Assembly (NCBI RefSeq): GCF_036178845.1
Contig: NZ_CP108070.1
Coordinates: forward strand, 6,200,001 to 6,264,000
Direction: 5' to 3'
Length of the DNA: 64,000 nucleotides
DNA from: Streptomyces sp. NBC_00271
GTDB taxonomy: Bacteria > Actinomycetota > Actinomycetes > Streptomycetales > Streptomycetaceae
Part shown: piece by piece, positions 1-64,000 of the stretch
Numbering within the stretch: position 1 is the stretch's first letter
Layout: each line of letters opens with the position of its first letter
Program-made: the position numbers and the translations under genes
The notes under the pieces: generated by a model
What the model saw: the letters and a program-made list of their open reading frames with translations, nothing else
Database searches by the model: none
Told to the model about the DNA's origin: nothing

Positions 1-351
1 CATCCCGGAGACGAGCGCGACGCCGGTGACCGCGCCGACGGCGACCCAGCCGTGGCCGTGGACGAGCGAGCCGATGGTGACGCCGATCGCGCCGAAGAGC
101 TGGGGGATCGCGATGTTGAAGATGCGCATGCGGTAGGCGTCCGCGGTGTCGCCGATGACGCCGGACAGGGCGCCCATGGAGGCGAGGGCGCCGTACGCGG
201 GTTCGCCCGCCGCGAGGCCGATCGCCAGCGGCAGGGCCAGCGCGATCGCGGCGCGCGCGGCGGCGGCCCAGGGCACGGGGGCCTGCTGCGGTCGGAGGTT
301 CCTGACCAGCCAGTCGGGAGGGGTGAGAACACTGGGCAACTGGCGGGGCAT
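1..351 (-). CDS. FUSC-family membrane protein, C-terminus cut by window edge
   Basis: Translating the minus strand from ATG at 351 gives a protein starting MPRQLPSVLTPPDWLVRN, followed by alternating hydrophobic segments (AAIALALPLAIGLAAG, GALSGVIGDTADAYRMR, AIPQLFGAIGVTIGSLVHG, WVAVGAVTGVALVSG). This pattern is typical of the N-terminal membrane half of FUSC/aromatic-acid-exporter-type proteins, which are thought to move small amphipathic compounds out of the cell. Only the first 117 codons are in the window, so the cytoplasmic C-terminal half is not visible. An alternative ATG at 359 is in another frame and lacks membrane character. It lies just downstream of the exonuclease-fold gene on the same strand. 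Confidence 0.7.
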   Translation of the reverse strand, partial: MPRQLPSVLTPPDWLVRNLRPQQAPVPWAAAARAAIALALPLAIGLAAGEPAYGALASMGALSGVIGDTADAYRMRIFNIAIPQLFGAIGVTIGSLVHGHGWVAVGAVTGVALVSGM

Positions 352-390
352 GGACCCATTATGACCGCATCGCGCCACCGCTCCGGGGGC

Positions 391-1398
391 TCATTTGTGC
401 TGGTGAAGGGTGATATCGACGACGAGCGCGCGATGGTCGCTGCCGGCGATGCCGAGGAAGGTGCCCGCGTTCGCGGAGAAGTCCCGGGAGACGAGGACGT
501 GGTCGATCTGGGCGCCGAGGGTGGGGGCGGTGCGGGCGGGCCAGCTGGGGGTGCGCGGGGAGCCGGCCAGGCGGGCGCTGTCGCGCAGTCCGGTGTCGAG
601 GATGCGGCGGAACGCGGCGTGGTCCTGGGAGGCGTTGAAGTCCCCGGCGAGGATGGTGGAGCCGTCCTTGCCCGCGGCGGCGTAGTCGCGCAGTTCGCCG
701 AGCTCGTGCCGCCACAGTGCGACCTGCCCCGGCAGCGGTGGCATGGGGTGCGCGAGCTGGAGCCGTACGGCGTGCCCCTGTACGTCGGCCACGGCCCCCG
801 GCATCCCCATCGTCCCGCGTACGCCGTCCGCCACCGCGAGCGGGAACCGGCTGATGATCACGGAGCCGTCGGATCCGGCGCCCTCGACGGACACGCGGTA
901 CGGATAGGCGCCCCCCGGGCCCTGGAAGGCCTTCTTGAGCGCGGCGGAGCACGTGTACTCGCACTCCTCCACGAACACGATGTCGGGCCGTCGCTGTTCG
1001 ACGGCGGCGACGAGCGCGCGGGCACCTCTTCCGAACTGCACGTTCGACGTCATCACCCGCAGTTCGGCGACCGGACTCCCGGTCGGCTCACTGGTCCTGC
1101 CGTAGGGCTCGATGTACCAGGCGAGCGCGCCCAGCACCAGCACACCCCACACCATGCCGATGAGTCGGCGGGCGAACAGGGCGAGCAGGAGTGCGAGGCC
1201 GGTGGGCGCCAGGAGCCAGGGCAGGAAGGCGAGCAGTTGGGGCACGGGGGTGATGCCGTCGCTGTCGGCGGCCCGGCATCCGACTACCACGCTCACCCCG
1301 GCCAGCAGCAGCCCGCCCGCCCAGGCCGCGCCCCGTCGGCCCCCGGACCGCGTCGGCCGGTCCTCGGACCCCGCCGGGGCAGTCACCGCAGTCTCCAC
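391..1398 (-). CDS. Membrane-anchored endonuclease/exonuclease/phosphatase-fold protein
   Basis: This 335-residue protein has an N-terminal membrane region (roughly residues 25-95, three hydrophobic segments) and then an endonuclease/exonuclease/phosphatase (EEP) domain facing outward. EEP landmarks are visible: TSNVQFGRG near the domain start (metal-binding Asn), FVEECEY (metal-binding Glu), ILAGDFNASQDHAAF (the GDFN catalytic block), IDHVLVSR and the terminal GSDHRALVVDI (catalytic Asp-His). Family members cleave phosphodiesters in nucleic acids or lipids, so the substrate cannot be told from sequence. The start is a GTG. It lies between an alpha/beta hydrolase gene and the FUSC gene, all on the minus strand. 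Confidence 0.85.
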   Translation of the reverse strand: METAVTAPAGSEDRPTRSGGRRGAAWAGGLLLAGVSVVVGCRAADSDGITPVPQLLAFLPWLLAPTGLALLLALFARRLIGMVWGVLVLGALAWYIEPYGRTSEPTGSPVAELRVMTSNVQFGRGARALVAAVEQRRPDIVFVEECEYTCSAALKKAFQGPGGAYPYRVSVEGAGSDGSVIISRFPLAVADGVRGTMGMPGAVADVQGHAVRLQLAHPMPPLPGQVALWRHELGELRDYAAAGKDGSTILAGDFNASQDHAAFRRILDTGLRDSARLAGSPRTPSWPARTAPTLGAQIDHVLVSRDFSANAGTFLGIAGSDHRALVVDITLHQHK

Positions 1399-1469
1399 GT
1401 CCGGGCCTGCCTTCCGCTCGTTCGCGTGGGGTGCCCGAATCCTCCCTCACCGACGGGTGGGGCGTCTGC

Positions 1470-2255
1470 TCAGGCGTCGAGTCCGTCCAGGAAGTCCGCC
1501 AGCGCCCCGTTGAACTCCTTCGGTCGCTCCAGGTTCGGCAGATGGGCCGCCGAGGCGATCACGCGGAGCGTCGAGTGCGGCAGCGCCGCGTGCATCGCCT
1601 CCGCGTCCGCGACCGGGGTGTACTCGTCGTCGGCGCCCACGACGACGAGGGCCGGGACGGTGACGCGGGTCAGCAGGTCGCGGTAGTCGGGGCGCTCGGC
1701 CCGTCCGCGCAGGGCCGCCGCCGCGCCCTCGGGCGGCGTGGCGGTCATCATGCGGTGCACATGCGCCGCGACCTCGGCGTCCGCGTACGGCGCGACCATC
1801 TTGTACAGCACCTCGTCGGCGTAGCCGGCCATGCCCTCGCGCAGCAGGCGGTCCGCCGTCGCGGCGCGCGCCTTCCTGCCCTCCGGGGTCTCGGCCGTCG
1901 GGAACGTGTCGGCCAGCACCAGCCCCCGGATCCGCTCCGGGAACAGCCGGTAGCACTCCATCGCGATCTGGCCGCCCATGGAGAGTCCGGCGAGGATGAA
2001 CCGGTCCACCCCGAGGTGGTCCAGCAGCGCCGCGATGTCCTCGGCGAAGGTGGCGAGGGGCGTGACGCCGGGGACCACCGCGGACGCGCCGTAGCCGCGC
2101 AGGTCCGGGGCGATCACTCGCCGTCGCGAGGAGAACGCGGCGATCTGAGGGGTCCACATCGTGTGGTCGAAGGGGTGGCCGTGGATCAGGACGAGAGGGA
2201 GCGCCGTGGCATCGGCGGCGTCCCCTTTGTCCTCGTATGCGAGGAAGGGTGCCAT
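1470..2255 (-). CDS. Alpha/beta hydrolase
   Basis: A 261-residue single-domain alpha/beta hydrolase. It shows the oxyanion-hole motif LIHGHPFDHTMW near residue 25, the nucleophile elbow GLSMGGQ (catalytic Ser), the acid region VVVGADDEYTPV and the late His in ASAAHLPNLERP. Members hydrolyse esters, lactones or related bonds; the substrate is unknown. I start it at ATG 2255 because upstream residues lack family similarity. It is divergent from the MocR-type regulator at 2404, and a pair of direct repeats lies in the intergenic region, so the regulator may control it. Confidence 0.88.
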   Translation of the reverse strand: MAPFLAYEDKGDAADATALPLVLIHGHPFDHTMWTPQIAAFSSRRRVIAPDLRGYGASAVVPGVTPLATFAEDIAALLDHLGVDRFILAGLSMGGQIAMECYRLFPERIRGLVLADTFPTAETPEGRKARAATADRLLREGMAGYADEVLYKMVAPYADAEVAAHVHRMMTATPPEGAAAALRGRAERPDYRDLLTRVTVPALVVVGADDEYTPVADAEAMHAALPHSTLRVIASAAHLPNLERPKEFNGALADFLDGLDA

Positions 2256-2282
2256 GGTCACGACCCTAGGTCCGGCCAACTG

Positions 2283-2316
2283 CTCGGTGCAATAGGATCT
2301 TTGCCCTCGGTGCAAT
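2283..2316. promoter_or_regulatory. Direct-repeat operator candidate between hydrolase and mocR-type gene
   Basis: The 11-mer CTCGGTGCAAT occurs twice, at 2283-2293 and 2306-2316, 23 bp start to start, in the divergent promoter region. MocR/GabR/PdxR-type regulators are known to bind direct repeats about two helical turns apart, so this is a plausible operator. A further run of GCGATCCGAT-like repeats follows at about 2338-2365. Confidence 0.55.
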
Positions 2317-2403
2317 CCGGGCGGTGCGACCCGATGCCGCGATCCGATGCGATCCGATGCTGCGATCAGAACGCGAACAAACGCGAACAGGGGGGAACTT
2401 CAC

Positions 2404-3747
2404 GTGGTGGACGACTACCGGCGCATCGCCGACCGGCTCGCCGACGACATCGCCGCCGGGCGGCTCAGGCCCGGCGAACGACTGCCCCCGCAGCGGGCGT
2501 TCGCCCGGCGGCGCGGGATCGCCGGATCGACGGCCGGACGCGTCTACGCCGAACTGGTGCGGCGCGGACTGGTGGTCGGCGAGGTCGGGCGCGGCACCTT
2601 CGTCCGGGCCGCCCCGGTCCCCTCGGGACGCGCCCTCGCCGAGCCGTCCCCCGAATCCCCGGCCCCGCTCGTGAATCTGGAGCTCAACTACCCGTCCGTG
2701 CCGGGCCAGTCGGAGCTGCTCACACCCGCCCTCGCCCCGCTGCTGCGCCCCGACGTCCTCACCGAGTCCCTGCGCACCGCTCCCGCCACCGGTACGCCCG
2801 CCGCCCGCGAGGCCGCCGCCGACCTCCTCGCCACCCCGGGCTGGCGTCCGGCCCCGTCCCGGCTGGCCTTCGCGGGCAACGCCCGCCAGGCCATCGCCGC
2901 CGCGTTCGCCTCCCTCGTCCGGCCGGGCGGTCGCGTCGGCGTCGAGGCACTGACGTACCCCCTGGTCAAGGAGATCGCGACCCGGCTCGGCATCACTCTG
3001 GTCCCGCTGGCCATGGACGACGAAGGGCTGCGGCCCGAGGCGGTCACCGCGGCCCACCGCTCGGCGCCCCTGTCCGCCGTGTACGTACAGCCCACCCTGC
3101 ACAATCCGACCGGCGCGACGATGGGGGACGCGCGCCGCCGGCAACTGGCCGACACCGCACGCGACCTGGACCTCCCGCTCGTCGAGGACCGCATCTGGTC
3201 CTTCCTCCACACCGGCCGTGACCCCCTCGCCGTCCACGCCCCCGAGCGCACCTACCTCGTCGACGGCCTCTCCAAGCGGGTCGCGCCCGGCCTCACCGTC
3301 GGCTTTCTCGTCGTGCCCGAGGACCGGGTCGAGGACGTGGCGGCGGCGCTGCGCTCCGGTGCCTGGAGCGCGGGACGGTTCGCGCTGGAGGCCGCGGTGC
3401 GCTGGCTGGGGGACGGCACGGTCGCCCGGCTGGTCACCGCCAAGCGGGCGGACGCGCAGCTGCGGCAGGGGCTGGTCGCCGAGCACCTCGCCGGGTTCCG
3501 TGTGCGGGCCGATCCGCGGGCGTACCAGGTCTGGTGGGAGCTGCCCGCGCCGTGGCGGGCGGACACGTTCACGGCGGCGGCAGCGGCGCGCGGGATCGCG
3601 GTGACCCCGGGCTCGGCCTTCGCCGCCGCCCCTGCTGCCTCGGCGGCCGGGGCGGACGCCGTCAGGCTCGGACTCGGGTCGGTGGCTCCGTCGGAGCTGG
3701 CCCGGGCGCTCGGGACGCTCGCCGACGTCGCGCGTACACGGCCGTGA
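2404..3747 (+). CDS. MocR-type regulator: GntR HTH fused to PLP aminotransferase fold
   Basis: 447 residues. The N-terminal ~70 residues form a GntR winged helix-turn-helix (YRRIADRLADDIAAGRLRPGERLPPQRAFARR), followed by a fold-type I aminotransferase domain. The PLP-anchoring lysine lies in YLVDGLSKRVAPGLTVGF and the upstream HNPTGATMG block is the cofactor-binding Asn region. Such MocR regulators sense PLP-linked amino compounds rather than acting as true transaminases. I chose GTG 2404 because an AGGGGGGAA ribosome binding site sits six bases upstream. It is divergent from the alpha/beta hydrolase, and its 3' end overlaps the convergent membrane-protein gene by 86 bases. Confidence 0.9.
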   Translation: MVDDYRRIADRLADDIAAGRLRPGERLPPQRAFARRRGIAGSTAGRVYAELVRRGLVVGEVGRGTFVRAAPVPSGRALAEPSPESPAPLVNLELNYPSVPGQSELLTPALAPLLRPDVLTESLRTAPATGTPAAREAAADLLATPGWRPAPSRLAFAGNARQAIAAAFASLVRPGGRVGVEALTYPLVKEIATRLGITLVPLAMDDEGLRPEAVTAAHRSAPLSAVYVQPTLHNPTGATMGDARRRQLADTARDLDLPLVEDRIWSFLHTGRDPLAVHAPERTYLVDGLSKRVAPGLTVGFLVVPEDRVEDVAAALRSGAWSAGRFALEAAVRWLGDGTVARLVTAKRADAQLRQGLVAEHLAGFRVRADPRAYQVWWELPAPWRADTFTAAAAARGIAVTPGSAFAAAPAASAAGADAVRLGLGSVAPSELARALGTLADVARTRP

Positions 3748-4549
3748 GCAGGGCGGTCAGCGCCACCGTGAGGCCGAGGACGAGCAGCGCCCAGGAGACC
3801 AGGCGCAAGGTGTCGGTGAGGGCGTCGTAGACCGCGCCCACCGCCGTGGGGGACACGTCGGGCGGCAGGTCGGCGAGGGTGAGCCGGCGGCCGACGGCGA
3901 TCGCGACGCCGAGCAGCGCGGCGCCCAGCGCCGTGCCGAGCCCGGTGGCCAGCACCGCCCGTCTGCGGCACACCGCGACGAGGATGCCCGTCACGGCGAG
4001 GACGGCCGCCGAGACGGGCAGCCAGAATCCGGCGACCTCAAGCACGTGGAACCCCTTCCGGAGCTCGGCCAGATTCTTCGAGGGCAACACCGTGATCTCG
4101 GTGTGCTCGACGTGGATACGGTTCGCCAACGGCACGTGCGCGCCGGCGAGTTGACTCCTGACCTGTTCGGCGACCGGGGCGAGGTCGATCGTCACGGCCT
4201 CCTCCCGGTCACTGCGCAGCGCCCGCATCACCGCCTCGTGCGCGGCCCGGTTCGCCGCCTGCCACGCCGTGTGGAACGCCGGTGTCAGCGTGAACGAGCG
4301 CACCGCGTCCCGTACGAAGTGGTTCACCGGCCCCTGGAGCGGTGCCCGCACATGGACTTCGCGCAGGATCCCGGTCGTGACGGCCGCGGCGATCGCCTCC
4401 CGTACGTCCGTGTCGGCGGCGAGCGGCTCCATCGCGGCCGCGTAGCGCTCGTCGTCACCGATCCCGTACGCCGCCCAGGTCGACAGCGCGCCGAGCGGCG
4501 CGAACAGGCAGGCGAGGGCGATCAGGACGGCCGACAGAGTGCTGCGCAC
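3662..4549 (-). CDS. Hypothetical membrane protein
   Basis: The product (about 295 residues) has an N-terminal membrane segment (LSAVLIALACLFAPLGALSTWAAYGI), a large extracytoplasmic region of about 150 residues, then three further hydrophobic segments near the C-terminus and a basic, proline-rich tail. Similar integral membrane proteins of unknown role are common in Streptomyces. I prefer GTG 4549, which has GAGG nine bases upstream; TTG 4621 and GTG 4561 are in-frame alternatives. The 3' end overlaps the convergent mocR-type gene. A CACCCG/CGGGTG dyad (4648-4661) and another dyad at 4693 lie upstream. Confidence 0.7.
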   Translation of the reverse strand: MRSTLSAVLIALACLFAPLGALSTWAAYGIGDDERYAAAMEPLAADTDVREAIAAAVTTGILREVHVRAPLQGPVNHFVRDAVRSFTLTPAFHTAWQAANRAAHEAVMRALRSDREEAVTIDLAPVAEQVRSQLAGAHVPLANRIHVEHTEITVLPSKNLAELRKGFHVLEVAGFWLPVSAAVLAVTGILVAVCRRRAVLATGLGTALGAALLGVAIAVGRRLTLADLPPDVSPTAVGAVYDALTDTLRLVSWALLVLGLTVALTALLTAVYARRRRASRAPGPAPTEPPTRVRA

Positions 4550-4692
4550 ACGAGGGGACACCTCACCAGGCAAGGCCGCGTGGGCGGCGGGCGCGAGCGG
4601 TGTGACTCCATATGGGTGCAAACGACAAGCCGCTCGGGTGGAGAGCTCACCCGAACGGGTGTTACCTGGTTGTAGTGGCTCTTCCCCAGACT

Positions 4693-4711
4693 CCTGGGAC
4701 CTGGTCCCAGG
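4693..4711. promoter_or_regulatory. Perfect 9-bp dyad upstream of membrane protein gene
   Basis: CCTGGGACC and GGTCCCAGG flank a single T. It lies between the terminator of the upstream gene and the start of the 3662-4549 gene, so it is in operator position. The half-sites resemble GGGAC-type response-regulator boxes, but the spacing is one base short of the mycobacterial DosR box. Confidence 0.45.
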
Positions 4712-4730
4712 GGGTAGGTGAGTGAGGGAG

Positions 4731-4769
4731 GTGCACGAGGCCCCGGCAGCCTGCCGGGGCCTCGTGCAC
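4731..4769 (-). terminator. Intrinsic terminator hairpin, 18-bp perfect arms
   Basis: Arms GTGCACGAGGCCCCGGCA and its exact complement flank GCC. It sits 33 bases past the stop of the gene at 4803-5312 and has no U-run, as is common for Streptomyces terminators. Confidence 0.8.
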
Positions 4770-4802
4770 CATGCCGTGGCGTCGCGTCGGCGTGCCGCCG
4801 CG

Positions 4803-5312
4803 TCAGTTCACCGGATGGCCCGCCGCGTCCTCGTGCGTGTAGTAGTGGTAGAAGCTCCCCGCGAGCACGAACACCGAGACCCCCAGTGCCATGAACGTGG
4901 AGCGCAGCACGGAAGCGCCGGTCAGGCTGTAGAGGAACCCGAACGCGATGCCCGCGAACGCGGTCCACACCAGCGCGTGCAGTTCACGCCTCAGCACCGG
5001 CGCCAGCATGCGCACGCCGATGTAGGCGGCCGCGAACACGATCGCGCACACGAACCCGAACAGGACGTTCCAGCCCGTGATCGATCCGGCGTCGCGCACG
5101 TTGGCCGCCGCCCAGTACCCGTAGAGCAGCCCGCCGACGACGGGCACCGCCCACTTCGCGACGGCGTGGGTGCGCTCGTCGAAGACATCGGGTGCGCGGT
5201 GCGTCCGCGCCGCCCAGGTCGAACCCGCGATTCCCGCCGTGCCCGCCGTACGCCCTGTCACCGCTCCGTGTCGTGCCCCTGACGCCTTCGAGACTGGTGC
5301 CGCGTGAGTCAT
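4803..5312 (-). CDS. Hypothetical four-helix membrane protein
   Basis: 169 residues starting MTHAAPVSKASG. After a ~50-residue Ala/Thr-rich cytoplasmic head there are four hydrophobic segments (WAVPVVGGLLYGYWAAA, VLFGFVCAIVFAAAYIGVRM, LVWTAFAGIAFGFLYSL, MALGVSVFVLAGSFYHYY), and a short tail. No known functional motif is visible. The ATG at 5312 has a GGAGAGAGGAG-type ribosome binding site upstream. It is divergent from the Rossmann protein at 5416 and is followed by a strong hairpin terminator. Confidence 0.75.
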   Translation of the reverse strand: MTHAAPVSKASGARHGAVTGRTAGTAGIAGSTWAARTHRAPDVFDERTHAVAKWAVPVVGGLLYGYWAAANVRDAGSITGWNVLFGFVCAIVFAAAYIGVRMLAPVLRRELHALVWTAFAGIAFGFLYSLTGASVLRSTFMALGVSVFVLAGSFYHYYTHEDAAGHPVN

Positions 5313-5415
5313 GGGAGCACTCCTCTCTCCTCGCCCCGCCTTCCAGGTCACACCCCGGCCGGGTGGCTGGCAAGTCGGGATGCGGGGGTTTTGGCCTCGT
5401 GTTTCGCTGAACTCC

Positions 5416-6051
5416 ATGAAGGTCGTACTCTTCGGCGCCACAGGAATGATCGGCAGCCGCATCGCAATGGAGGCATCGGCGCGCGGGCACCAGGTCCTGG
5501 CGGTGAGCCGCTCCGGGCAGTCGCCGGTCCCCGGGGTCACGGCGACCGCCGCGGACGCCTCGGACACGGCGAAGGTGACCGAGCTGGTGGCGGGCGCGGA
5601 CGTGGTGGTCTCGGCCTGCGTGCCGCCGAGAGACGGGACGGATCCCAAGGGGCCGTTTCTGGCGCTGAACGCGGCGCTGGTGGAGGCCGCCCGGGCGGCC
5701 GGGGTGCGGCGGCTGGTGATCGTGGGCGGGGCGGGCAGTCTGGAGGTCGCGCCCGGACAGGCGGTCGTGGACCAGCCCGGCTTCCCGGAGGCCGTTGTGG
5801 CGGAGGCGCGCGCCCACAGCGACGCCCTCGACTTCTACCGCACGGTCGACGACCTCGACTGGACGTACATCTCGCCCGCCGCCGACATCGCCCCCGGCGC
5901 CCGCACCGGCGTCTTCCGCCTGGGCGGCGACCAGCTGCTCACCGACGAGCACGGCAACAGCCGGATCAGCGCCGAGGACTACGCCATCGCCCTCGTCGAC
6001 GAACTGGAGACGCCCGCCCATCCGCGCGCCCGGATGTCGGTGGCGTACTGA
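5416..6051 (+). CDS. NAD(P)-binding Rossmann-fold protein (NmrA/atypical SDR type)
   Basis: 211 residues starting MKVVLFGATGMIGSRIA, the GxxGxxG dinucleotide-binding motif of atypical short-chain dehydrogenases. Further family features are VVSACVPPRDG after beta-4, RRLVIVGGAGSLEVAPG and the DWTYISPAADIAPGARTG block. The protein is probably cytoplasmic, using NAD(P) either for reduction or as a redox sensor; no substrate can be inferred. It ends 23 bases before the phosphatase gene on the same strand, which suggests cotranscription. Confidence 0.88.
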   Translation: MKVVLFGATGMIGSRIAMEASARGHQVLAVSRSGQSPVPGVTATAADASDTAKVTELVAGADVVVSACVPPRDGTDPKGPFLALNAALVEAARAAGVRRLVIVGGAGSLEVAPGQAVVDQPGFPEAVVAEARAHSDALDFYRTVDDLDWTYISPAADIAPGARTGVFRLGGDQLLTDEHGNSRISAEDYAIALVDELETPAHPRARMSVAY

Positions 6052-6074
6052 CGAGGAAGGGGTGGCACGGCGAC

Positions 6075-7319
6075 GTGGGCGCCCTGCGACGCATCCGAGA
6101 CCTGTCGCCGCTGCTCGGCCCGGTGCACCCGGAACAGCGCGACGACTCCGTCCAGCGGCAGAAGATGCTGCGGCTGCGCGGCCACAGCGTCGCCTGGGTG
6201 CCGCCGCTGGTCCTGCTCATCGCGATCGGACTGGCCGACTGGAACACCTCCGGCGAGTTCCGGATCATCACCTGGATCGTCGTCGTCCCCGGCATCGCGG
6301 CGGCGATCTGCGGGGTGTGGACCACGGCGGTCTTCGCCTGCCTGGCGGTCGTCACCTACGCCGAGGTGGACGCGTCCTGGGAGCACCAGTACCAGACCGG
6401 CCTTCCCGACTTCATCCTCGTCAGCGTGGGCGGCGTCCTCGCGATCCTGGCCTGTGCCGTGCGGGTCCGCGGCGAGCGGCGCATGCTGCACATGATGGAC
6501 GTCGCCGAGACCACCCGGCGCACGGTGCTGCGGCCGATGCCGCAGGGCTGGGGCGGCCTCGACCACGCGGCCGTGTACCTCGCCGCCGACAGCGAGGCCC
6601 GGGTCGGCGGGGACTTCTACGACATCCAGCCGGGCCCCTGCGGCACCCGGCTCCTCCTCGGCGACGTGCAGGGCAAGGGGCTGGGCGCGGTGGAGTCGGC
6701 GGCCGCGCTGCTCGGCACGTTCCGCGAGGCGGCGTACCACGAACCCCTCCTGCGGACGGTCGCCGATCGTCTCGAGGTGCGGATGCTCCGGCACGTCGGC
6801 TACCGCACGGCGGTCGGCCGCGACGACCACGACCGCTTCGCCACCGCCGTCCTGGTGGGCTTCCCCGACGTCGCCCGGGACACCGTCGAGTTCGTCAACT
6901 TCGGCCACGAGCCGCCCCTCGTGGTCGCGCCCGACGGCGTACGCACCCTGCCGCCGGGCCACGGACTCCCGCTGGGTCTCTCCGAGCTGACCTCCGACCA
7001 GCCGCTCGTCCTGACCGCCGTACTGGTCCCCGGCGAGACCCTGCTCCTCGTCACGGACGGGGTGACCGAGGCCCGCGACGCCGACGGCGCGTTCTTTCCG
7101 CTCCTCGACCGGGTGACGCACGCCCTGACCGAGGACCCGGGCACCGCCGAGCCACAGCGCCTCGTCGAACTCGTCCGCGACGGCACACTGCAGCACTGCG
7201 GCGGGCGGCTGGCCGACGACACCACGATCTTCGCGGTACGACGGCGGGGGGACCCCAGGCCGGTGGTGTCGCCGAACGTGGTCCCGGAGGGCACGGGCGG
7301 GGGTACAACCCAGCCATAG
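6075..7319 (+). CDS. Membrane-bound SpoIIE/PP2C-type Ser/Thr phosphatase
   Basis: 414 residues. The N-terminal ~130 residues carry three hydrophobic segments (WVPPLVLLIAIGLADW, ITWIVVVPGIAAAICGVWTTAVFACLAVV, FILVSVGGVLAILACAV). The PP2C/SpoIIE catalytic domain follows, with metal-binding motifs VGGDFYDI, LLLGDVQGKGLGAV, LLLVTDGVTEARD and LADDTTIFAVRR. This class dephosphorylates anti-anti-sigma factors in partner-switching cascades. The GTG start at 6075 has GAAGGGG upstream. No dedicated anti-sigma partner is adjacent; the nearest HATPase-type protein is at 28886-29308. Confidence 0.88.
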   Translation: MGALRRIRDLSPLLGPVHPEQRDDSVQRQKMLRLRGHSVAWVPPLVLLIAIGLADWNTSGEFRIITWIVVVPGIAAAICGVWTTAVFACLAVVTYAEVDASWEHQYQTGLPDFILVSVGGVLAILACAVRVRGERRMLHMMDVAETTRRTVLRPMPQGWGGLDHAAVYLAADSEARVGGDFYDIQPGPCGTRLLLGDVQGKGLGAVESAAALLGTFREAAYHEPLLRTVADRLEVRMLRHVGYRTAVGRDDHDRFATAVLVGFPDVARDTVEFVNFGHEPPLVVAPDGVRTLPPGHGLPLGLSELTSDQPLVLTAVLVPGETLLLVTDGVTEARDADGAFFPLLDRVTHALTEDPGTAEPQRLVELVRDGTLQHCGGRLADDTTIFAVRRRGDPRPVVSPNVVPEGTGGGTTQP

Positions 7320-7406
7320 GCGGGCGTTTGCCCGGCTGCCGTCCCCCCTTCGCAGGCACAGCGGTTACGGTGCTGGCGTACGTGATCGATGGGGAGGGAG
7401 GGAACC

Positions 7407-8474
7407 ATGCCCGGAACCGTGCTGCTCCTCGCGGCCTCACCGGTGGGCAAGGGGTGTCTGGTGGACGCGGCCTCCGTGCTCCCCGTGCTCGCGGCGGTGT
7501 CCCCCGCGGTGCTGTCCGGCACGGACACCGCGAACGTGGTGGAACTGGCCGACCCGTTGGAGCCGCAGGCCGTGCTGACCCGGCTGCGCGCGGCCGCCAC
7601 GGCTCCCGGCCCGCTGACGATGTTCGTGACGGGCCAGCTCCAACTGGACCGCCGCCAGCGCCTGCCGCACCTCGCACTCGCCCGCACCACCCCGTCGACC
7701 GTCCGCTACACGGCCTTCCCCTGGCACTGGATCACTGAGGAGCTCCGGCTGCGCGCGCCGGGCACCACCGAGCTCCTGGTCGACCTGCACGCCGACGCGG
7801 AGACCTGGGAGCACCTCGCGACGAGCCCGCTCACCACGGGTACGGGGGTCGGCCTGTATGGGCGCGTCGCCCCGCCGCCGCCCCGGCGCACGGTGGCTTC
7901 ACCGGCGTACATGAAGGCCCTCGCCACGATCCTGCGCAGCGGCCTGCGGCCCGAACTCCCGCTGCTGCACCAGCAGTCGCTGGCACGGGCCGAGGCCGAG
8001 AGCGGGCCGTCGGGGATCGTGCTGGCGGCTCCCGCACGGATACCCGTGGTCCCGGACCCGCACGCCGCGATCACCGCCGCCGCGCAGGCGGGCCGGCACG
8101 GCGAGGCCGCGGCACTGGCCGCGCGCTGGGAGCAGGAGGCGGCCCGCACCTGGGGCGTCGCCTCCGAACAGGCCCTGCACTGGGCGGAGGTCCGCGCGGA
8201 CCTGGCGATGCTCGCGGGCGACCCGGTCGGCAGCTGCCGCACCTGGCTGGCGATCGCCGGACACCGGCTGGACGCGGGCCAGCCCGCCGACGCCCCGGCC
8301 GTCGAGTCGGCCGTGGACCGGGCCCACCACCAGTGGGGGCAGATCGGCGACTCCGCCCGGGCCGTCGAACTCGGCTCCGCGCTGGCCGAGTTGAGGCTGC
8401 ACGTGCCCGGACGCCGACGGGGCGCCCTCGACCACGTGCAGCGGCACCTCAGCAGGCTCCAGGCGCGGGTGTGA
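7407..8474 (+). CDS. Conserved hypothetical protein with helical repeat C-terminus
   Basis: 355 residues beginning MPGTVLLLAASPVGKGCLVDAA. I do not recognise the family. The first ~130 residues look like an alpha/beta domain with the strand LTMFVTGQLQLD. The second half is strongly helical and Ala/Glu/Trp-rich (AITAAAQAGRHGEAAALAARWEQEAARTWG, LHWAEVRADLAMLAGDPVGSCRTWLAIAGHRLD), consistent with TPR-like repeats. There is no signal peptide or membrane segment, so it is probably cytoplasmic. A GGGAGGGAA ribosome binding site precedes ATG 7407. It follows the phosphatase gene by 87 bases. Confidence 0.75.
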   Translation: MPGTVLLLAASPVGKGCLVDAASVLPVLAAVSPAVLSGTDTANVVELADPLEPQAVLTRLRAAATAPGPLTMFVTGQLQLDRRQRLPHLALARTTPSTVRYTAFPWHWITEELRLRAPGTTELLVDLHADAETWEHLATSPLTTGTGVGLYGRVAPPPPRRTVASPAYMKALATILRSGLRPELPLLHQQSLARAEAESGPSGIVLAAPARIPVVPDPHAAITAAAQAGRHGEAAALAARWEQEAARTWGVASEQALHWAEVRADLAMLAGDPVGSCRTWLAIAGHRLDAGQPADAPAVESAVDRAHHQWGQIGDSARAVELGSALAELRLHVPGRRRGALDHVQRHLSRLQARV

Positions 8475-8526
8475 TGCTCGCGTTCAGGACCCGGCGGGCA
8501 GTTGGTGGCGGGCTTCCGGGTCACGA

Positions 8527-8925
8527 TCAGCTGGTGAAGATGAAGTACTTCCAGTCGCCGTGCGTCGTCGAGTTCACGTTGTCGCCCGACGTGCCGTTGT
8601 AGTACGAGGAGCGCACGCGCATCCGGTAGCCCTTCTTCTTGTACTGGCCCCTGATCGCCGTGGACACCTTCACCTTGGCGCCGACGGTGCTGCTCACGGA
8701 CTTCGACTTGTAGCGCGAGTCGCCCGCGAACTTCGCGGTGACCTTCGCGTCGCGCGTGAGGTCGAGCGTCACGGTGAGGTTGCCCGAGGAGTTCACCTTG
8801 CCTGACTTCACCAGCTTGTTGGGCTTGTCGGAGCCGAACGGGTCGGCCCAGATCTCGACCGTGCGGTTCTTGTACGTCGACCCCAGGTGCGCCGTGACTG
8901 TGAGCCGTGTGTGGCGAGTGGGCAA
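8527..8925 (-). pseudogene. 3' remnant of an Ig-like secreted protein
   Basis: The frame encodes about 132 residues beginning mid-domain (TRLTVTAHLGSTYKNRTVEIW...) with alternating beta-strands, Lys-rich turns and the phrase TAKFAGDSRYKSKSV, typical of the last repeat of bacterial Ig-like proteins in Streptomyces. The only upstream start is a TTG with no ribosome binding site, and there is no signal peptide, so the 5' part seems lost. The end GDWKYFIFTS looks like a natural C-terminus. It could instead be a short intact gene, but a surface protein without a leader would not be exported. Confidence 0.55.
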
Positions 8926-9044
8926 AGGTTAAGTCATGCCACTGACAACAGGAGGCGCAGGGGTCCCAGGAATGTGTGGGCATGCCGTTCCGCCCCTGTC
9001 GAGAGCCTCCCCCGGCGTCAACTCCGGTGCCATGATGGTGAGTC

Positions 9045-9410
9045 ATGACTGCTGAGGGGGAGGGTGTGGCAGCCCGGGCCATCCGCGTGCGTCTGGACGG
9101 GACGGCGAGCGACAGCGATGTCGGCGCCCTGAAGAAGTGGCTGGAGCGGGAGAGGCCGCTGGAGCAGCTGGTCAAGCGGGGCGATCTCAGGATCGAGGAG
9201 CGCGCCGGGACCGACGAACAGGGCACACCCATGGGCGTCGGCATGGACATCGTGCTGGTGCTGATCGGGGCGGGCGCCGAGACGCTCTTCAAGGAACTGC
9301 TCGCACAGGTCAAGAGCGCGGTGCGGGCCTGGAGCGACAACCGTGGCTCCGTGGAGAACGGCGATCCGCCGGAGGCCCGTGTCGATCCCCTGGGTCCCGA
9401 CGAGAGGTAG
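9045..9410 (+). CDS. EACC1-like effector-associated constant component
   Basis: 121 residues: IRVRLDGTASDSDVGALKKWLERERPLEQLVKRGDLRIEE..., then MGVGMDIVLVLIGAGAETLFKELLAQVKSAVRAW. This layout, with an N-terminal strand, a W-L-x-x-E helix, the central MG....D block and a G-A/G-G-A hydrophobic helix, matches the EACC1 family described from actinobacterial NTPase/caspase conflict systems. It is thought to be an adaptor that pairs with varied effectors. It ends four bases before the caspase fusion gene, which supports one operon. Family assignment is from memory of the pattern, not a search. Confidence 0.75.
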   Translation: MTAEGEGVAARAIRVRLDGTASDSDVGALKKWLERERPLEQLVKRGDLRIEERAGTDEQGTPMGVGMDIVLVLIGAGAETLFKELLAQVKSAVRAWSDNRGSVENGDPPEARVDPLGPDER

Positions 9411-9414
9411 CGGG

Positions 9415-12117
9415 GTGGACCGCTTCGACCCGCGGGGAAAGGTGAACCGGGCGCTGCTGGTCGGTGTGTCCGAGTACGAGTTCACGCGGCCGAAGCACCG
9501 CGACGGCGTCCCGGGCCAGCTGCCCGCCGTCGCCCACAACCTCGCCGTGCTCGTACGGGCCCTGGAGCGGGGCGGAGTCCTGCGGCCCCTGGAGATCACC
9601 GTCGCGCGCTCGCCGCGGCTGGCCGACTTCCGCCACTCCCTGCGCGCGGCCGCCGGCTCCGCCGAGGGGCTGCTCCTGCTCTACTTCGCCGGACACGGCG
9701 CCGTGCCCAGCGCGGGCGACGAACTGTGGCTGCAGATGCGCGACGCCGAGGTCGTCCGGGGCGAGACGGCGGGGTTCGAGGGCGCGGCCCGGTTCACCAA
9801 CGTGCTGCGCATCCTCGCCAACAGCCACGCGGAGCGGATCGTGGTCGTCCTCGACTGCTGCAACGCGGGCAATGCCGCCCGGGTGTGGGAGGCCGTGGAG
9901 CGCCCCGACGTCCGACGGCGCGTCTCGGTGCTGATGAGCGTGCAGGCCAACCACCGCATCGACGCGGGCGACGCCGACACCCCCACGCCGTTCACCGCCC
10001 GGCTGGTGGAACTGCTGACGTCGGGCATCGAGGATCAGCAGGGCGAGGGGCAGAGCGACGAGGGGCGGGGCGACGAGGTTCACTTCCTGGCCCTCGCGGA
10101 GGCGCTCAGGGCCTACATGTCCACCCACCACCGGACCGAACGCGGGGAAGCCTGGGAACCGCAGAGCCGCACGGAGAACCCTCCGGTGGACGTGGTGCTG
10201 GGGATCCGGGCGGGGGCCGGGAGACCCGTCGGCTCCAGGGCGGAGGCCGTCGCACCGGGCGCCCCGGGCCGCCCCGTGTCCGGTCGCCGTCGGCGGCGCG
10301 CCTTCGGGGCCCGGGTGCGGGCGGCGACGGCCCGGTTACGGTCCGGGGCCGTGGGCCCGCTCGCGCTCCTGCCCTCGGCTCCCGCCCCGAACCGGCTCCC
10401 CGGCCAGGCCCCCGGCGGACGATCGACCCGCCGCGCCGCCGTCGTCCTCCTCGTCCTCGCCGCCGCCCTCGGTCTCGTCGGCTACTTCGTCGTCGACAAC
10501 GCGGCCTCCGACCGGTCCGCCTGCGGCCCGCCCGTGGAGCTGCGGCTGCTCACGGACCCCGATCTCGAATCCACCGTCCGCAAGGCGGCCGACACCTATC
10601 TCACGTCGGCGGCGAACACCACGGGCGGCGGCTGCCGGCGCAGTGGGATCACGGTGTACGGCGCGGGCTCGGCGGCCGTGGTGGCGGGCCTGCGCGACCA
10701 GTCGGACCCTTGGCAGCGGCCGGTGAGCGACGACACCGACCCGCAGCGCGACATCGGGCCCCAGCCGGACATCTGGATCCCGGGCACGCGCGCGACCGCG
10801 GCCAGGGCGCGCTCCTTGGGGGTGGCGCGGACCTACGTGACGCTGGAGCCGGACGCGGCGCCGTTCGCGTACTCCCCGATGGTGCTGTCGCTGCCGCAGG
10901 GCATCGCCGAGGACTCGCAGCGCGAGCGGACCGGCGACTCGCTCGCGGGCCTGCGGGCGAAGCTGGCGCGCCGGGACAAGAGCGCCTCCGTACGGCGCCC
11001 GGACCCGGAGAACACCGACTCCGCGCTGCTCGCCACGGTCGGCCTCTACGGTCCGGGCAAGGCCGACGTGGGCCGGGCGGAGGGGAGCGTGGCCCAGACC
11101 GGACCGCCCGCGCCCACCGCCGGTGACCTGCTGTGCACCCTGCCCGACGACGCGGACACCGACCGGAGCACCGCGGCCCTGGTACCGGAGTTCCTGATGG
11201 TGAGCGGGGTCGGCTGCGACCGGACGACGCGCACCCCGCGGATGGCCGAGTACCCCGACGACGTGCCGGGCCTGACGCCCACCTTCGTCCGCGTCCGCTG
11301 GACGGGCGGCGACAAGGACGAGGCGGCCCGGGACGACGCGGTACGGCGTTTCCACGACTGGCTCACGGGCACCGGTCTCGCGGTCTTCGGGCAGGACGGC
11401 TTCCGCGCCCCTTCCGGCGCCCGCGCCTTCCTCGCCGCCCACGACTCGGCCACCGGTCTGATCTCCGACCCCGGCCGGCCCGCCGGGGCCGCGGGCGCCG
11501 AGGCGATGGACACGGCCCTGAACCAGTACCGCAACGCCAAGGGACCCGGCCGGGTGCTCTTCCTGCTGGACAGCTCCGGCTCGATGGCCGGCCTGTGGCA
11601 GGGGCCGGGCGGCGCCCCCGGCATCCTCAAGCAGTCCCTCGGCGGACTCGGCACACAGGACGAGTACGGCGTCTGGTCCGTGGCCTCCCCGGGCCGGAGC
11701 CCGTACGCCGAACTGCTGCCCTTCGGACCCCATAAGCGCGGCGACGCCGAGCGGGCCCTTGACCGGGCCGCGGTCAAGGACGCGGAGGCCGACCCGTACG
11801 GCGCGCTGAAGGCGGCGCTGGACACCATGGACCGGAAGGGCAGGGACGACGACCGCCCCGAGCTGATCGTCTTCCTCACGGACGACGAGGACGACAACCA
11901 CCTCACGGCGAAGGGCCACTTGGACGAGCTGCTCACCGCGGCCCGCGCCAACGGCGTCCCGGTGGTCATGGCGGCCCTCGACAGCGGCGGCTGCGCCAAG
12001 GGCAGGCCCGACCAGCGGATCTCCGACGCGAGCGGCGGGCGCTGCCTGGACACCAAGGGCGACCTCGTGGCGGGCCTGCGGGACGAGGTCGCGCGCACCG
12101 GAACGGGGGACGAGTGA
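9415..12117 (+). CDS. Caspase-TM-solute-binding-VWA fusion protein
   Basis: 900 residues. The N-terminal ~210 residues are a caspase-like peptidase with His94 in YFAGHGA and Cys148/149 in VVLDCCNAGNA. A basic linker leads to one membrane helix at about residues 342-362 (AAVVLLVLAAALGLVGYFVV). Outside lie a periplasmic-binding-protein-like region (365-690) and a von Willebrand A domain with the MIDAS DSSGS at 719-723 and a second acidic block FLTDDEDD. The caspase would be cytosolic and the SBP/VWA half extracytoplasmic, an arrangement that could turn outside binding into inside proteolysis. GTG 9415 has GAGAGG upstream. Its stop overlaps the next gene's start. Confidence 0.85.
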   Translation: MDRFDPRGKVNRALLVGVSEYEFTRPKHRDGVPGQLPAVAHNLAVLVRALERGGVLRPLEITVARSPRLADFRHSLRAAAGSAEGLLLLYFAGHGAVPSAGDELWLQMRDAEVVRGETAGFEGAARFTNVLRILANSHAERIVVVLDCCNAGNAARVWEAVERPDVRRRVSVLMSVQANHRIDAGDADTPTPFTARLVELLTSGIEDQQGEGQSDEGRGDEVHFLALAEALRAYMSTHHRTERGEAWEPQSRTENPPVDVVLGIRAGAGRPVGSRAEAVAPGAPGRPVSGRRRRRAFGARVRAATARLRSGAVGPLALLPSAPAPNRLPGQAPGGRSTRRAAVVLLVLAAALGLVGYFVVDNAASDRSACGPPVELRLLTDPDLESTVRKAADTYLTSAANTTGGGCRRSGITVYGAGSAAVVAGLRDQSDPWQRPVSDDTDPQRDIGPQPDIWIPGTRATAARARSLGVARTYVTLEPDAAPFAYSPMVLSLPQGIAEDSQRERTGDSLAGLRAKLARRDKSASVRRPDPENTDSALLATVGLYGPGKADVGRAEGSVAQTGPPAPTAGDLLCTLPDDADTDRSTAALVPEFLMVSGVGCDRTTRTPRMAEYPDDVPGLTPTFVRVRWTGGDKDEAARDDAVRRFHDWLTGTGLAVFGQDGFRAPSGARAFLAAHDSATGLISDPGRPAGAAGAEAMDTALNQYRNAKGPGRVLFLLDSSGSMAGLWQGPGGAPGILKQSLGGLGTQDEYGVWSVASPGRSPYAELLPFGPHKRGDAERALDRAAVKDAEADPYGALKAALDTMDRKGRDDDRPELIVFLTDDEDDNHLTAKGHLDELLTAARANGVPVVMAALDSGGCAKGRPDQRISDASGGRCLDTKGDLVAGLRDEVARTGTGDE

Positions 12118-13616
12118 TGCGGCGACGGCGGCGGACATCCGGGCGGGGCCCTCGGCGGGTCCACGGACGTATCCATGGGCGGGTCCACGGACGAGTCCAT
12201 GATCGGGTCCACGGACGAGTCCACGGGCGGGTCTACGGATACGGGCTGGCCCTCGCTCTGCTGCTGACCGCCTGCACCGGCGGCGGGCAGGCCGGACCCG
12301 GACCCGGCGCCACGGTCTCCCCGGGCGCCTCCGGGGACATCGTCGTGGCCAGCGGGCGGGACGTGACCGGCAAGGGCGGCATCCGCCAGCAGCTCATCGA
12401 CGCGTGGAACGCCCGGCAGGACAGGGAACACAGCGACGTCCACGCCCGCCTGGTCGAACTCCCGGGCTCCGCCGACCAGCAGCGCAGCCAGCTGCTCGGC
12501 GCGCTCCAGTCCGGCAGCGCCCAGTACGACGTCGTCAACCTGGACGTCACCTGGGTGCCGGAGTTCGCCGCCGCGCACCTCATCCGCCCGCTGCCGGACG
12601 ACCTGGTCGACGCGGACGTCATCAAGTCGGTCGCGAGCACGGCCCGTTGGGGCGGAAAGCTCTACGCCGTCCCCTTCAACAGCGACGTCGGCCTGCTCTA
12701 CTACCGCCGCGACCACCTCAAGCAGGCGCATGTCCAGGACACCGACCTGAGCAAGGGGATCACCTGGCGGCAGCTGCGGGACCTCATCGACGCCGTCGAG
12801 GCGCCGGGCCGGTCGCGGCCGAAGGGGTACGAGAAGGGCTGGACCACCCAGCTCGGCCCGTACGAGGGACGCACGGTCAACGGGATCGAGGCGTTCCTGT
12901 CCGCCACCGACGGCGCAGGCCTCACCGACGAGAGCGGCCGTTACACCGCCACCGTCCAGCAGTTGACGGACGGGATCGCGGAGCTGCGTGCCCGCACCCA
13001 GGGCGCGTACACGCTCGGGGACGCGGTCCGCTCGGACGAGGGCGAGTCGCTCACCGACTTCGCGGACGGGCGTACGGCGTTCCTGCGTCACTGGCCCTAC
13101 GCCTACCGCACCCTGCACCAGTCCCTGAGCGACGCGCAGCTCGGCGTCGCTCCGCTGCCCGGCCGGGCGGTGCTCGGCGGCCAGAACCTGGCGCTGGCCG
13201 GATCGTCCCAACGGGTCGACAAGGCAAGGGAGTTGATACGGTTCCTCACCAGCAAGGAGAGCGAACGCTGCCTGCTCGACGCGGGGTTCGCGGCCACCCG
13301 GGAAACCGCGTACACCGCCGACGACGTGACCTGCGGCGTGGCGAGGACACCCGGAGCGGCCTCCCCCTCGGCCTCGCCCTCAGGCGAGAGCGCCGACCGC
13401 ATGCCGCGCGACGACCACGGGCGTCCCGCGTACGCCCGGACGATCCTGCTCCCCGCGCTCCGGCGCGCCGTCCAGCGCCCCCGCACCCCCTTGTACGGCG
13501 CGTTCACCCAGACGTTCGCCACCGAGCTGGGCAGGCTGTTCAGCGACGACCCGCCGGGCGACGCGGAGTTGGCCGCCGCACTGGACAAGGAACTCAGGAA
13601 GGCTCTCCCGGGCTGA
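12117..13616 (+). CDS. Extracellular solute-binding lipoprotein with repeat-expanded leader
   Basis: About 499 residues. The N-terminal leader is unusual: about 40 residues of Arg-rich RVHG-type repeats precede the hydrophobic segment GLALALLLTAC, whose LTAC is a lipobox. The mature part resembles family 1 ABC binding proteins (VVASGRDVTGKGGIRQQLIDAWNARQ, YAVPFNSDVGLLYYRRDHL, FLTSKESERCLLDAGF). ATG 12117 overlaps the caspase-VWA stop; GTG 12114 is an alternative. No permease or ATPase gene is adjacent, so it may act as a sensor for the caspase-VWA protein rather than in transport. The 3' end overlaps the convergent M20 gene. Confidence 0.85.
   Translation: MRRRRRTSGRGPRRVHGRIHGRVHGRVHDRVHGRVHGRVYGYGLALALLLTACTGGGQAGPGPGATVSPGASGDIVVASGRDVTGKGGIRQQLIDAWNARQDREHSDVHARLVELPGSADQQRSQLLGALQSGSAQYDVVNLDVTWVPEFAAAHLIRPLPDDLVDADVIKSVASTARWGGKLYAVPFNSDVGLLYYRRDHLKQAHVQDTDLSKGITWRQLRDLIDAVEAPGRSRPKGYEKGWTTQLGPYEGRTVNGIEAFLSATDGAGLTDESGRYTATVQQLTDGIAELRARTQGAYTLGDAVRSDEGESLTDFADGRTAFLRHWPYAYRTLHQSLSDAQLGVAPLPGRAVLGGQNLALAGSSQRVDKARELIRFLTSKESERCLLDAGFAATRETAYTADDVTCGVARTPGAASPSASPSGESADRMPRDDHGRPAYARTILLPALRRAVQRPRTPLYGAFTQTFATELGRLFSDDPPGDAELAAALDKELRKALPG
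12156..12239 (+). repeat. Seven tandem 12-bp units in lipoprotein leader
   Basis: Units related to CGGGTCCACGGA alternate with CGAGTCCACGGG-like units, giving a 24-bp higher-order period and encoding RVHG/RIHG/RVHD. Copy number could change in frame, lengthening or shortening the signal-peptide n-region. Confidence 0.85.
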
Positions 13617-14848
13617 CGAGATACGCGAGCGCCCCCGACACCAGTGTCCGCACGCCCGGTGCGAGCGTCGCCAGTGTCGGGCGCGAACTGCGGGCTGTGA
13701 TTGCTGGGCACGGCCGCGAACTTCTCCATGAGGTCGTCGCCCGGGGCCGCGTCCCACACCTCGGCCGGGGTGCTGGTCACGAACCAGTAGGAGTACGGGA
13801 TCTTCCCCTCCGCGAGCCGGGGGAAGTCCTCGCTGCCCATCGCCGGGCCCGGGTCGAGGATCGTCCCGGTGCCGAAGACCTCGCCGTGCACGGCCGCGAC
13901 CCGGCGGTCGGTCTCCGGGTCGTTGACGGTGACCGGGAAGCTGTTGCCGACGACGACGTCGGGCTCGCGCGGGCAGCCGGCGGCCAGGCACTCGCCCGCC
14001 GCGATCCGCCGGATCGCCGCGATCATCCGCTCACGGACCTCGTCCGACTGCGTACGGATGTTGAGGGCGATCCGGGCCTCGGCGGGGATGATGTTGTGCC
14101 GGGTGCCCGCCTCGATCCGTCCCACGCTCAGCACGGCCGACTCGCGTGCCGCGAGCTCCCGGCTGACGACGGTCTGCAGCCGGGTCACGAGGTACGCGGC
14201 GGTGACGACCGGATCGACGGTCGACTCCGGACGCGAACCGTGCCCGCCCCGCCCGTGCACGACGATGTCCACGTCGGTGGAGGCGGACATGATCAGGCCG
14301 GGTGAGTGGGCGTAGAGCCCGGCGGGACCGGGGGCCGCGTGCTGGGCGAGCAGGACGTCCGGCCGCGGGAACCTCTCGTACAGTCCGTCCGCGACCATCG
14401 CCGAGGCGCCCTCGCCGGTCTCCTCGGCGGGCTGCCCGAGCACGAGGAGCGTGCCGGACCAGGCGTCGCGTCCGGCGGCGAGCGCCCGGGCCGCGCCCGC
14501 CAGCCAGGTGACGTGCAGATCGTGCCCGCAGGCGTGCATCAGGCCGGGCACCCGGGAGGCGTACGGCAGTCCGGTCTCCTCCTGCACCGGCAGCGCGTCC
14601 ATGTCGGCGCGCAGCAGCACGGTCGGCCCGGGCCCGTTGCGCAGGACGCCGACGACTCCGGTGCCGCCGACGCCGGTGGCCGTGTCGAACCCGGACGTGC
14701 GCAGCCGGTCGGCGAGCGCGGCGGCCGTGCGGTGTTCCCGCAACGACAGCTCCGGGTGCCGGTGCAGGGCCCGGTAGAAGTCCTCCAGGTCGGGAACCGG
14801 GAGGTCGGCTGTGAGGTCCAGTGCGATACGTGCGGCAGGCGAGATCAC
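13594..14848 (-). pseudogene. M20 metallopeptidase/amidohydrolase with 3' frameshift
   Basis: The frame from ATG 14848 encodes an M20/amidohydrolase enzyme (HPELSLREHRTA, LLRADMDALPVQEETG, GLMHACGHDLHVTWL, GQPAEETGEGASAMV, GRGGHGSRPEST, MGSEDFPRL). These enzymes remove acyl groups or amino acids from small amides. At about 13675-13684 the expected end NHSPQFAP...PTLATLAPGVRTLVSGALAYL continues in the next frame and stops at 13594. The unshifted frame would instead run antisense through the SBP gene to 13103 as low-complexity protein. This means either a real mutation or a sequencing error. It lies 54 bases after the small secreted-peptide gene on the same strand, possibly as an operon. Confidence 0.8.
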
Positions 14849-14902
14849 GGGGCCAGCGTAGGGGCCGCCGACGGGACGGGGGAGTTCCCGTCGGCGGCCG
14901 GT

Positions 14903-15064
14903 CTATCGAAGGGCCTGCGCGTGGCCCGTGAGGTGCTGGAGGTGCGGGTTGGTGGCTTCGGCCGCCCGGGCGGGGCCGGCGTTCGCTGCCAGGACCAGGG
15001 CGGCGACGGCGACGACGGCCGCACCGAATCCTCTGAAGTAGCGCGCGGAAATACGTCGGAGCAT
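14903..15064 (-). CDS. Small secreted peptide precursor (53 aa)
   Basis: ATG 15064 to TAG 14903 encodes MLRRISARYFRGFGAAVVAV, then ALVLAANAGPARA and the tail AEATNPHLQHLTGHAQALR. It is a basic start, hydrophobic core and ARA-A signal peptidase I site, leaving a predicted 19-residue mature peptide. A GAGG ribosome binding site lies eight bases upstream. It is divergent from an XRE-TPR regulator and upstream of an M20 peptidase gene, and palindromic sites lie in its promoter. By analogy with RRNPP systems it might be the ligand of the TPR protein; that is inference. It could also be a small structural secreted protein. Confidence 0.72.
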   Translation of the reverse strand: MLRRISARYFRGFGAAVVAVAALVLAANAGPARAAEATNPHLQHLTGHAQALR

Positions 15065-15089
15065 GGCGACCTCGCAACAACAGCGGCGT

Positions 15090-15105
15090 ATTAAGCAGGC
15101 TTAAT
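15090..15105. promoter_or_regulatory. Palindromic operator in peptide promoter
   Basis: ATTAAGC-AG-GCTTAAT, perfect 7-bp arms. It overlaps the likely -10 region (TAATAC on the minus strand) of the peptide gene. A further half-site GCTTAAC lies at 15111-15117. It is a likely binding site of the divergent XRE-TPR regulator. Confidence 0.7.
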
Positions 15106-15196
15106 CCGCCGCTTAACGTAGGGGTTCGAAGCATCAAAGGGCAAGGGGCGCAAGGGGAGTTGGACAATAGTCAAAAGTTGGCCGAGTGTAAGTCGG

Positions 15197-15216
15197 GTTA
15201 ATGGCATGCTTAATCC
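15197..15216. promoter_or_regulatory. Second GCTTAAT operator at XRE-TPR start codon
   Basis: GGTTAAtggcatgcTTAATCC-like imperfect dyad directly before ATG 15217, sharing the GCTTAAT half-site with the palindrome at 15090. It suggests autorepression. No ribosome binding site is visible there, so the mRNA may be leaderless. Confidence 0.6.
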
Positions 15217-16560
15217 ATGGCGGAGCGTGACGGCCCGGAGGTCATCGGGCGCAGGGTTCAGCAGTTGCGTACGGAACGCGGACTGACGCAGAAACAGTTG
15301 GCGGAACCGGCGTACACGCCCGCGTACATCTCCACCCTGGAGGCCGGGCGGGTGCGGGCCTCCGAGCCCGCGCTGCGGCACATCGCCGAGCGGCTCGGGG
15401 TGGCGTACGAGGAGATCGCGACCGGGCGCCCCGCCCATCTCGCCACCGATCTGCGGCTGCGGCTCACCGACGCCCAGCGCACGCTCGCCACCGGCGAGGC
15501 GGAGGTCGCGGCGGAGCAGTACGACGCGCTCCTCGCGGAGGCGGACGCGCACGGGCTTGTCGCCGAGCAGGCCGCGGCGCTGCTCGGGCTCGGCGAATGC
15601 GCCCTGGAGACCGGGAACCTGGAGACCGCGCGGGAACGTTTCGAGGCCTCGGAACAGCGCCTCGGCGACGCGCCCCTCCCGAACCGGGTGCCCGCCCTGC
15701 GCGGCCGGGCCGTGTCCCACTACCTCGCCGGTGAACTCCGGTACGCCTGCTATCTGTTCGAGTCCACCCTCGACGAGCTCAACCGCACGGGGATGCACGA
15801 CCCGGACGCGCTGCTGCTTCTCTACACGGGCGTCATCGCCCCGTACATGGACATGGGTGCCCATGCGCGGGCCGCGCAGGCGGCGGAGTTCGCGCTCGCC
15901 CTGGCGCCCCAGGTGGGTGATCCGGCCCTCGTCGCCCGGATGCACCGCTCCGTCGCCCGCACGATGATCGCCGAGGGCCGGGTCGCCGAGGCGGACGCCT
16001 CCCTCGCCAAGGCCTCCGAGCTCTACCGGCAGCTCCAGATCCGTACCGAGCTCGCCAACTGTCACTGGATGCGCGGCTACTTGTATGCGCAGAACGGTGA
16101 ATTGGATCGGGCGGAGGGCGAGTTGCGGGAGGCGCAGGCGATGCTCTCCGCGAAGCGCGCCGCGCTGTACACGAGCCAGGTCAACGTGGAGCTCGCGGAC
16201 GTACTGCACCGGCGGGGGAAGTCGGCCGAGGCCGCCGTCCTCCTCCACGAGGTGCTCGGTGACCTCAGTCCCGAGCGCGGCGCCGTGCACTCGGCCGGCG
16301 CGCACCGCCTGCTCGGCATCATCGCCGAGGACGCCCGGGACACGGAGTCCGCCGAGGAGCACTACGTGCGGGCGCTGAGTCTTCTCGAGCGGGCGGGGGC
16401 GGCGGGGGATCTCGCCGACCTGTGCCGGCTCCTGGGGGACCTGTTGCGTCGCACGGGACGGGTGGAAGCGGCCCTCGACGCCTACCGTACGGGCCTCGGC
16501 CACCGTACGGCCCCCGGCACCACCACCCTGGGCCCGGCCCCGGCCCAGCCCCCGCTGTAA
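15217..16560 (+). CDS. XRE-family HTH regulator with C-terminal TPR repeats
   Basis: 447 residues. The N-terminal ~70 residues form an XRE helix-turn-helix (IGRRVQQLRTERGLTQKQLAEPAYTPAYISTLEAGRVRASEPALRHIAERL). The rest is a long array of helical repeats with TPR-type A/G/Y/A patterns (AAALLGLGECALETGNLETARERFEASEQRL, AHRLLGIIAEDARDTESAEEHYVRALSLLERAG). This architecture is shared by peptide-sensing RRNPP regulators and by Streptomyces regulators of unknown ligand. It is cytoplasmic. The divergent small secreted peptide and the shared GCTTAAT palindromes suggest a signalling pair. Confidence 0.88.
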   Translation: MAERDGPEVIGRRVQQLRTERGLTQKQLAEPAYTPAYISTLEAGRVRASEPALRHIAERLGVAYEEIATGRPAHLATDLRLRLTDAQRTLATGEAEVAAEQYDALLAEADAHGLVAEQAAALLGLGECALETGNLETARERFEASEQRLGDAPLPNRVPALRGRAVSHYLAGELRYACYLFESTLDELNRTGMHDPDALLLLYTGVIAPYMDMGAHARAAQAAEFALALAPQVGDPALVARMHRSVARTMIAEGRVAEADASLAKASELYRQLQIRTELANCHWMRGYLYAQNGELDRAEGELREAQAMLSAKRAALYTSQVNVELADVLHRRGKSAEAAVLLHEVLGDLSPERGAVHSAGAHRLLGIIAEDARDTESAEEHYVRALSLLERAGAAGDLADLCRLLGDLLRRTGRVEAALDAYRTGLGHRTAPGTTTLGPAPAQPPL

Positions 16561-16600
16561 CGGTCGGTTCCGCGACTGCGGGCGGTTCCTGGGCCGCGGG

Positions 16601-16731
16601 CCGGTGGGGGCTGGTCGCGCAGTTCCCCGCGCCCCTAAAAGCCTCGGCGCGCCCTCGTTTTCAGCCCGTCCGGCGTTTGAGGACGAGGCCGTTCAGGCCG
16701 ATAGCGGGGGTCTGGGGGCGCAGCCCCCTGG
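16601..16731 (+). repeat. Dispersed Streptomyces intergenic repeat, copy 1
   Basis: It contains CCGGTGGGGGCTGGTCGCGC then AGTTCCCCGCGCCCC (16601-16635), a CAGCCCGTCCGGCGTTTGAG block near 16661, and GGGGGTCTGGGGGCGCAGCC near 16707. The first module reappears inverted at 25428-25462 and the last directly near 25493. It fills most of the gap after the XRE-TPR gene. Confidence 0.8.
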
Positions 16732-16783
16732 GATGGGACGGGTAGGGGCGGCGGGGGCGAGAAAGGCGTACCCCGACCGGTGT

Positions 16784-17368
16784 CTAGGAGGCGGGTATCT
16801 CGGACGCGGGGATCTCGAAGATGGTTTCGAGGCCGTCCTCCTCGTCCCACTGTTCGCCGACCTCCGTGAAGCCGAACCCGGCGATCGTCGCCAGGGACGC
16901 GGCGTTGTCGGGACTGATCGTCACGCGCAGGGTCCGGACCCGGGCGTCGGCGGCGGCCCGGCGCATCAACGCGGCCAGGATCGCCCGTGCGTAGCCCTGG
17001 CGGCGGTGGGCGGGGTCCACGGAGTAGCCGATCTCCACCATGCCCGTCTCGTCCGGCGGCCCGTGGAATCCGGCGAAGCCGACGACCGTACCCTCCGGTT
17101 CGGCGATCACGACCTTGGACAGCCATCCCGCGCTCTCGGGGTGCGCGGTCAGCTGGTTCAGCCGGTAGCGCCAGAGCCAGCGCGCGCTGTCGCTGAGGAA
17201 GTACTCGGTGAGTTCGGCCCCCACCTCCCCGCCGGCCCGGTCGAGGTCGGAGTCCAGCAGCGCGGTCATGGCCGCGCTCGTCACCTCGACGAATCGCACC
17301 GACTTCGGGCCGGTGGGGAGGACGCGGGTGGGTCGCTCGATGTGGTCTCTTGCAGCGTTGTCTGTCAC
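16784..17368 (-). CDS. GNAT-family N-acetyltransferase
   Basis: About 194 residues. The GNAT core is clear: VVIAEPEGTVVGFAGFHGPPDETGMVEIGYSVDPAHRRQGYARAILAALMRRA contains strand 4 and the R-R-Q-G-Y-A acetyl-CoA pyrophosphate loop (Q/R-x-x-G-x-A), followed by LRVTISPDNAASLATIAGFGF. It would transfer an acetyl group from acetyl-CoA to an unknown amine. GTG 17368 is favoured because GAGG lies nine bases upstream; ATG 17383 is an in-frame alternative. The C-terminus holds a tandem EIPASEIPAS. It follows the alkylsulfatase-like gene's end on the same strand. Confidence 0.85.
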   Translation of the reverse strand: MTDNAARDHIERPTRVLPTGPKSVRFVEVTSAAMTALLDSDLDRAGGEVGAELTEYFLSDSARWLWRYRLNQLTAHPESAGWLSKVVIAEPEGTVVGFAGFHGPPDETGMVEIGYSVDPAHRRQGYARAILAALMRRAAADARVRTLRVTISPDNAASLATIAGFGFTEVGEQWDEEDGLETIFEIPASEIPAS

Positions 17369-17437
17369 AGCGCGGATCCTCATCGGGGGGAGCCGGACCT
17401 GTCGAACGGTTTTCCCCGGCACGCTCTCCCGGGGCCT

Positions 17438-19276
17438 TTACGGCGTCACGATCGGGAACGCCTTGTCCGGCTCGGAGACGTACGACAGCAGCCGGGCCAG
17501 CACGGTGGTGTCGCCGTCCGACTCGATGCCCGCGAGGCCCCGGCCCGACACGACCCCGAGCAGTTCCGGGCGGGTGAGGGTCAGGGTCAGGTCCGCGTGG
17601 GGCTTCGGGGTGTGATGGACCGGCATGGCGCGGTGGGTGAGGGCGCCGTTGTGGAGGTTCACGCGGTGGCGGCGCTGCTCGTCGATGATGACGAGGTCGA
17701 GGGTGAGGTGTTCGTTCCAGGCGCGGGGGCCCTCGATACGGACGGCGAGCGAGTCGAGGAGCATGCTCACGGTCAGTGCGGACGTCAGTTCGGGGCTCGT
17801 GGTGTCGACGGGGATGTCGGCGGTGCCCGCGCGCAGTTCCAGGGCGGCCGTGAGGTAGGCGTTGCGCCAGGTCCCGTTCTCCGCGCCGTAGCCGAGCCGT
17901 TCGTAGACGCCCGCGAGGGTGTCCTTGGCCGCGTTGTTCGACGGGTCGGAGAACACCAGGTGGTTGAGGAGGGTGGCGGCGAACCGCAGGTCACCGGAGT
18001 CGATGTACGCCCGAGCCTTGACCAGGGTCTCCGTCTGGCCGCCCGCCAACTCCACGTACCGCCGCCCGAGTTCGACCGGCGGATGCTCCCAGAGGTGGGC
18101 GGGGTTGCCGTCGTACCAGCCCATGTACCGCTGGTAGACGGCCTTGACGTTGTGGCTGACCGAGCCGTAGTAGCCGCGGGCGTGCCAGGCCCTCTCCAGG
18201 GCGGGCGGCAGCAGCAGTTCCTCGGCGATCTCGGTGCCGGTCAGACCCCGGTTGAGCATGCGGAGGGTCTGGTCGTGCAGGTAGGCGTACAGGTCCCGCT
18301 GTTCGCCGAGGAACCTGACGACGTTCGCCCGGCCCCAGATCGGCCAGTGGTGGGAGGCGAACGCCACGTCGTAGGTGTCACCGAACACGTCGATCGTCTC
18401 GTCGAGGTAGCGGGCCCACACGTGCGCGTCGCGGACCGGGGCCCCGCGCAGGGTGAGCACGTTGTGCAGGGTGTGGCTGGCGTTCTCGGCCACGCACAGG
18501 GCGCGCTGCTCGGGGAGCAGGAAGTTCATCTCGGCGGGCGCCTCGGTCCCGGGCGTGAGCTGGAAGACGAACCGCACGCCGTCGATGGTCTCCTCCTGCC
18601 CCGTCCGGGTGATGTCCACGTTCGGGGCGATGAGCGTGACGGTGCCGGTGGAGGTGATGGTGCCGAGCCCGGTACCGATCTGGCCGCGCGGGGCCCTCGG
18701 CAGCCGGGAGCCGTACATGAACGACGACCGGCGCAGCATCGCGTTGCCGGCGAAGACGCTCTCACTGACCGCGTGCTCGAGGAATCCCTCGGGTGCGAGG
18801 ACGGGCAGCCCGCTCTCGCTGCCGTGCGCCACCACTCCGCGGGCGCCGCCGAAGTGGTCGACGTGGGAATGGGTGTAGACGAGCCCGGTCACGGGCCGTG
18901 AGCCCCGGTGTTCGTGGTAGAGCCCGAGCGCGGCAGCGGCGCACTCCGCCGAGATCAGCGGATCGATCACGATCACACCGTGCTTGCCCTCGACGAGGGT
19001 CATGTTCGAGAGATCGAGGCCGCGCACCTGGTACACGCCCTCGGTGACCTCGTACAGGCCGTGGCGCGCGCACAGCTGTGACTGCCGCCACAGGCTGGGG
19101 TGCGCGGTGTCGGGGCAGTCCTCGTCCAGGAACGCGTACGCGTTCCCGTCGTAGACGATCTGTGCCTCGGCGTCGGTGATCACGGGCGGGTCCAACGCCG
19201 CGATGAACCCCCGATCGGCGTTCTCGAAGTCCGTGAGATCGTCGAAGGGAAGGTCATCACGCGCCGGGACGGTCAT
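17438..19276 (-). CDS. Alkylsulfatase-like metallo-beta-lactamase-fold hydrolase
   Basis: 612 residues, the usual length of SdsA1/Bds1-type alkyl sulfatases. The zinc-binding motif is intact (TGLVYTHSHVDHFGGARG) and further ligands are plausible in LCVAENASHTLHNVL and ASHHWPIWGR. A dimerisation domain follows (LYAYLHDQTLRMLNRGLTGTEIAEEL; LVKARAYIDSGDLRFAATLLNHLVF). The C-terminal SCP2-like domain (LTSALTVSMLLDSLAVRIEG) binds hydrophobic chains. It probably cleaves alkyl sulfate esters. No N-terminal signal is apparent, so it may be cytoplasmic. ATG 19276 has AGAGG upstream. Confidence 0.9.
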   Translation of the reverse strand: MTVPARDDLPFDDLTDFENADRGFIAALDPPVITDAEAQIVYDGNAYAFLDEDCPDTAHPSLWRQSQLCARHGLYEVTEGVYQVRGLDLSNMTLVEGKHGVIVIDPLISAECAAAALGLYHEHRGSRPVTGLVYTHSHVDHFGGARGVVAHGSESGLPVLAPEGFLEHAVSESVFAGNAMLRRSSFMYGSRLPRAPRGQIGTGLGTITSTGTVTLIAPNVDITRTGQEETIDGVRFVFQLTPGTEAPAEMNFLLPEQRALCVAENASHTLHNVLTLRGAPVRDAHVWARYLDETIDVFGDTYDVAFASHHWPIWGRANVVRFLGEQRDLYAYLHDQTLRMLNRGLTGTEIAEELLLPPALERAWHARGYYGSVSHNVKAVYQRYMGWYDGNPAHLWEHPPVELGRRYVELAGGQTETLVKARAYIDSGDLRFAATLLNHLVFSDPSNNAAKDTLAGVYERLGYGAENGTWRNAYLTAALELRAGTADIPVDTTSPELTSALTVSMLLDSLAVRIEGPRAWNEHLTLDLVIIDEQRRHRVNLHNGALTHRAMPVHHTPKPHADLTLTLTRPELLGVVSGRGLAGIESDGDTTVLARLLSYVSEPDKAFPIVTP

Positions 19277-19367
19277 ACGTCCAGCCTCTGCCGACGAGCG
19301 GTGAGCGGCTAGTGGAGTGGGCCGTTCGTGACGTGCGCGGTCGCGAGGTGTGGGCTCGTGACGTGCG

Positions 19368-19589
19368 TCAGAGCCGGTCCATCCGGGTGTAGGGGCTGAG
19401 GATGCGGGCCTGGCGGGAGCCGAAGTCGACGAGCATGGCGATGCCCTCTTCGACACCGATGATCGTGCCCAGGCCGAACTGGTCGTGGGTGACCCGGTCT
19501 CCGAGGCTGAATTCCTTGGCCACGGGGACGACCGGGGCGGCGAAGGGGCTGGTGGGCAGGTGGCGCCGGGGCGCGGAGGGTTTCGTCAT
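19368..19589 (-). CDS. Small PcrA/UvrD-tail (Tudor-like) domain protein
   Basis: 73 residues. After a proline-rich start, the sequence FSLGDRVTHDQFGLGTIIGVEEGIAMLVDFGSRQARILSPYTRMDRL resembles the C-terminal Tudor-like module of UvrD/PcrA helicases and CarD-like RNA-polymerase-binding folds. It may therefore contact RNA polymerase or a nucleic acid machine. Its ATG overlaps the stop of the GT51 gene by four bases, so it is translationally coupled as last gene of the sigma operon 22796-19368. Confidence 0.7.
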   Translation of the reverse strand: MTKPSAPRRHLPTSPFAAPVVPVAKEFSLGDRVTHDQFGLGTIIGVEEGIAMLVDFGSRQARILSPYTRMDRL

Positions 19590-21499
19590 CGTGTAGCCAG
19601 TATGGGCTTTGTTTGGCCGGTTGGAAGCCCCGGATTTGGTTCCGCAGCCGGATCGTGGCCTTCGGCGGTGCCGACGATCTTGGACCAGACACCCTCGGCG
19701 ACGGACAGTGAACGGCTCCCCGCCGTGTACGGGAGGGGTGCGGGCAGGGCCGCCTTCTTGCCCTTGGCCGGGTGTTCCGCGAAGAGGGCGACGGTGAGGG
19801 TGAGATGTTCGTCGTAGGTCGTCTGCCACAGCGTGCGCAGACCCGCGGCGCCGGTCTGGGTGGCCAGAGGAGCGTCCGACCGGCCGTACAGGAACTTGGC
19901 GACCGTCCCCGCGTCGGCGCGTGTCATGGCCGTACGGGTGCGGGGGTGGGCCTCGTAGAGGGTGCGGCCCGCGCGGGTGATCTTCGCGACCGTGTACGGC
20001 GTGGCGTAGACACCGTGCGCCGCCGCCGTGGCGTACGCGGAGGCGAGCCGGAGCGGGGTCGGCGCCGCGGTGCGGGTGAGGTCCGTGAGGGGGGCGAGCA
20101 GCTTCATGCTGGAGAACGGCTCGAGCGCGGTGCCCGCCTCCACCGCACCGTCCCGCGCGTCGTTGAAGGGCTGGCTGGCGTAGTCCGCGCCGCCGTACAG
20201 CACGCGGACCGCGCCGTCGCCGGGGACCAGCGCGACCACGGCCGTGTGGACCCGGACGTCCCCGCTCGCTGTCACCTCGGCCTGCTTCTTTCCACCTGCC
20301 TTCGCCTCGGCCGCCTTCGCCTCGGCCGTCTTCTCCCCGGTCTTCTTCCCGCTCTTCTCTCCGGTCTTCTTGTCGGTGCCGTCGGCCGCCAGCTCCGCCG
20401 TCGCGTCCTGCGCCGTCAGGTCGAAGGTGGTACGGACCGTGTAACCACCGCGGGCGAGCTGGTCCTCGGTGATGCCGAGCCGGTCGGCGGCCTCCGAGGC
20501 GGCCGCGTCGATGAGGTACTGGCGCTGGCCGTCCGTGTCGCCCGGCGGATAGAAGCGGAAGGCCGGGAAACGGGCCCCGGCCCGCTGCGCGGACGTGATC
20601 GCGCCGCTGTCCGCCATCGCGTCCAGCACCCACTCCCAGCGGTCCACCAGCTTGGCCGTCACCTTCGGGTCGGAGCCGGCCTTCTCGTAGTACGAGGGAA
20701 TGTTGATGACGGACGCGAGCGCCGCGCCCTGGCTCACCGTGAGGTCCTTGGCGTCGACGCCGAAGTAGTTCCTGGCGGCGGACTGGATGCCGGCCGCGCC
20801 CCGGCCGAAGTACACCGTGTTGAGGTAGCCCTGCAGGATCTCGTCCTTCGAACGGGTGCGGTCCAGCTTGATCGAGATCAAGGCCTCGCGCGCCTTGCGG
20901 GACAGCGTCTGCTCCGGGCTGAGCAGGGCGTTCTTCACGTACTGCTGGGTGATCGTGGAACCGCCCTGCCGGTCGCCCCCGCTCACCGTCGCCCAGGCCG
21001 CCCGGGCGATCGCCTTCGGGGAGATCCCGGTGTCCGTGCGGAAGGACCGGTTCTCCGCCGCGATCACCGCCTCCTGCACATAACGGGGGACCTGCGAGAG
21101 CGGGACCTCCTGCCGGTCCACGGGGCCGCGCCGGCCCAGGTAGTCGCCGTGGTCGTCGACGAAGACCGTGCTCTGCATGGCCGTCTCCGGGTGCGGCTCG
21201 GGGATCTTCGTCAGGTGGTACGCCACCACGGCCGCGCCGACGAGGTTCGCGAGGAGCGCGAGCAGCACGACGAGCGCGCGGCGCACCCGGCGCCCGCGGG
21301 TGCGACGGATTCGGATCCGCCGCTTGACGAGCCTGCGTCGCAGGCCCGCCAGGAGCCGGCCGCGCCCACCGACGCCGTGGCGTCCGCGACCGGGCCCATG
21401 ACCGGGGCTGCCGCCCCTGTCGTGGTCATCGGCGATCACAGCGACGCCGGTGCCGCCGGCGCCCGTGCCCGTGCCCGTGCCCGCGTCCGCGCCGTTCAC
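19586..21499 (-). CDS. GT51 transglycosylase with degenerate transpeptidase domain
   Basis: 637 residues. A Gly-rich and Arg-rich cytoplasmic head is followed by a membrane helix (~74-94). The GT51 peptidoglycan glycosyltransferase domain has the catalytic ENRSF (Glu139) and QGGSTITQQYVKN. The C-terminal half aligns with a penicillin-binding domain, but the expected GSTFKPF active site reads GTALEPF and no KTG triad is evident. A separate SSMK follows shortly after. A Lys/Glu-rich insert (TDKKTGEKSGKKTGEKTAEA) lies inside it. The protein probably polymerises glycan but does not crosslink. The GTG start overlaps the preceding stop (GTGA). It is coupled to the sigma/anti-sigma genes. Confidence 0.85.
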   Translation of the reverse strand: MNGADAGTGTGTGAGGTGVAVIADDHDRGGSPGHGPGRGRHGVGGRGRLLAGLRRRLVKRRIRIRRTRGRRVRRALVVLLALLANLVGAAVVAYHLTKIPEPHPETAMQSTVFVDDHGDYLGRRGPVDRQEVPLSQVPRYVQEAVIAAENRSFRTDTGISPKAIARAAWATVSGGDRQGGSTITQQYVKNALLSPEQTLSRKAREALISIKLDRTRSKDEILQGYLNTVYFGRGAAGIQSAARNYFGVDAKDLTVSQGAALASVINIPSYYEKAGSDPKVTAKLVDRWEWVLDAMADSGAITSAQRAGARFPAFRFYPPGDTDGQRQYLIDAAASEAADRLGITEDQLARGGYTVRTTFDLTAQDATAELAADGTDKKTGEKSGKKTGEKTAEAKAAEAKAGGKKQAEVTASGDVRVHTAVVALVPGDGAVRVLYGGADYASQPFNDARDGAVEAGTALEPFSSMKLLAPLTDLTRTAAPTPLRLASAYATAAAHGVYATPYTVAKITRAGRTLYEAHPRTRTAMTRADAGTVAKFLYGRSDAPLATQTGAAGLRTLWQTTYDEHLTLTVALFAEHPAKGKKAALPAPLPYTAGSRSLSVAEGVWSKIVGTAEGHDPAAEPNPGLPTGQTKPILATR

Positions 21500-22197
21500 C
21501 GGCCGGCCCCCGTGCTCGCTGTCACCCCGCCCGCCGAGTCGTACACCGTGACTCTCCTGGTCACATCGACGGGCCTGCCGGGGGCGACCGACTTCGGTGC
21601 GCTCACCACCGCGTACCAGACTCCCCAGTGCGGTCCGCCCGCGAGGGTGAGGGCCGTGCCCGCGATCCGGCCCGCGGTGGTCTCGATCTCGACCCGCGCC
21701 GCCTCGCGCTTGCCGCGGTAGACACCGGAGAGGAAGTACCCCCGGTCCCCCGCGCCCTCCTGCTGGACGGTGACGCCTGGCTTGTCGACGCCGTCCTTCA
21801 CACTGCTGAACAGCGGCCCGGAGCCGGCGGCCGAGGACCAGTGCGCGCCGTCCTCGGTGAGCCAGATCTTGATGCCGTGCGCGACCTCGACCCGTTCGCC
21901 GGCGGTCACGACCCGCACCGTGGCCATGGGCGTACCTGAGGGGGACGCCCCCCGCTCGTCGCCCGACCCCGGGGACACGGCCGCGCGCAGGGCGACCACG
22001 GCCAGTGGAACCACGAGCAGCGCGCACGCGGACCCCGCCACCGCGGCCGTACGGCGCCGCCCGCGCTGCCGGCCCGCGCGCTCAATGGCGGCCAGCGGCA
22101 CGGCCGAGGGGGTGACGTCGTAGGCGGCTTCGGCGAACACCTCGCGCAGCCGCTCGGACTCGGCCGAGGGACGCGGGAACTTGCGGTGACGTTTCAT
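21496..22197 (-). CDS. Membrane partner of sigma factor (anti-sigma-like)
   Basis: 233 residues. A cytoplasmic ~50-residue head (ESERLREVFAEAAYDVTPSAVPLAAIERAGRQRGRRR) is followed by one membrane helix (TAAVAGSACALLVVPLAVVAL) and a ~150-residue extracytoplasmic region (WLTEDGAHWSSAAGSG, YFLSGVYRGKREAARVEIETTAGRIAG). Its position directly after a sigma factor with ATGA overlap suggests an anti-sigma or co-sensor role; no zinc-type anti-sigma motif is visible. Its stop overlaps the GT51 start. Confidence 0.75.
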   Translation of the reverse strand: MKRHRKFPRPSAESERLREVFAEAAYDVTPSAVPLAAIERAGRQRGRRRTAAVAGSACALLVVPLAVVALRAAVSPGSGDERGASPSGTPMATVRVVTAGERVEVAHGIKIWLTEDGAHWSSAAGSGPLFSSVKDGVDKPGVTVQQEGAGDRGYFLSGVYRGKREAARVEIETTAGRIAGTALTLAGGPHWGVWYAVVSAPKSVAPGRPVDVTRRVTVYDSAGGVTASTGAGR

Positions 22198-22796
22198 GAG
22201 CGGGCTCCGGAGACGGGGTATCGGCGAGCGGGGGACGAGGCGACGGAGGGGGCGGCCAAGCGGGCGACGAGGGAGGGATGGGCGCGCAGGGCCGCGAGAC
22301 CGCGCCGGGCATGCGCCTTGACCGTGCCGGCCGAGCAGCCGAGCAGCTGCGCGATCTCGGCCTCGCCCAGTCCCTCCCAGTGGCGCAGTACCACCACGGC
22401 CCGCCGCCGCGCGGGCAGCGCGGCCAGCGCCCGGCCGAGCGCGTCCCCACGGCCGACGGCCCCCGCGGGAGCGGGCAGGGATCGGCGCGCCCGCTCGGGC
22501 ACGAGCGGCGTCAGCAGACGGGCGGCGCGTCTCCTCCGCGTCCGGCCGAGGTGGGTTCTGACCAGGGAGCGCCGTACGTAGAAGTCGACGTCGTCGCGCG
22601 GGATGCGCCGCCAGCGGGCGCGGACCCGGGCCAGCGTGGTCCGCACGAGATCCTCGGCCTCGCGGAGGCCGCCGGTGAGCAGGTGCGCGGTGCGGACCAG
22701 ACGGGGCCAGGCCGCGGAGGCGTACGGGGCGAACTCGCCGTTCCGGGCAGACGCGTCGGCGGTTTCGGAGGAAGCGGGGGAGGAGGTGTGACGCAC
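22194..22796 (-). CDS. SigE-type ECF RNA polymerase sigma factor
   Basis: About 200 residues. Region 2 (FAPYASAAWPRLVRTAHLLTGGLREAEDLVRTTLARVRARWRRI) and region 4 (LAALPARRRAVVVLRHWEGLGEAEIAQLLGCSAGTVKAHARRGLAALRAH) match the Streptomyces SigE-like ECF family. GTG 22796 has GAGGGA nine bases upstream. It heads a four-gene minus-strand operon in which each gene overlaps the next by four bases: sigma, membrane partner, GT51 transglycosylase, Tudor-like protein. A strong terminator separates it from the upstream L,D-transpeptidase gene. Confidence 0.88.
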   Translation of the reverse strand: MRHTSSPASSETADASARNGEFAPYASAAWPRLVRTAHLLTGGLREAEDLVRTTLARVRARWRRIPRDDVDFYVRRSLVRTHLGRTRRRRAARLLTPLVPERARRSLPAPAGAVGRGDALGRALAALPARRRAVVVLRHWEGLGEAEIAQLLGCSAGTVKAHARRGLAALRAHPSLVARLAAPSVASSPARRYPVSGARS

Positions 22797-22836
22797 GGCC
22801 TGCGGTCCCTCGGAGTCGGGTACGTGGGGGGTGTGG

Positions 22837-22881
22837 GCGGGCGGGGGAGCCGGGACCTGAACACCCGGCTCTCCCGCCCGC
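22837..22881 (-). terminator. Terminator after L,D-transpeptidase gene
   Basis: 18-bp arms (22837-22854 and 22864-22881, GCGGGCGGGGGAGCCGGG with one mismatch) around a 9-nt loop, directly past the stop at 22886. Confidence 0.75.
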
Positions 22882-22885
22882 ACGC

Positions 22886-23824
22886 TCACTTCAACGCGCT
22901 GCCGGCCCGCCACTGGGCCCAGTCCGCGTTCCAGTCGCCGTAGCCGTTGCCCACGGCCACCGTGTCCTTGGAGCCGACGACGGTGATGACGTCGCCGGGG
23001 ATGACCTCGTCGTAGAACTTCTTGGCGGTGCCGTCCGTCGCGAGTCCGACGCACCCGTGGGTGACGTTCTGGTGCCCGGCGTACGTATTGGCCTTCGGGT
23101 TCTGGTGGAGGTAGGTCCCGGAGGTGGTGAGGTGGACGGCGTAGTAGTAATAGCCCGCGTAGGCGTCGCCGTAGCCGACGGTCCGCGAGTTCATGAAGAC
23201 CTTGGTCGCCTTGTCGGAGACGACCATCGTGCCGTTCCAGGTGTCCATGCCCGGGGCGCCCGCGGTGATGGGCACACTCCGGGTCTGCCCGTCCTTGACG
23301 ACTCTCATCATGTGCGTGCGCACGTCGACGGTGGCGACGAGCGAACGGCCCACGGTGAAGTGCCGGGTGATGGCCGAGCCCGCCCGCACCGTGACCTCGG
23401 TGCCCGGCCTCCAGTACGCGCGCGGCCGGAAGTCCACCCGCTGCCCCTCCAGCAGATTGCGGTCCTTCACCCAGCTCCAGGAGCCCTCGACATCGGCGTC
23501 GACCTTCAACTGCCGCTCCACCTCGGCCCGTTCACCGGCCGGTATCGCGTGGTCGAAGGTCACGGATATCGGCATGCCGACGCCCACGGTCTGCCCGTCG
23601 GCGATGTTGACGTGCGCGCCGGTCAGCTTCGCGAGGGGTTTGGTCCTGACGGGCCGGGGGGTCGGCTGCTGACCGACCGTCGCGTTCGGCTTCGCCGCCG
23701 TGTCCACCTCGGTGCCCGCGCCCCCCGCCACCGCCCCCTTCGAGCAGCCGGCCAGCGCGAGCGCGCACACGGCGGCCGCCGTCCCAACGGCCGCGATACG
23801 ACGGCTCCTGGCTCTCCTGGTCAT
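22886..23824 (-). CDS. L,D-transpeptidase lipoprotein (YkuD)
   Basis: 312 residues. The signal peptide ends in a lipobox (AAVCALALAGC), so the protein is membrane-anchored outside. It has a bacterial Ig-like region (NIADGQTVGVGMPISVTFDHAIPAGERAEVERQLKV) and a YkuD catalytic domain with HQNVTHGCVGLA, where the Cys is the nucleophile. It should form 3-3 crosslinks in peptidoglycan. AGGGGG lies upstream of ATG 23824. It is divergent from a sigma factor whose partner carries a dead YkuD-like domain. Confidence 0.92.
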   Translation of the reverse strand: MTRRARSRRIAAVGTAAAVCALALAGCSKGAVAGGAGTEVDTAAKPNATVGQQPTPRPVRTKPLAKLTGAHVNIADGQTVGVGMPISVTFDHAIPAGERAEVERQLKVDADVEGSWSWVKDRNLLEGQRVDFRPRAYWRPGTEVTVRAGSAITRHFTVGRSLVATVDVRTHMMRVVKDGQTRSVPITAGAPGMDTWNGTMVVSDKATKVFMNSRTVGYGDAYAGYYYYAVHLTTSGTYLHQNPKANTYAGHQNVTHGCVGLATDGTAKKFYDEVIPGDVITVVGSKDTVAVGNGYGDWNADWAQWRAGSALK

Positions 23825-23958
23825 CGTGATCCCCCTGCGGTGTGTTTCGATGTGCGGCGTACGGGACCTGTACGCACGGCACGGACCGCCGGGTTGCACG
23901 GGGCAGGGGAAAATCCGAAGTCTTCGGCGGGGGCACGACCGGGGAAGAGACGGGGGGC

Positions 23959-24579
23959 ATGACCGAGGAAGAGTTCGACGCGTTCTACGCCGCCGCGTTC
24001 CCCCGGCTGACCGGTCAGCTGTACGCGTTCACCGGGGACCACGGCGAGGCGCAGGACGTCGTCCAGGAGGCGTTCGTCCGCGCCTGGGACCGGCGGCGGG
24101 AGTTCCTCGCCGAAGGGGCGCCGGAGGCGTGGATACGGACCGTGGCGATGCGGCTCGCGGTGAGCCGCTGGCGCCGCGCGCGCCGCTGGCTGGAACTCGT
24201 CCGCCGCACCCCGCCGCCCGAGCACACGCCGGGCCCCGACCCCGAGCGCACCGCGCTGGTCGCCGCGTTGCGCACGCTGCCCGAGGCGCAGCGGATGGCG
24301 CTGGTGCTGCACCATCTGTGCGACCTCAGTGTCGAGCAGGTAGCCTCCGAAACCGGTGCCCCCGTGGGCACGGTCAAGGCCCGGTTGTCCCGCGGCCGGG
24401 CGGCGCTGGCGCAGACGCTGGCGACGGCGGACGAGTGGGAGACCGTCGACGGGGGCAAGAAGAGCGCGGACAGGGGGAAGCCGTCCGCGGGTTCCGCGGG
24501 CTCCCCGGAATCGCCGGGCTCCGCGCGCTCGCTGCATCCGACGGACGAGGGGAAGAGGGAGGACGACCGTGTCCGATGA
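23959..24579 (+). CDS. ECF (SigE-family) sigma factor
   Basis: 206 residues. Region 2 (FDAFYAAAFPRLTGQLYAFTGDHGEAQDVVQEAFVRAWDRR) and region 4 (LRTLPEAQRMALVLHHLCDLSVEQVASETGAPVGTVKARLSRGRAAL) are complete. A low-complexity tail of Gly/Ser/Pro follows. GGGG precedes ATG 23959. The gene is divergent from an L,D-transpeptidase and overlaps the downstream membrane partner by 11 bases, suggesting a sigma/anti-sigma pair for envelope stress. Confidence 0.9.
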   Translation: MTEEEFDAFYAAAFPRLTGQLYAFTGDHGEAQDVVQEAFVRAWDRRREFLAEGAPEAWIRTVAMRLAVSRWRRARRWLELVRRTPPPEHTPGPDPERTALVAALRTLPEAQRMALVLHHLCDLSVEQVASETGAPVGTVKARLSRGRAALAQTLATADEWETVDGGKKSADRGKPSAGSAGSPESPGSARSLHPTDEGKREDDRVR

Positions 24580-25357
24580 ACTCGCCTCCGGCCTGCGAGA
24601 GTTGGCCCAGGACGCCGAGACTCCCCCGTCGGTGTCCGGCGCCGAGATCCGGCTGCGGGCCGTACGCCGCAGGCGTCGGCGTTTTCGATGGACCGCCGTG
24701 ACCGTCGCCGGTGCCTGCGCCGCCGCGAGCCTGGCCCTGGTCGTGGCCCTGAACCCGACCGGCGGCGACCGCGAGGACCACCCCTCCCCGGCCGCGAGCC
24801 CCACCGCCCCGCCCAGCAGCCCCTTCCCGGCCGCGCCCGACGCCACCGTCGACCTCTCGCGGCGCATGCTGACGGTCGCGGGCCGCGAGCTGCCGATCTC
24901 CTCCGGTTCCGTCCGCTACCCCACGGCCGGCGGACGGATGCTGGTCGTCTCGAAGGACAGCGTCAAGGCGCTGCCCATGTTCGCGGGGAAGTACTTGGAG
25001 AAGGTGGCCTGGGCGATCGGTCTGCGTGCCGCCGACGGGACGACGAACTTCGTCGGAACCCTCATGGCCGACGAGAAGGCCCCCGGGAACTACGACATCA
25101 CGACCGGCTGGATCGGCCTGCGCCGCGCTGACGCGCTATGGCTGTACAAGCAGTTGGAGCCGGGCGCGGTGATCGAGATCAGGGGCGCGGCCACCCCGAC
25201 CCCGACCCCGACGGTGGACCTGTCGCCGTCGGCGACCGAGGGCACGGTCCTGCCGGGCGGCACCGGCGGCGCCGTGACCTCTCCCGGTCGGACCGCCGAC
25301 ACGCCCGTGCCGCCGGTGTCCGCAACGCCGTCCGTGGCGGCGGTACCGGCCGAGTAG
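24569..25357 (+). CDS. Sigma-partner membrane protein with inactive YkuD-like domain
   Basis: 262 residues. A ~38-residue cytoplasmic head (SDELASGLRELAQDAETPPSVSGAEIRLRAVRR) leads to one membrane helix, a Pro-rich linker, and a region resembling an L,D-transpeptidase core (VDLSRRMLTVAGRELPISSG... TLMADEKAPGNYDITTGWIGLRRADALWLYKQLEPGAVIEI). The TTGWIGL at 178-184 aligns with the usual SHGCIRL, so both catalytic His and Cys are missing. It may bind peptidoglycan stems and report to the sigma factor; that is inference. The GTG 24569 start overlaps the sigma gene. The Pro/Thr-rich tail is not conserved-looking. Confidence 0.8.
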   Translation: MSDELASGLRELAQDAETPPSVSGAEIRLRAVRRRRRRFRWTAVTVAGACAAASLALVVALNPTGGDREDHPSPAASPTAPPSSPFPAAPDATVDLSRRMLTVAGRELPISSGSVRYPTAGGRMLVVSKDSVKALPMFAGKYLEKVAWAIGLRAADGTTNFVGTLMADEKAPGNYDITTGWIGLRRADALWLYKQLEPGAVIEIRGAATPTPTPTVDLSPSATEGTVLPGGTGGAVTSPGRTADTPVPPVSATPSVAAVPAE

Positions 25358-25427
25358 GTGCCGTCGTTGCGCCGCACGGGAGTCCGGGGGACGCGCTTCC
25401 CTAGGATCTGACCCCATGGGAACACTC

Positions 25428-25510
25428 GGGGCGCGGGGAACTGCGCGATCAGCCCCCACCGGCCTGCGGGCGAGGCACTTCGGGTGGCGGGGGTTCGGGG
25501 CGCAGCCCCG
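25428..25510 (-). repeat. Dispersed Streptomyces intergenic repeat, copy 2
   Basis: 25428-25462 is the reverse complement of the 16601-16635 module, and GGGGGTTCGGGGCGCAGCCC near 25490 repeats the third module of copy 1. It fills the gap between the genes ending at 25357 and 25532. Confidence 0.8.
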
Positions 25511-25531
25511 TTCTGGTGTCGGGCCCCGGGG

Positions 25532-26659
25532 TCAGCCCTCCTGAACGGTGTCGGAGGTGTCGGAGGTGTCGGCCGTGGCGGTGTCGGCGATGGTGTCGTT
25601 GTCGGTGGTGTCGTCGGGGCTTTCGGTGAGGGGTTCCGTGGGCCTGCCGGTGCGGGGGTCGACCGGCTCGGTGCGGGGGGCGGCCGGGGCGGTGCGGGGG
25701 GCGCGCGGCGCAGTGGTGGGGGCGGCCGGGGCGGTGCGGCGGGCGCGCGGCGCAGAGGTGGGGGCGGCCGGCTTGGTGAGGGAGTCGAGCGGCGCAGTAG
25801 TGGGGGCAGCGGGCGCGGTGGAGGGGGCGGCCGGCTCGGTGGAGGGCGTGGCCGGCTCGGTGGAGGGGGTGGCCGGCTCGGTGGTGGGGGGGCGGCCCGC
25901 CAGGACGTCCTGGAGTCGTTGCGTACCGACTTGGACCGCCTGCTGGGTGGAGTCCTGCGCCGCCCCGCCGAGCCCACCGTTGGTGAGGGAGACCGCCCGG
26001 TCCCCGACCCGCACGGCGGCGAAGTCCAGCGTCAGCATCGGCGCCGCGCCGGAAGCGGCGTCGGCGGGCGACGCACCGCTCATCGTCAGCCGCAGCCCCT
26101 CCCGCGCATCGCCCACCCCGGGCAACACCGCCGGCACGACCGTCACGTTGAGCTGCCCACCGTTCACGTCCGTGGACGTGAACTGCGCACACTTCGTGGG
26201 CAGCGTCCGCAACCAGGCCAGCTTGGCGTCCACCTCCGAAGGAGCGGCGTACGCGGCGACCTGGTAGCGCAGTTGCGCCGCGTTGCCGCTCTCGTCGAGG
26301 CCCACGACGGCCCGGGCCCCCGTCGGCTCGCCCAGCAGATCCTCGGCGTACAGACCGTCGAGCAGTCGCTGACAGTCCGGCGCGTCCGTCCTGGTCTTGA
26401 GGAGCCCGTCCCGCCAGGTCGCCCCGCCCTGTGTCGCGGACCAACGACCGCCCAGCTCGCCCTGGGTGATCAGCGCGGCCGAGGCCTGGGCGTCGGTGAG
26501 GGAGGGGGTGGCGGAGGTGGCGGGCGGCACGATGGGCGGCGCGTCCGCGTGTCTCATGACGCCGGGCAACGAGCACGCGGACGCCGACACCAGGGCGCCC
26601 GCGGTCAGGGCGCGGGCGAGGAGACGGTACGGACCGCTCGGACCGGTCGGAACCTTCAT
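25532..26659 (-). CDS. Lipoprotein with proline/threonine-rich repeat tail
   Basis: 375 residues. The signal peptide ends at a lipobox-like SASAC. Residues ~50-240 form a soluble domain (LTDAQASAALITQGELGGRWSATQGG, CQRLLDGLYAEDLLG, LAWLRTLPTKCAQF) resembling actinobacterial sensor-type lipoproteins of unknown ligand. The last ~130 residues are PATPSTEPA/APTTAPRAPRT repeats and an acidic end, typical of a wall-spanning stalk. No catalytic motif is visible. It is monocistronic; the dispersed repeat lies downstream. Confidence 0.75.
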   Translation of the reverse strand: MKVPTGPSGPYRLLARALTAGALVSASACSLPGVMRHADAPPIVPPATSATPSLTDAQASAALITQGELGGRWSATQGGATWRDGLLKTRTDAPDCQRLLDGLYAEDLLGEPTGARAVVGLDESGNAAQLRYQVAAYAAPSEVDAKLAWLRTLPTKCAQFTSTDVNGGQLNVTVVPAVLPGVGDAREGLRLTMSGASPADAASGAAPMLTLDFAAVRVGDRAVSLTNGGLGGAAQDSTQQAVQVGTQRLQDVLAGRPPTTEPATPSTEPATPSTEPAAPSTAPAAPTTAPLDSLTKPAAPTSAPRARRTAPAAPTTAPRAPRTAPAAPRTEPVDPRTGRPTEPLTESPDDTTDNDTIADTATADTSDTSDTVQEG

Positions 26660-27092
26660 GGCGGGGGCCTCCAGGGGGCGGGCGCGCGAGTTTTCCTCTC
26701 ACGCCACCACCGGGCCCGGTGGCCCACCAGCCGCACCGGGCCGTCCGGGTGAGCGGCCCGGCCGATCACCCCGCCACGGCCCGCAGGACCGCCCCGGCAA
26801 GGCTCTGCGGGCACATATCTGTCATGGCCGTGGTAGAAAATGGGCCGCCGTCCGGGCGGTTTTTTTATTCCCCCGGGCGGGGTGAGATAGTGCGCCGCCC
26901 TTCGGGAGCTGCACGTGCTAGTGTCGATATCAGTTGCAGTTGTGGTTCCCAAAGTCTTGGAGCGTACTTTCCGGTCCGTACCGGTCGGTCGCTTCTGAAT
27001 TATCCGGAAGTTTTTCCGGATGGGGCAATCATTGCGGCGACGCGGACCCGCACAGTGTGGGTCCTCGAGCTTTGCCCCGAAGGAGATTTGAC
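26660..27092 (+). promoter_or_regulatory. Gene-free stretch: orphan terminator and cold-shock leader
   Basis: No protein gene is supported. The interval holds a hairpin with a T7 run (26845-26866), a likely -10 TAGTGT at 26919-26924 for the cold-shock gene, and a leader of about 165 bases. In the leader are two hairpins: ATCCGGAA/TTCCGGAT at 27002-27021 (8-bp arms) and GGACCCGCAC/GTGTGGGTCC at 27044-27064 (10-bp arms, one mismatch), just before AAGGAG at 27080. A temperature-sensitive fold is plausible. Confidence 0.6.
26845..26866 (+). terminator. U-tract intrinsic terminator with no upstream + gene
   Basis: CCGCC gtccg GGCGG followed by seven T. U-run terminators are uncommon in Streptomyces, and no plus-strand gene ends upstream; a small RNA could end here. 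Confidence 0.55.
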
Positions 27093-27296
27093 ATGGCTAC
27101 TGGCACCGTGAAGTGGTTCAACGCGGAAAAGGGCTTCGGCTTCATCGAGCAGGACGGCGGCGGCGCCGACGTCTTCGCCCACTACTCGAACATCGCCACC
27201 CAGGGCTTCCGTGAGCTCCAGGAAGGCCAGAAGGTGACCTTCGACGTCACGCAGGGCCAGAAGGGCCCGCAGGCGGAGAACATCGTCCCCGCCTAG
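27093..27296 (+). CDS. Cold-shock domain protein
   Basis: 67 residues: [20 protein letters not shown], then the second RNA-binding motif DVFAHYSNI. Both RNP1 (KGFGFIEQ) and RNP2 (DVFAHY) are intact, and length is standard for CspA-like proteins that melt RNA structure. AAGGAG precedes ATG 27093. A long structured leader suggests post-transcriptional control. It is followed by a strong terminator and then a small gene often found next to csp genes in this genus. Confidence 0.95.
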
Positions 27297-27342
27297 TCCG
27301 GGACCCGCTGACGCCTGACTTCTGAGTCGGCCGACGCTTACA

Positions 27343-27394
27343 GGTGGCCGGGACCTGCACCATGAGGTGCGGGCCCCGGCCACCTGCTTTTTTT
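27343..27394 (+). terminator. Strong intrinsic terminator of cold-shock gene
   Basis: About 19-bp arms (GGTGGCCGGGACCTGCACC and a near-complement) around ATGA, followed by seven T at 27388. Confidence 0.9.
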
Positions 27395-27551
27395 CTCCCG
27401 TCCGGGTCGGCCCCGGTTCAGTCCCCCCGTTCCCCGCCGTTCCCGGTCGTTCCGGATTGAATTTCCGGCGAATTTTCTGGCCGCTGTGCCCACTTTCCGG
27501 TACGCCGCGCCCACCTTCCGGCGCCGTGAAACTTCATCCCGCGGAGACACC

Positions 27552-27830
27552 ATGCGTTGTGTGATCGCCCGTTTCCCCTTCGACCTCATCAAGAGCGAGG
27601 TCGAGCACTCGATGGCGGGCCGCGAGCCCGAAACCGTCACCAGCGCGTCCGTGGTCATCGGTCCGCAGACCTACCCCGTCAAGCAGGTCGGGGAGGTCAT
27701 CACCAAGCAGGACCGCCGTGACTTCACCGAGGTCGAGGTCGCCCGGGCCCTCACCCGTCTGGGTTTCGTCTGCCACCCGACCGTCACCCCGGCCCGTTCC
27801 GCCGTCCCCAGCTGGGCCGAGACCGCGTAA
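27552..27830 (+). CDS. Small conserved partner of cold-shock genes
   Basis: 92 residues: MRCVIARFPFDLIKSEVEHS, VIGPQTYPVKQVGEVITKQDRRDFTEVEVARALTRLGF. Proteins with this pattern are commonly encoded next to cold-shock genes in Streptomyces; their function is not known. GGAGA precedes ATG 27552. The region between the two genes (27395-27551) probably carries its own promoter because the csp terminator is strong. It ends in its own U-tract terminator. Confidence 0.85.
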   Translation: MRCVIARFPFDLIKSEVEHSMAGREPETVTSASVVIGPQTYPVKQVGEVITKQDRRDFTEVEVARALTRLGFVCHPTVTPARSAVPSWAETA

Positions 27831-27840
27831 CACCCCGTTC

Positions 27841-27864
27841 GGCCCAGCAACCCCGGGCCTTTTT
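27841..27864 (+). terminator. Terminator after csp-partner gene
   Basis: GGCCC-N9-GGGCC followed by five T; it may also stop the convergent gene at 27903. Confidence 0.6.
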
Positions 27865-27902
27865 CCGGACCGGCCGGACCTGCGCAGTCGAAGAAGATCT
27901 CC

Positions 27903-28796
27903 TCAGCCCTTCATCCACGGGGCGCCGGGGACACCCGTCCGCACCCTCGTCGCCACGAAGTCCACCGTCGCGTAGCGGCCCGGCGACATCCGCGCCGTGA
28001 CACGGCGGAGATTGCCGTCGGTGTCGATCCAGTAGGTGAGAGTGGAGTCGTCGGCGAGGCTCGCGGAGGCGCTCGGGGCAGGGCGCGGGCCGGAGAAGAC
28101 GCCGTAACCGTGGCCGTCCAGGCGTTCGTCGCGCAGCCACAGCGGACCCGAACGGGCGAGGAGCGCCGCGTTGTCGGGCCGGTCCGCGGCCACGGACACC
28201 ACCAGGCGCAGGGCTCGATCCAGGGGAGCCGTCGAGTAGGGGCGGCGGGTCCACTCCTCACGCTTGAGGGTGCCGGCCCTGCGGGCGGCCTGCGCGGCGG
28301 TCGTCACGATGTCCGGGGCGGGAGGCCTGGCCGTCGTTCGGCCGGGCTCGGCGCCGGGCGCGGCAGCCGGCGGGCGGGCCACGGCGACGCCCTCCAGGTC
28401 CCAGGCGAGCAGGCCCTGCACGGTCCGGGTGTCGTCGACGATCTCGTACGCGCCCACGGCCCGGCGCACATGGTGGTCGACCACCGCACGCACCGTGATC
28501 GCCCCGTCCCCCGCCTCCGCCGCGGGCAGCCGCACCGTCACCTCCGCAGGACTCGCCTCGTACGCGCGGAACCGGGCCAGTGCCATGCGCAGGGCCTCGT
28601 CCGCCGAGACCGGGTGCGGGGACGCGCCTGTGTTGCCGGAGAGCAGCAGCAGGAGGGCGGTCAGGGCGCCCGCCAGCGCCGTCGTGGCCGCGACCGCCGT
28701 CACCCAGATCTTCTTGCGCGGCCCGCGCGGCTTGCCCGGCTCGCGCGGCGGTTGCGGCACGTGGAGCTCGTGAGGCTCGTGAGGAGAGAAGCGCAT
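27903..28796 (-). CDS. Single-pass membrane protein with extracytoplasmic domain
   Basis: 297 residues from ATG 28796. A ~30-residue cytoplasmic head rich in Pro/His/Arg is followed by a membrane helix (VTAVAATTALAGALTALLLLLSG) and a ~230-residue outer domain. That domain shows LppX/LolA-like sheet patterns (AITVRAVVDHHVRRAVGAYEIV, STLTYWIDTDGNLRRVTARMSPGRYATVDF). Such folds carry or sense lipids, but the assignment is tentative. It lies downstream of the anti-sigma-like ATPase gene at 28886. Confidence 0.75.
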   Translation of the reverse strand: MRFSPHEPHELHVPQPPREPGKPRGPRKKIWVTAVAATTALAGALTALLLLLSGNTGASPHPVSADEALRMALARFRAYEASPAEVTVRLPAAEAGDGAITVRAVVDHHVRRAVGAYEIVDDTRTVQGLLAWDLEGVAVARPPAAAPGAEPGRTTARPPAPDIVTTAAQAARRAGTLKREEWTRRPYSTAPLDRALRLVVSVAADRPDNAALLARSGPLWLRDERLDGHGYGVFSGPRPAPSASASLADDSTLTYWIDTDGNLRRVTARMSPGRYATVDFVATRVRTGVPGAPWMKG

Positions 28797-28885
28797 GCTT
28801 GTCTCTACCTGCGGGCGGGCTCTCCACCGGTCGACTCCGCTGGACGGGCCGCCCCGGGTCACTCTCCCGGGTGAGGCGGGCGGGA

Positions 28886-29308
28886 CTACACCGCCAGGAT
28901 CGCCCGGACCGTCTTGCCGCCGACGCCCGTGTTGACGACCTCGAAGCGGTGGGCGAGTTGCTGGACCATCGCGAGGCCGCGACCGCTTTCGGCGTCGGTG
29001 TCCACCAGGCCGACCCGGGGGCGGCCGGGGCTGTCGTCATGGACCTCGACGGTCACCTCGCCGCCCTGTCCCAGCTGCAGCCGCAGCCGGCAGCCCGTAC
29101 GGCCGTGCCGGACGGCGTTGGCGACGAGCTCCGAAGCGATGAGCGTGGCGTCGTCGACCTGGTCGGCGGTCGGCGCCGCCGTCCGCGGACGCGGACGGGT
29201 CAGGAACGCCGAGGTCAACCTGCGGGCCCTGCCTGCCGAAACGGCCGCGCGCGGCAGTGTGTACTCCACGCGGGCGGTCAGTCGGACGGCGCGCTGCTGC
29301 GCACGCAT
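28886..29308 (-). CDS. HATPase_c anti-sigma-like regulatory protein
   Basis: 140 residues. The N-box ELVANAVRHGRTGC and the G1/G2 regions (VEVHDDSPGRPRVG, ESGRGLAMVQQLAHRF) mark a GHKL ATP-binding fold of the RsbW/SpoIIAB type widely duplicated in Streptomyces. It would bind or phosphorylate an anti-sigma antagonist. ATG 29308 has GTGAGG upstream. No cognate sigma or STAS gene is adjacent. Confidence 0.88.
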   Translation of the reverse strand: MRAQQRAVRLTARVEYTLPRAAVSAGRARRLTSAFLTRPRPRTAAPTADQVDDATLIASELVANAVRHGRTGCRLRLQLGQGGEVTVEVHDDSPGRPRVGLVDTDAESGRGLAMVQQLAHRFEVVNTGVGGKTVRAILAV

Positions 29309-29507
29309 GACAACCTCACTTCCCCTCCCAGGACAACCGGTACCCGGCGACCGGACCCCCGCCGGCCGGGACCCGCGCGAACGGTGCGCGGCCGGTCCTG
29401 CCTTCGGGTGATGCCCGCCCCTGGCGATCGGCAACCAGGGGCGGACGTCACAAAGCCGCTAAGGATGTGCAGAGTTGCTGGTCGTTCACGGCAGGGTCGC
29501 CGGTGGT

Positions 29508-29969
29508 TCACGACCCGTTGCCGAGGAGGCGGAAGTCCGCGTAGTCGAAGCCGGGGGCCACCACACAGCTGACCAGGACTTCCTGGTCGCCTGCCGGGCG
29601 GGCGGACTGCCAGACGTGGCCGGGGACCAGGATCTGCGGGCGTTCGCCGCTTTCCAGGGCGGGTCCCAGACGTAGGACCGCCGGCTCCGCGTCCGGGGCT
29701 TCGCCGTCGCCGCCGAGGAGCAGGTCGAGGGGGCCGCCGCGGTGCCACAGCCACAGTTCGTCGGAGCGGACCGTGTGCCAGGCGCTGGTCTCCCCGGGGG
29801 TCAGCAGGAAGTAGATGGCGGTGGCGACGGCCCGGGGACCCGGGTAGCCGTCGGGCTGGAAGTCCCGCGCTGCCCTCCACGTCTCCACGAACCAGCCGCC
29901 CTCGGGATGCCTCCGCATGCCCAATGCGGTGGCCGTCGCCGGCTTCTCCGGATCGGTGCTCGTGTTCAC
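29508..29969 (-). CDS. Cupin-fold protein (DUF985/cupin_5 type)
   Basis: 153 residues with the family's signature phrases: MRRHPEGGWFVETWRA, TAIYFLLTPGETSAWHTVRSDELWLWHRGG and VLVSCVVAPGFDYADFRLL. The single cupin barrel probably binds a metal through His and Glu residues; the substrate is unknown. Monocistronic. The 160-base gap upstream of it (29970-30132) shows no gene. Confidence 0.9.
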   Translation of the reverse strand: MNTSTDPEKPATATALGMRRHPEGGWFVETWRAARDFQPDGYPGPRAVATAIYFLLTPGETSAWHTVRSDELWLWHRGGPLDLLLGGDGEAPDAEPAVLRLGPALESGERPQILVPGHVWQSARPAGDQEVLVSCVVAPGFDYADFRLLGNGS

Positions 29970-30132
29970 TTTCCGTCCTTCCGCTCGAAAGTTCTCCGAC
30001 CACTCCCGTGTCCCACAGGAGTCTGAAAGGGGGTGGGGATGCCGACCCTTTACCGAAGAATGCTCGGTCTGCTGACCCGGATCGGGGTGCGGTTTCTTGA
30101 TCTCGGTTCGGGTGCGGCGGTGGTCTACCGGC

Positions 30133-31218
30133 TCAGGCCGGATACGCGTGCGTCTGGGCGGCCTTCACCGTCGCCCAGACCGGCGCCCCGGTGTGCAGGT
30201 CGAGCTCGGCGGCGGCGACCGTCGTCAGGTCCGCGGCGAGCGCGAGCTCTCCGGTGAGGGCCGCGCGGATCTGGTCGCCGTGCGTCTCCAGGCCCGCGAC
30301 CTCGCACCGCCACAGGTTGCGCGCGCTGGAGCCGGTGGGACGGTCGCGGTACAGCGTGACGGCACTGGGCGGGAACGCCACGAAGACGGGACCGGCCAGG
30401 TCCTCGGTCGTGGTGATCGCCGGACCCGTGTCCAGTCGTACGGTGTGGCCCTCGGCCGCGCCCCGGTAGAGGTTGAGGCCGACGAGCTGGGCGATGTAGT
30501 CCGTGCGCGGGTGGCGGGCGATGTCCGACGGTGTCCCCTCCTGGACCACCCGGCCGTGTTCGACGACGACCAGCCGGTCGGCGAGCACCATCGCGTCCAG
30601 CGGGTCGTGCGTCACGAGGACGGCGACGGCCTCGAAGTCGCTGAGGTGGCGCCGGAGTTGGGAGCGCACGTCGAGGCGGGTGCGGGCGTCCAGCGCGGCG
30701 AGCGGCTCGTCGAGCAGGAGCAGCCGGGGGTGGGTGGCCAGCGCGCGGGCGAGCGCGACGCGCTGCGCCTGTCCGCCGGACAGCCGGCGCGGCTTGGCGG
30801 CCGCGTGCTCGGCCAGCCCCATCCGCTCCAGCCACTGCGCCGCCCGCTCCCGCGCCGCCGCCTTCGGTACGCCCTGGCAGCGCGGCCCGAACGCCACGTT
30901 GTCCAGGGCGGACAGGTGCGGGAAGAGCAGATAGTCCTGGAAGACGACGCCGACCGGGCGGGCCTCGGGCGGCGTACGCCCCAGGTCCGCGCCGTCCAGC
31001 CGGATCAGGCCGCCGTCGGACAACGGCGTGAGCCCCGCCAGCGCCCGCAGCGCGGTGCTCTTGCCCGCCCCGTTCGGCCCGAGCAGCGCGACGACGTCAC
31101 CGGGCGCGGCGGTCAGGGCGATGTCGAGACGGAAGGTGTCGCGGTGGACGACCAGGTGGGCGTCGAGGCCCTTGTCGGAGGCGTAAGGCCGGCCCGGGGG
31201 AAGCGTCGGGTCCGTCAT
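30133..31218 (-). CDS. modC: Molybdate ABC transporter ATP-binding protein
   Basis: 361 residues. Walker A GPNGAGKST, the Q-loop VVFQDYLLFPHLSALDNVAFG, signature LSGGQAQRVALARALA and Walker B LLLLDEPLAALDART are intact. A C-terminal TOBE/Mop region of about 120 residues (ARNLWRCEVAGLETHGDQIRAALTGE) identifies ModC. It powers molybdate import with ModAB. Its ATG overlaps the modB stop (ATGA), so the three genes are one operon, modA-modB-modC. Confidence 0.93.
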   Translation of the reverse strand: MTDPTLPPGRPYASDKGLDAHLVVHRDTFRLDIALTAAPGDVVALLGPNGAGKSTALRALAGLTPLSDGGLIRLDGADLGRTPPEARPVGVVFQDYLLFPHLSALDNVAFGPRCQGVPKAAARERAAQWLERMGLAEHAAAKPRRLSGGQAQRVALARALATHPRLLLLDEPLAALDARTRLDVRSQLRRHLSDFEAVAVLVTHDPLDAMVLADRLVVVEHGRVVQEGTPSDIARHPRTDYIAQLVGLNLYRGAAEGHTVRLDTGPAITTTEDLAGPVFVAFPPSAVTLYRDRPTGSSARNLWRCEVAGLETHGDQIRAALTGELALAADLTTVAAAELDLHTGAPVWATVKAAQTHAYPA

Positions 31219-32081
31219 GACGGCGCCGCCGTCCAGCGGTCCCTGAGGCCCGCCAGCACCGCGATCGACACCGCCAGCAGGACCAGGCTCAGGGCGATCG
31301 CGGCGGCCGGGTCGTTCTGGAGGGCCAGGTAGACGGCGAGCGGCATGGTCTGGGTGCGGCCGGGGAAGTTGCCGGCGAAGGTGATCGTCGCCCCGAACTC
31401 GCCGAGGGCGCGCGCCCACGCCAGTACGGCACCGGCGGCGATCCCGGGCGCGATCAACGGCAGGGTGACCCGGCGGAACGCGGTGAACCGGGAGGCGCCG
31501 AGCGTCGCGGCGGCCTCCTCGTAGCGCGGATCGGCCGCCCGGAGCGTGCCCTCCACGCTGATGACCAGGAACGGCATCGCCACGAACGCCTCCGCGACGA
31601 CGACGCCCGCCGTGGTGAACGGCAGCGTGATCCCGAACCACGAGTCCAGCCACTGCCCGACGACGCCGTTGCGCCCGAGCGCCAGCAGCAGCGCGACACC
31701 GCCCACGACCGGAGGCAGCACGAGGGGCAGCGTCACCAGGGCCCGCACGAAGCCCCGGCCGGGGAAGTCCGTACGGGCGAGGAGCCAGGCCAGCGGGACG
31801 CCCAGCACCAGGCTCACCCCGGTCGCCGCCGTGGCGCAGACCAGGGACAGCTGGAGCGCCTGCCAGACCTCCGTACTGGTCAGCTGGTTCGGGAGGTCCC
31901 GCCAGGGGGCTCGTACGAGCAGGGCGAGCAGGGGGAGCAGGAGGAAGGCCAGGCCGACCAGGGCGGGGAGGAGGAGGGGGAGCGGGACCCCGGCCGGCCG
32001 GCCGCCCGTCCGGACGCGCCGACGCCGCGGCCCACCGGTGAGGGTGTCGGCCGCGGCGTCGGAGGCGTCCAGCTCGGTCAC
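31215..32081 (-). CDS. modB: Molybdate ABC transporter permease
   Basis: 288 residues with six hydrophobic segments and the EAA loop of ABC permeases (YEEAAATLGASRFTAFRRVTLPLIAPGIAAG). The preceding phrase GVPLAWLLARTDFPGRGFVRALVTLPLVLPPVVGG is typical of ModB. It forms the membrane channel. It starts at GTG 32081, overlapping the modA stop, and is translationally coupled to both neighbours. Confidence 0.93.
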   Translation of the reverse strand: MTELDASDAAADTLTGGPRRRRVRTGGRPAGVPLPLLLPALVGLAFLLLPLLALLVRAPWRDLPNQLTSTEVWQALQLSLVCATAATGVSLVLGVPLAWLLARTDFPGRGFVRALVTLPLVLPPVVGGVALLLALGRNGVVGQWLDSWFGITLPFTTAGVVVAEAFVAMPFLVISVEGTLRAADPRYEEAAATLGASRFTAFRRVTLPLIAPGIAAGAVLAWARALGEFGATITFAGNFPGRTQTMPLAVYLALQNDPAAAIALSLVLLAVSIAVLAGLRDRWTAAPS

Positions 32082-32917
32082 GGCTGCAGGAATCCCGCGG
32101 CGGTGAGCACCTTCTGGCCCTCGGCGGACTGCACGAGCGCGATGAACGCCTTCGCCGCCTCCGCGTTGGGCGCGTCCTTGAGCAGGGCGATCGGGTAGTC
32201 GTTGATGGCCTTGGCCGACTCGGGGAACTCCACGCCCTCCACCTTGTCACCCGCCGCCTTCACATCGGTCTTGTAGACGACGGCGGCGTCGGCCTCCTTC
32301 AGCTCCACCTTCGTCAGGGCGCTCTTGACGTCCTGTTCGTAGGAGGCCGGGGTGAGCTTCAGCTTGCTCGCGTCCAGCGCCTTCTGCGCGGCGGCACCGC
32401 ACGGCACCGTCTTGTCGCAGAGTACGACCTTGAGGCCGGACTTCGTGAGGTCCTTCAGGGAGGCGACCTTGTCGGGGTTGCCGGGCAGGGTCGCGATCTC
32501 CAGCTGGTTGCGCACGAAGGTCGCGGGCGTGGTCGCGGCGTCCTTCTTGTCCGTCACGATCGCCATCGTCTTGGGGCTGGCGGCGGCGAACACGTCGGCC
32601 GGGGCGCCCCCGGTGATGCTGGCGGCGAGCGTGTCGCTGCCGCCGAAGTTGAAGGTGACCTTCGTGCCCGGGTTGGCCTTCTCGAACTCCTTGCCCAGGG
32701 TCGTGAAGCTCTCCTTGAGCGAGGCGGCGGCGAACACGGTCACCGTGCCGGAGAGCTTCGGCGAGGAGGAGGCCGAGGTGTCCGACTTCGGGGAGGAGTG
32801 GGAGGAGGAGTCGGAGTCGGAGGACGAGCAGGCGCTCAGGGCCAGCAGCGCGGCGGCACCGACGCCGGCCACGCGCAGAGTGCGGGTGCGGGTCCGGCGC
32901 GTGGATCGGGTCATCAC
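32078..32917 (-). CDS. modA: Molybdate-binding lipoprotein
   Basis: 279 residues. The signal peptide ends in a lipobox (LLALSAC), followed by a Ser/Asp linker and the ModA fold: TVTVFAAASLKESFTTLGKEFEKANPG, GAPADVFAAASPKTM, YEQDVKSALTKVELKEADAAVVYKTD. It captures molybdate or tungstate outside the cell. GAGGGAG precedes the GTG/ATG start. A motif shared with the MerR/TOBE regulator promoter lies about 55 bases upstream of the start. Confidence 0.93.
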   Translation of the reverse strand: MMTRSTRRTRTRTLRVAGVGAAALLALSACSSSDSDSSSHSSPKSDTSASSSPKLSGTVTVFAAASLKESFTTLGKEFEKANPGTKVTFNFGGSDTLAASITGGAPADVFAAASPKTMAIVTDKKDAATTPATFVRNQLEIATLPGNPDKVASLKDLTKSGLKVVLCDKTVPCGAAAQKALDASKLKLTPASYEQDVKSALTKVELKEADAAVVYKTDVKAAGDKVEGVEFPESAKAINDYPIALLKDAPNAEAAKAFIALVQSAEGQKVLTAAGFLQP

Positions 32918-32964
32918 GGGTCTACTCCCTCGGAAAAGCCTCAGGCATGCCTACGCCGATCATA

Positions 32965-32987
32965 CTTCCGCAGATGCAAGCCGGAAG
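32965..32987. promoter_or_regulatory. Mo-regulator operator candidate at modA promoter
   Basis: GCAGATGCAAGC inside an inverted repeat CTTCCG-N11-CGGAAG. The ATGCAAG half matches the CTTGCATATGCAAG palindrome before the MerR/TOBE gene at 36348. Confidence 0.55.
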
Positions 32988-33091
32988 TCTCCTGTCGCAT
33001 CGCATGAGCTGCACGATCGTTGCCTGTATCTATGCATGTGCGTTTGTACGGGACCGACTCCTGGGTACGGACATGCGGGAGGTGGTGCCCA

Positions 33092-33568
33092 GTGGGGCAG
33101 TCCCCGACTCAGTCGCCCGCTCACCCGCTCGCGTCGGTCGCCCTGACCGGAGACCTCGCCCGCCCGGTCCGGCTGACCGTGCCCGACCTGTTGGCCTGGC
33201 CCCAGCACCGGGCCCGGGTCAGCTTCGAGTGCGCCACCAGCGGCGTGCAGCAACACCGTTTCGAGGGGCCCCTGCTGCACGACGTCCTGCACGACGCCGG
33301 ACCGGGCTTCGACCCCGCCCGCCGCAAGGACCGGCTGCGTTTCCTCATCGCGGTGGCCGGGGCGGACGGCCATCACGCGCTCCTCACCTGGGCCGAGATC
33401 GACCCGGACTTCGGGCACGCCCCGGTCCTCCTCGCGGTCGGCATCGACGACACCCCGTTGGATATGGCGGGCCCCCAGCTCGTGCTGCCCCAGGACCGCT
33501 GCGGCGCCCGGCACATCAGCGGCATCAACGCGATCCGCGTGGACGGGCGCTACCCGTCGTGGACGTAG
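33092..33568 (+). CDS. Small sulfite-oxidase-fold molybdopterin protein
   Basis: 158 residues comprising essentially one molybdopterin-binding domain. RARVSFECATSGVQQHRFEGPLLHDVLHDA carries the Cys that ligates Mo in sulfite oxidase-like enzymes. LLTWAEIDPDFGHAPVLLAVGIDD and GARHISGINAIRV are further core strands. No signal peptide or haem domain is present, so partner and substrate are unknown. The GTG at 33092 has GGGAGG nine bases upstream. It is divergent from modABC, consistent with co-regulation by molybdate. Confidence 0.8.
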   Translation: MGQSPTQSPAHPLASVALTGDLARPVRLTVPDLLAWPQHRARVSFECATSGVQQHRFEGPLLHDVLHDAGPGFDPARRKDRLRFLIAVAGADGHHALLTWAEIDPDFGHAPVLLAVGIDDTPLDMAGPQLVLPQDRCGARHISGINAIRVDGRYPSWT

Positions 33569-33631
33569 ACGGGCAGGGCATGGACGCCACGCACACGCGT
33601 CTGCGAGCCTGACCCGCCGGGGAGGTCGTGG

Positions 33632-34564
33632 ATGCTGCTGCGTCAGCTGGAGTACCTGGTCGCGCTGGCCAGGGAGCGGCACTTCGCCCGCGCGGCGGCC
33701 GCCTGCTTCGTCTCGCAGCCCTCGTTGTCCGCCGCGATCCGCCGTCTCGAACACGAGCTGGACGTGCCGATCGTGCGCCGGGGCAGACGGTACGAGGGGC
33801 TGACCCCGGAGGGGGAGGTGGTACTCGCCTGGGCGCACCGCATCCTCGCCGAACGCGACGCCCTGCACCAGGAGTTGTCGGCGCTGCGCGGCGGCCTCAC
33901 CGGCACCCTGCGCCTGGGTATCGTCCCCACCGCGCTGCCCGCCGCCTCCCTCCTCACCACCCCGTTCTGCGAACGCCACCCGGGGGCCCGCGTCGCCCTG
34001 GAGTCCCTGTCGTCGGCCGAGATCACCCAGGGGCTCGCCGAGTTCGAACTCGACGCGGCGATGACGTATCTCGACGACGAAGAGCTCCGTCACGTACGCC
34101 GCTTCCCGCTGTACGAGGAGCGGTATGTGCTCCTCACCCCGGTGACCGGTCCGCTCGGCGCGGCGACGACCGCCCGCTGGGCGCACGCGGCCGCCCTGCC
34201 CCTGTGCCTGCTGAGTCCCCGGATGCGCAACCGGCGGATCATCGACGAGTGCTTCGCGGCGGACGGCGCGCAGGCGACCCCGGCGATCGAGTCGGACAGT
34301 GTCGCCGGGCTGTACGCGCATCTGCCCAGTGGCCGCTGGTCCAGCGTGATCTCCCATGCCTGGCTGCACATGTTCGGGGTGCCGGAGGGGATGCGGGTGG
34401 TTCCGTTGGAGGGGCCCGCGCACGGACCGAGGGTGGGGCTGGTCGTGGCGCGGGACGATCCTCCGTCCGTCCTCGCGGAGGCGCTGTTGACGGTGGCGCG
34501 GGAGGCGCGGGTGAGGGACGCGCTGGACACTCTGCTCCACACCTATCTGGGCGGGCGCGGCTGA
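33632..34564 (+). CDS. LysR-family regulator, probably of formate dehydrogenase
   Basis: 310 residues. The N-terminal LysR helix-turn-helix is MLLRQLEYLVALARERHFARAAAACFVSQPSLSAAIRRLEHEL, followed by the effector-binding domain (GTLRLGIVPTALPAASLLTTPFCERHPGARV). It is immediately upstream of NAD-formate dehydrogenase on the same strand, and a GATAG-N7-CTATC dyad lies between them. It therefore likely senses formate or a related acid and controls the dehydrogenase. Confidence 0.88.
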   Translation: MLLRQLEYLVALARERHFARAAAACFVSQPSLSAAIRRLEHELDVPIVRRGRRYEGLTPEGEVVLAWAHRILAERDALHQELSALRGGLTGTLRLGIVPTALPAASLLTTPFCERHPGARVALESLSSAEITQGLAEFELDAAMTYLDDEELRHVRRFPLYEERYVLLTPVTGPLGAATTARWAHAAALPLCLLSPRMRNRRIIDECFAADGAQATPAIESDSVAGLYAHLPSGRWSSVISHAWLHMFGVPEGMRVVPLEGPAHGPRVGLVVARDDPPSVLAEALLTVAREARVRDALDTLLHTYLGGRG

Positions 34565-34575
34565 CGGCGGGAGTT

Positions 34576-34592
34576 GATAGCCGCCGTCTATC
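34576..34592. promoter_or_regulatory. LysR-type dyad upstream of formate dehydrogenase
   Basis: GATAG-N7-CTATC, 5-bp arms and T-N11-A-like spacing, in the 135-base gap between the LysR gene and the dehydrogenase. A weaker AGCGA/TCGCT repeat follows. Confidence 0.5.
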
Positions 34593-34699
34593 CGGGCATA
34601 GCGAGGTTCGCTTTGACCAGCGCGATCGGCTCCGAGGATGGTGACAGCACCGTCCGTTCGACGGAGCCCACGATCAACGGAGTTGAGGAGAGCCGCGTC

Positions 34700-35860
34700 A
34701 TGGCCAAGGTGCTCTGCGTGCTGTACGACGACCCGACCGACGGATACCCCACGACGTACGCCCGGGACGATCTCCCCGTCATCGACCACTATCCCGGCGG
34801 CCGGACCACGCCCACCCCGAAGGCGATCGACTTCACCCCCGGCCACCTCCTCGGCAGCGTGAGCGGCGAACTCGGTCTGCGCCGCTTCCTGGAGGAGCGC
34901 GGGCACACCCTGGTCGTCACCTCCGACAAGGGCGGTGACGGTTCCGTCTTCGACCGGGAGCTGCCGGACGCGGACGTCGTCATCTCGCAGCCGTTCTGGC
35001 CCGCCTATCTGACCCCCGAGCGGATCGCCGCCGCGAAGAACCTGAAGCTGGCGATCACGGCGGGCATCGGCTCCGACCACGTCGACCTCGACGCCGCCGT
35101 CGCCCACGGGGTGACGGTAGCTGAGGTGACGTACTCCAACAGCATCAGCGTCGCGGAGCACGTCGTGATGATGACGCTCTCGCTGGTGCGCAACTACCTG
35201 CCCTCCCACCAGGTCGTCCTCGACGGCGGCTGGAACATCGCGGACTGCGTGGCCCGCTCCTACGACCTCGAAGGCATGCACGTCGGTACGGTCGCCGCCG
35301 GCCGCATCGGCCTCGCGGTGCTGCGCCGGCTCGCGCCCTTCGACGTGAAGCTGCACTACACCGACCGCCACCGCCTGTCCGAGGACGTCGAGCGTGAACT
35401 CGGGCTGGTCTGGCACGAGAGCGCCGCCGACATGGTCCCGCACTGCGACGTCGTCACCATCAACGCCCCGCTCCACCCGGAGACCGAGGGACTCTTCGGC
35501 GACGAACTGCTCGCGAAGATGAAGCGCGGCGCCTATCTCATCAACACGGCCCGGGCGAAGATCACCGACCGGGACGCCGTCGAACGCGCCCTGCGCAGCG
35601 GGCAGTTGGCGGGCTACGCGGGTGACGTCTGGTATCCGCAGCCCGCTCCTGCCGACCACCCCTGGCGCACCATGCCGCACCACGGAATGACCCCGCACAT
35701 CTCGGGTTCGTCGCTGTCCGCGCAGGCCCGTTACGCGGCGGGCACCCGGGAGATCCTGGAGTCCTGGCTCGACGGGACCCCGATCCGGGACGAGTACCTG
35801 ATCGTCGACGGGGGTGCGTTGGCGGGGACGGGGGCGCACTCGTACTCGGTCACGCGCTGA
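34700..35860 (+). CDS. NAD-dependent formate dehydrogenase
   Basis: 386 residues, the standard length of metal-free NAD-formate dehydrogenase. Features are the N-terminal KVLCVLYDDP, the formate-site block SQPFWPAYLTPERI, AGIGSDHVDL, the GxGxxG-like nucleotide loop in VGTVAAGRIGLAVLRRL, the catalytic Arg in INTARAKITDR, and the HHGMTPHISGSSLS motif with catalytic His. It oxidises formate to CO2, yielding NADH. GAGGAG precedes ATG 34700. It needs no molybdenum, although it lies inside the Mo gene cluster. Confidence 0.94.
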   Translation: MAKVLCVLYDDPTDGYPTTYARDDLPVIDHYPGGRTTPTPKAIDFTPGHLLGSVSGELGLRRFLEERGHTLVVTSDKGGDGSVFDRELPDADVVISQPFWPAYLTPERIAAAKNLKLAITAGIGSDHVDLDAAVAHGVTVAEVTYSNSISVAEHVVMMTLSLVRNYLPSHQVVLDGGWNIADCVARSYDLEGMHVGTVAAGRIGLAVLRRLAPFDVKLHYTDRHRLSEDVERELGLVWHESAADMVPHCDVVTINAPLHPETEGLFGDELLAKMKRGAYLINTARAKITDRDAVERALRSGQLAGYAGDVWYPQPAPADHPWRTMPHHGMTPHISGSSLSAQARYAAGTREILESWLDGTPIRDEYLIVDGGALAGTGAHSYSVTR

Positions 35861-35927
35861 TTCGTACGCCGTCACGCGCCGAGTCGTACGCCGTCATCCG
35901 CTGAGGGAGCAGCCGGCCGCCGCCCGT

Positions 35928-36323
35928 TCAGACCCGGTCGATGTGCACGTTCGTCGACTTCACGCGGGCGGTGGCCTCCATGCCGACCTCGAGGCCGAGT
36001 TCCTCCACGGCCTCCCGGGTCAGCAGGGAGACCAGCCGGTGCGGTCCGGCCTGGATCTCCACCTGGGCCGCCACGTCGCCGAGCTTCACGGCGGTGACGA
36101 TGCCCGGGAACGCGTTGCGCACAGAGGTGTAGGAGGCGTCCTCCTCACCGCTGCCGCCCTTGGCGAGCTCGACGGAGAACGCGGCCAGATCCCGCCCGTC
36201 GATCAGCCGCCGCCCGCCCTCGTCCCGGTGCGTCGCCATCCGCCCGGCGTCCGCCCACCGCCGTGCGGTGTCCGGGCTCACGCCGAGCAGCCGGGCCGCC
36301 TGACCGATGGTGTAGGACTGCAT
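35928..36323 (-). CDS. MerR-type HTH fused to TOBE (molybdate-responsive regulator)
   Basis: 131 residues from ATG 36323. The N-terminal ~55 residues are a MerR-type winged helix (YTIGQAARLLGVSPDTARRWADAGRMATHRDEGGRRLIDGRDLAAF). The C-terminal ~68 residues are a TOBE/Mop oxyanion-binding module (SVRNAFPGIVTAVKLGDVAAQVEIQAGPHRLVSLLTREAVEELGLEVGMEATARVKSTNVHI). The fusion resembles ModE in function, sensing molybdate and repressing uptake. A perfect CTTGCATATGCAAG palindrome lies 25 bases upstream and the same motif recurs at modA. Confidence 0.85.
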   Translation of the reverse strand: MQSYTIGQAARLLGVSPDTARRWADAGRMATHRDEGGRRLIDGRDLAAFSVELAKGGSGEEDASYTSVRNAFPGIVTAVKLGDVAAQVEIQAGPHRLVSLLTREAVEELGLEVGMEATARVKSTNVHIDRV

Positions 36324-36347
36324 GCGCGCCAAGATAGGCGCGAGATC

Positions 36348-36361
36348 CTTGCATATGCAAG
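36348..36361. promoter_or_regulatory. CTTGCATATGCAAG palindrome before MerR/TOBE gene
   Basis: Perfect 14-bp palindrome upstream of the start; its half-site ATGCAAG is shared with the modA promoter site at 32971-32980. Likely the regulator's operator. Confidence 0.65.
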
Positions 36362-36378
36362 CAAGCCCTTGGGCCGCG

Positions 36379-36798
36379 TCAGAGATCGCCCTTGACGTAC
36401 GAGCGGGCCGCCGCCATGACGTCCTTGTGCCGGTCCTCGGCGATGGCCTGCAGCGGTGAGTCGTCCTCCAGCTGCGGATTCATGCCGATCATCCAGGCGC
36501 GTGCCGTGTGGCAGTTCTCCTGGAGCTCGATGATCTGGAACACCTGGTAGGCCGCCCGCAGGCGCAGCTCGGAGTCGATTCTCGGGCTGTTCTGGGCGCT
36601 GGACCACTTGCCGACCTGCTTCGGGTCCTCGATACCGGCGATGAACGCGGTGAGCTTCTGCCCGAAGTTGTCCTGGAGGAAGCGCGCTATGTCGGCGATC
36701 GACTTCTGGACCGTGTTGGCGTGCGCGGTGGTCTCGGTGACCTTGTCGGTGACGCTCGTGGTGACCGTCTTGGCCGCGGGCTCTCGCAGTGGCTGCAT
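36379..36798 (-). CDS. Xre/MbcA/ParS-type antitoxin
   Basis: 139 residues. Helical throughout: VQKSIADIARFLQDNFGQKLTAFIAGIEDPKQVGKWSSAQNSPRIDSELRLRAAYQVFQIIELQENCHTARAWMIGMNPQLEDDSPLQAIAE. This is the HTH-plus-DUF2384-like pattern that partners RES toxins. ATG 36798 has GCGAGGAA upstream. The RES gene lies upstream on the same strand, separated by about 310 bases, which is unusual; a strong-RBS mini-ORF lies in between. Confidence 0.82.
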   Translation of the reverse strand: MQPLREPAAKTVTTSVTDKVTETTAHANTVQKSIADIARFLQDNFGQKLTAFIAGIEDPKQVGKWSSAQNSPRIDSELRLRAAYQVFQIIELQENCHTARAWMIGMNPQLEDDSPLQAIAEDRHKDVMAAARSYVKGDL

Positions 36799-36818
36799 GA
36801 TTCCTCGCTTCCTGGCGG

Positions 36819-36875
36819 TCATGAAACGGGTAAGACGCGGGATGGCGCGAGGGGCGACAGACGGGGTGTCAACAT
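36819..36875 (-). CDS. Possible 18-aa leader peptide before antitoxin gene
   Basis: ATG 36875 with GAGGAG upstream encodes MLTPRLSPLAPSRVLPVS and stops 20 bases before the antitoxin start. The good ribosome binding site, rather than conservation, is the argument. It may couple translation of the antitoxin. The remaining 36876-37111 stretch, on both sides of it, holds no other gene that I can see. Confidence 0.35.
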   Translation of the reverse strand: MLTPRLSPLAPSRVLPVS

Positions 36876-37111
36876 GGCGTCTCCTCAGTTGTGTTGAGGG
36901 AAGTCTACCCGTGCGAGGGTCTCTCACTCCACCGTTTTCCCCCCTTCAATCCCCTGTGAAATCCCCCCTCGAAAGTGGCGTGAGGGGTTTGACCAGGGAT
37001 TTTCTCCGGTGCCGCCGGTGGGTGCGGGACGGAGCACCGCTCGATCGGGCGACGCGGGTGCGGCCGAACGCCCGGGGCGCGGGCGCCGTTCGGCGGACCC
37101 GAAGGCCCCGT

Positions 37112-37825
37112 TCAGAAGATTCGCAGGCCGTACTCCGCCGCGACCGCGCGCAGTTCGGGGGACTCCGGCTGGATGGGGCGCCGCTCGGCCTCGACGAGAT
37201 CGACGTCGTGGAAGATGGCCCAGCAGGTGCGGCCGCCGTATCCGGAGCGGTAGGCGATGCCCTGGGCCAGCCGGTGGCCGGCTTCGTTGCGCTGGGCGAC
37301 CGTCCAGGCCGCGATCTGCCGGGCGAGCCTGCGGTCGCGCCCGTGGATGTGCAGGTCGGTGAGCGGGGGCTCGATGTCCCACGCCGCCAGCTCGCCCTGG
37401 AGTTCGCGCGCGAGGACGGCCCGGGTGGCCTCGGCGTCGACGTCGAGGAACTGGGCGTCCTTGGCGGGTTCGAGCCGGACCAGGATGTGGTCCTCGCGCC
37501 AGCCCGAGGCCAGGTGGCCGAGCCTCATGTGGCTGGGCCGCTCGTCCCACTCGTGGCCGATGAGCCCGCGCAGCTTGGGATGGACGCGGAAGGGCGCGAG
37601 CGCCTCGGCGTAACAGCCGGCCGGATCGCTGGCGCAGTACAGCATTCCGTAGGTGGCGAGGCTGAAGCGGCCCGCGCTGGAGCCCTGACTGGTCTCGGGT
37701 TCGAGCCGGTTGTACTCCTTGGGGTGGTCCCTCTTGCCCAGCCGCCACACTCCGCGTTCCGGAGCGGGGACGAGGGACGGTGACGGTAAGTGGGCTGTGG
37801 TCACCGCCGAAGGGCTGTTGTTCAT
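37112..37825 (-). CDS. RES-domain toxin
   Basis: 237 residues. The RES landmarks are present: RGVWRLGKRDHP (Arg), GMLYCASDPAGCYAEALAPFR (Glu) and GIAYRSGYGGRTCWAIFHDVD (Ser-x-R-type). RES toxins such as MbcT deplete NAD+ by phosphorolysis or glycohydrolysis inside the cell. The preferred ATG 37825 follows AGGACCAGG. The antitoxin gene lies downstream, the reverse of the usual antitoxin-first order. It is preceded by a gap of 381 bases holding repeats. Confidence 0.82.
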   Translation of the reverse strand: MNNSPSAVTTAHLPSPSLVPAPERGVWRLGKRDHPKEYNRLEPETSQGSSAGRFSLATYGMLYCASDPAGCYAEALAPFRVHPKLRGLIGHEWDERPSHMRLGHLASGWREDHILVRLEPAKDAQFLDVDAEATRAVLARELQGELAAWDIEPPLTDLHIHGRDRRLARQIAAWTVAQRNEAGHRLAQGIAYRSGYGGRTCWAIFHDVDLVEAERRPIQPESPELRAVAAEYGLRIF

Positions 37826-37997
37826 CCTGGTCCTCGCTGCTGAGCCGATGGTCTGCGGCCGCTGCCGCACTGCCGGGGCGCCGCCCGGCGGGCCGAGGGT
37901 CCCGGGCTCGGGTGGCCCGCGCGGCCCGCGTGCCGTGCGGAAGGCGCCGCGCGGTCCGCGCGGTCCGCACGAGGCGCGCGTCCCTGTGTCCCGCAGG

Positions 37998-38045
37998 TTC
38001 CCGTGCCCGTACGTTCCCGTGCGCGTACGTTCCTGTGCCCGTACG
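37998..38045. repeat. Three tandem 16-bp repeats
   Basis: Units TTCCCGTGCCCGTACG, TTCCCGTGCGCGTACG and TTCCTGTGCCCGTACG in the RES upstream region. Confidence 0.85.
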
Positions 38046-38052
38046 TGTCTCT

Positions 38053-38083
38053 CGCCCGTATGTTCCGCCGGAACATGCGGGCG
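38053..38083 (-). terminator. 14-bp-arm hairpin after the WD40 gene
   Basis: CGCCCGTATGTTCC and its complement (one mismatch) flank GCC. The core TGTTCC/GGAACA is perfect. It could terminate the minus-strand WD40 operon or act as an operator for the RES gene. Confidence 0.6.
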
Positions 38084-38206
38084 ATCATTCTCCCGTAGCG
38101 CGCGCCCCGGGATGACCGCTTCCACGCCGTGGCGGGGGCGCGAGAGGGGGGCGCTGGGGCACACGGGAGGCGCACGTCCATATTCGGCGGTCCGGTGGGC
38201 GCCGGA

Positions 38207-40645
38207 TCAGCGCCCCTCCATTCGGATGCCGAACACGCATACGCCAGCGACTCCGGCCGCGAGGAGGACGGGGTGCGCGAGGTGCGGGCCGCCCGGCTGC
38301 CGGGCGTCGAGCACGTCGAGGGCCCCGAGCGGGCTGCCCGTCACGATCCGCAGCAGGTGCGAGCCGGTGTCGGTGTCCCACAGGTGGATGGTCCCGCCGG
38401 GGCCCGTCGCCGCGAGGCAGGGGCGGCCGGCCGCGGTCCGGAAGAACGCCAGCGCGGCCACCGGCCCGTCGCCGATGTCCAGCCGGCGCCCGACCGGCCG
38501 CCCGGTGCCGGGATCCCAGAGCCGGATCGTGCCGTCCTCCCCGCCGGACGCGACGAGGACGGCACCGTCCGGCTCGTCGACGGGCACGGCGGCGACGGCG
38601 TTGACGATCCGCTGCTCGCAGTGGAGCGGCGCTCCCACGGGCCGCAGTGTGACCGGATCCCAGAGCCGGACGGTCCCGTCGGTGCCCGCCGAGACGATCC
38701 GCGGACCCTGCGCCGTGTCGAGCACGGCGACGTCCCGGACGCTGAGCAGATGGTCCTCCCGGCAGGCCAGCGCACACACCCGGTCGAGGTCCCAGAGGCG
38801 TACGGTGCCGTCGGCGCCCCCGGTGACCAGCAGGGTCCGCCCGTCGTGCGGGAAGGCGGCCATCGACCGCACCGGCAGGCTGTGGCCGAGGAGCCCGGCC
38901 AGCCGTGCGGGGGCGGCGTGGGCGCCCCGGTCCAGGGACCACAGCTGGACCCCGGCGTCGCTGTGCGCGGTCACCAGCAGGGGTTCGCCCCGGACGAGCG
39001 CCGAGGCGAAGGCGGTCACCGTGGCGTGGCCCGTCGGGAGGGGGACCGGGCGGCCGGTCCCGGTGTCCCACAGCGCCGTACCGGACTCGTCGGCCACGGC
39101 GATCAGCGGCGCCCCGGCGGTGGGCCCCGGACCGGACAGCGCCGCCGCGGTGACGGGCCGCCGGACCGCGCGCCCGGCGCCGACGCCCGGGCCGCCCGGC
39201 TTCCAGCGCCGCAGGGTGTGGTCCGCGCCGGCCGAGACGAGGAGTTCCTGCCCGGCCGGGGCGAAGAGTTCCCGCGAGGTGCCCGGCAGGGTGGTCAGAG
39301 CCACGGGAGGAGCGGTGTGCCCTTCCAGCGGGCCGCCGATCGCCGCGCCCGTCCGCGCGTCCCAGACCCGCAGGGTGTGGTCGCTGCCCCCGGACGCCAC
39401 CGCCGCCCGGCCCGCCACGGTCAGGGCGGTCAGGGCGACGACGGGCCCCGCGGGCGGAGCGGGCGCGACGGCCGTCTCCCGGCCCGTCGAGGCGTCCCGG
39501 AAACCGATGTACCCCGAGTCGTCGCAGAGCGCGTACCGCCCCGGCGCCGCGAGGTCCACCAGGGCCCGCACCGCCCCCTCGTGCTCGTGCTCGTGCGTGT
39601 ACCCGTCGGCCCGCCGCGGATCCCAGACGCGCACCCGCCGGCCCTGGGCCACGGCCAGCGCCATCCCCTCCGCCCCGCCCAGAGAGACCCCGCTCAGCAG
39701 GGCCGGCGCGGGATCCAGGGAGGGCAGCGGGGTGTCGACGGGCCGGAAGGTGACGGGATCCAGCGCGCCGAGACGGCCGTCGCTGTGGGCGACGAGGACG
39801 ACCTCCGGGGCGCCCTTCGCCGCGAAGAGGGTGAGGGCGCTGACCCAGGTGCCGGGGCGATGGACGGGTTCGGCGAGCAGCTGGCCCCGGGTGAGGTGCC
39901 AGACGCGCACCGAACCGTCGGTGCCCGCGGAGAGCAGCAGATCGCCCGGGAGCGGCAGCAGATGCTGGACCGCGCCGCCGTACGTGTGCAGCGGCGCCAT
40001 CGCCGGTACGCCGTGCGGCTCCCACATGCGGATCGTGCCGTGGTTGTCGCCGCTGACCAGCAGGGAGCGGCCGTCGGTGGTCGTGGTGCGGGTCAGCGAT
40101 TCGAGGCGGGTCTCGGAGACGGCCAGTACGTTGTCCTGCGCCGTCCAGTCGCTCCACAGCGGGGTGACGCGCGAGCCGGACACCCGCGCGGTGGACGGGT
40201 CGAGCGGGGTGCGGGGGCGGGTCGCCGCGTGATGGGCCAGGTGCAGACTCGTCAGCCGGGAGTGCGGACCGGCGCCGCCGATGAAGGGCTCGATGCGGGC
40301 CCACGCCTCCAGCCACTCCTGGCGTCGCGCGGCGCTCACCGCGTCGCTCTGCCGCAGCAGTGTGCGCACGTTCGCGCTGGACTCCCAGGGCAGTACGGCG
40401 AGCGGTACATGGGCGTCGTCGAGGACCTCGCCCCGGGCCGCGTGCTGGGCCAGGTGGCGGCTGAGATACGGGTGGGGCGGGATCGTCGGGTCCGCGGCGA
40501 CGAGCCGGGCCAGCGCCTCGGCGATGAGCCGGTGCGCGTCCTTCGTATCGGCCCACGCCTTCGAGTCGTCGGCCCATGTCTTCGAGTCGCCCGTGTCGGA
40601 GCGGCCCGGACGGGGCGCGCGGTACGGGCCGTCCGCGTCGCTCAT
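38207..40645 (-). CDS. WD40 beta-propeller protein coupled to caspase-NTPase
   Basis: 812 residues. About 165 N-terminal helical residues (DAHRLIAEALARLVAADPTIPPHPYLSRHLAQHAARGEVLDD) are followed by a long array of WD40 repeats ending in phrases such as VRVWHLTRG, LRVWDARTG, VRLWDLDRV, VRLWDPVTL, IRLWDPGTG and IHLWDTDTG, enough for two propellers. It has no catalytic motif and is cytoplasmic. The ATG overlaps the stop of the caspase-NTPase gene (ATGA). In other actinobacteria this WD40 part is often fused to the NTPase, so the two proteins likely form one sensor-effector complex with WD40 as ligand-binding part. Confidence 0.9.
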   Translation of the reverse strand: MSDADGPYRAPRPGRSDTGDSKTWADDSKAWADTKDAHRLIAEALARLVAADPTIPPHPYLSRHLAQHAARGEVLDDAHVPLAVLPWESSANVRTLLRQSDAVSAARRQEWLEAWARIEPFIGGAGPHSRLTSLHLAHHAATRPRTPLDPSTARVSGSRVTPLWSDWTAQDNVLAVSETRLESLTRTTTTDGRSLLVSGDNHGTIRMWEPHGVPAMAPLHTYGGAVQHLLPLPGDLLLSAGTDGSVRVWHLTRGQLLAEPVHRPGTWVSALTLFAAKGAPEVVLVAHSDGRLGALDPVTFRPVDTPLPSLDPAPALLSGVSLGGAEGMALAVAQGRRVRVWDPRRADGYTHEHEHEGAVRALVDLAAPGRYALCDDSGYIGFRDASTGRETAVAPAPPAGPVVALTALTVAGRAAVASGGSDHTLRVWDARTGAAIGGPLEGHTAPPVALTTLPGTSRELFAPAGQELLVSAGADHTLRRWKPGGPGVGAGRAVRRPVTAAALSGPGPTAGAPLIAVADESGTALWDTGTGRPVPLPTGHATVTAFASALVRGEPLLVTAHSDAGVQLWSLDRGAHAAPARLAGLLGHSLPVRSMAAFPHDGRTLLVTGGADGTVRLWDLDRVCALACREDHLLSVRDVAVLDTAQGPRIVSAGTDGTVRLWDPVTLRPVGAPLHCEQRIVNAVAAVPVDEPDGAVLVASGGEDGTIRLWDPGTGRPVGRRLDIGDGPVAALAFFRTAAGRPCLAATGPGGTIHLWDTDTGSHLLRIVTGSPLGALDVLDARQPGGPHLAHPVLLAAGVAGVCVFGIRMEGR

Positions 40646-42804
40646 ACGGCGTCGCCCCCGAGGCCGGCCAGCAGGTCCTGGCGGGGATCCCGCAGGAGCT
40701 CGGCCAGGGCTTCGTGGGCCGGCCGGTACACCAGCCGGTCGTCCTCGTCGTCGTGGGCCAGATATCCGGCGAGCCTGCTCTTCAGCAGGTTCTCGATCAT
40801 CCGGTCCGGCTCCTCGACCGGCCGGCCGAGCAGCGCCCCCGCGACGGCAGGCCACACGTCCGCCCAGGGGATGCCCGCGCCCAGCGCGAACGCGGCGGCC
40901 CGCAGCAGCGCGAGGGCGACCTCCGCGGGCAGCCCCTCGTCCTCGACGAGCGCCAGATCGCGCCGGAGCAGACCGACGGTGCCCGCCTGGAGCAGGTCGA
41001 GCCAGTCGGGGTTGCCCGCCAGCGCGTCGGGGTCGGACGCGTGGTGCAGCTGCTCGCCGGCCAGCCGGGCGTCCAGGAACGACGGCCAGACCCGCTTGGC
41101 GACGGTCTCGGCCGCATGCCGGGTGCTGTCGCCGCCGGACGTCTCGGCGCCGACCAGCGCCTGGACGTAGTCGGCGATGTCGCTCTCGCTGTCCGTCTCG
41201 TCGGTACGCAGCACGGACGCCGTGGGAAAGACCTCCCGGAGCGCGCCGAGCAGCCCCGCCTCCCGCCCCGCGGGGCCGGGAGGGGCGGCGCGGTCCGCAC
41301 GGGGACGGCTGCTGCGTACGCCGATCAGCAGCCGCAGGGACCGCTGCCGCTCCGGACGGCGCTGGCCGGGCAGGGCGGGGGCGGGGCCGCAGTGGGCGGT
41401 GAGCGGGGCGAGGACGTCCCTGACCACGCGGAAGGGTTCGACGGACTCGTCCAGGCCGTCGAGGACGAGGGTGACCGGGTCGCCCGGCTCGTCCAGATGG
41501 GCCAGCAGCTGGGCGCGGCGCAGTTCCACCGGGTCGTCGGTCGGCCCGGCCGGGCGCGGTGGCAGTTCCAGGGCGCGCAGCAGGTCGCCGAGCACGTCGG
41601 AGGCGGTGCGGTGGCGGGCCAGTACCGCGGCGGTGACGGAGCCCTCGGGCGGGACGGTCTCGGGCGCGGCCGAGCGCAGCGCGCGACCGTAGCGCGGGTC
41701 GTCGCGGAACAGCGGGTCGCTGAGCGTCACGGCTCGCGCCAGCACGGCCGACTTGCCGCTCCCGGCGGTTCCGGTCAGCAGCAGGACACCGCGGGGACGG
41801 CCGAGGAACGCGGTGACGGCGCGGCCCAGTCCCTCGCGACCGCTGAAGTACCAGCCGGGGTCGGTCTCCTGGGGGCGGCCGCTGGCGCGGTCGAGCCAGT
41901 GGTCGACCTCGTCGGCGGGGGTGGCGACCTGGCGGCGCGCGGGCCCCACGAGTTCCCGTACGGGACGGTAGCCGGGGTTCGGCAGACAGGGCGTCAGGGC
42001 GGTCTGGCCGCCGCCGTCCAGGACCCGCTTGAGCCGGTGCTTGCGCCGCTCGGTGTCGGTGCCGAGTTCGCTCTCGAACTCCGTCATCAGATGGGCGACG
42101 CTCAGCCAGGGCGTGGTGATCTGGGCGGTGGTGCGCAGCCGCTCCAGCACACGGCGCATCACCGAGGGGAACTGCCGTACCTGGACCAGCTGGTCGTGGG
42201 CGCAGGTGGCGACGACGTCCAGGCTGCCGCCGGTGCGCCGGCTCGGCAGGATCTCCTGGTGCAGCTTCTCCAGCTCCTCGGCGATCCCGGCCGCGTAGCA
42301 GGTGTTGATGACGACCAGGACGTGTTCGGCGCGGGAGTCGAGGGCGGCGGCGACGATCTCGCTGGTGCGGATGGCCGTGGCCAGCTGGCGCCGGGGTTCG
42401 GTCCTCGGCAACTGGAGGAAGTGGGTGCGGGAGGCGCCCAGTTGGCCGTGTCCCGTGATGAAGACGACCAGGGCGCGGCCGCGCGTCTCGCGCACCTTGC
42501 TCTCGTGCAGGAAGCGCTCCACGTCGTAGCGCTCGCGCAGCTCCGGCGCGGGCACGTGGGTGAAGGGCTCCGGCGCTCCCGGGGCGCACCACCAGTCGGC
42601 CACGACCGAGAGCTGCTCGTCGATGCCGGCGGTGAACTCCGCGTCCCCGTCGCCGTAGTCACGGACGGCGAGGGTCAACAGGGTGCGCCGCGCGGAGTCC
42701 TCCTCCACGGTGTTCACCGACGCTCGGCCCGCCGTGGCCTGCCCCGTATCGCCGGCGTCCCCCGGCTCCCCGATCCTGACAAGCCCGCCCGCCCGCCCTC
42801 GCAT
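40642..42804 (-). CDS. Caspase-like protease fused to STAND-type NTPase
   Basis: About 720 residues from ATG 42804. The caspase domain covers the first ~230 residues, with His119 in VVFITGHGQ and Cys169 in VLVVINTCYAAG. A linker leads to a P-loop NTPase domain with Walker A LTGTAGSGKSAV (~345-352) and Walker B TLVLDGLDES (~444-453), then helical regions. This is the architecture of bacterial immune and programmed-death systems, where the NTPase oligomerises and the protease is the effector. GTG 42717 is a possible later start that drops a low-complexity lead. Divergent from the lipase gene, with only 19 bases between starts. Confidence 0.88.
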   Translation of the reverse strand: MRGRAGGLVRIGEPGDAGDTGQATAGRASVNTVEEDSARRTLLTLAVRDYGDGDAEFTAGIDEQLSVVADWWCAPGAPEPFTHVPAPELRERYDVERFLHESKVRETRGRALVVFITGHGQLGASRTHFLQLPRTEPRRQLATAIRTSEIVAAALDSRAEHVLVVINTCYAAGIAEELEKLHQEILPSRRTGGSLDVVATCAHDQLVQVRQFPSVMRRVLERLRTTAQITTPWLSVAHLMTEFESELGTDTERRKHRLKRVLDGGGQTALTPCLPNPGYRPVRELVGPARRQVATPADEVDHWLDRASGRPQETDPGWYFSGREGLGRAVTAFLGRPRGVLLLTGTAGSGKSAVLARAVTLSDPLFRDDPRYGRALRSAAPETVPPEGSVTAAVLARHRTASDVLGDLLRALELPPRPAGPTDDPVELRRAQLLAHLDEPGDPVTLVLDGLDESVEPFRVVRDVLAPLTAHCGPAPALPGQRRPERQRSLRLLIGVRSSRPRADRAAPPGPAGREAGLLGALREVFPTASVLRTDETDSESDIADYVQALVGAETSGGDSTRHAAETVAKRVWPSFLDARLAGEQLHHASDPDALAGNPDWLDLLQAGTVGLLRRDLALVEDEGLPAEVALALLRAAAFALGAGIPWADVWPAVAGALLGRPVEEPDRMIENLLKSRLAGYLAHDDEDDRLVYRPAHEALAELLRDPRQDLLAGLGGDAV

Positions 42805-42823
42805 GCTCTCTATTCTTCCCGCC

Positions 42824-44320
42824 ATGACCGAGCCGTCGCAGCCCAATACCGCAGGCCGCCGCATGGACGAGCGGCCCTACAGCCTCCCCGGCCTCTCCCC
42901 GAACACGACGCAGGACGCCGTCGTCGTCGTTCCCGGCATCATGGGGAGCGAGTTGTACGACACCGAGTCCGGCGACGTCGTCTGGGGCCTCGCGAACGCC
43001 GGATGGCTGCTGAAGGCCTGGACGGCGCCCCGGGGCTTACGCGCCCTGCGCCTCACGTCCGACGAACGCGAGGGCCGCCTCGGCCGCATCCGGGCCCGGC
43101 GCCTGCTGCGCACCCCCGCCTGGAGCCCGTTCCTGCGCGGCATCGAGCCCTACAACGACCTGGTCGCGACCGTCACCCGGAGCGTGGCCGACCCGGAGGC
43201 CGTGCTGCCCTTCGCCTACGACTGGCGGCTGTCCGTCGCCACGAACGCCCGGTTCCTCGCCGAGGCGGCGCGCGAACACCTGGAGCGGTGGCGGCGGCAC
43301 CCCGCACACGCGCTCGCCCGCAAGCACCGGGTCGACGAACGGGAGGGCCGGCTCGTCTTCGTCGCGCACTCCATGGGCGGACTGCTCACCCTCGCCGCTC
43401 TCACCGACGGCCCCGACGGCGACCTCGCAGCGGACACCCGTGGGGTGATCACCCTCGGTACGCCCTTCCAGGGGGCGGTGGCCGCCGCCGCGATCCTCAA
43501 CACCGGGCAGGGCGCGCCGGTTCCGCTGCCGCACGGCAGGCTCAGGAGGCTCGCATACACCATGCCGGGCCTGCACGACCTGCTTCCGACGTTCCCCTGT
43601 CTCGACGAGGGCCTGAACATCCGCCGGCTCAGCCCCACGGACATCGCCGACCTGGGTGGCGACAAGGATCTGGCCGTCGACTCCCAGACCCTGCACGACA
43701 CCCTGCGCGGGCGGGCGCTGCCCGGGCACCGGGCGCTGGTGGGCATCAGCCAGCCCACCTTCCAGTCCCTGACCCTCAGTCAAGGCGTGGTGACCGCCTC
43801 CGAGCACTGCTACCGCGAGCACAGCGACGGCGAGCTGATGCGCGACGAGACCGGCGCCCCGCGCCGCTTCGACGTGGGTGGCGACGGCACCGTACACAAG
43901 GAGTCCGCCACCTCTCCCTCGAACCGCGCCATCGTGCCCCTCGCGCTGCAGCACGGTGCGCTGGCCCAGGGGGAGGCCGCGTTGGAGGCGGTGACCTCGT
44001 TCCTGGAGGAGGACGAGCACCTAGGTCCCCCGCAGGCCGGGGCACGGGTCGGCATCGAGGTCCCGGACCTCGTCGCGCCGGGCACGCCCTGGACGGTCCG
44101 GGTGCGCGGCGTCGACAGTCCCGCGGGGCTGGACTGCGCGGTCGAGGAGGTCGGCGGGGCCTTCGCCGGACCCGCCCGGCTGTACGGCGACGACGACCAC
44201 CTCGCGGCCCGTGTCACCGTGCCCGCGCCCGGCCTCTACCGGGTCACCCTGGACACGGGCGACCCGACTCCGCTGACCCAACTCGTCCTCGCGGCCCCTG
44301 ACGAGCGGGACGACGGCTGA
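42824..44320 (+). CDS. LCAT/PGAP1-like lipase-fold hydrolase
   Basis: 498 residues. The opening VVVVPGIMGSELYDTESGDVVWG is the LCAT/phospholipase oxyanion region. The nucleophile elbow is VFVAHSMGGLLT with Ser183, FAYDWRLSVATNA precedes it, and a late GDGTVHKES probably supplies the acid. A C-terminal beta-rich region (PWTVRVRGVDSPAGLDCAVEEVGGAFAGPARLYG) looks like a MACPF/C2-type or Ig-like accessory domain. It has no signal peptide, so it is probably cytoplasmic and may attack membrane lipids or acyl proteins. Its start is 19 bases from the divergent caspase gene, suggesting a shared conflict locus. Confidence 0.85.
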   Translation: MTEPSQPNTAGRRMDERPYSLPGLSPNTTQDAVVVVPGIMGSELYDTESGDVVWGLANAGWLLKAWTAPRGLRALRLTSDEREGRLGRIRARRLLRTPAWSPFLRGIEPYNDLVATVTRSVADPEAVLPFAYDWRLSVATNARFLAEAAREHLERWRRHPAHALARKHRVDEREGRLVFVAHSMGGLLTLAALTDGPDGDLAADTRGVITLGTPFQGAVAAAAILNTGQGAPVPLPHGRLRRLAYTMPGLHDLLPTFPCLDEGLNIRRLSPTDIADLGGDKDLAVDSQTLHDTLRGRALPGHRALVGISQPTFQSLTLSQGVVTASEHCYREHSDGELMRDETGAPRRFDVGGDGTVHKESATSPSNRAIVPLALQHGALAQGEAALEAVTSFLEEDEHLGPPQAGARVGIEVPDLVAPGTPWTVRVRGVDSPAGLDCAVEEVGGAFAGPARLYGDDDHLAARVTVPAPGLYRVTLDTGDPTPLTQLVLAAPDERDDG

Positions 44321-44360
44321 GACTGCCCCGCAACCTGCGCCGACTATGGTGTCGACACGA

Positions 44361-44406
44361 ATCGAACGCGGAATGGTTCGAACCGGTCCGGAGCGAGCGC
44401 TCCGGA
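44361..44406 (+). promoter_or_regulatory. Palindromes and hairpin in kinase upstream region
   Basis: ATCGAACGCGG (44361-44371) is repeated exactly at 46582-46592 upstream of the USP gene. GGTTCGAACC (44375-44384) is a perfect palindrome. TCCGGAGCG-AG-CGCTCCGGA (44387-44406) is a perfect 9-bp hairpin ending 21 bases before the kinase start. Confidence 0.5.
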
Positions 44407-44427
44407 AGGAACGGCAAGGGGCACGCG

Positions 44428-45954
44428 GTGGCGGACGAGGGGCGGCTGGTCGCCGGGCGCTACCGGCTGATCGAACAGATCGGCCGTGGCGGCATGGGCA
44501 CGGTGTGGCGTGCCGAGGACGAGGTCCTCAGCCGGGAGGTCGCGGTCAAGCGGCTGCATGTCCAGCGGCACCTGACCGACGACGAGCTCGCCACCCTCCA
44601 CGAGCGCACCCGCCGCGAGGCGCGCAGCGCCGCCCGTATCGCCCATCGCCACGTGGTCGTCGTGCACGACGTGGTGGACGACGAGGGGTTGCCCTGCATC
44701 GTCATGGAGTACGTGCACTCCACGACCCTCGCCGCCCTGCTCACGGACGGCGGCGCGGTGCCGCCCACCGAGGCCGCCCGGATCGGCCTCGGCATGGTCG
44801 CCGCGCTGCGGGCCGCGCACGCCGCCGGGGTGCTGCACCGTGACGTCAAGCCGGGCAACGTCCTGCTCGGCGCCGACGGCCGCGTCGTCCTCACCGACTT
44901 CGGCATCGCCATGGCGACCGGCACCTCGACGCTGACCAAGACCGGCGAGATCATCGGCTCGATCGACTACATCGCGCCCGAGCGGATGCGGGGCAAGAAG
45001 CCCGGACCCGCCGCGGACCTGTGGGCGCTCGGGGCGACCCTCTACCAGTCCGTCGAGGGGCGGCCCCCGTTCCGCAAGGCCACGGCCGTGGAGACGGCGT
45101 ACGCCATCGCCGTCGACCCGGTCGACCCCATGAAGCAGGCCGGGCCGCTGGAACCTCTCATCGACGCGCTGCTCGCGAAGGAACCGCAGGAGCGGCCGTC
45201 GGCGGAGGAGGTGGAGCGGGTGCTGAGGGAAGTGGTGTCGGGGGTACCGACGCAGCTGACGCCCACACGCCCGGTACCGATACCGGCACCGATACCGGCG
45301 TCGTCGCAGTCTCCGGCGACCGCGACGACGGTGGCACCGGCGCGGGAAGACGCACCGCCCCGGGCTCGTGGGCGCCGGGTGGCCGTGTGGAGTGCGGTGG
45401 CGGTGGTGCTGGCGGCCGCGACGGTGGCGGGCGGGTGGTCCATGACCCGGGACGGCAAGAGCGGTGGCACCCACCACAAAGCCGCCGCTGCCACCTCCGC
45501 GCCCCCGGCCGTTCCCGCGGGCTATCACCTGGTCACGGAGAAGAAGCTGGGCGTCTCCTTCCCGGTCCCGGACGGCTGGAAGCGCGGCAAGGCGAGCTCC
45601 GAACAGGTCACCTACGCCGACGAGACCGGTCTCGTGGGCCTCACGATCGGCATGGTCGAGCCGGCGGGCGCGAACCCCGAGTCGCACTTCACGAACATCG
45701 AGGCGAACACCAAGCTCAACTACCCCGACTCGTACCGGAAACTGCGCATGCAGCGCACCACGTTCCAGGAGAAGCCCGCGGCCGTGTGGGAGTTCACCTT
45801 CAAGGGCCGGGTCCGGGCGTTCCGCGCCATCGACCTGGGCTTCGGGCAGGAGGGCGGCCGGGAGTACGACATCTACCTCTCGGCTCCGGACCTCAAGTGG
45901 GACACCTTCCGCCCGGTCTTCGACACGGTCTCGGCGGGCTTCCGGGTCGGCTGA
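44428..45954 (+). CDS. PknB-type membrane Ser/Thr protein kinase
   Basis: 508 residues. The kinase domain (10-270) has the glycine loop IGRGGMGTVWRA, Lys41, HRDVKPGN with catalytic Asp139, DFG at 157-159 and the APE-like APERM. A juxtamembrane Pro/Ala linker (~270-315) leads to one membrane helix (VAVWSAVAVVLAAATVAGGW) and a ~160-residue outer domain of beta-rich type (SFPVPDGWKRGKASSEQVTYAD), not PASTA. It senses an unknown outside cue. It starts at GTG 44428, 107 bases after the lipase gene on the same strand, so cotranscription is possible. Confidence 0.9.
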   Translation: MADEGRLVAGRYRLIEQIGRGGMGTVWRAEDEVLSREVAVKRLHVQRHLTDDELATLHERTRREARSAARIAHRHVVVVHDVVDDEGLPCIVMEYVHSTTLAALLTDGGAVPPTEAARIGLGMVAALRAAHAAGVLHRDVKPGNVLLGADGRVVLTDFGIAMATGTSTLTKTGEIIGSIDYIAPERMRGKKPGPAADLWALGATLYQSVEGRPPFRKATAVETAYAIAVDPVDPMKQAGPLEPLIDALLAKEPQERPSAEEVERVLREVVSGVPTQLTPTRPVPIPAPIPASSQSPATATTVAPAREDAPPRARGRRVAVWSAVAVVLAAATVAGGWSMTRDGKSGGTHHKAAAATSAPPAVPAGYHLVTEKKLGVSFPVPDGWKRGKASSEQVTYADETGLVGLTIGMVEPAGANPESHFTNIEANTKLNYPDSYRKLRMQRTTFQEKPAAVWEFTFKGRVRAFRAIDLGFGQEGGREYDIYLSAPDLKWDTFRPVFDTVSAGFRVG

Positions 45955-45998
45955 GCCCGGACGGCCGGATCGGGACGGCGGCGGGTCGGGGCAGTGGT

Positions 45999-46535
45999 TC
46001 AGGACCTGCCGTCCGTCAGTTCGCTGGCGTCGAGCGGCAGGCGCAGGCTGACCCGGCGGCGTACGGAGGCGAGTTCGCGGTGCAGCGGTGAGCGCGGTAC
46101 GGCCAGCACCGGGCAGGCGGCGTGCGCGAGGCAGTAGCGCGCGACGGACGGGAACAGCGCCCGGCGCATCCGGCCGCGTCGCCCGCCGCCGATCACCAGG
46201 AGGTCGCCGAGCCGGTCGGCGGTCCGCACCAGGGCGCGTCCCGGCCGGTCCCACACGACCAGCCCCCGGCACGGCACCCCGGGCCCGTCGGTGCCGAAGG
46301 CCGTGGCGAGGGCGGTGAGCAGCCGGTCGTCCGCCATCTGCCGGAACTCGGTCATCGGCGGCGCGAGCATCGAACTCGGGTGGGCGAGCGCGCCGCGCGG
46401 CGGTTCCCAGGCACCCACGGCCAGCAGCACGGCGCCGGTGCGGCGTGCCTCGAACGCGCCCCGGTGCAGCGCCGCCAGACTCCCCGGCGAACCGCTCACC
46501 CCCACGACGACCCGCCGCCGCTCTCCCTCGCCCAT
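45999..46535 (-). CDS. Universal stress protein (UspA fold)
   Basis: 178 residues. VVVGVSGSPGSLAALHRGAFEARRTGAVLLAVGAW is the first UspA strand-helix; GDLLVIGGGRRGRMRRALFPSVARYCLAHAACPVLAVPR contains the G-2x-G-9x-G-(S/T)-like ATP loop at its second half. It has one Usp domain with an extended C-terminus. These proteins bind ATP and act in stress. ATG 46535 has GTGAGCG upstream. Its upstream region shares an 11-mer with the kinase promoter. Confidence 0.88.
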   Translation of the reverse strand: MGEGERRRVVVGVSGSPGSLAALHRGAFEARRTGAVLLAVGAWEPPRGALAHPSSMLAPPMTEFRQMADDRLLTALATAFGTDGPGVPCRGLVVWDRPGRALVRTADRLGDLLVIGGGRRGRMRRALFPSVARYCLAHAACPVLAVPRSPLHRELASVRRRVSLRLPLDASELTDGRS

Positions 46536-46572
46536 CGCTCGCTCACCCCTCGGCGTACGTCGACACGGGTAT

Positions 46573-46592
46573 CCGCGTTCCATCGAACGCGG
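46573..46592 (-). promoter_or_regulatory. 8-bp inverted repeat upstream of USP gene
   Basis: CCGCGTTC-CATC-GAACGCGG, perfect arms, 38 bases before the USP start; contains the 11-mer shared with the kinase region. Confidence 0.5.
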
Positions 46593-46693
46593 GGGGAGGG
46601 CGACGGGCCAGAGGGTTGGCGGTGACCTGACACGGTCCCGACCGTTCATGACACTTCGGCACACTCCTCTGTCGTCTCTGTCGTCTCTGTCGT

Positions 46694-46730
46694 CCGCCCC
46701 GGTCGTCGGAGCTCGCGACGACCGGGGCGG
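46694..46730 (-). terminator. Terminator of sigma/PASTA-like operon
   Basis: CCGCCCCGGTCGTC and its exact complement around a 9-nt loop, 20 bases past the stop at 46751. Three TCTGTCGTC tandem units lie at 46668-46694 just beyond it. Confidence 0.85.
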
Positions 46731-46750
46731 GGCGGTTGAGGTGCCTTGGA

Positions 46751-47254
46751 TCAGCCGGCGCAGAGGGTCAGGTTGATGGTGGCGCCGATGGACACGGTCT
46801 TCGGGCTGTGCGGGTCGACCGAGTGGACCGAGCCCGGCTTGCCGTTCTTGCCGCAGTCCACCTTGCCGACCGTGCCGAGCTTGAGCTGGGACTTCATCAG
46901 CAACTGCTTGGCGAAGTCCAGGTCGAGGCCCGCGAACTCGCGCTTTATTGTGCTGCCGTTGACCAGAACGGTGGTGGCGTCGTCGGTCGCGGTGGTCGCG
47001 GCGGCGGGCCTCGAGGCCTCCGAACCGTTGGAGACGGCGGTGGCCAGGGCGGTGCCGCCGCCGGCCACGATCAGGGCGGCGCCGAGACCCACGATGGCCG
47101 TGACGCGCTTGCGGCGGGTCTTGCGCACGATGCCGACGGTGTCGACGGTCGGCGCGTCGGCGGAGTTCGCGAATGCGTTCATGGCGTTCACCAGTTCCTC
47201 TTCGAAGGGTGTGTAACCGGTGCGGCTGGAAGGCCGTGCATCGTGTGAAGTCAT
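46751..47254 (-). CDS. PASTA-like membrane partner of SigE-type sigma factor
   Basis: 167 residues. A cytoplasmic ~50-residue head (SRTGYTPFEEELVNAMNAFANSADAPTVDTVGIVRKTRRKRV) is followed by a membrane helix (TAIVGLGAALIVAGGGTALATAV) and a PASTA-like outer domain (FAKQLLMKSQLKLGTVGKVDCGKNGKPGSVHSVDPHSPKTVSIGATINLTLCAG). Two Cys could form a disulfide. PASTA-like modules bind peptidoglycan or muropeptides. The ATG overlaps the sigma-factor stop (ATGA), suggesting it is the anti-sigma or sensor of the pair. Confidence 0.8.
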   Translation of the reverse strand: MTSHDARPSSRTGYTPFEEELVNAMNAFANSADAPTVDTVGIVRKTRRKRVTAIVGLGAALIVAGGGTALATAVSNGSEASRPAAATTATDDATTVLVNGSTIKREFAGLDLDFAKQLLMKSQLKLGTVGKVDCGKNGKPGSVHSVDPHSPKTVSIGATINLTLCAG

Positions 47255-47823
47255 CGGTTTCCTTCCGTGGGCCGCTGCGGTGAAGGGCCGGGGAGCGCGG
47301 GGAACTGGCTTCTCAGCTTCTCGATCCCACGAGCGAGCTGGGACCGTACGGTACTTGCCGAGATCTTCAGATCGGCCGCGATCTCCGCATCCGACAGATC
47401 GTGGAAGTACCGCAGGACCACGACCGTGCGCATCCGCATCGGCAGCTGCTGAAGGGCGCGAACGAGCTGGTCCCTGCTGTCTATCTGCCCGAACTCGTCC
47501 CCCGGAGCGGCCCGGTCGCCGTCGCTGTCGGAGTGCGGGGTCGTGCGGCGGAATCTTCGCCAACGGTCGTTCGCCAGGTTCACCATGATCCGCCGCACAT
47601 AGGCGTCGGGGGCGTCCTTGGCGGCGATCGTGCGCCACTTGCGGCAGGTCCGTTCCAGGGTCTCCTGGAGCAGGTCCTCCGCGGCTTCGCGGTTTCCCGT
47701 CAAGACGAGGGCGCCACGGAACAGGGCGGCCGACCGGGCGGCGACGAAAGCGGGAAAGTCCATGTCCAGCGACTCGGTCCCGCCGCGCTCGGCGCCCAGC
47801 TTCCACTCGGTTGCCAGATCCAC
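47251..47823 (-). CDS. SigE-family ECF sigma factor
   Basis: 190 residues from GTG 47823, which has GGGAGGAG upstream. Region 2: FPAFVAARSAALFRGALVLTGNREAAEDLLQETLERTCRKW; region 4: LQQLPMRMRTVVVLRYFHDLSDAEIAADLKISASTVRSQLARGIEKLRSQFP. It belongs to the SigE-like branch common in Streptomyces and is coupled to a PASTA-like membrane protein. The promoter region, shared with a WXG100-type operon, has an 11-bp iteron block. Confidence 0.88.
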   Translation of the reverse strand: MDLATEWKLGAERGGTESLDMDFPAFVAARSAALFRGALVLTGNREAAEDLLQETLERTCRKWRTIAAKDAPDAYVRRIMVNLANDRWRRFRRTTPHSDSDGDRAAPGDEFGQIDSRDQLVRALQQLPMRMRTVVVLRYFHDLSDAEIAADLKISASTVRSQLARGIEKLRSQFPALPGPSPQRPTEGNR

Positions 47824-47922
47824 ACGCTCCTCCCTTCCTGTCACCCCTCCACGACGGGGCAGCCCCCTCGTCTGCTGCACGGCGGAGATGAGAGCTGGGT
47901 CACAGCGGCCGTATCGGTTGAG

Positions 47923-47977
47923 CATGTGGTCGGTATGTGGTCGGTATGCAGTAGGCATGCACTCGGCATGTACACGG
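47923..47977. repeat. Five tandem 11-bp iterons in divergent promoter
   Basis: Units of the CATGTGGTCGG type: CATGTGGTCGG, TATGTGGTCGG, TATGCAGTAGG, CATGCACTCGG, CATGTACACGG. The 11-bp period places units on one DNA face, as in regulator arrays. Confidence 0.8.
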
Positions 47978-48088
47978 CTCGGCAGCCTGACATAGCGGGA
48001 TTTGCCCTCGGGGCCGGTCGTTAGGGTGAGCGCGCCAAAACGTCCGGGTTGAACCACGCCCACGGTGAAGAGTGAAGGGGTGACGGCG

Positions 48089-48619
48089 GTGGGGGCGCCG
48101 ATACGGTCGCACATTTCCGACTACGCCGAGACCGGGCCGGCCGAGCCGTCGGCCGAGGCCGGTTCCTCGGCCCTGGAACCTCGTCCGTCGAACCCGGAGC
48201 CGCGTCGTTCGCGGCTGCTCGACTACGCCGAGGCGGAGCCGCCCGTACGGCCGGACGCCGAGGGACGGCAGGCCCCGAAGCCCGGCGTTCCGGCCTACCA
48301 CACCCCCGTGCTCGTCCCGGCCCATCCGCGCTACGTCGACGCGCTGGACGCCTCCGGCCGCCCCACCCGCGTGCCCTTCATCGCCTACGAACTGTTCGAG
48401 CACCCCACGGACGGGACCGTGGCCTTCGCCTTCACCACGCCGGCCCGGCTGGTGGCCGCGCTCGGTGAGGCCCAGCCGTGGGTCGCCACGTCGATCGGGC
48501 CGCTCGCCGAGGGAGTGCGCGAGCACGGCGTCACCGTCCGCGTCGACCCGCGCGTCGCGCCCGGACACCACAACTGGCTGCCGGACGATCTGGCCGCCTA
48601 CGCACGGGAGGTGCGCTGA
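48089..48619 (+). CDS. SAV_915/SseB-like accessory protein of WXG operon
   Basis: About 176 residues. The N-terminal ~70 residues are disordered with a repeat (SHISDYAETGPAEPSAEAG and RSRLLDYAEAEPPVRPDAEG). The folded part (TPVLVPAHPRYVDALDASGRPTRVPFIAYELFEHPTDGTVAFAFTTPARLVAALG) resembles SAV_915/SseB-like type VII secretion-associated proteins. GTG 48089 follows AAGGGG; GTG 48065 and 48080 are alternatives. It is the first gene of a four-gene operon, and its stop overlaps the next ATG. Confidence 0.7.
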   Translation: MGAPIRSHISDYAETGPAEPSAEAGSSALEPRPSNPEPRRSRLLDYAEAEPPVRPDAEGRQAPKPGVPAYHTPVLVPAHPRYVDALDASGRPTRVPFIAYELFEHPTDGTVAFAFTTPARLVAALGEAQPWVATSIGPLAEGVREHGVTVRVDPRVAPGHHNWLPDDLAAYAREVR

Positions 48620-48921
48620 TGCCGCCCGACTTCAAGGCGGTCCTGAGCGACCTCACCTCGATGTCCAAGACCTTCCACGGCGAGGCCACCCACTACCGGA
48701 ACCTGCACGACCAGGTGGCCCCGCCCGTCGTCAGCGGCGGTGACAGCGGCCTCGACCACGCCATCAAGGAGGTCGCCGACCTCATCGTCGCCCTGCACAC
48801 CGGCTTCGCCGACCGGCTGGACGACCACGGCGACAAGGTGACGTACGCCCGCGACTCGTTCCAGCGGCACGACATCGACGTACACGGTCTGTTCGAGGAC
48901 CTGATGGTGGGGGACGGCTGA
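48619..48921 (+). CDS. Small WXG100-like helical protein
   Basis: 100 residues: FKAVLSDLTSMSKTFHGEATHYRNLHDQVAPPVVSGGDSGLDHAIKEVADLIVALHTGFADRLDDHGDKVTYARDSFQRHDIDVH. Length and two-helix hairpin with a central Gly-rich turn match WXG100/DUF6317-type T7SS partners, though the WxG motif itself is not visible. TGATG overlap with the previous stop implies coupling. It probably pairs with the long WXG protein next to it for secretion. Confidence 0.75.
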   Translation: MPPDFKAVLSDLTSMSKTFHGEATHYRNLHDQVAPPVVSGGDSGLDHAIKEVADLIVALHTGFADRLDDHGDKVTYARDSFQRHDIDVHGLFEDLMVGDG

Positions 48922-50210
48922 TGAGCGACAGCTGGGTCGGCGGCGACATCGGTGGACTGCGCACGATGGCCGAGACGTACAAGAACGCCAAGAAGAAGCT
49001 CGAGGACGTAGTCCATCCGCTCAGCAGCGCGGTCGAGGAGCTGGTCGGCGACGCGAACTGGAAGGGCGACGCGGCCGAGACCTTCCGCGCCGCCTGGAGC
49101 GAGGACGCCCTCACGGCGGGCGCCTTCGCGGGCCTCGTCCACGACGCGGGCGACATTCTCGACACCCTCGTCGGCGCGCTGTCCGCCTGCGAGACCGCCC
49201 TGCAGAACGCCGAGCACATCGCCGTGAAGAAGGGCGTACCCATGGGCGCCCAGGGCGCCCCGCTCCAGTTCGTCACGTCCGATCCGCCGAGCGCCGACGA
49301 ACAGCGGACGATCTCGGCGTTCGGCGAGTACGACAAGGTGCGCACGGAGATACTGCATACGGCGCAGCACGCGAGGTTGGTCGCGGCGGACAAGTTGCGG
49401 GGGTTGTACGCCCAGGTCACCGCGTCGGTGTCACCGGGTGACAAGATCACCCTTGCCGACTACCTGCGCGGCCTGTACGCCTATGACGCCGAGGACGCCC
49501 GGGTCGGTGGCGCCAAGGCCCGCACCGAACTCGACGACGCCAAGGCCGAGGAACAGGCGGCCAAGAAGGAACTCCGCGCCGAGCGCAAGGCCTTCCAGAA
49601 GGCAGGCCGCGCACTGCCCAAGGACCTCCCCGCCAAGAGCGCCTACCGCGACGCGATGACGAAGGTCGACTCGCTGGAAGAGGACATCGCCCGCGCCGAC
49701 CACGGCAGCACCAGGCTCCCCTACGACCGGGCCCTGAACGTCAAGCTGACCGACGCCGCGGCGGCGCTGCGCGCGGGCGAGAGCGTCGACAAGCTGCCCG
49801 ACTTCCTCAAGGAGGTCCCGGTCCTGGACGTCGCCGCGGCCGGTGCCTGCGGGATTCTCGAAGCCTCCGACGACCACGACAAGGGCTGGTCCTGGCAGCA
49901 CTCCGTCACGGTCGACGGCGGCGCCAACCTGGCCGGCCTGGCGGCCGGTACGGCCATCACGGCGGGCCTGGTGGCGGCCGCGCCCTTCGAGGCACCCGCG
50001 ATCGTGGTGGCCGGGGTCGGCGGCGCGGTGGTGGTCGGCGCGACCGGGGTCATCGACCACGCCTTCCACGAGCACTGGAGCGAGGACATCCACGACCACG
50101 GCGTCGTCGGCGGGGTGCTGCACGGCACCGGCCATGTCTTCACGGAGACCGGGCACGATTTCGTACGACTGAAGGATGACGTCTGGCATGGCATCAAGAG
50201 CCTCTTCTGA
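48921..50210 (+). CDS. Large WXG100-domain protein, putative T7SS effector
   Basis: 429 residues. Residues ~1-100 are a WXG100-type helical domain with the WxG variant DANWKGDAAETF. The middle (~180-270) is a coiled coil (ARTELDDAKAEEQAAKKELRAERKAFQKAG). The C-terminal ~100 residues hold a long hydrophobic hairpin (NLAGLAAGTAITAGLVAAAPFEAPAIVVAGVGGAVVVGATGVI) and a His-rich end (DHAFHEHWSEDIHDHGVVGGVLHGTGHVF). This layout resembles LXG-like effectors with membrane-active C-termini, but no enzymatic motif is visible. Coupled to the previous gene (overlap at 48921). Confidence 0.75.
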   Translation: MSDSWVGGDIGGLRTMAETYKNAKKKLEDVVHPLSSAVEELVGDANWKGDAAETFRAAWSEDALTAGAFAGLVHDAGDILDTLVGALSACETALQNAEHIAVKKGVPMGAQGAPLQFVTSDPPSADEQRTISAFGEYDKVRTEILHTAQHARLVAADKLRGLYAQVTASVSPGDKITLADYLRGLYAYDAEDARVGGAKARTELDDAKAEEQAAKKELRAERKAFQKAGRALPKDLPAKSAYRDAMTKVDSLEEDIARADHGSTRLPYDRALNVKLTDAAAALRAGESVDKLPDFLKEVPVLDVAAAGACGILEASDDHDKGWSWQHSVTVDGGANLAGLAAGTAITAGLVAAAPFEAPAIVVAGVGGAVVVGATGVIDHAFHEHWSEDIHDHGVVGGVLHGTGHVFTETGHDFVRLKDDVWHGIKSLF

Positions 50211-50709
50211 AGCCCCGGCCTCCGGAACTCCCGCCCGCATCCCGGCGCTGCCGGGGCTCGGCACCACCTGGTACGAGCGTGGTGCGCGCTACTGGCTGCG
50301 TCGTGCCTCCGGGGCCGTCCTGTGGTTCGCCGTGCTGGCCTTCGCCTGCTACATCGCGCTCGTGCTCTACCAGTCGTTCCGCGGCGGCCTGCCGTCAGGC
50401 GTGCGCACGGTGTGGGACTGGGCGCAGGTGGCCGCCTCCTGTGTGGCCTTGGTCTGGGGGTGGGTGGTGCAGCGCAGGGGCCACCGCAGGGACCTCCTGG
50501 ACCCGCCGACCCCCGGCGAGGCCCGCGGCCGCAAACGTGACCAGACCCGCCGTTCCACGGGGCTGGCCCTTGCCGGCCGCATCCTCTTCCTGATCGCGGC
50601 ACCCGTCCTGCCGGCCCTTCTCGCGTACGCCGTCGGTTGGGTCCTCGCCGCGTTCACCGTCCGCGAGTACCCGAGCGAGGTCGGTGCGCGGCGGGTGGTG
50701 GAGGGCTGA
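50188..50709 (+). CDS. Membrane protein downstream of WXG effector, possible immunity
   Basis: 173 residues from ATG 50188, overlapping the effector's end by 23 bases. It has three or four hydrophobic segments (GAVLWFAVLAFACYIALVLYQSF, VAASCVALVWGWVVQRRG, LALAGRILFLIAAPVLPALLAYAVGWVLAAF). The overlap and membrane nature fit an immunity protein against a membrane-active partner, though a housekeeping role is possible. GAAGGA lies 11 bases before the ATG. Confidence 0.65.
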   Translation: MASRASSEAPASGTPARIPALPGLGTTWYERGARYWLRRASGAVLWFAVLAFACYIALVLYQSFRGGLPSGVRTVWDWAQVAASCVALVWGWVVQRRGHRRDLLDPPTPGEARGRKRDQTRRSTGLALAGRILFLIAAPVLPALLAYAVGWVLAAFTVREYPSEVGARRVVEG

Positions 50710-50719
50710 TCGGTCGCGG

Positions 50720-51622
50720 TCACATGGGGGGCAGGTGGAGCAGGCGGGTGATCGTGCGCAGGACGCCGTTGTCGTTGTTGGACGGGGCGAGGTGGCGGGC
50801 CCGGTCGATGATGGCGGGGTGGGCGTTGGCCATGGCGAAGGACCACTCGGCGGTGTCGAGCATTTCGAGGTCGTTGAGGTAGTCGCCGAACACCATCGTC
50901 TGGGCGGGTGTGATGCCCAGGTCGTCCTGGAGACGGCGTACGGCGGCGCCCTTGTCGGCGGTGACGTTCATGATGTCGACCCAGTGCTCGCCGGAGACGA
51001 CGACCTGGTGGGTCGAGGAGAAGGGCCGCAGGGCCGGGGCGGTGGTCCGCTCCACCGGTCCGAAGTCGAAGAGGGCGACCTTGAGGATCTCGTCGTCGAC
51101 GGCGGTCGCGTCGGGCACGCACTGGAGCCGGGTGTAGTACTGCCTGGCCTCGGCCAGGAACGCTTCGTCGGTCCGTTCGACGTAGGCGGACCGCTTGCCG
51201 CAGACCACCGCGCCGACGTCCACGCCCTCGGCCCGCAGCCCCCGCGTCGTGGTGACGATCCGCGCGGCGACGGACGGGTCCAGCGGGTCGGAGCTGAGCT
51301 CCACGCCGTCCCGTACGACGTATGTGCCGTTCTCGGCGATGAACACCATGCCCTGCCCCGCGTCGGCGAACTCCTTGGCCAGGGTGGCGTACTGACGGCC
51401 GCTCGCCGGGCAGAAGAGCACGTCCCGTCGGCGCAGCTCGGCCAGCAGCGACCACAAACCGTCGGGTATGCGCTTGGCGTCGTCCAGGAGCGTGCCGTCC
51501 ATGTCGGTGACGATGAGCCGGATGTCGGCGGCCGCTCCCTCCGGGGGCACGGGCGCGGTGACGGCCAGGGGGGTGGTGGCGGGGGTGGTCGCGGTGGCGG
51601 TGGCGGGGTGAGGAAGGGGCAT
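50720..51622 (-). CDS. Cof-type HAD phosphatase
   Basis: 300 residues. Motif I IVTDMDGTLLDD (catalytic Asp), motif II CPASGRQYATL, the C2B cap region, and motifs III/IV ADKGAAVRRLQ...MVFGDYLNDLEMLD are all present. These enzymes hydrolyse sugar phosphates or nucleotides such as FMN. The first ~30 residues are a low-complexity Pro/Thr/Ala tract, so a later start is possible, though no clear one exists before IRLIVTD. Confidence 0.9.
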   Translation of the reverse strand: MPLPHPATATATTPATTPLAVTAPVPPEGAAADIRLIVTDMDGTLLDDAKRIPDGLWSLLAELRRRDVLFCPASGRQYATLAKEFADAGQGMVFIAENGTYVVRDGVELSSDPLDPSVAARIVTTTRGLRAEGVDVGAVVCGKRSAYVERTDEAFLAEARQYYTRLQCVPDATAVDDEILKVALFDFGPVERTTAPALRPFSSTHQVVVSGEHWVDIMNVTADKGAAVRRLQDDLGITPAQTMVFGDYLNDLEMLDTAEWSFAMANAHPAIIDRARHLAPSNNDNGVLRTITRLLHLPPM

Positions 51623-51975
51623 GTTCTTTCCTGTTGCGGGGGTGCGGGGGTGCGGGGGCGACGGGCGGCAGTGGGCGTGCGGGGCCGGTGGATCGAGTGG
51701 CCTTCGGGCGGTTCAGTCGGCGTCGCCCAGTGCCCCGGCCTCGGCCGGCGGCGGCGGTGGAGCCGGTGTGTTCACGGCCTCCCGTACGGGTTCCGGCAGG
51801 GCGGCGCCGGCCGTCGCTTGGCGGATCTCCATTTCCGCCACCCTACCCGGGGGAGGTGAGCAAGGGCTTTTGCCTTCTCAAAACGCCCATTCCGGGCACA
51901 TTCGTGCTCGCTTCGGGCTCACCCCGCTGAGCGGAGCTGACCAGTTCCTCACAAGTCACCCCCAGGCTGACGATC
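51623..51975. other. Gene-poor gap, one possible 39-aa ORF
   Basis: Apart from a possible minus-strand ORF at 51713-51832 I see no gene. GGGGGTGC-type G-runs lie at 51636-51660. The interval should hold the promoter of the L,D-transpeptidase at 51976. Confidence 0.6.
51713..51832 (-). CDS. Possible 39-aa small protein
   Basis: ATG 51832 encodes MEIRQATAGAALPEPVREAV, then NTPAPPPPPAEAGALGDAD. It has a charged helix-like start and a Pro-rich, acidic end. Only a weak GGAA lies upstream. No function is recognised; it may be a chance frame. Confidence 0.25.
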   Translation of the reverse strand: MEIRQATAGAALPEPVREAVNTPAPPPPPAEAGALGDAD

Positions 51976-52785
51976 ATGGCTTCCTTCGCCCGTCGCCCGG
52001 CCTCCCCCCGACGGCGTCTCCGTGCGCCGTTGATCGCCGCCGGGGCTCTGGTCCTGTCCGTCACGCTCGCCGGATGCGGGGGCGCCCCCGCCGAATCGAC
52101 CGGCGGTGCCCGGGAGTCGACCGGCGCCCCCGGCACGACACAGGCCAGACCCGGGCGGCCCGCACCGGACAGCGCGGAGTCCGTCGCGCCGGTCGTACCG
52201 GCGCGGCTGCCGGGCGTCGGCCCCACGACGCTGGCCGGGATACCCGGGAACGCGCGGCAGGTCGTCCTGGTCACCGGCCGGGGCAAGGACTCCCCGGTGT
52301 CACAGGTGGCGCTGTACCGGCGTACGGGCGCGGGCTGGGAGCGGGGAGCGACCTGGCCGGCCCACAACGCCCTCAAGGGCTGGGCGGACGACCATCACGC
52401 CGGTGATCTCCGCTCGCCCATCGGCGTGTTCGGCCTCACCGACGCGGGCGGACTCCGGCCCGACCCCGGTACCAAGCTGCCCTACGACCGGTCGGTCGGG
52501 TTCACCATCGCCGGCACGGGCTTCGAGGGGGAGTCGCTGGCCGGCTCCTTCGACTACGTCGTCGCGATCAACTACAACCACGTGCCGGGCACTTCACCCC
52601 TCGACTGGACCCGCCCGCTCGGCGCGGGCAAGGGCGGCGGCATCTGGCTGCACGTCGACCACGGGGGCCCCACGCACGGCTGTGTGAGCCTGGCGCAGGA
52701 GCACATGAGGGAACTGATGCGCACGCTGGATCCCGCCCAGCACCCGGTGATCGTCATGGGCGACGTCAAGTCCCTCGCCCGCTGA
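51976..52785 (+). CDS. L,D-transpeptidase lipoprotein (YkuD)
   Basis: 269 residues. Signal peptide with lipobox (LVLSVTLAGC), a ~40-residue disordered linker, then a YkuD domain: VTGRGKDSPVSQVALYRR, SPIGVFGLTDAGG, and the catalytic HVDHGGPTHGCVSL. It should crosslink or modify peptidoglycan outside the membrane, being a second L,D-transpeptidase in this window (the first at 22886). Convergent with the gene at 52811, 25 bases apart. Confidence 0.92.
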   Translation: MASFARRPASPRRRLRAPLIAAGALVLSVTLAGCGGAPAESTGGARESTGAPGTTQARPGRPAPDSAESVAPVVPARLPGVGPTTLAGIPGNARQVVLVTGRGKDSPVSQVALYRRTGAGWERGATWPAHNALKGWADDHHAGDLRSPIGVFGLTDAGGLRPDPGTKLPYDRSVGFTIAGTGFEGESLAGSFDYVVAINYNHVPGTSPLDWTRPLGAGKGGGIWLHVDHGGPTHGCVSLAQEHMRELMRTLDPAQHPVIVMGDVKSLAR

Positions 52786-52810
52786 CGTCCCTCCGGCCCC
52801 GGGGCGCTGG

Positions 52811-53353
52811 TCAGCGCGAGGGTGTCGCCGGACTTCCCGCGGTGGGCAGGTCCGGAAGCCCGGACAGTCCGCCGCCGAGGAGCCCCGTGACCACCCCGAC
52901 CACCGGCGACAGCAGACCGGTCACCGTGCCCAGCGCCCCCGTCAGGGCCTTGACCAGCCCGTCGACCGTCGACTGGAGCTGGGCGAGGAGATCCGCGACC
53001 GGATCGGCGACCGCCACCGGATCGGCGACCGCGACCCCGGCCCGATCGGGGGCGGCGGAGGTGGCGGAGGTGGCAGAGGTGGCGGAGGCCCGTTCCTTCA
53101 GTCGCCGTTCGACAGACGCATTCGCCGTCTCCAGGGCGCGCGTGAAACCGGCGGCCTCGGCCGCGTCGAGACGGCCGCCCCGTTCGGCGACGGCGGACAG
53201 TACCTCCAGCAGCGGGTGGAACACGGCGTCGTGGTCGGCCCTGCCGACCGGGCCGGGGACCGGCGCGGCGCCGACCAGAGGCGGCAGGAGGATTCCGCGG
53301 GATCGGGATGTGCCGGATCGGGATACGAGGGAGCGGGATATGTGGGCACGCAT
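52811..53353 (-). CDS. Hypothetical protein with hydrophobic C-terminal helices
   Basis: 180 residues from ATG 53353 (AAAGGA upstream). After a short basic start (MRAHISRSLVSRSGTSRSRGILLPPLVG) is a helix-rich region, a ATSATSATSAAP linker repeated thrice, ADPVAVADPVADLL repeats, and hydrophobic segments (ALTGALGTVTGLLSPVVGVVTGLLGGGLSGLP). It resembles small secreted or cell-wall proteins of Streptomyces, but no convincing signal peptidase site is visible. Function unknown. Confidence 0.65.
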   Translation of the reverse strand: MRAHISRSLVSRSGTSRSRGILLPPLVGAAPVPGPVGRADHDAVFHPLLEVLSAVAERGGRLDAAEAAGFTRALETANASVERRLKERASATSATSATSAAPDRAGVAVADPVAVADPVADLLAQLQSTVDGLVKALTGALGTVTGLLSPVVGVVTGLLGGGLSGLPDLPTAGSPATPSR

Positions 53354-53690
53354 ACGTGGTCCTTTCGACGGCTGCTTCTGCTTGGGCCCACCGTGAGATC
53401 CACGACCCCCCGCCGCAACCCGCCCCACGCCCCCGCCGCGCCCCCCGTTCCCTCCCCGGTACGGCACTGAACAGCGCCTTTCCCCCGCTGTGCCACCGAC
53501 CGCCCCGGCCCGCCGCCGTTCGGCTGTCAGGGGAGTCGACGGGGGCGGGGCCGGTAGATGAAGGTGTCGAGGGGCCAGTCGGCGGTCAGCCAGGCCGTGA
53601 CGGCCTCGAGCGAAGTCGTCCGCGTGTCGTCGCAGATCGGCGAGGTTCGCCTCCAGGGTCATTCCGTCCGCTCGGTCCGCGCTCCTGGTG
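53354..53690. other. Gene-poor gap, possible remnant 53527-53662
   Basis: No full-length gene is apparent; there is a candidate frameshifted small ORF (separate entry). The rest (53354-53526) shows no feature that I recognise. Confidence 0.5.
53527..53662 (-). pseudogene. Possible small frameshifted ORF
   Basis: ATG 53662 begins MTLEANLADLRRHADDFA, and the protein-like continuation SLEAVTAWLTADWPLDTFIY, RPRPRRLP-stop lies in the next frame (TGA at 53527). Joined they would give a ~45-residue product. Either frame alone looks less protein-like. The family is unknown. Confidence 0.3.
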
Positions 53691-55112
53691 TCACCAGCCG
53701 GTCAGCAGTAGGTGGTTGAGGAGCAGGGCCAGGGTGGCCTGGGCGGTGAGCCAGGCGCGGGGGCGGGGCAGGAACGCGCAGGTCGGCAGGAGCCACATCG
53801 CGAACGGCAGCCAGATCCGTTCCGTCTCCGCCTTGCTCATGCCGGAGAGGTCGGCGGCCAGGAGGGCGAGCAGCGCGGCGAGCGCGAGGAGGGCGAGGCG
53901 GGGCTCGGGGGAGAGGGTGTGCGGGCTGCGGAGGGCGCGGGGGCCTTCGCGTACGGCCGTCGTGACCGATCGGCGCAGGCCCGCCACCGTCGCCGGGCCC
54001 ACGATAAGCGCCGTACAGGCGAGGTTCGCCCAGACCCAGTAGCCGTACGGCCGTACGCCGCCGACCCCTTCGTAGTAGCGGGTGACCAACAGGCGGTACG
54101 CCTCCCACCAGTTGAAGCCGAGCAGCGTGAACAGGAGGGGGACGACGGCCAGTCCGACGAGGACGTACGGGAGGGGGCGGAGCCGGCGGGAGCCGAGCAG
54201 CAGGACGGCGGCGGCGATCACGGCGAACAGCGTCAGGCCGTACGAGAGGTACGCGGTGAGGCCGAGGAGAAGCCCGGCGGCGAGGCCGGTCGCCCGGGGC
54301 CTGGGTCCGGTGACCGCGAGGGCGAGGAGGGCGACGGCCCAGGCGGCGACCGCGGCGAAGTAGCCGTCCGCGGAGGCGCCCACCCACACGGCGGCCGGGG
54401 CGAGGACCAGGAAGGGGGCGGCGCGGCGGGCGAGCTCCTCCGCGGCCAGCGCCCGTACGGCGACCAGGACCGCGGCCGGCGCCGCCGCCCCGACCACGAC
54501 GCACCAGACGCCCGCCCAGCCGCCGCCGGCCAGCCCGACCCGGTCGAGGAGCACGAAGGTGACGGTGGCCCCCGGCGGGTGGCCGGCGATGTGCGCGGGC
54601 CAGGGGGCGGGGGAGTGACTCACGATGTGGTGGGTGAAGTCCCGCAGGGTGGCGGGGATGTCGTGGAAGCGGTCGATGACCGTGAGGTACTCGTTCGTGG
54701 CCGTCAGCCGCCCGGCGATCCCCCGCTGCCACCCGTCGACCAGCGCGAGGGAGAACGTCCAGGCGGCGGCGGTGCCCCAGGACGTCCACAGCAGCGCCCG
54801 CCACGGCAGCCGCGTGGCGAGGAGCGGCCCGTACGCGACGACCGCGACGGCCACGGCGAGCGCGGCCGGGGTGCCGGGGCCGAGGTGCGGCTCCCACTGG
54901 GCGAACAGGGGAGGCCAGCGGACGAAGAGCGTGTGGTGGCGGCGCTCGATCGACGTGCCGACCAGCGCGGCCGCCGTGACGAGCAGGGCGGCGGCGAGGA
55001 CGGCGGCCAGGTCGAGGAGCGGATCGCGGCGGCGGTCGCGGCGCCGGTCGAGCTCCGGGGGACGGCCCGGGGAAAGGTCCTGGGGAAGGCCTTGGGGAAG
55101 ATCGCGGTTCAC
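53691..55112 (-). CDS. Multi-spanning membrane glycosyltransferase-like protein
   Basis: 473 residues with about eleven hydrophobic segments (LAAVLAAALLVTAAALVG, LAVAVAVVAYGPLLA, VTFVLLDRVGL, YFAAVAAWAVALLALAV, LFAVIAAAVLLLG, YVLVGLAVVPLLFTLLG...). A loop with NEYLTVIDRFHDIPATLRDFTHHIVSHSPAPWPAHIAGHPPGATV resembles polyprenyl-phosphate-dependent GT-C enzymes, which transfer sugars outside the membrane. Its role with the glycosyltransferase cluster at 57695-59172 is inferred from proximity. The ends overlap no other gene. Confidence 0.75.
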   Translation of the reverse strand: MNRDLPQGLPQDLSPGRPPELDRRRDRRRDPLLDLAAVLAAALLVTAAALVGTSIERRHHTLFVRWPPLFAQWEPHLGPGTPAALAVAVAVVAYGPLLATRLPWRALLWTSWGTAAAWTFSLALVDGWQRGIAGRLTATNEYLTVIDRFHDIPATLRDFTHHIVSHSPAPWPAHIAGHPPGATVTFVLLDRVGLAGGGWAGVWCVVVGAAAPAAVLVAVRALAAEELARRAAPFLVLAPAAVWVGASADGYFAAVAAWAVALLALAVTGPRPRATGLAAGLLLGLTAYLSYGLTLFAVIAAAVLLLGSRRLRPLPYVLVGLAVVPLLFTLLGFNWWEAYRLLVTRYYEGVGGVRPYGYWVWANLACTALIVGPATVAGLRRSVTTAVREGPRALRSPHTLSPEPRLALLALAALLALLAADLSGMSKAETERIWLPFAMWLLPTCAFLPRPRAWLTAQATLALLLNHLLLTGW

Positions 55113-55225
55113 ATGCGCACGCTAGGCCGCGGACCGGTCGCCGGAGCCGCCGCAGGAGTGGACGTCAGAGTTTCGTCATGGTTCGCGGAGCCGTTCGGGG
55201 GGTGTCGCGGTTCTACGGTCGGGGC

Positions 55226-56470
55226 ATGCCACGGTCTCCCTCCTCCCCCGCGTTCTGGCGCAGCCCACTGCGCGGCCCCTGGTTCACCTCGGTGCTCGGC
55301 GTCGTCCTGCTCGGCGGCATCACCGTGCTGTTCGTGACGGGTCTCGTGTCGTACGCCGCCTACAACCCGAACCTGTCACCGGTGAACGACATGACCCCGG
55401 ACAAGGGGCTGCTCGGCTTCTACCTCTTCTCCTGGCCGACGAACCCGTCCTGGCTGTACCGCCTCAACCAGGGCGTGCACGTCACGCTCGGGATCACGCT
55501 GATCCCCGTACTGCTGGCGAAGCTGTGGTCGGTCGTGCCGAAGCTGTTCACGCTGCCGCCGGTACGGTCGCTCGCGCACGGGCTGGAGCGCATCTCGCTG
55601 CTCCTGCTGGTCGGGGGCGCGCTGTTCGAGTTCACGACGGGTGTGCTGAACGTCCAGCTCGACTACATCTTCCCGGGCTCCTTCTATCCGCTGCACTTCT
55701 ACGGGGCCTGGGTGTTCTTCGCCGCGTTCGTGGCACACGCCGTGCTGCGGGTGCCCATGGCGCTGCGCAATCTGCGTCATCTCCGCGATGAGGATCAACG
55801 CCCTCGAACGGAGGACGAGTTGGTGGCACCGGATCCCGACCCGCCCACCGTCTCGCGGCGCGGTGCTCTCGGGTTCGTGGGCGGGGGATCGCTGGTGCTG
55901 TTCGCCACGACGGCGGGCCGCAACTTCGACGCGCCGCTGCGGGAGACGGCCGTACTCGTGCCGCACGGCGGCCCCGAACCGGGCAGCGGACCCGGCGGCT
56001 TCCAGATCAACAAGACGGCCGAGGCGGTCGGCATCGACATGCGGGAGACGTCCGGGGAGACATGGCGGCTGGTCGTCGAGGGGCGCGGGCGCACGGTCCG
56101 GCTGAGCCGGGACGAGCTGCTGAAACTCCCGCTCCACAGCGCCCCGTTGCCCATCGCCTGCGTGGAGGGCTGGTCGACCTCCGACCAGTGGTGGCGGGGG
56201 GTGCGGCTGCGGGACCTCGCGGCGCTCGTGGGATACGAGGAGGGTACGGCGCCCGATGTGCTGGTGGCGTCGTTGCAGCGGCACGGGGCCTTCCGGCACG
56301 CGGCCCTGCGCTACAACCAGGTGCGCGACCCGCGCTCCCTGCTGGCCCTGTTCGCCAACGGCGAGGACCTGACCCCCGACCACGGCTATCCCGCGCGGAT
56401 CATCGTCCCCGCGGCGCCCGGCGTGCTCAACACCAAGTGGGTGGCCCGGATGACGTTCGGAGAACTGTGA
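55226..56470 (+). CDS. Membrane molybdopterin oxidoreductase (cytochrome b561/sulfite oxidase fusion)
   Basis: 414 residues. The N-terminal ~190 residues hold four to five membrane helices (FTSVLGVVLLGGITVLFVTG, VHVTLGITLIPVLLAKLW, ISLLLLVGGALFEFTTGVLNV, HFYGAWVFFAAFVAHAVLR) with His residues suited to haem b. A linker and TAT-like RRGALGFVGGGSLVLFAT leads to a sulfite-oxidase-type domain with PLPIACVEGWSTSDQWWRGVRLRDLAALVG, whose Cys ligates Mo. It probably transfers electrons across the membrane; the substrate is unknown. ATG 56470 of the next gene overlaps its stop. Confidence 0.88.
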   Translation: MPRSPSSPAFWRSPLRGPWFTSVLGVVLLGGITVLFVTGLVSYAAYNPNLSPVNDMTPDKGLLGFYLFSWPTNPSWLYRLNQGVHVTLGITLIPVLLAKLWSVVPKLFTLPPVRSLAHGLERISLLLLVGGALFEFTTGVLNVQLDYIFPGSFYPLHFYGAWVFFAAFVAHAVLRVPMALRNLRHLRDEDQRPRTEDELVAPDPDPPTVSRRGALGFVGGGSLVLFATTAGRNFDAPLRETAVLVPHGGPEPGSGPGGFQINKTAEAVGIDMRETSGETWRLVVEGRGRTVRLSRDELLKLPLHSAPLPIACVEGWSTSDQWWRGVRLRDLAALVGYEEGTAPDVLVASLQRHGAFRHAALRYNQVRDPRSLLALFANGEDLTPDHGYPARIIVPAAPGVLNTKWVARMTFGEL

Positions 56471-56525
56471 TGCGACGACCTGTGATGCGACGGCCGGCGA
56501 GGTGGCGATCTGTGATGCGACGGCC
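56466..56525 (+). repeat. Triplicated CTGTGATGCGACGRC start region
   Basis: 15-bp copies at 56466-56480, 56481-56495 and 56511-56525 each contain an in-frame GTGATG. The first is the stop-start overlap with the oxidoreductase gene, giving several possible starts and an MRRP repeat. Confidence 0.8.
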
Positions 56526-57054
56526 GTTCGGGAAGCCTGTCCTGGGCAGTCCGCTGCAGATCCTGCTGCTGGCCTGTTCGTTCGCGCTCGCCGGGTACGC
56601 CGGGGTGCGGCTGCTCGCGGGGGACTGGTTCGGGGTGGCGCTGTGGTTCGTGGGCGCGGCGGTCCTCCACGACCTGGTGCTCGTTCCGTTGTACGCGGGG
56701 GCGGACCGGGCCGTGTCGAGGGGTCTCGGCACGGTCGGCCGCCGTGAGTGGACGGTCTACGTCCGGTTCCCGGCCGCGTTCTCGGCGCTTCTGCTGCTGA
56801 TGTGGTTTCCGCTGATCAGCGGGCAGATGGCGGAGCACTACCGGTTGGCCACCGGGCTCTCGGGCGACGGCTTCCTGGCCCGCTGGCTGTTGATCACCGC
56901 GGTGCTGTTCGCGGGGTCGGCGGCGCTGCTCGTACTGCGGCTGTTCCGGTCGTCCCGGTCGTCCCGGTCATCGCGGTCATCGAGGTCGTCCGGGCCGTCG
57001 CGTCCGTCGCGGTTGCGCAGGGCGACGAACGAGCGGCCCCCGGCCGACCACTGA
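56470..57054 (+). CDS. Small membrane protein
   Basis: 194 residues. MRRPVMRRPARWRSVMRRPFG is a repeated basic head, then four hydrophobic segments (LQILLLACSFALAGYAGV, GVALWFVGAAVLHDLVLVPLY, FSALLLLMWFPLISG, WLLITAVLFAGSAALLVL). The tail is RSSRSSRSS repeats encoded by 9-bp units. It probably partners the upstream oxidoreductase (TGATG coupling). Its last 217 bases run antisense over the methyltransferase's C-terminal tail. Confidence 0.7.
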   Translation: MRRPVMRRPARWRSVMRRPFGKPVLGSPLQILLLACSFALAGYAGVRLLAGDWFGVALWFVGAAVLHDLVLVPLYAGADRAVSRGLGTVGRREWTVYVRFPAAFSALLLLMWFPLISGQMAEHYRLATGLSGDGFLARWLLITAVLFAGSAALLVLRLFRSSRSSRSSRSSRSSGPSRPSRLRRATNERPPADH

Positions 57055-57698
57055 CCCTCCCGGCGCCAGCCCGCGCGTGCCGCGTGCCGGAGCAGCGCCG
57101 GGGTGCCGAGGCGGGCCCACGGGAAGGCGGGCCCCGCCGTGCTCCGGGGGTCGGCGACCCGGACGATGTGGACGCTGACCCGTTCGTCGACGTCCACGTC
57201 CGCGAGGGTCTCGACGATCAACAGGCCGCCGGGGGTGAGGAGTTGGGCCATCCGGCGGAGCAGGGCGGCCGGGTCGCCGCCGATGCCGACATTGCCGTCG
57301 AGGAGGAGCGCGGTGTCCCACCGGCCCTCACCGGGGAGCGGCTCGAAGACGGAGCGCCGCAGGGCCTGTCCGCCGAGCCGGGCGGTGTGCGCGACGGCCG
57401 CCTCGCTGACGTCGATGCCGAGCGCGGGCCGCCCCCGGGCGGCGAGTTCGGCGACGAGCCGCCCCGGCCCGCAGCCCACGTCGAGCACGGTCCCCTCGCA
57501 GCGCCCCAGCACGGTCAGGTCCACCGCGTCGGCCCGTGCGCACCAGCGCTCAACCTCCAGGGGCAGCAGCCAGCCGTCGGTGCGCCGGAGGAAGAGCGGG
57601 CCCCGGCCGGTGACCAGGGCGTCCGAGTAGGGGTCGGCGGACCAGGGGCGCGGGCCGGGCACCCCCGGTGGTGTCGTCGTCCCGTGCACGGTGTTCAT
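56838..57698 (-). CDS. SAM-dependent methyltransferase
   Basis: 286 residues from ATG 57698. TVLDVGCGPGRLVAELAARGRPALGIDVSEAAVAHTA is the SAM motif I region, followed by TALLLDGNVGIGGDPAALLRRMAQLLTPGGLLIVETLADVD. The substrate is unknown. The last ~70 residues after RSFVALRNRD are DGRDGPDDLDDRDDRDD-type repeats and run antisense through the neighbouring membrane protein. They look like a lost-stop extension rather than part of the fold. Its ATG overlaps the glycosyltransferase gene's stop. Confidence 0.85.
   Translation of the reverse strand: MNTVHGTTTPPGVPGPRPWSADPYSDALVTGRGPLFLRRTDGWLLPLEVERWCARADAVDLTVLGRCEGTVLDVGCGPGRLVAELAARGRPALGIDVSEAAVAHTARLGGQALRRSVFEPLPGEGRWDTALLLDGNVGIGGDPAALLRRMAQLLTPGGLLIVETLADVDVDERVSVHIVRVADPRSTAGPAFPWARLGTPALLRHAARAGWRREGQWSAGGRSFVALRNRDGRDGPDDLDDRDDRDDRDDRNSRSTSSAADPANSTAVINSQRARKPSPESPVANR
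56947..57009. repeat. Seven tandem 9-bp units in a two-strand coding overlap
   Basis: CGGTCGTCC, CGGTCGTCC, CGGTCATCG, CGGTCATCG, AGGTCGTCC, GGGCCGTCG, CGTCCGTCG. Plus strand reads RSS, minus strand DDR. Confidence 0.85.
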
Positions 57699-58315
57699 CG
57701 TCCGGTGGCCGTCCGCAGACGTCCGAGCTCGGCGGCGAAGCGGCTGCCGGGCGGCGCGAGGGCGGCGACCGCCTCCGCGTCGGCGGCCGTGTCGACGTCC
57801 CGGAGGCGGGGCAGGTCGCGCACGCGCAGCCCGGCGGCGACGAGCCGCTCCCGCTGCACCGCGCCCGTCGTGGGCGTCGACATCGGCACGCCCCGCAGAA
57901 GCTCCGGATCGGGGGCGGCGAGCCCGAGGGCCCAGAAGCCGCCGTCCTCGGCCGGACCGAAGTACGCGTCGCAGCCGGCGAAGTCCACGGTGAGGAGCGC
58001 GGGCGTCACCTGCGGGGTGTCCATGCCGATGAGCAGCGCGGGCCCGGCGCAGCCCGCGAAGGCGGCGGCCAGCCGTTCGTCGAGGCCGCCCGCGCACTGC
58101 GGTACGACGTCGAAGCCGGCCGGCAGCCAGTCGCCGGCCGCTCCGTCGAGCACGAGCACCCGGCGCCGTGCCGGGGTCGCCGCCACCGTGCGCAGGGTGT
58201 CCACGAGGGACGCCTCGGCGAGCAGCGCCGCCTCCCGGGGCGTGAACGGCGGGGTGAGGCGGGTCTTGACCCGTCCGGGTCGCGGTTCCTTGGCGATGAC
58301 GAGAAGCGTCGTCAC
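57695..58315 (-). CDS. TIGR04282/DUF2064-type glycosyltransferase-like protein
   Basis: 206 residues. LLVIAKEPRPGRVKTRLTPPFTPREAALLAEASLVDTLRTV is the family hallmark, with LIGMDTPQVTPALL and YFGPAEDGGFWALGLAAPD (nucleotide-sugar-binding acidic motif). Members are GT-A-like and often linked to lipid or arsenosugar pathways. The GTG 58315 overlaps the GT2 stop by four bases. Confidence 0.87.
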   Translation of the reverse strand: MTTLLVIAKEPRPGRVKTRLTPPFTPREAALLAEASLVDTLRTVAATPARRRVLVLDGAAGDWLPAGFDVVPQCAGGLDERLAAAFAGCAGPALLIGMDTPQVTPALLTVDFAGCDAYFGPAEDGGFWALGLAAPDPELLRGVPMSTPTTGAVQRERLVAAGLRVRDLPRLRDVDTAADAEAVAALAPPGSRFAAELGRLRTATGR

Positions 58316-59172
58316 TGGCTGGTTCCTCCCTGGGAACGGGAATCCGTGGAGGCGCGGGAAGGGGAGGCGAGCGAAGGGGTGAGGGCGGCGTGGGCGTGGC
58401 GCGACGGCGCGGGCGGCTCGGCGAGGACGCGGCGCATGTCCCGTACCGCCTGCCAGGTGCCGCGCCAGGTGCCGGTGACCTTGGAGGCACCGGTGCGCGG
58501 CAGATACGGCACGTCGTGCTCGGTGACGCGCCAGCCGGCGTCGGCGGCGCGCACGACCATCTGGAGCGGGTAGCCGCTGCGGCGGTCGGTGAGGCCGAGG
58601 GCGAGCAGCGGTTCGCGGCGGGCGGCACGCAGGGGGCCGAGGTCGTGCAGGCGCAGTCCGGTGCGGCGGCGGAGCATCCGGGCGAGGGCGAGGTTGCCCG
58701 CCCGGGCGTGCGCGGGCCAGGCGCCCGGGCCCTGTGGGCGGCGCCGCCCGAGCACGAGGTCGGCCTCGCCGTCCTGCACCTCTTGGACGAAGGGCAGGAG
58801 CCGGGCCGGGTCCAGCGAGGCGTCGCAGTCGCAGAAGCACACGATGTCGGCGGTGGCGGCTCGCAGGCCGGCGTGGCAGGCGGCGCCGAACCCGCGGCGC
58901 GTCTCGCGCACGACGGTCGCGCCGAGGCCGCGGGCCAGTTCCGCCGAGCCGTCCGTGGAGCCGTTGTCCACGACCAGCGCGCGCCACCCGGCGGGGACGC
59001 GGGCGAGGACCCAGGGGAGGGCCTCGGCCTCGTTCAGACAGGGGAGGATCACGTCGACCGGACTGGGGAGGACCGCGTCGACCGGACAGGCGAGGCCCAC
59101 GTCGACGGGCGCCGGGTCCGTGTCCGGGGCCTTGTCCGGCTCGGGTTGGGGAGAGGTCGTCACGGCTTTCAC
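58312..59172 (-). CDS. Family 2 glycosyltransferase
   Basis: 286 residues. VDVILPCLNEAEALPWVLARVP, VVDNGSTDGSAELARGLGATVV, and DIVCFCDCDASLDPARLLPF (DxD-like metal site) define a GT2 enzyme; AARREPLLALGL and SGYPLQMVVRAADAGWRVTEHDVPY are acceptor regions. Near the N-terminus are three PVDV-type repeats. A low-complexity Pro/Ser tail ends it. It heads a coupled three-gene operon GT2-DUF2064-methyltransferase, suggesting synthesis of a modified polyprenyl or lipid-linked sugar. Confidence 0.87.
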   Translation of the reverse strand: MKAVTTSPQPEPDKAPDTDPAPVDVGLACPVDAVLPSPVDVILPCLNEAEALPWVLARVPAGWRALVVDNGSTDGSAELARGLGATVVRETRRGFGAACHAGLRAATADIVCFCDCDASLDPARLLPFVQEVQDGEADLVLGRRRPQGPGAWPAHARAGNLALARMLRRRTGLRLHDLGPLRAARREPLLALGLTDRRSGYPLQMVVRAADAGWRVTEHDVPYLPRTGASKVTGTWRGTWQAVRDMRRVLAEPPAPSRHAHAALTPSLASPSRASTDSRSQGGTSQ

Positions 59173-59275
59173 CCTACGAACGTGAAAGGGAGATATCGGA
59201 CTTCAGGTCCTTACGAAACACGGACGTCGCGGCGGGATCGCGGCAGGCGGGTGCGGCCGGTGGGACGCTGGATCC

Positions 59276-60046
59276 ATGCAGCAGCCGTACGAATCCGCAG
59301 GTACCGGACCTGCCCCGGGCGGGCCCGGGCAGAGCGCCCGCGTCCTCGTCGTCGACGACGACCCCACCGTCGCCGAGGTGGTCTCCGGCTACCTCGACCG
59401 CGCCGGGTACGTCGTGGACCGTGCCGCGGACGGACCCGCCGCGCTCGCCCGGGCCGCCGCGCACTGGCCCGACCTGGTGGTGCTGGACCTGATGCTGCCG
59501 GGGATGGACGGCCTGGAGGTGTGCCGCAGGATGCGCGGCCACGGGCCCGTGCCGGTCATCATGCTCACCGCGCGCGGAGACGAGGACGACCGGATCCTCG
59601 GTCTGGAGGTGGGCGCCGACGACTACGTCACCAAGCCCTTCAGCCCCCGTGAACTGGTCCTGAGGGTGGAGTCGGTACTGCGCCGCAGCCGCCCCGCCGC
59701 GGGCACGCGCCCCCTCCGGCTGGCCGGTCTCGCCGTCGACCCCGACGCCCGCCGCGCCACCAGGAACGGCGAGGATCTCGCCCTCACCATCCGCGAGTTC
59801 GACCTGCTCGCGTTCTTCCTCCGCAATCCCGGCCGGGCGTACAGCCGCGAGGACCTGATGCGCGAGGTGTGGGGCTGGGACTTCGGCGACCTGTCGACGG
59901 TCACGGTCCACGTGCGCCGGCTGCGGGGCAAGGTCGAGGAGGATCCGGGCAGACCGCGGCTGATCCAGACGGTCTGGGGGGTCGGCTACCGCTTCGAGGA
60001 GCCCACGCCCCGCGAGACCCCGACTCCCCGCGAAGAGGCGGTCTGA
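59276..60046 (+). CDS. OmpR-family response regulator
   Basis: 256 residues. The receiver domain has VLVVDDDPTVAEVV, phosphoacceptor Asp in LVVLDLMLPGMDG and the switch Lys in DYVTKPFSPRE; a winged-helix output domain follows (LTIREFDLLAFFLRNPGRAYSREDLMREVWGWDFGDLSTVTVHVRRLRGKVEEDP). ATG 59276. It pairs with the kinase beginning three bases after its stop. Confidence 0.93.
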   Translation: MQQPYESAGTGPAPGGPGQSARVLVVDDDPTVAEVVSGYLDRAGYVVDRAADGPAALARAAAHWPDLVVLDLMLPGMDGLEVCRRMRGHGPVPVIMLTARGDEDDRILGLEVGADDYVTKPFSPRELVLRVESVLRRSRPAAGTRPLRLAGLAVDPDARRATRNGEDLALTIREFDLLAFFLRNPGRAYSREDLMREVWGWDFGDLSTVTVHVRRLRGKVEEDPGRPRLIQTVWGVGYRFEEPTPRETPTPREEAV

Positions 60047-60048
60047 CC

Positions 60049-61233
60049 ATGCGCTCCATGCACTCCGTGACCTCCATGCGCTCCCTGCAGGTCACGCAGG
60101 CCATGCAGACCGTGCACTCCACGCACGACATGCTGCTCATCGCCCTGTACGCCTTCCTCGGCGCCGCCGCGGCCGGGCTGCTCGGCGCGGGGACGCTGTG
60201 GCTGATCCGGCGGCGGTCGCTGACCGTGTCCCTCGCCGTCGTCGCCGCCGTGGCGGTCACCGCGATGCTCGCGGGGACGCTGGCCGTCGCCTGGGCGATG
60301 TTCCTGTCCTCGCACGACCTGGGCGTGGTCACGACCGTGGTGGCCATGGCGGCGGTGGTGTCCCTGGCGACGGCGCTGTTGCTGGGCCGTTGGGTGGTGG
60401 CCCGCAGCAGGGCGCTCACCCTCGCCGCGCGCTCCTTCGGCGACGGCGGCGACTTCGCGGCCCCCGACGGCGCGGCGACCGCCGAACTCGCCGCGCTGAG
60501 CCGGGAGTTGCAGGCGACCAGCGCGAAGCTGGCCGAGTCCCGCGACCGTGAACGCGCGCTGGAGAGCTCCCGCCGTGAACTCGTCGCCTGGATCTCGCAC
60601 GACCTGCGCACCCCGCTCGCCGGACTGCGGGCAATGTCGGAGGCGCTGGAGGACGGGGTGGCCGTCGACCCGGACCGCTACCTCCGGCAGATCCGCACCG
60701 AGGTCGAACGCCTCAACGACATGGTCGGCGACCTCTTCGAACTCTCCCGCATACACGCCGGGACCCTCGCCCTGTCGCCCTCCCGCATCTCCCTCTACGA
60801 CCTCGTCGGCGACGCCCTCGCGGGCGCGGACCCGCTCGCCCGCGAGTACGGCGTACGCCTGGTCGGGGACCGTATCGAGCCGGTGCCGGTCGAGGTGGAC
60901 GGCAAGGAGATGAGCCGGGTGCTGGGCAATCTCCTGGTCAACGCGATCCGCCGGACCCCGGCCGACGGTACGGTCGCGATCGCCGCCGAGCGCTCGGACG
61001 CGGGGGTCGTCCTGTCCGTCACCGACGGCTGCGGCGGCATCCCGGAGGAGGACCTCCCGCGCGTCTTCGACACCGGCTGGCGCGGCACCCACGCCCGTAC
61101 GCCCCCCGCCGGGGCGGGCCTGGGCCTGGCCATCGTCCGGGGCATCGTCGAGGCGCACCAGGGCCAGGCCGCCGTCCACAACGTCCCCGGCGGCTGCCGC
61201 TTCGAGGTCACACTGCCCATGGCGGGGGCGTGA
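60049..61233 (+). CDS. Membrane sensor histidine kinase
   Basis: 394 residues. Two or three hydrophobic segments in the first ~120 residues (LIALYAFLGAAAAGLLGAGTLW, VSLAVVAAVAVTAMLAGTLAVAWAM, VVTTVVAMAAVVSLATALLLG), then a HAMP-like region. The phosphoacceptor His is in LVAWISHDLRTPLAGLRAM, the N-box in NLLVNAIRRTPADG, and the G-boxes in VTDGCGGIPEEDLPRVF and GAGLGLAIVRGIVEAHQG. It phosphorylates the adjacent OmpR-type regulator. A 22-bp tandem duplication follows at its 3' end. Confidence 0.92.
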   Translation: MRSMHSVTSMRSLQVTQAMQTVHSTHDMLLIALYAFLGAAAAGLLGAGTLWLIRRRSLTVSLAVVAAVAVTAMLAGTLAVAWAMFLSSHDLGVVTTVVAMAAVVSLATALLLGRWVVARSRALTLAARSFGDGGDFAAPDGAATAELAALSRELQATSAKLAESRDRERALESSRRELVAWISHDLRTPLAGLRAMSEALEDGVAVDPDRYLRQIRTEVERLNDMVGDLFELSRIHAGTLALSPSRISLYDLVGDALAGADPLAREYGVRLVGDRIEPVPVEVDGKEMSRVLGNLLVNAIRRTPADGTVAIAAERSDAGVVLSVTDGCGGIPEEDLPRVFDTGWRGTHARTPPAGAGLGLAIVRGIVEAHQGQAAVHNVPGGCRFEVTLPMAGA

Positions 61234-61292
61234 GGCGGCCGCCCATGGCGAGGGCGTGAGGCGCGGACCCCGGCCGCCACTCCCCTGCTCGC

Positions 61293-62288
61293 CTACTCCC
61301 CGCGCAGCCTCGCCGTCGCGAACTCCCGCATCCCCTCCGCGAAGCCGGTCTCGGGCTTCCAGCCCAGCTCGGCGCGCAGCCGTGCGGAGTCGGCCGTGAT
61401 GTGGCGTACGTCGCCGAGGCGGTACTCCCCGGTCACCACGGCCTCGGGCCCGCCGTGGGCGGTGGCCAGGGCCCGGGCCATCTCGCCGACCGTGTGCGGC
61501 TCGCCGCTCCCGGTGTTGTAGACGGTCAGGGCCCCGGAAGGCGAACCCGCCTCCAGGGCCGCCACATTGGCCGCGGCCACATCCCGTACGTGCACGAAGT
61601 CCCGTCGCTGCCCGCCGTCCTCGAAGACCCGCGGCGCCTCGCCCCGGGCCAGCGCGGACCGGAAGAACGAGGCGACGCCCGCGTACGGGGTGTCGCGCGG
61701 CATCCTGGGCCCGTACACGTTGTGGTAGCGCAGTGACACCGCCGAACCGTCCGTCGACCGGGCCCAGGCCGCCGCCAGATGCTCCTGGGCCAGCTTGGTC
61801 GTCGCGTACACGTTCCGGGGGTCGACCGGAGCGTCCTCGCGCACCAGGCCCGGTGTCAGTTCCTCGCCGCACCGCGGGCAGCGGGGCTCGAACCGCCCCG
61901 CGTCGAGATCGGCGACGGTCCGGGGCCCGGGGCGTACCGGCCCGTGCCACTCACACCCGTACGCGCCCTCGCCGTACACGACCATCGACCCGGCGAGCAC
62001 GAGGCGGCGCACCCCCGCGTCGGCCATCGCGGTGAGCAGCACCGCCGTGCCGAGGTCGTTGCGCGACACGTACTCGACCGCGTCGTCGAACCCCTTCCCC
62101 AGCCCCACCATCGCCGCCTGATGGCACACGGCGTCCACGCCCGCCAGCGCCGCGCCGACCGCCTCGGCGTCCCGTACGTCCAGGCCGTCGCGCAGGTCGA
62201 ACACGACGGCCTCGTGCCTCCGCGCGCTCAGCGCCTCGACGACATGGGACCCGATGAACCCGGCACCGCCGGTGACCAGTACTCGCAT
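61293..62288 (-). CDS. NAD-dependent sugar epimerase/dehydratase
   Basis: 331 residues from ATG 62288. MRVLVTGGAGFIGSHVVEAL is the NAD motif; LAGSMVVYGEGAYG, the catalytic NVYATTKLAQEHL (YxxxK) and SLRYHNVYGPRMPRDTPYAGVASFF fit GDP/UDP-sugar epimerases. An insertion FEPRCPRCGEELTPGLVRED has a CxxC pair and may bind zinc; this version is common in actinobacteria. It probably feeds nucleotide sugars to the adjacent glycosyltransferase cluster. It is divergent from the TnpB element. Confidence 0.9.
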   Translation of the reverse strand: MRVLVTGGAGFIGSHVVEALSARRHEAVVFDLRDGLDVRDAEAVGAALAGVDAVCHQAAMVGLGKGFDDAVEYVSRNDLGTAVLLTAMADAGVRRLVLAGSMVVYGEGAYGCEWHGPVRPGPRTVADLDAGRFEPRCPRCGEELTPGLVREDAPVDPRNVYATTKLAQEHLAAAWARSTDGSAVSLRYHNVYGPRMPRDTPYAGVASFFRSALARGEAPRVFEDGGQRRDFVHVRDVAAANVAALEAGSPSGALTVYNTGSGEPHTVGEMARALATAHGGPEAVVTGEYRLGDVRHITADSARLRAELGWKPETGFAEGMREFATARLRGE

Positions 62289-62710
62289 ACGCCGAACGCT
62301 AGGACCGCGACGGCGGCGCACGGCAGTACCGCGCCCGTCACGTCACGGGTCCGTAAGACCCGGCGGACCCGAGAGGACCCCGGCGGACCCGGGGTTCTGG
62401 GAACTTCCTGAGAAACAGGGCGGCGGTTCCGTCCCGTACGGGCGTGACCTGCGGCCGTCTCCCGTCGGCTTTCAGCGAATTCTTGCGAGGAACCCCTGGC
62501 CTTTACGTCCGGGAGGAATCGCATCCCCGTGGCTGCGGCGCGGAGCGCCGCAGTATCACTATCACTGTGTCTGTTCGGCCGCGGAGCGGCCGGATGCCTT
62601 CTCCGGCGGAGCCGGGGTGGTGTGAACGCATGGCTGGTCGGTTCGCTCAATGTGATGAACGGACCCGAACGTGCGGTGGCGTCTCGCACGGGTGCCTACG
62701 ATCGGTGATC
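62289..62710 (+). other. Leader of TnpB element, three GGA-loop hairpins
   Basis: No protein gene is supported upstream of the TnpB start. Repeated CCGGCGGACCCG units lie near 62358-62394. From 62533 there are three successive stems, each with GGA in the loop: CTGCGGCGC-GGA (62533-62553), CGGCCGC-GGA (62576-62592) and CCGGC-GGA (62603-62615). The left end of the insertion element is probably somewhere here; I cannot place it exactly. Confidence 0.65.
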
Positions 62711-63904
62711 GTGAAGCTGGTCGTGCAGGTCAAGCTGGAGCCGACACCGCAACAAGCGGCGGCACTTGAGGCGACTCTGCACGCCTGTAACGAGGCCGCC
62801 ACCTGGGTGAGTGAGATCGCTTTCGAGCGTGGGGAGTTCAAGAACTTCGCCTTGCGCAAGCATGCCTACGATGCGGTCAAATCTCGCTGGAATCTCGGTG
62901 CGCAGGCCGCGCAGCATTCGATCAAGAAAGTGTGTGACGCCTACACCACGCTGAAGGCGAACCTGAGGGCCGGGAACCTCGGCAGGCCCGGCTCGCGCCG
63001 TTACCGCAAAGCCGCCGAGAGGCCGATCGTCTTCCGTCCTCGGGGCGCGCAGCCCTATGACGACCGCATGCTGTCCTGGCAGATCCCGGACCGGACGGTG
63101 TCCATCTGGACCACCAGCGGCCGGGTCAAGAACGTGGCCTTCACCGCCTCACCCGAGCAGCTGGCCACGTTGGCCCTGTACCGCAAGGGTGAGTCGGACC
63201 TGCTGGAGCGAGACGGCATGTGGTTTTTGAACGCCACCTGCGAGGTCCCTGAAGCGCCGCTCAACACCGATCCGGTGGACTTCCTCGGGGTCGACCTGGG
63301 GATCGTGAACATCGCCACCACCTCGGACGGCGAGATCATGGCCGGACGCGAGCTGAACCGCATCCGGGTCCGGGAGCGCGGACTGAAGAACACCCCGTCC
63401 GCCAAGCGGCGCCTGAAGAAACGGCGGCGCAAGGAGGCGCGGCGGGCGCGGGACATCAACCACAAGATCGCGAAACATGTGGTGGCCGAGGCTGAACGCA
63501 CCGGTCGCGGAATCGCCCTGGAAGACCTGACAGGGATCCGCGAACGGGTACGGCTTCGCAAACCCCAACGGGCCACCCACTCCTCCTGGGCCTTCCACCA
63601 GCTGGGAGCGTTCATCGCATACAAGGCCCGCCGGGCAGGGGTGCCGGTGGTGCACGTCGATCCGGCGTACACCTCCCGCACCTGCGCCGAGTGCGGCCAC
63701 GTAGACAAAGCGAACCGGGTCTCCCAGGCCTGGTTCGCGTGCCGGAACTGCGGATTCGTTGATCACGCGGACCGGAACAGCTCCCGCAACATCCGTGACA
63801 GAGCACGAGAGTTGTGGCGACGCGGGGCCCAGTCAACGGCCCCTGCCTCACCCCGAACACCCTCGGAGTGGGGCTGGACGCAAACGCAGCTTCACACCCA
63901 GTGA
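62711..63904 (+). CDS. tnpB: TnpB RNA-guided nuclease
   Basis: 397 residues from GTG 62711 (GTG 62705 is possible). The N-terminal region is KLVVQVKLEPTPQQAAALEATLHACNEAATW. The RuvC-like triad appears intact: Asp195 in FLGVDLGIVNIA, Glu271 in GIALEDLTGIR, Asp354 in DHADRNSSRNI; the zinc ribbon CAEC...CRNC lies at 325-347. It is thought to cut DNA guided by RNA made from its own 3' end, supporting transposon retention. There is no tnpA here. The tail after ELWRRGAQSTAP is divergent. Confidence 0.93.
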   Translation: MKLVVQVKLEPTPQQAAALEATLHACNEAATWVSEIAFERGEFKNFALRKHAYDAVKSRWNLGAQAAQHSIKKVCDAYTTLKANLRAGNLGRPGSRRYRKAAERPIVFRPRGAQPYDDRMLSWQIPDRTVSIWTTSGRVKNVAFTASPEQLATLALYRKGESDLLERDGMWFLNATCEVPEAPLNTDPVDFLGVDLGIVNIATTSDGEIMAGRELNRIRVRERGLKNTPSAKRRLKKRRRKEARRARDINHKIAKHVVAEAERTGRGIALEDLTGIRERVRLRKPQRATHSSWAFHQLGAFIAYKARRAGVPVVHVDPAYTSRTCAECGHVDKANRVSQAWFACRNCGFVDHADRNSSRNIRDRARELWRRGAQSTAPASPRTPSEWGWTQTQLHTQ

Positions 63905-63947
63905 CGCCCGTTGTGCAAGCCCGTCGCTTTAGCGACGGGTAGTTGAC
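63800..63947 (+). ncRNA. Probable TnpB guide RNA scaffold (omegaRNA)
   Basis: TnpB guide RNAs usually overlap the 3' end of tnpB and end at the right end of the element, with the guide starting just past it. The hairpin at 63920-63939 is the likely terminal stem. The 5' boundary is not determinable here. Confidence 0.45.
63920..63939 (+). repeat. Perfect right-end hairpin of TnpB element
   Basis: CCCGTCGCT-TT-AGCGACGGG followed by TAGTTGAC, typical of IS605-family right ends. Confidence 0.85.
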
Positions 63948-63948
63948 C

Positions 63949-64000
63949 ATGCTCCTGGAACAGCACTCCGACCTGACCGTGGTCGGCGAGGCCACCCACG
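63949..64000 (+). pseudogene. 5'-truncated NarL/FixJ-type response regulator fragment
   Basis: The bases after the element's end read MLLEQHSDLTVVGEATH, matching the helix-1/strand-2 part of NarL-type receivers (LLxxHPDLxVVGEA). The usual start (LLADDHxLVRxG) is missing, and I do not find it upstream of the element. The gene continues beyond the window. Confidence 0.6.

Follow-up and report, generated by a model that had tools for sequence, protein, structure and literature searches.

A small leader-type peptide gene divergent from an XRE-TPR regulator forms a conserved module in Streptomyces and is a candidate for peptide signalling or effector function

Comparison across relatives marks the small peptide gene and the divergent XRE-TPR regulator reported here as a conserved and self-contained two-gene module, present in a large part of Streptomyces, and as a good candidate for peptide signalling or for an effector function. 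As judged from its pattern of substitutions and stop codons, the conserved product of the small gene is the leader and not the tail. The pair itself, the operator-like sites, the division of the peptide into leader and tail, and the peptidase partners of distant relatives are all borne out by the loci and genomes compared. The module lies in a window of 64,000 nucleotides (the whole stretch of DNA analysed, to which all positions refer) and comprises, together with its neighbour, the following features.

13103..14848, minus strand: open reading frame of an M20 amidohydrolase, 3' of the peptide gene (domain scan; close by in a minority of loci)
14903..15064, minus strand: small Sec-leader-like peptide gene, 53 aa, ATG start (leader HMM matches in 80 of 81 loci, the 80 fetched plus the window)
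14903..14962, minus strand: near-neutral tail and stop codon, the "mature peptide" of the sequence-only reading (dN/dS 0.75 over 30 pairs; missing in 17 of 82 peptides)
14963..15064, minus strand: conserved leader, residues 1-34 of the peptide (A15, L23 and P31 in 82 of 82 peptides)
15069..15075, minus strand: ribosome-binding site GCGAGGT of the peptide gene (read from the sequence)
15091..15116, no strand: candidate operator O1, TTAA-N6-TTAA-N8-TTAA, exact (motif search)
15115..15120, minus strand: -10 hexamer TACGTT of the predicted peptide promoter, overlapping O1 (promoter pattern)
15139..15144, minus strand: -35 hexamer TTGCCC of the same promoter, 18-bp spacer (promoter pattern)
15188..15213, no strand: candidate operator O2, GTAA-N6-TTAA-N8-TTAA, one mismatch, ending 3 bases before the regulator ATG (motif search)
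15217..16560, plus strand: XRE-TPR regulator, 447 aa, HTH at about 7-69 and TPR helices at about 75-430 (domain scan, predicted structure)

Conservation of the pair and of its operator-like sites

A small gene divergent from the regulator had been proposed from the sequence alone, and the 53-codon reading frame with its ATG and ribosome-binding site is real. The frame is coding, with substitutions in the leader h-region falling 54/17/123 on the three codon positions (30 pairs). The gene had also been considered too short for routine calling, which does not hold everywhere, since 120 of the 131 homologue matches listed are annotated; the names given for these are "hypothetical" or "uncharacterized" protein. 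The window peptide has a basic n-region, a hydrophobic stretch and an AxA site, and its best 19-residue Kyte-Doolittle mean is 1.94 (median of 82 peptides, 2.03). It matches no Pfam family, and its sole NCBIfam match is insignificant (E 0.18). Even if the leader should turn out to be only an effector, the small gene would stand for a conserved small-peptide family that lacks a name and has its own regulator.

The best 80 loci among 382 relatives make up the close set; all are titled Streptomyces except one "Actinobacteria bacterium", and their regulators are 82-99% identical to that of the window in the best segment. The leader HMM recovers the peptide gene in 80 of 81 loci (80 plus the window), missing it only in S. 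scabiei L079; it lies divergent within 900 bp in 75 of the 81 and 1.4-1.8 kb away in five. With 53 aa in the window, its product has the size of an RRNPP propeptide (10-100 aa). Over 199 Streptomyces genomes the leader model gives 82 matches in 79 genomes. Seventy-two of these lie divergent beside a regulator; the distance is 109-260 bp in 70 cases, 633 bp in another and 1,583 bp in the last. Among the matches listed, 73 genomes have a close regulator (G062 at 72% identity, the others at 80% or above), and 72 of them also have a divergent peptide; of the 22 with a distant regulator, none does. This supports the proposed pairing of peptide and regulator. A lack of conservation of the peptide frame or the palindromes in relatives, named beforehand as grounds for abandoning the proposal, was not found; both are conserved. 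One genome (G092) has the regulator and an exact operator motif (C1:3386612-3386642) and no leader-peptide match; its peptide may be lost or too divergent.

The ten other leader matches include three second weak matches in a genome and two further weak ones (G073, G155). In G022, G124 and G139 (L144, L147, L148) the peptide stands beside a broken or nearly vanished regulator, in G176 beside a regulator lacking its HTH, and in G013 it occurs without a regulator. HTH-less TPR proteins of the regulator family are L118, L142, L149 (G206, G176) and L117 (G372); neither peptide nor peptidase was seen in G372. The persistence of the peptide where the regulator is broken or nearly absent speaks against a toxin-like small hydrophobic peptide kept repressed by the divergent XRE regulator, an interpretation which the hydrophobic forms of 32-37 residues and the candidate operator on the promoter would suit, but which we consider highly improbable.

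The GCTTAAT motifs noted earlier at both promoters are real, but the actual unit, present at both promoters, is TTAA-N6-TTAA-N8-TTAA, the second box beginning 10 bp after the first and the third 12 bp after the second. With at most one mismatch, O1 and O2 are the only such sites in the 12.28-Mb genome. With at most two there are six sites, O1 and O2 included, against 20 control matches, and the four further two-mismatch sites yield no output gene above background in this genome; we rejected a regulon beyond the locus. The -10 hexamer of the peptide promoter shares two bases with box 3 of O1. The same order of -35, -10 and operator was seen in 56 of the 81 close loci and 11 of the 40 distant ones, whereas 4050 control sequences (simple and not dinucleotide shuffles) never gave it. 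Within 400 bp before the regulator an operator with at most two mismatches is present in 75 of 81 loci (exact in 57) and missing in L017, L020, L027, L035, L039 and L079.

In six loci the peptide gene is displaced by 0.6-1.8 kb, and the operator precedes the displaced gene in all six; in the 878 kb covered, no other site with at most two mismatches lies further than 400 bp from the start of the regulator. In L028, L030, L031, L042, L053 and L054 other sequence separates peptide and regulator, with an operator-like site at each gene; the intervening gene in some of these displaced loci is presumably DUF397-like. The operator joined to its -10 end occurs at 69 sites in 68 of 199 Streptomyces genomes and nowhere in the reversed control, G016 carrying a second such site elsewhere in its genome. 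Two genomes, G206 and G176, have lost both the HTH of the regulator and boxes 1-2 of the operator, with TPR part and peptide still in place. We interpret this joint loss as a natural hint that the boxes may be the target of the HTH. From the layout of the two promoters we infer that the TTAA sites would serve as operator and the regulator as repressor of both genes.

Leader and tail of the peptide

The leader displays a near-rigid pattern. A15, L23 and P31 are invariant in 82 peptides (two of which, L094 and L118, come from the 40 distant loci described below), A16 is present in 81, A27 in 80 and N28 in 68. Residues 8 to 30 are free of gaps throughout, and in five peptides a single residue is inserted ahead of P31. 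Over 30 pairs dN/dS is 0.50 in the n-region, 0.25 from the h-region to P31 and 0.75 in the tail, where substitutions fall 133/122/149 by codon position, 57 gap columns occur and lengths, where a tail is present, range from 16 to 76 residues. After P31 there are either one or two residues (17 peptides) or at least 16 (65 peptides), and tails of 3-15 residues are absent among the 82. The 17 short forms thus end one or two residues past the invariant proline that closes the hydrophobic leader. They are spread over three clades of the regulator tree (from which the regulators of L094 and L118 were left out); L049 is one such form.

Beyond P31-A34 the peptide is no longer conserved, and the three short-form lineages have their stop at this very point, which is consistent with an active peptide at the C-terminal end of a signal peptide. 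It is this boundary and the placement of the stops, not dN/dS alone, that carry the argument for the leader; as proof of a special role the leader value is unusable, as ordinary signal peptides (the leaders of peptidases) have a dN/dS of 0.36 in 8 pairs. We likewise discarded covariation between regulator and short peptide as evidence. Only positions 178 and 289 of the regulator are common to the three short-form clades, and they are uninformative because both residues also occur in about a third of the remaining regulators.

The sequence-only reading had taken the 19 residues behind the leader for a mature signal peptide. An exported tail read as a pheromone by the TPR regulator would agree with the adjoining TPR gene and with the cleavable appearance of the leader, and fast-evolving pheromones are known from RRNPP systems. 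However, the tail has the near-neutral dN/dS and the gaps given above, varies in length from 16 to 76 residues and is lacking altogether from 17 of the 82 peptides, which belong to three lineages, while the 80 regulators meanwhile stay 82-99% identical to that of the window. Substitution and length data together led us to reject the tail as the signal, and a pheromone of this kind appears very improbable.

The regulator and its peptidase-paired relatives

The regulator is predicted to fold into an HTH and nine TPR helix pairs (pLDDT 90.5), and NprR reportedly consists of an HTH and nine TPRs as well and controls a secreted protease. With 447 aa it lies within the 250-500 aa of an HTH-TPR receptor, its cytoplasmic location being assumed. 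An RRNPP-like regulator had been suggested, and the fold does resemble NprR, Rap and AimR, but it also resembles MalT and a subunit of the anaphase-promoting complex. From MalT-type TPR regulators it differs by an N-terminal XRE HTH and by the lack of an ATPase domain in the domain scan. Sequence matches to PlcR and ComR are confined to the HTH. The regulator is the sole match in its own genome at E <= 0.001. The Streptomyces NsdA family likewise comprises TPR-like regulators, and the match to its model (NCBIfam NF053720) reaches 33.2 bits, below the cut-off of 75.

The 40 distant loci (L082-L121), with regulators of 55-77% identity where matched, have a different gene on the divergent side. 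As judged by short motifs, an M64 peptidase occupies it in 26, a neprosin-type peptidase in nine and an S33-type hydrolase alone in one, while two (L094, L118) have the small peptide; nothing was recognised in L111, with a masked run, and in L117, whose regulator lacks the HTH. In six of the 26 M64 loci an S33-type gene lies between the M64 gene and the regulator, and in the two such cases viewed in full the operator precedes the M64 gene behind it. Pfam scans of eight partner fragments or proteins returned M64 in four, neprosin in one and alpha/beta hydrolase in two, and no match for the L082 partner; the S33 label is based on Pfam Hydrolase_4/Abhydrolase and on prolyl aminopeptidase matches below cut-off. 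An operator with at most two mismatches is present in 34 of the 40 distant loci, and in 33 of the 36 with a peptidase.

The peptidase pairs found here in Streptomycetaceae share the regulator family and the operator with the module; their partner is a full peptidase gene and not a leader-only peptide. The pairing of this regulator with M64 or neprosin peptidases may itself be undescribed. With a peptidase in 36 of 40 distant loci, 33 of them with the operator, the probable ancestor of the module is a pair of regulator and peptidase. Among 100 regulators placed in a tree, the 19 distant ones split from the 81 close ones on one fully supported branch, so that a single exchange of peptidase for leader suffices for the rows in the tree. 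Replacement of a peptidase by a leader-only gene behind the same operator architecture would be an unusual evolutionary step.

Two other interpretations draw on these relatives. The leader could be a relic of an ancestral secreted peptidase gene, still transcribed and functionless beyond keeping the promoter. In favour of a relic, peptide and peptidase each follow this operator and flank the regulator on the same side, and no M64 gene was found in the genome of the window. We nevertheless regard it as improbable, given purifying selection on the leader (the codon-position bias cited above), its invariant A15, L23 and P31 at near-fixed spacing in 82 peptides, and the lack of the same pattern in M64 and neprosin leaders examined by eye.

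Alternatively, the leader peptide could be a small membrane or exported effector, repressed by a regulator that senses something else, e.g., oligopeptides or a metabolite, much as regulators of the distant loci appear to govern a peptidase. This interpretation is strong because the TPR groove, which is lined by the A helices of the TPRs, is equally conserved in distant regulator relatives and thus across the regulator family. It is further favoured by the M64 or neprosin motif in 35 of the 40 distant loci (one more having S33 only), with the operator in 33 of these 36, by operator sites above background at this locus only (in this genome), and by the peptide outliving broken regulators. Against it stand the near-strict co-occurrence of peptide and regulator and a peptide that belongs to no Pfam family and has only the insignificant NCBIfam match. 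An effector is accordingly a serious possibility, which we place clearly below an even chance.

Proposed mechanism, known systems and surrounding genes

As the likeliest mechanism, although as a whole chain at somewhat under an even chance, we propose an autoregulated pair in which the regulator represses both genes and a fragment of the leader relieves the repression. The XRE-TPR repressor would bind O1 on the -10 region of the peptide promoter and O2 at its own start. The peptide gene would yield a short leader targeted to Sec, through which the peptide would be exported or inserted. Pro31 would be the last residue of its functional part, followed by a signal-peptidase site or, in truncated forms, a stop codon; the tail would serve export and cleavage only. 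A fragment of the C-terminal half of the leader would then return to, or stay in, the cytoplasm and be sensed in the TPR groove, whereupon repression is relieved. Its forerunner would have been an older pair, with a secreted peptidase under the control of this regulator family and operator. What we infer here is that the sites act as operators, that the regulator represses, that the peptide is exported and processed, and that the leader supplies the ligand.

The module likely works like an RRNPP system, or like a module of a repressor and its exported product, without a claim to RRNPP membership. It resembles the pairs NprR-NprX, PlcR-PapR, Rgg-SHP and PrgX-cCF10 in having an HTH-TPR receptor of 250-500 aa beside a small propeptide, whose export is putative here. 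It differs from them in its actinobacterial distribution, the unconserved propeptide tail, a sequence kinship with PlcR and ComR limited to the HTH, and a putative ligand. RRNPP systems are described as systems of Firmicutes in PMC10075063. Among them, the enterococcal cCF10/PrgX pair offers an analogy to the leader, in that here, too, a signal peptide would supply the functional peptide from its end; cCF10 is made up of the final seven residues of the signal peptide of a lipoprotein, and PrgX likewise has two operator sites, one of which overlaps the promoter (PMC7117660). In contrast, the module described here involves no lipoprotein, no plasmid and a different operator, and its processing is putative.

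A bolder version of the proposal would make the module an actinobacterial RRNPP counterpart with the export leader serving as pheromone. A regulator of a secreted peptidase would have retained operator and groove, the leader alone would have taken the place of the peptidase target, and in three lineages a stop codon would replace the signal-peptidase cut. Taken together we consider this unlikely. If true, i.e., if the leader is a pheromone, Streptomyces would offer a genetically tractable intracellular peptide receptor. A module with a candidate operator located to the base would make peptide signalling or control by small peptides directly testable in laboratory Streptomyces.

No pair of the regulator/leader type was found described for Streptomyces in the open-access papers searched. 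The 655-Da developmental peptide imported by BldK is not known to have a published sequence. A sub-peptide of the leader was considered as this signal and rejected; it fits by mass, but the same segment of an S. violaceoruber-type peptide does not. BldK is said to take up this 655-Da peptide, presumed to signal aerial growth, in PMC9640686.

The M20 peptidase behind the peptide gene had been counted as part of the unit. It is not a constant part: of the 80 fetched loci, 12 have an M20 match beginning no more than 600 bp from the regulator start and 8 have one at a greater distance or on the opposite side; none was found in the other 60. It is the immediate co-directional neighbour in 10 of 80 (heuristic ORF calls), and we rejected it as a member of the unit. 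None of the 14 largest gene families directly adjoins the module on its peptide flank in more than 11 of the 80 loci (again by heuristic ORF calls). The M20 frame of the window encodes 581 aa, with the family match ending near residue 359, and overlaps the end of a convergent solute-binding-protein gene (12114-13616). Beside the solute-binding protein, 9343-12117 on the plus strand encodes a 924-aa protein which, by eye, appears to join a caspase-like domain to binding-protein and VWA-like parts.
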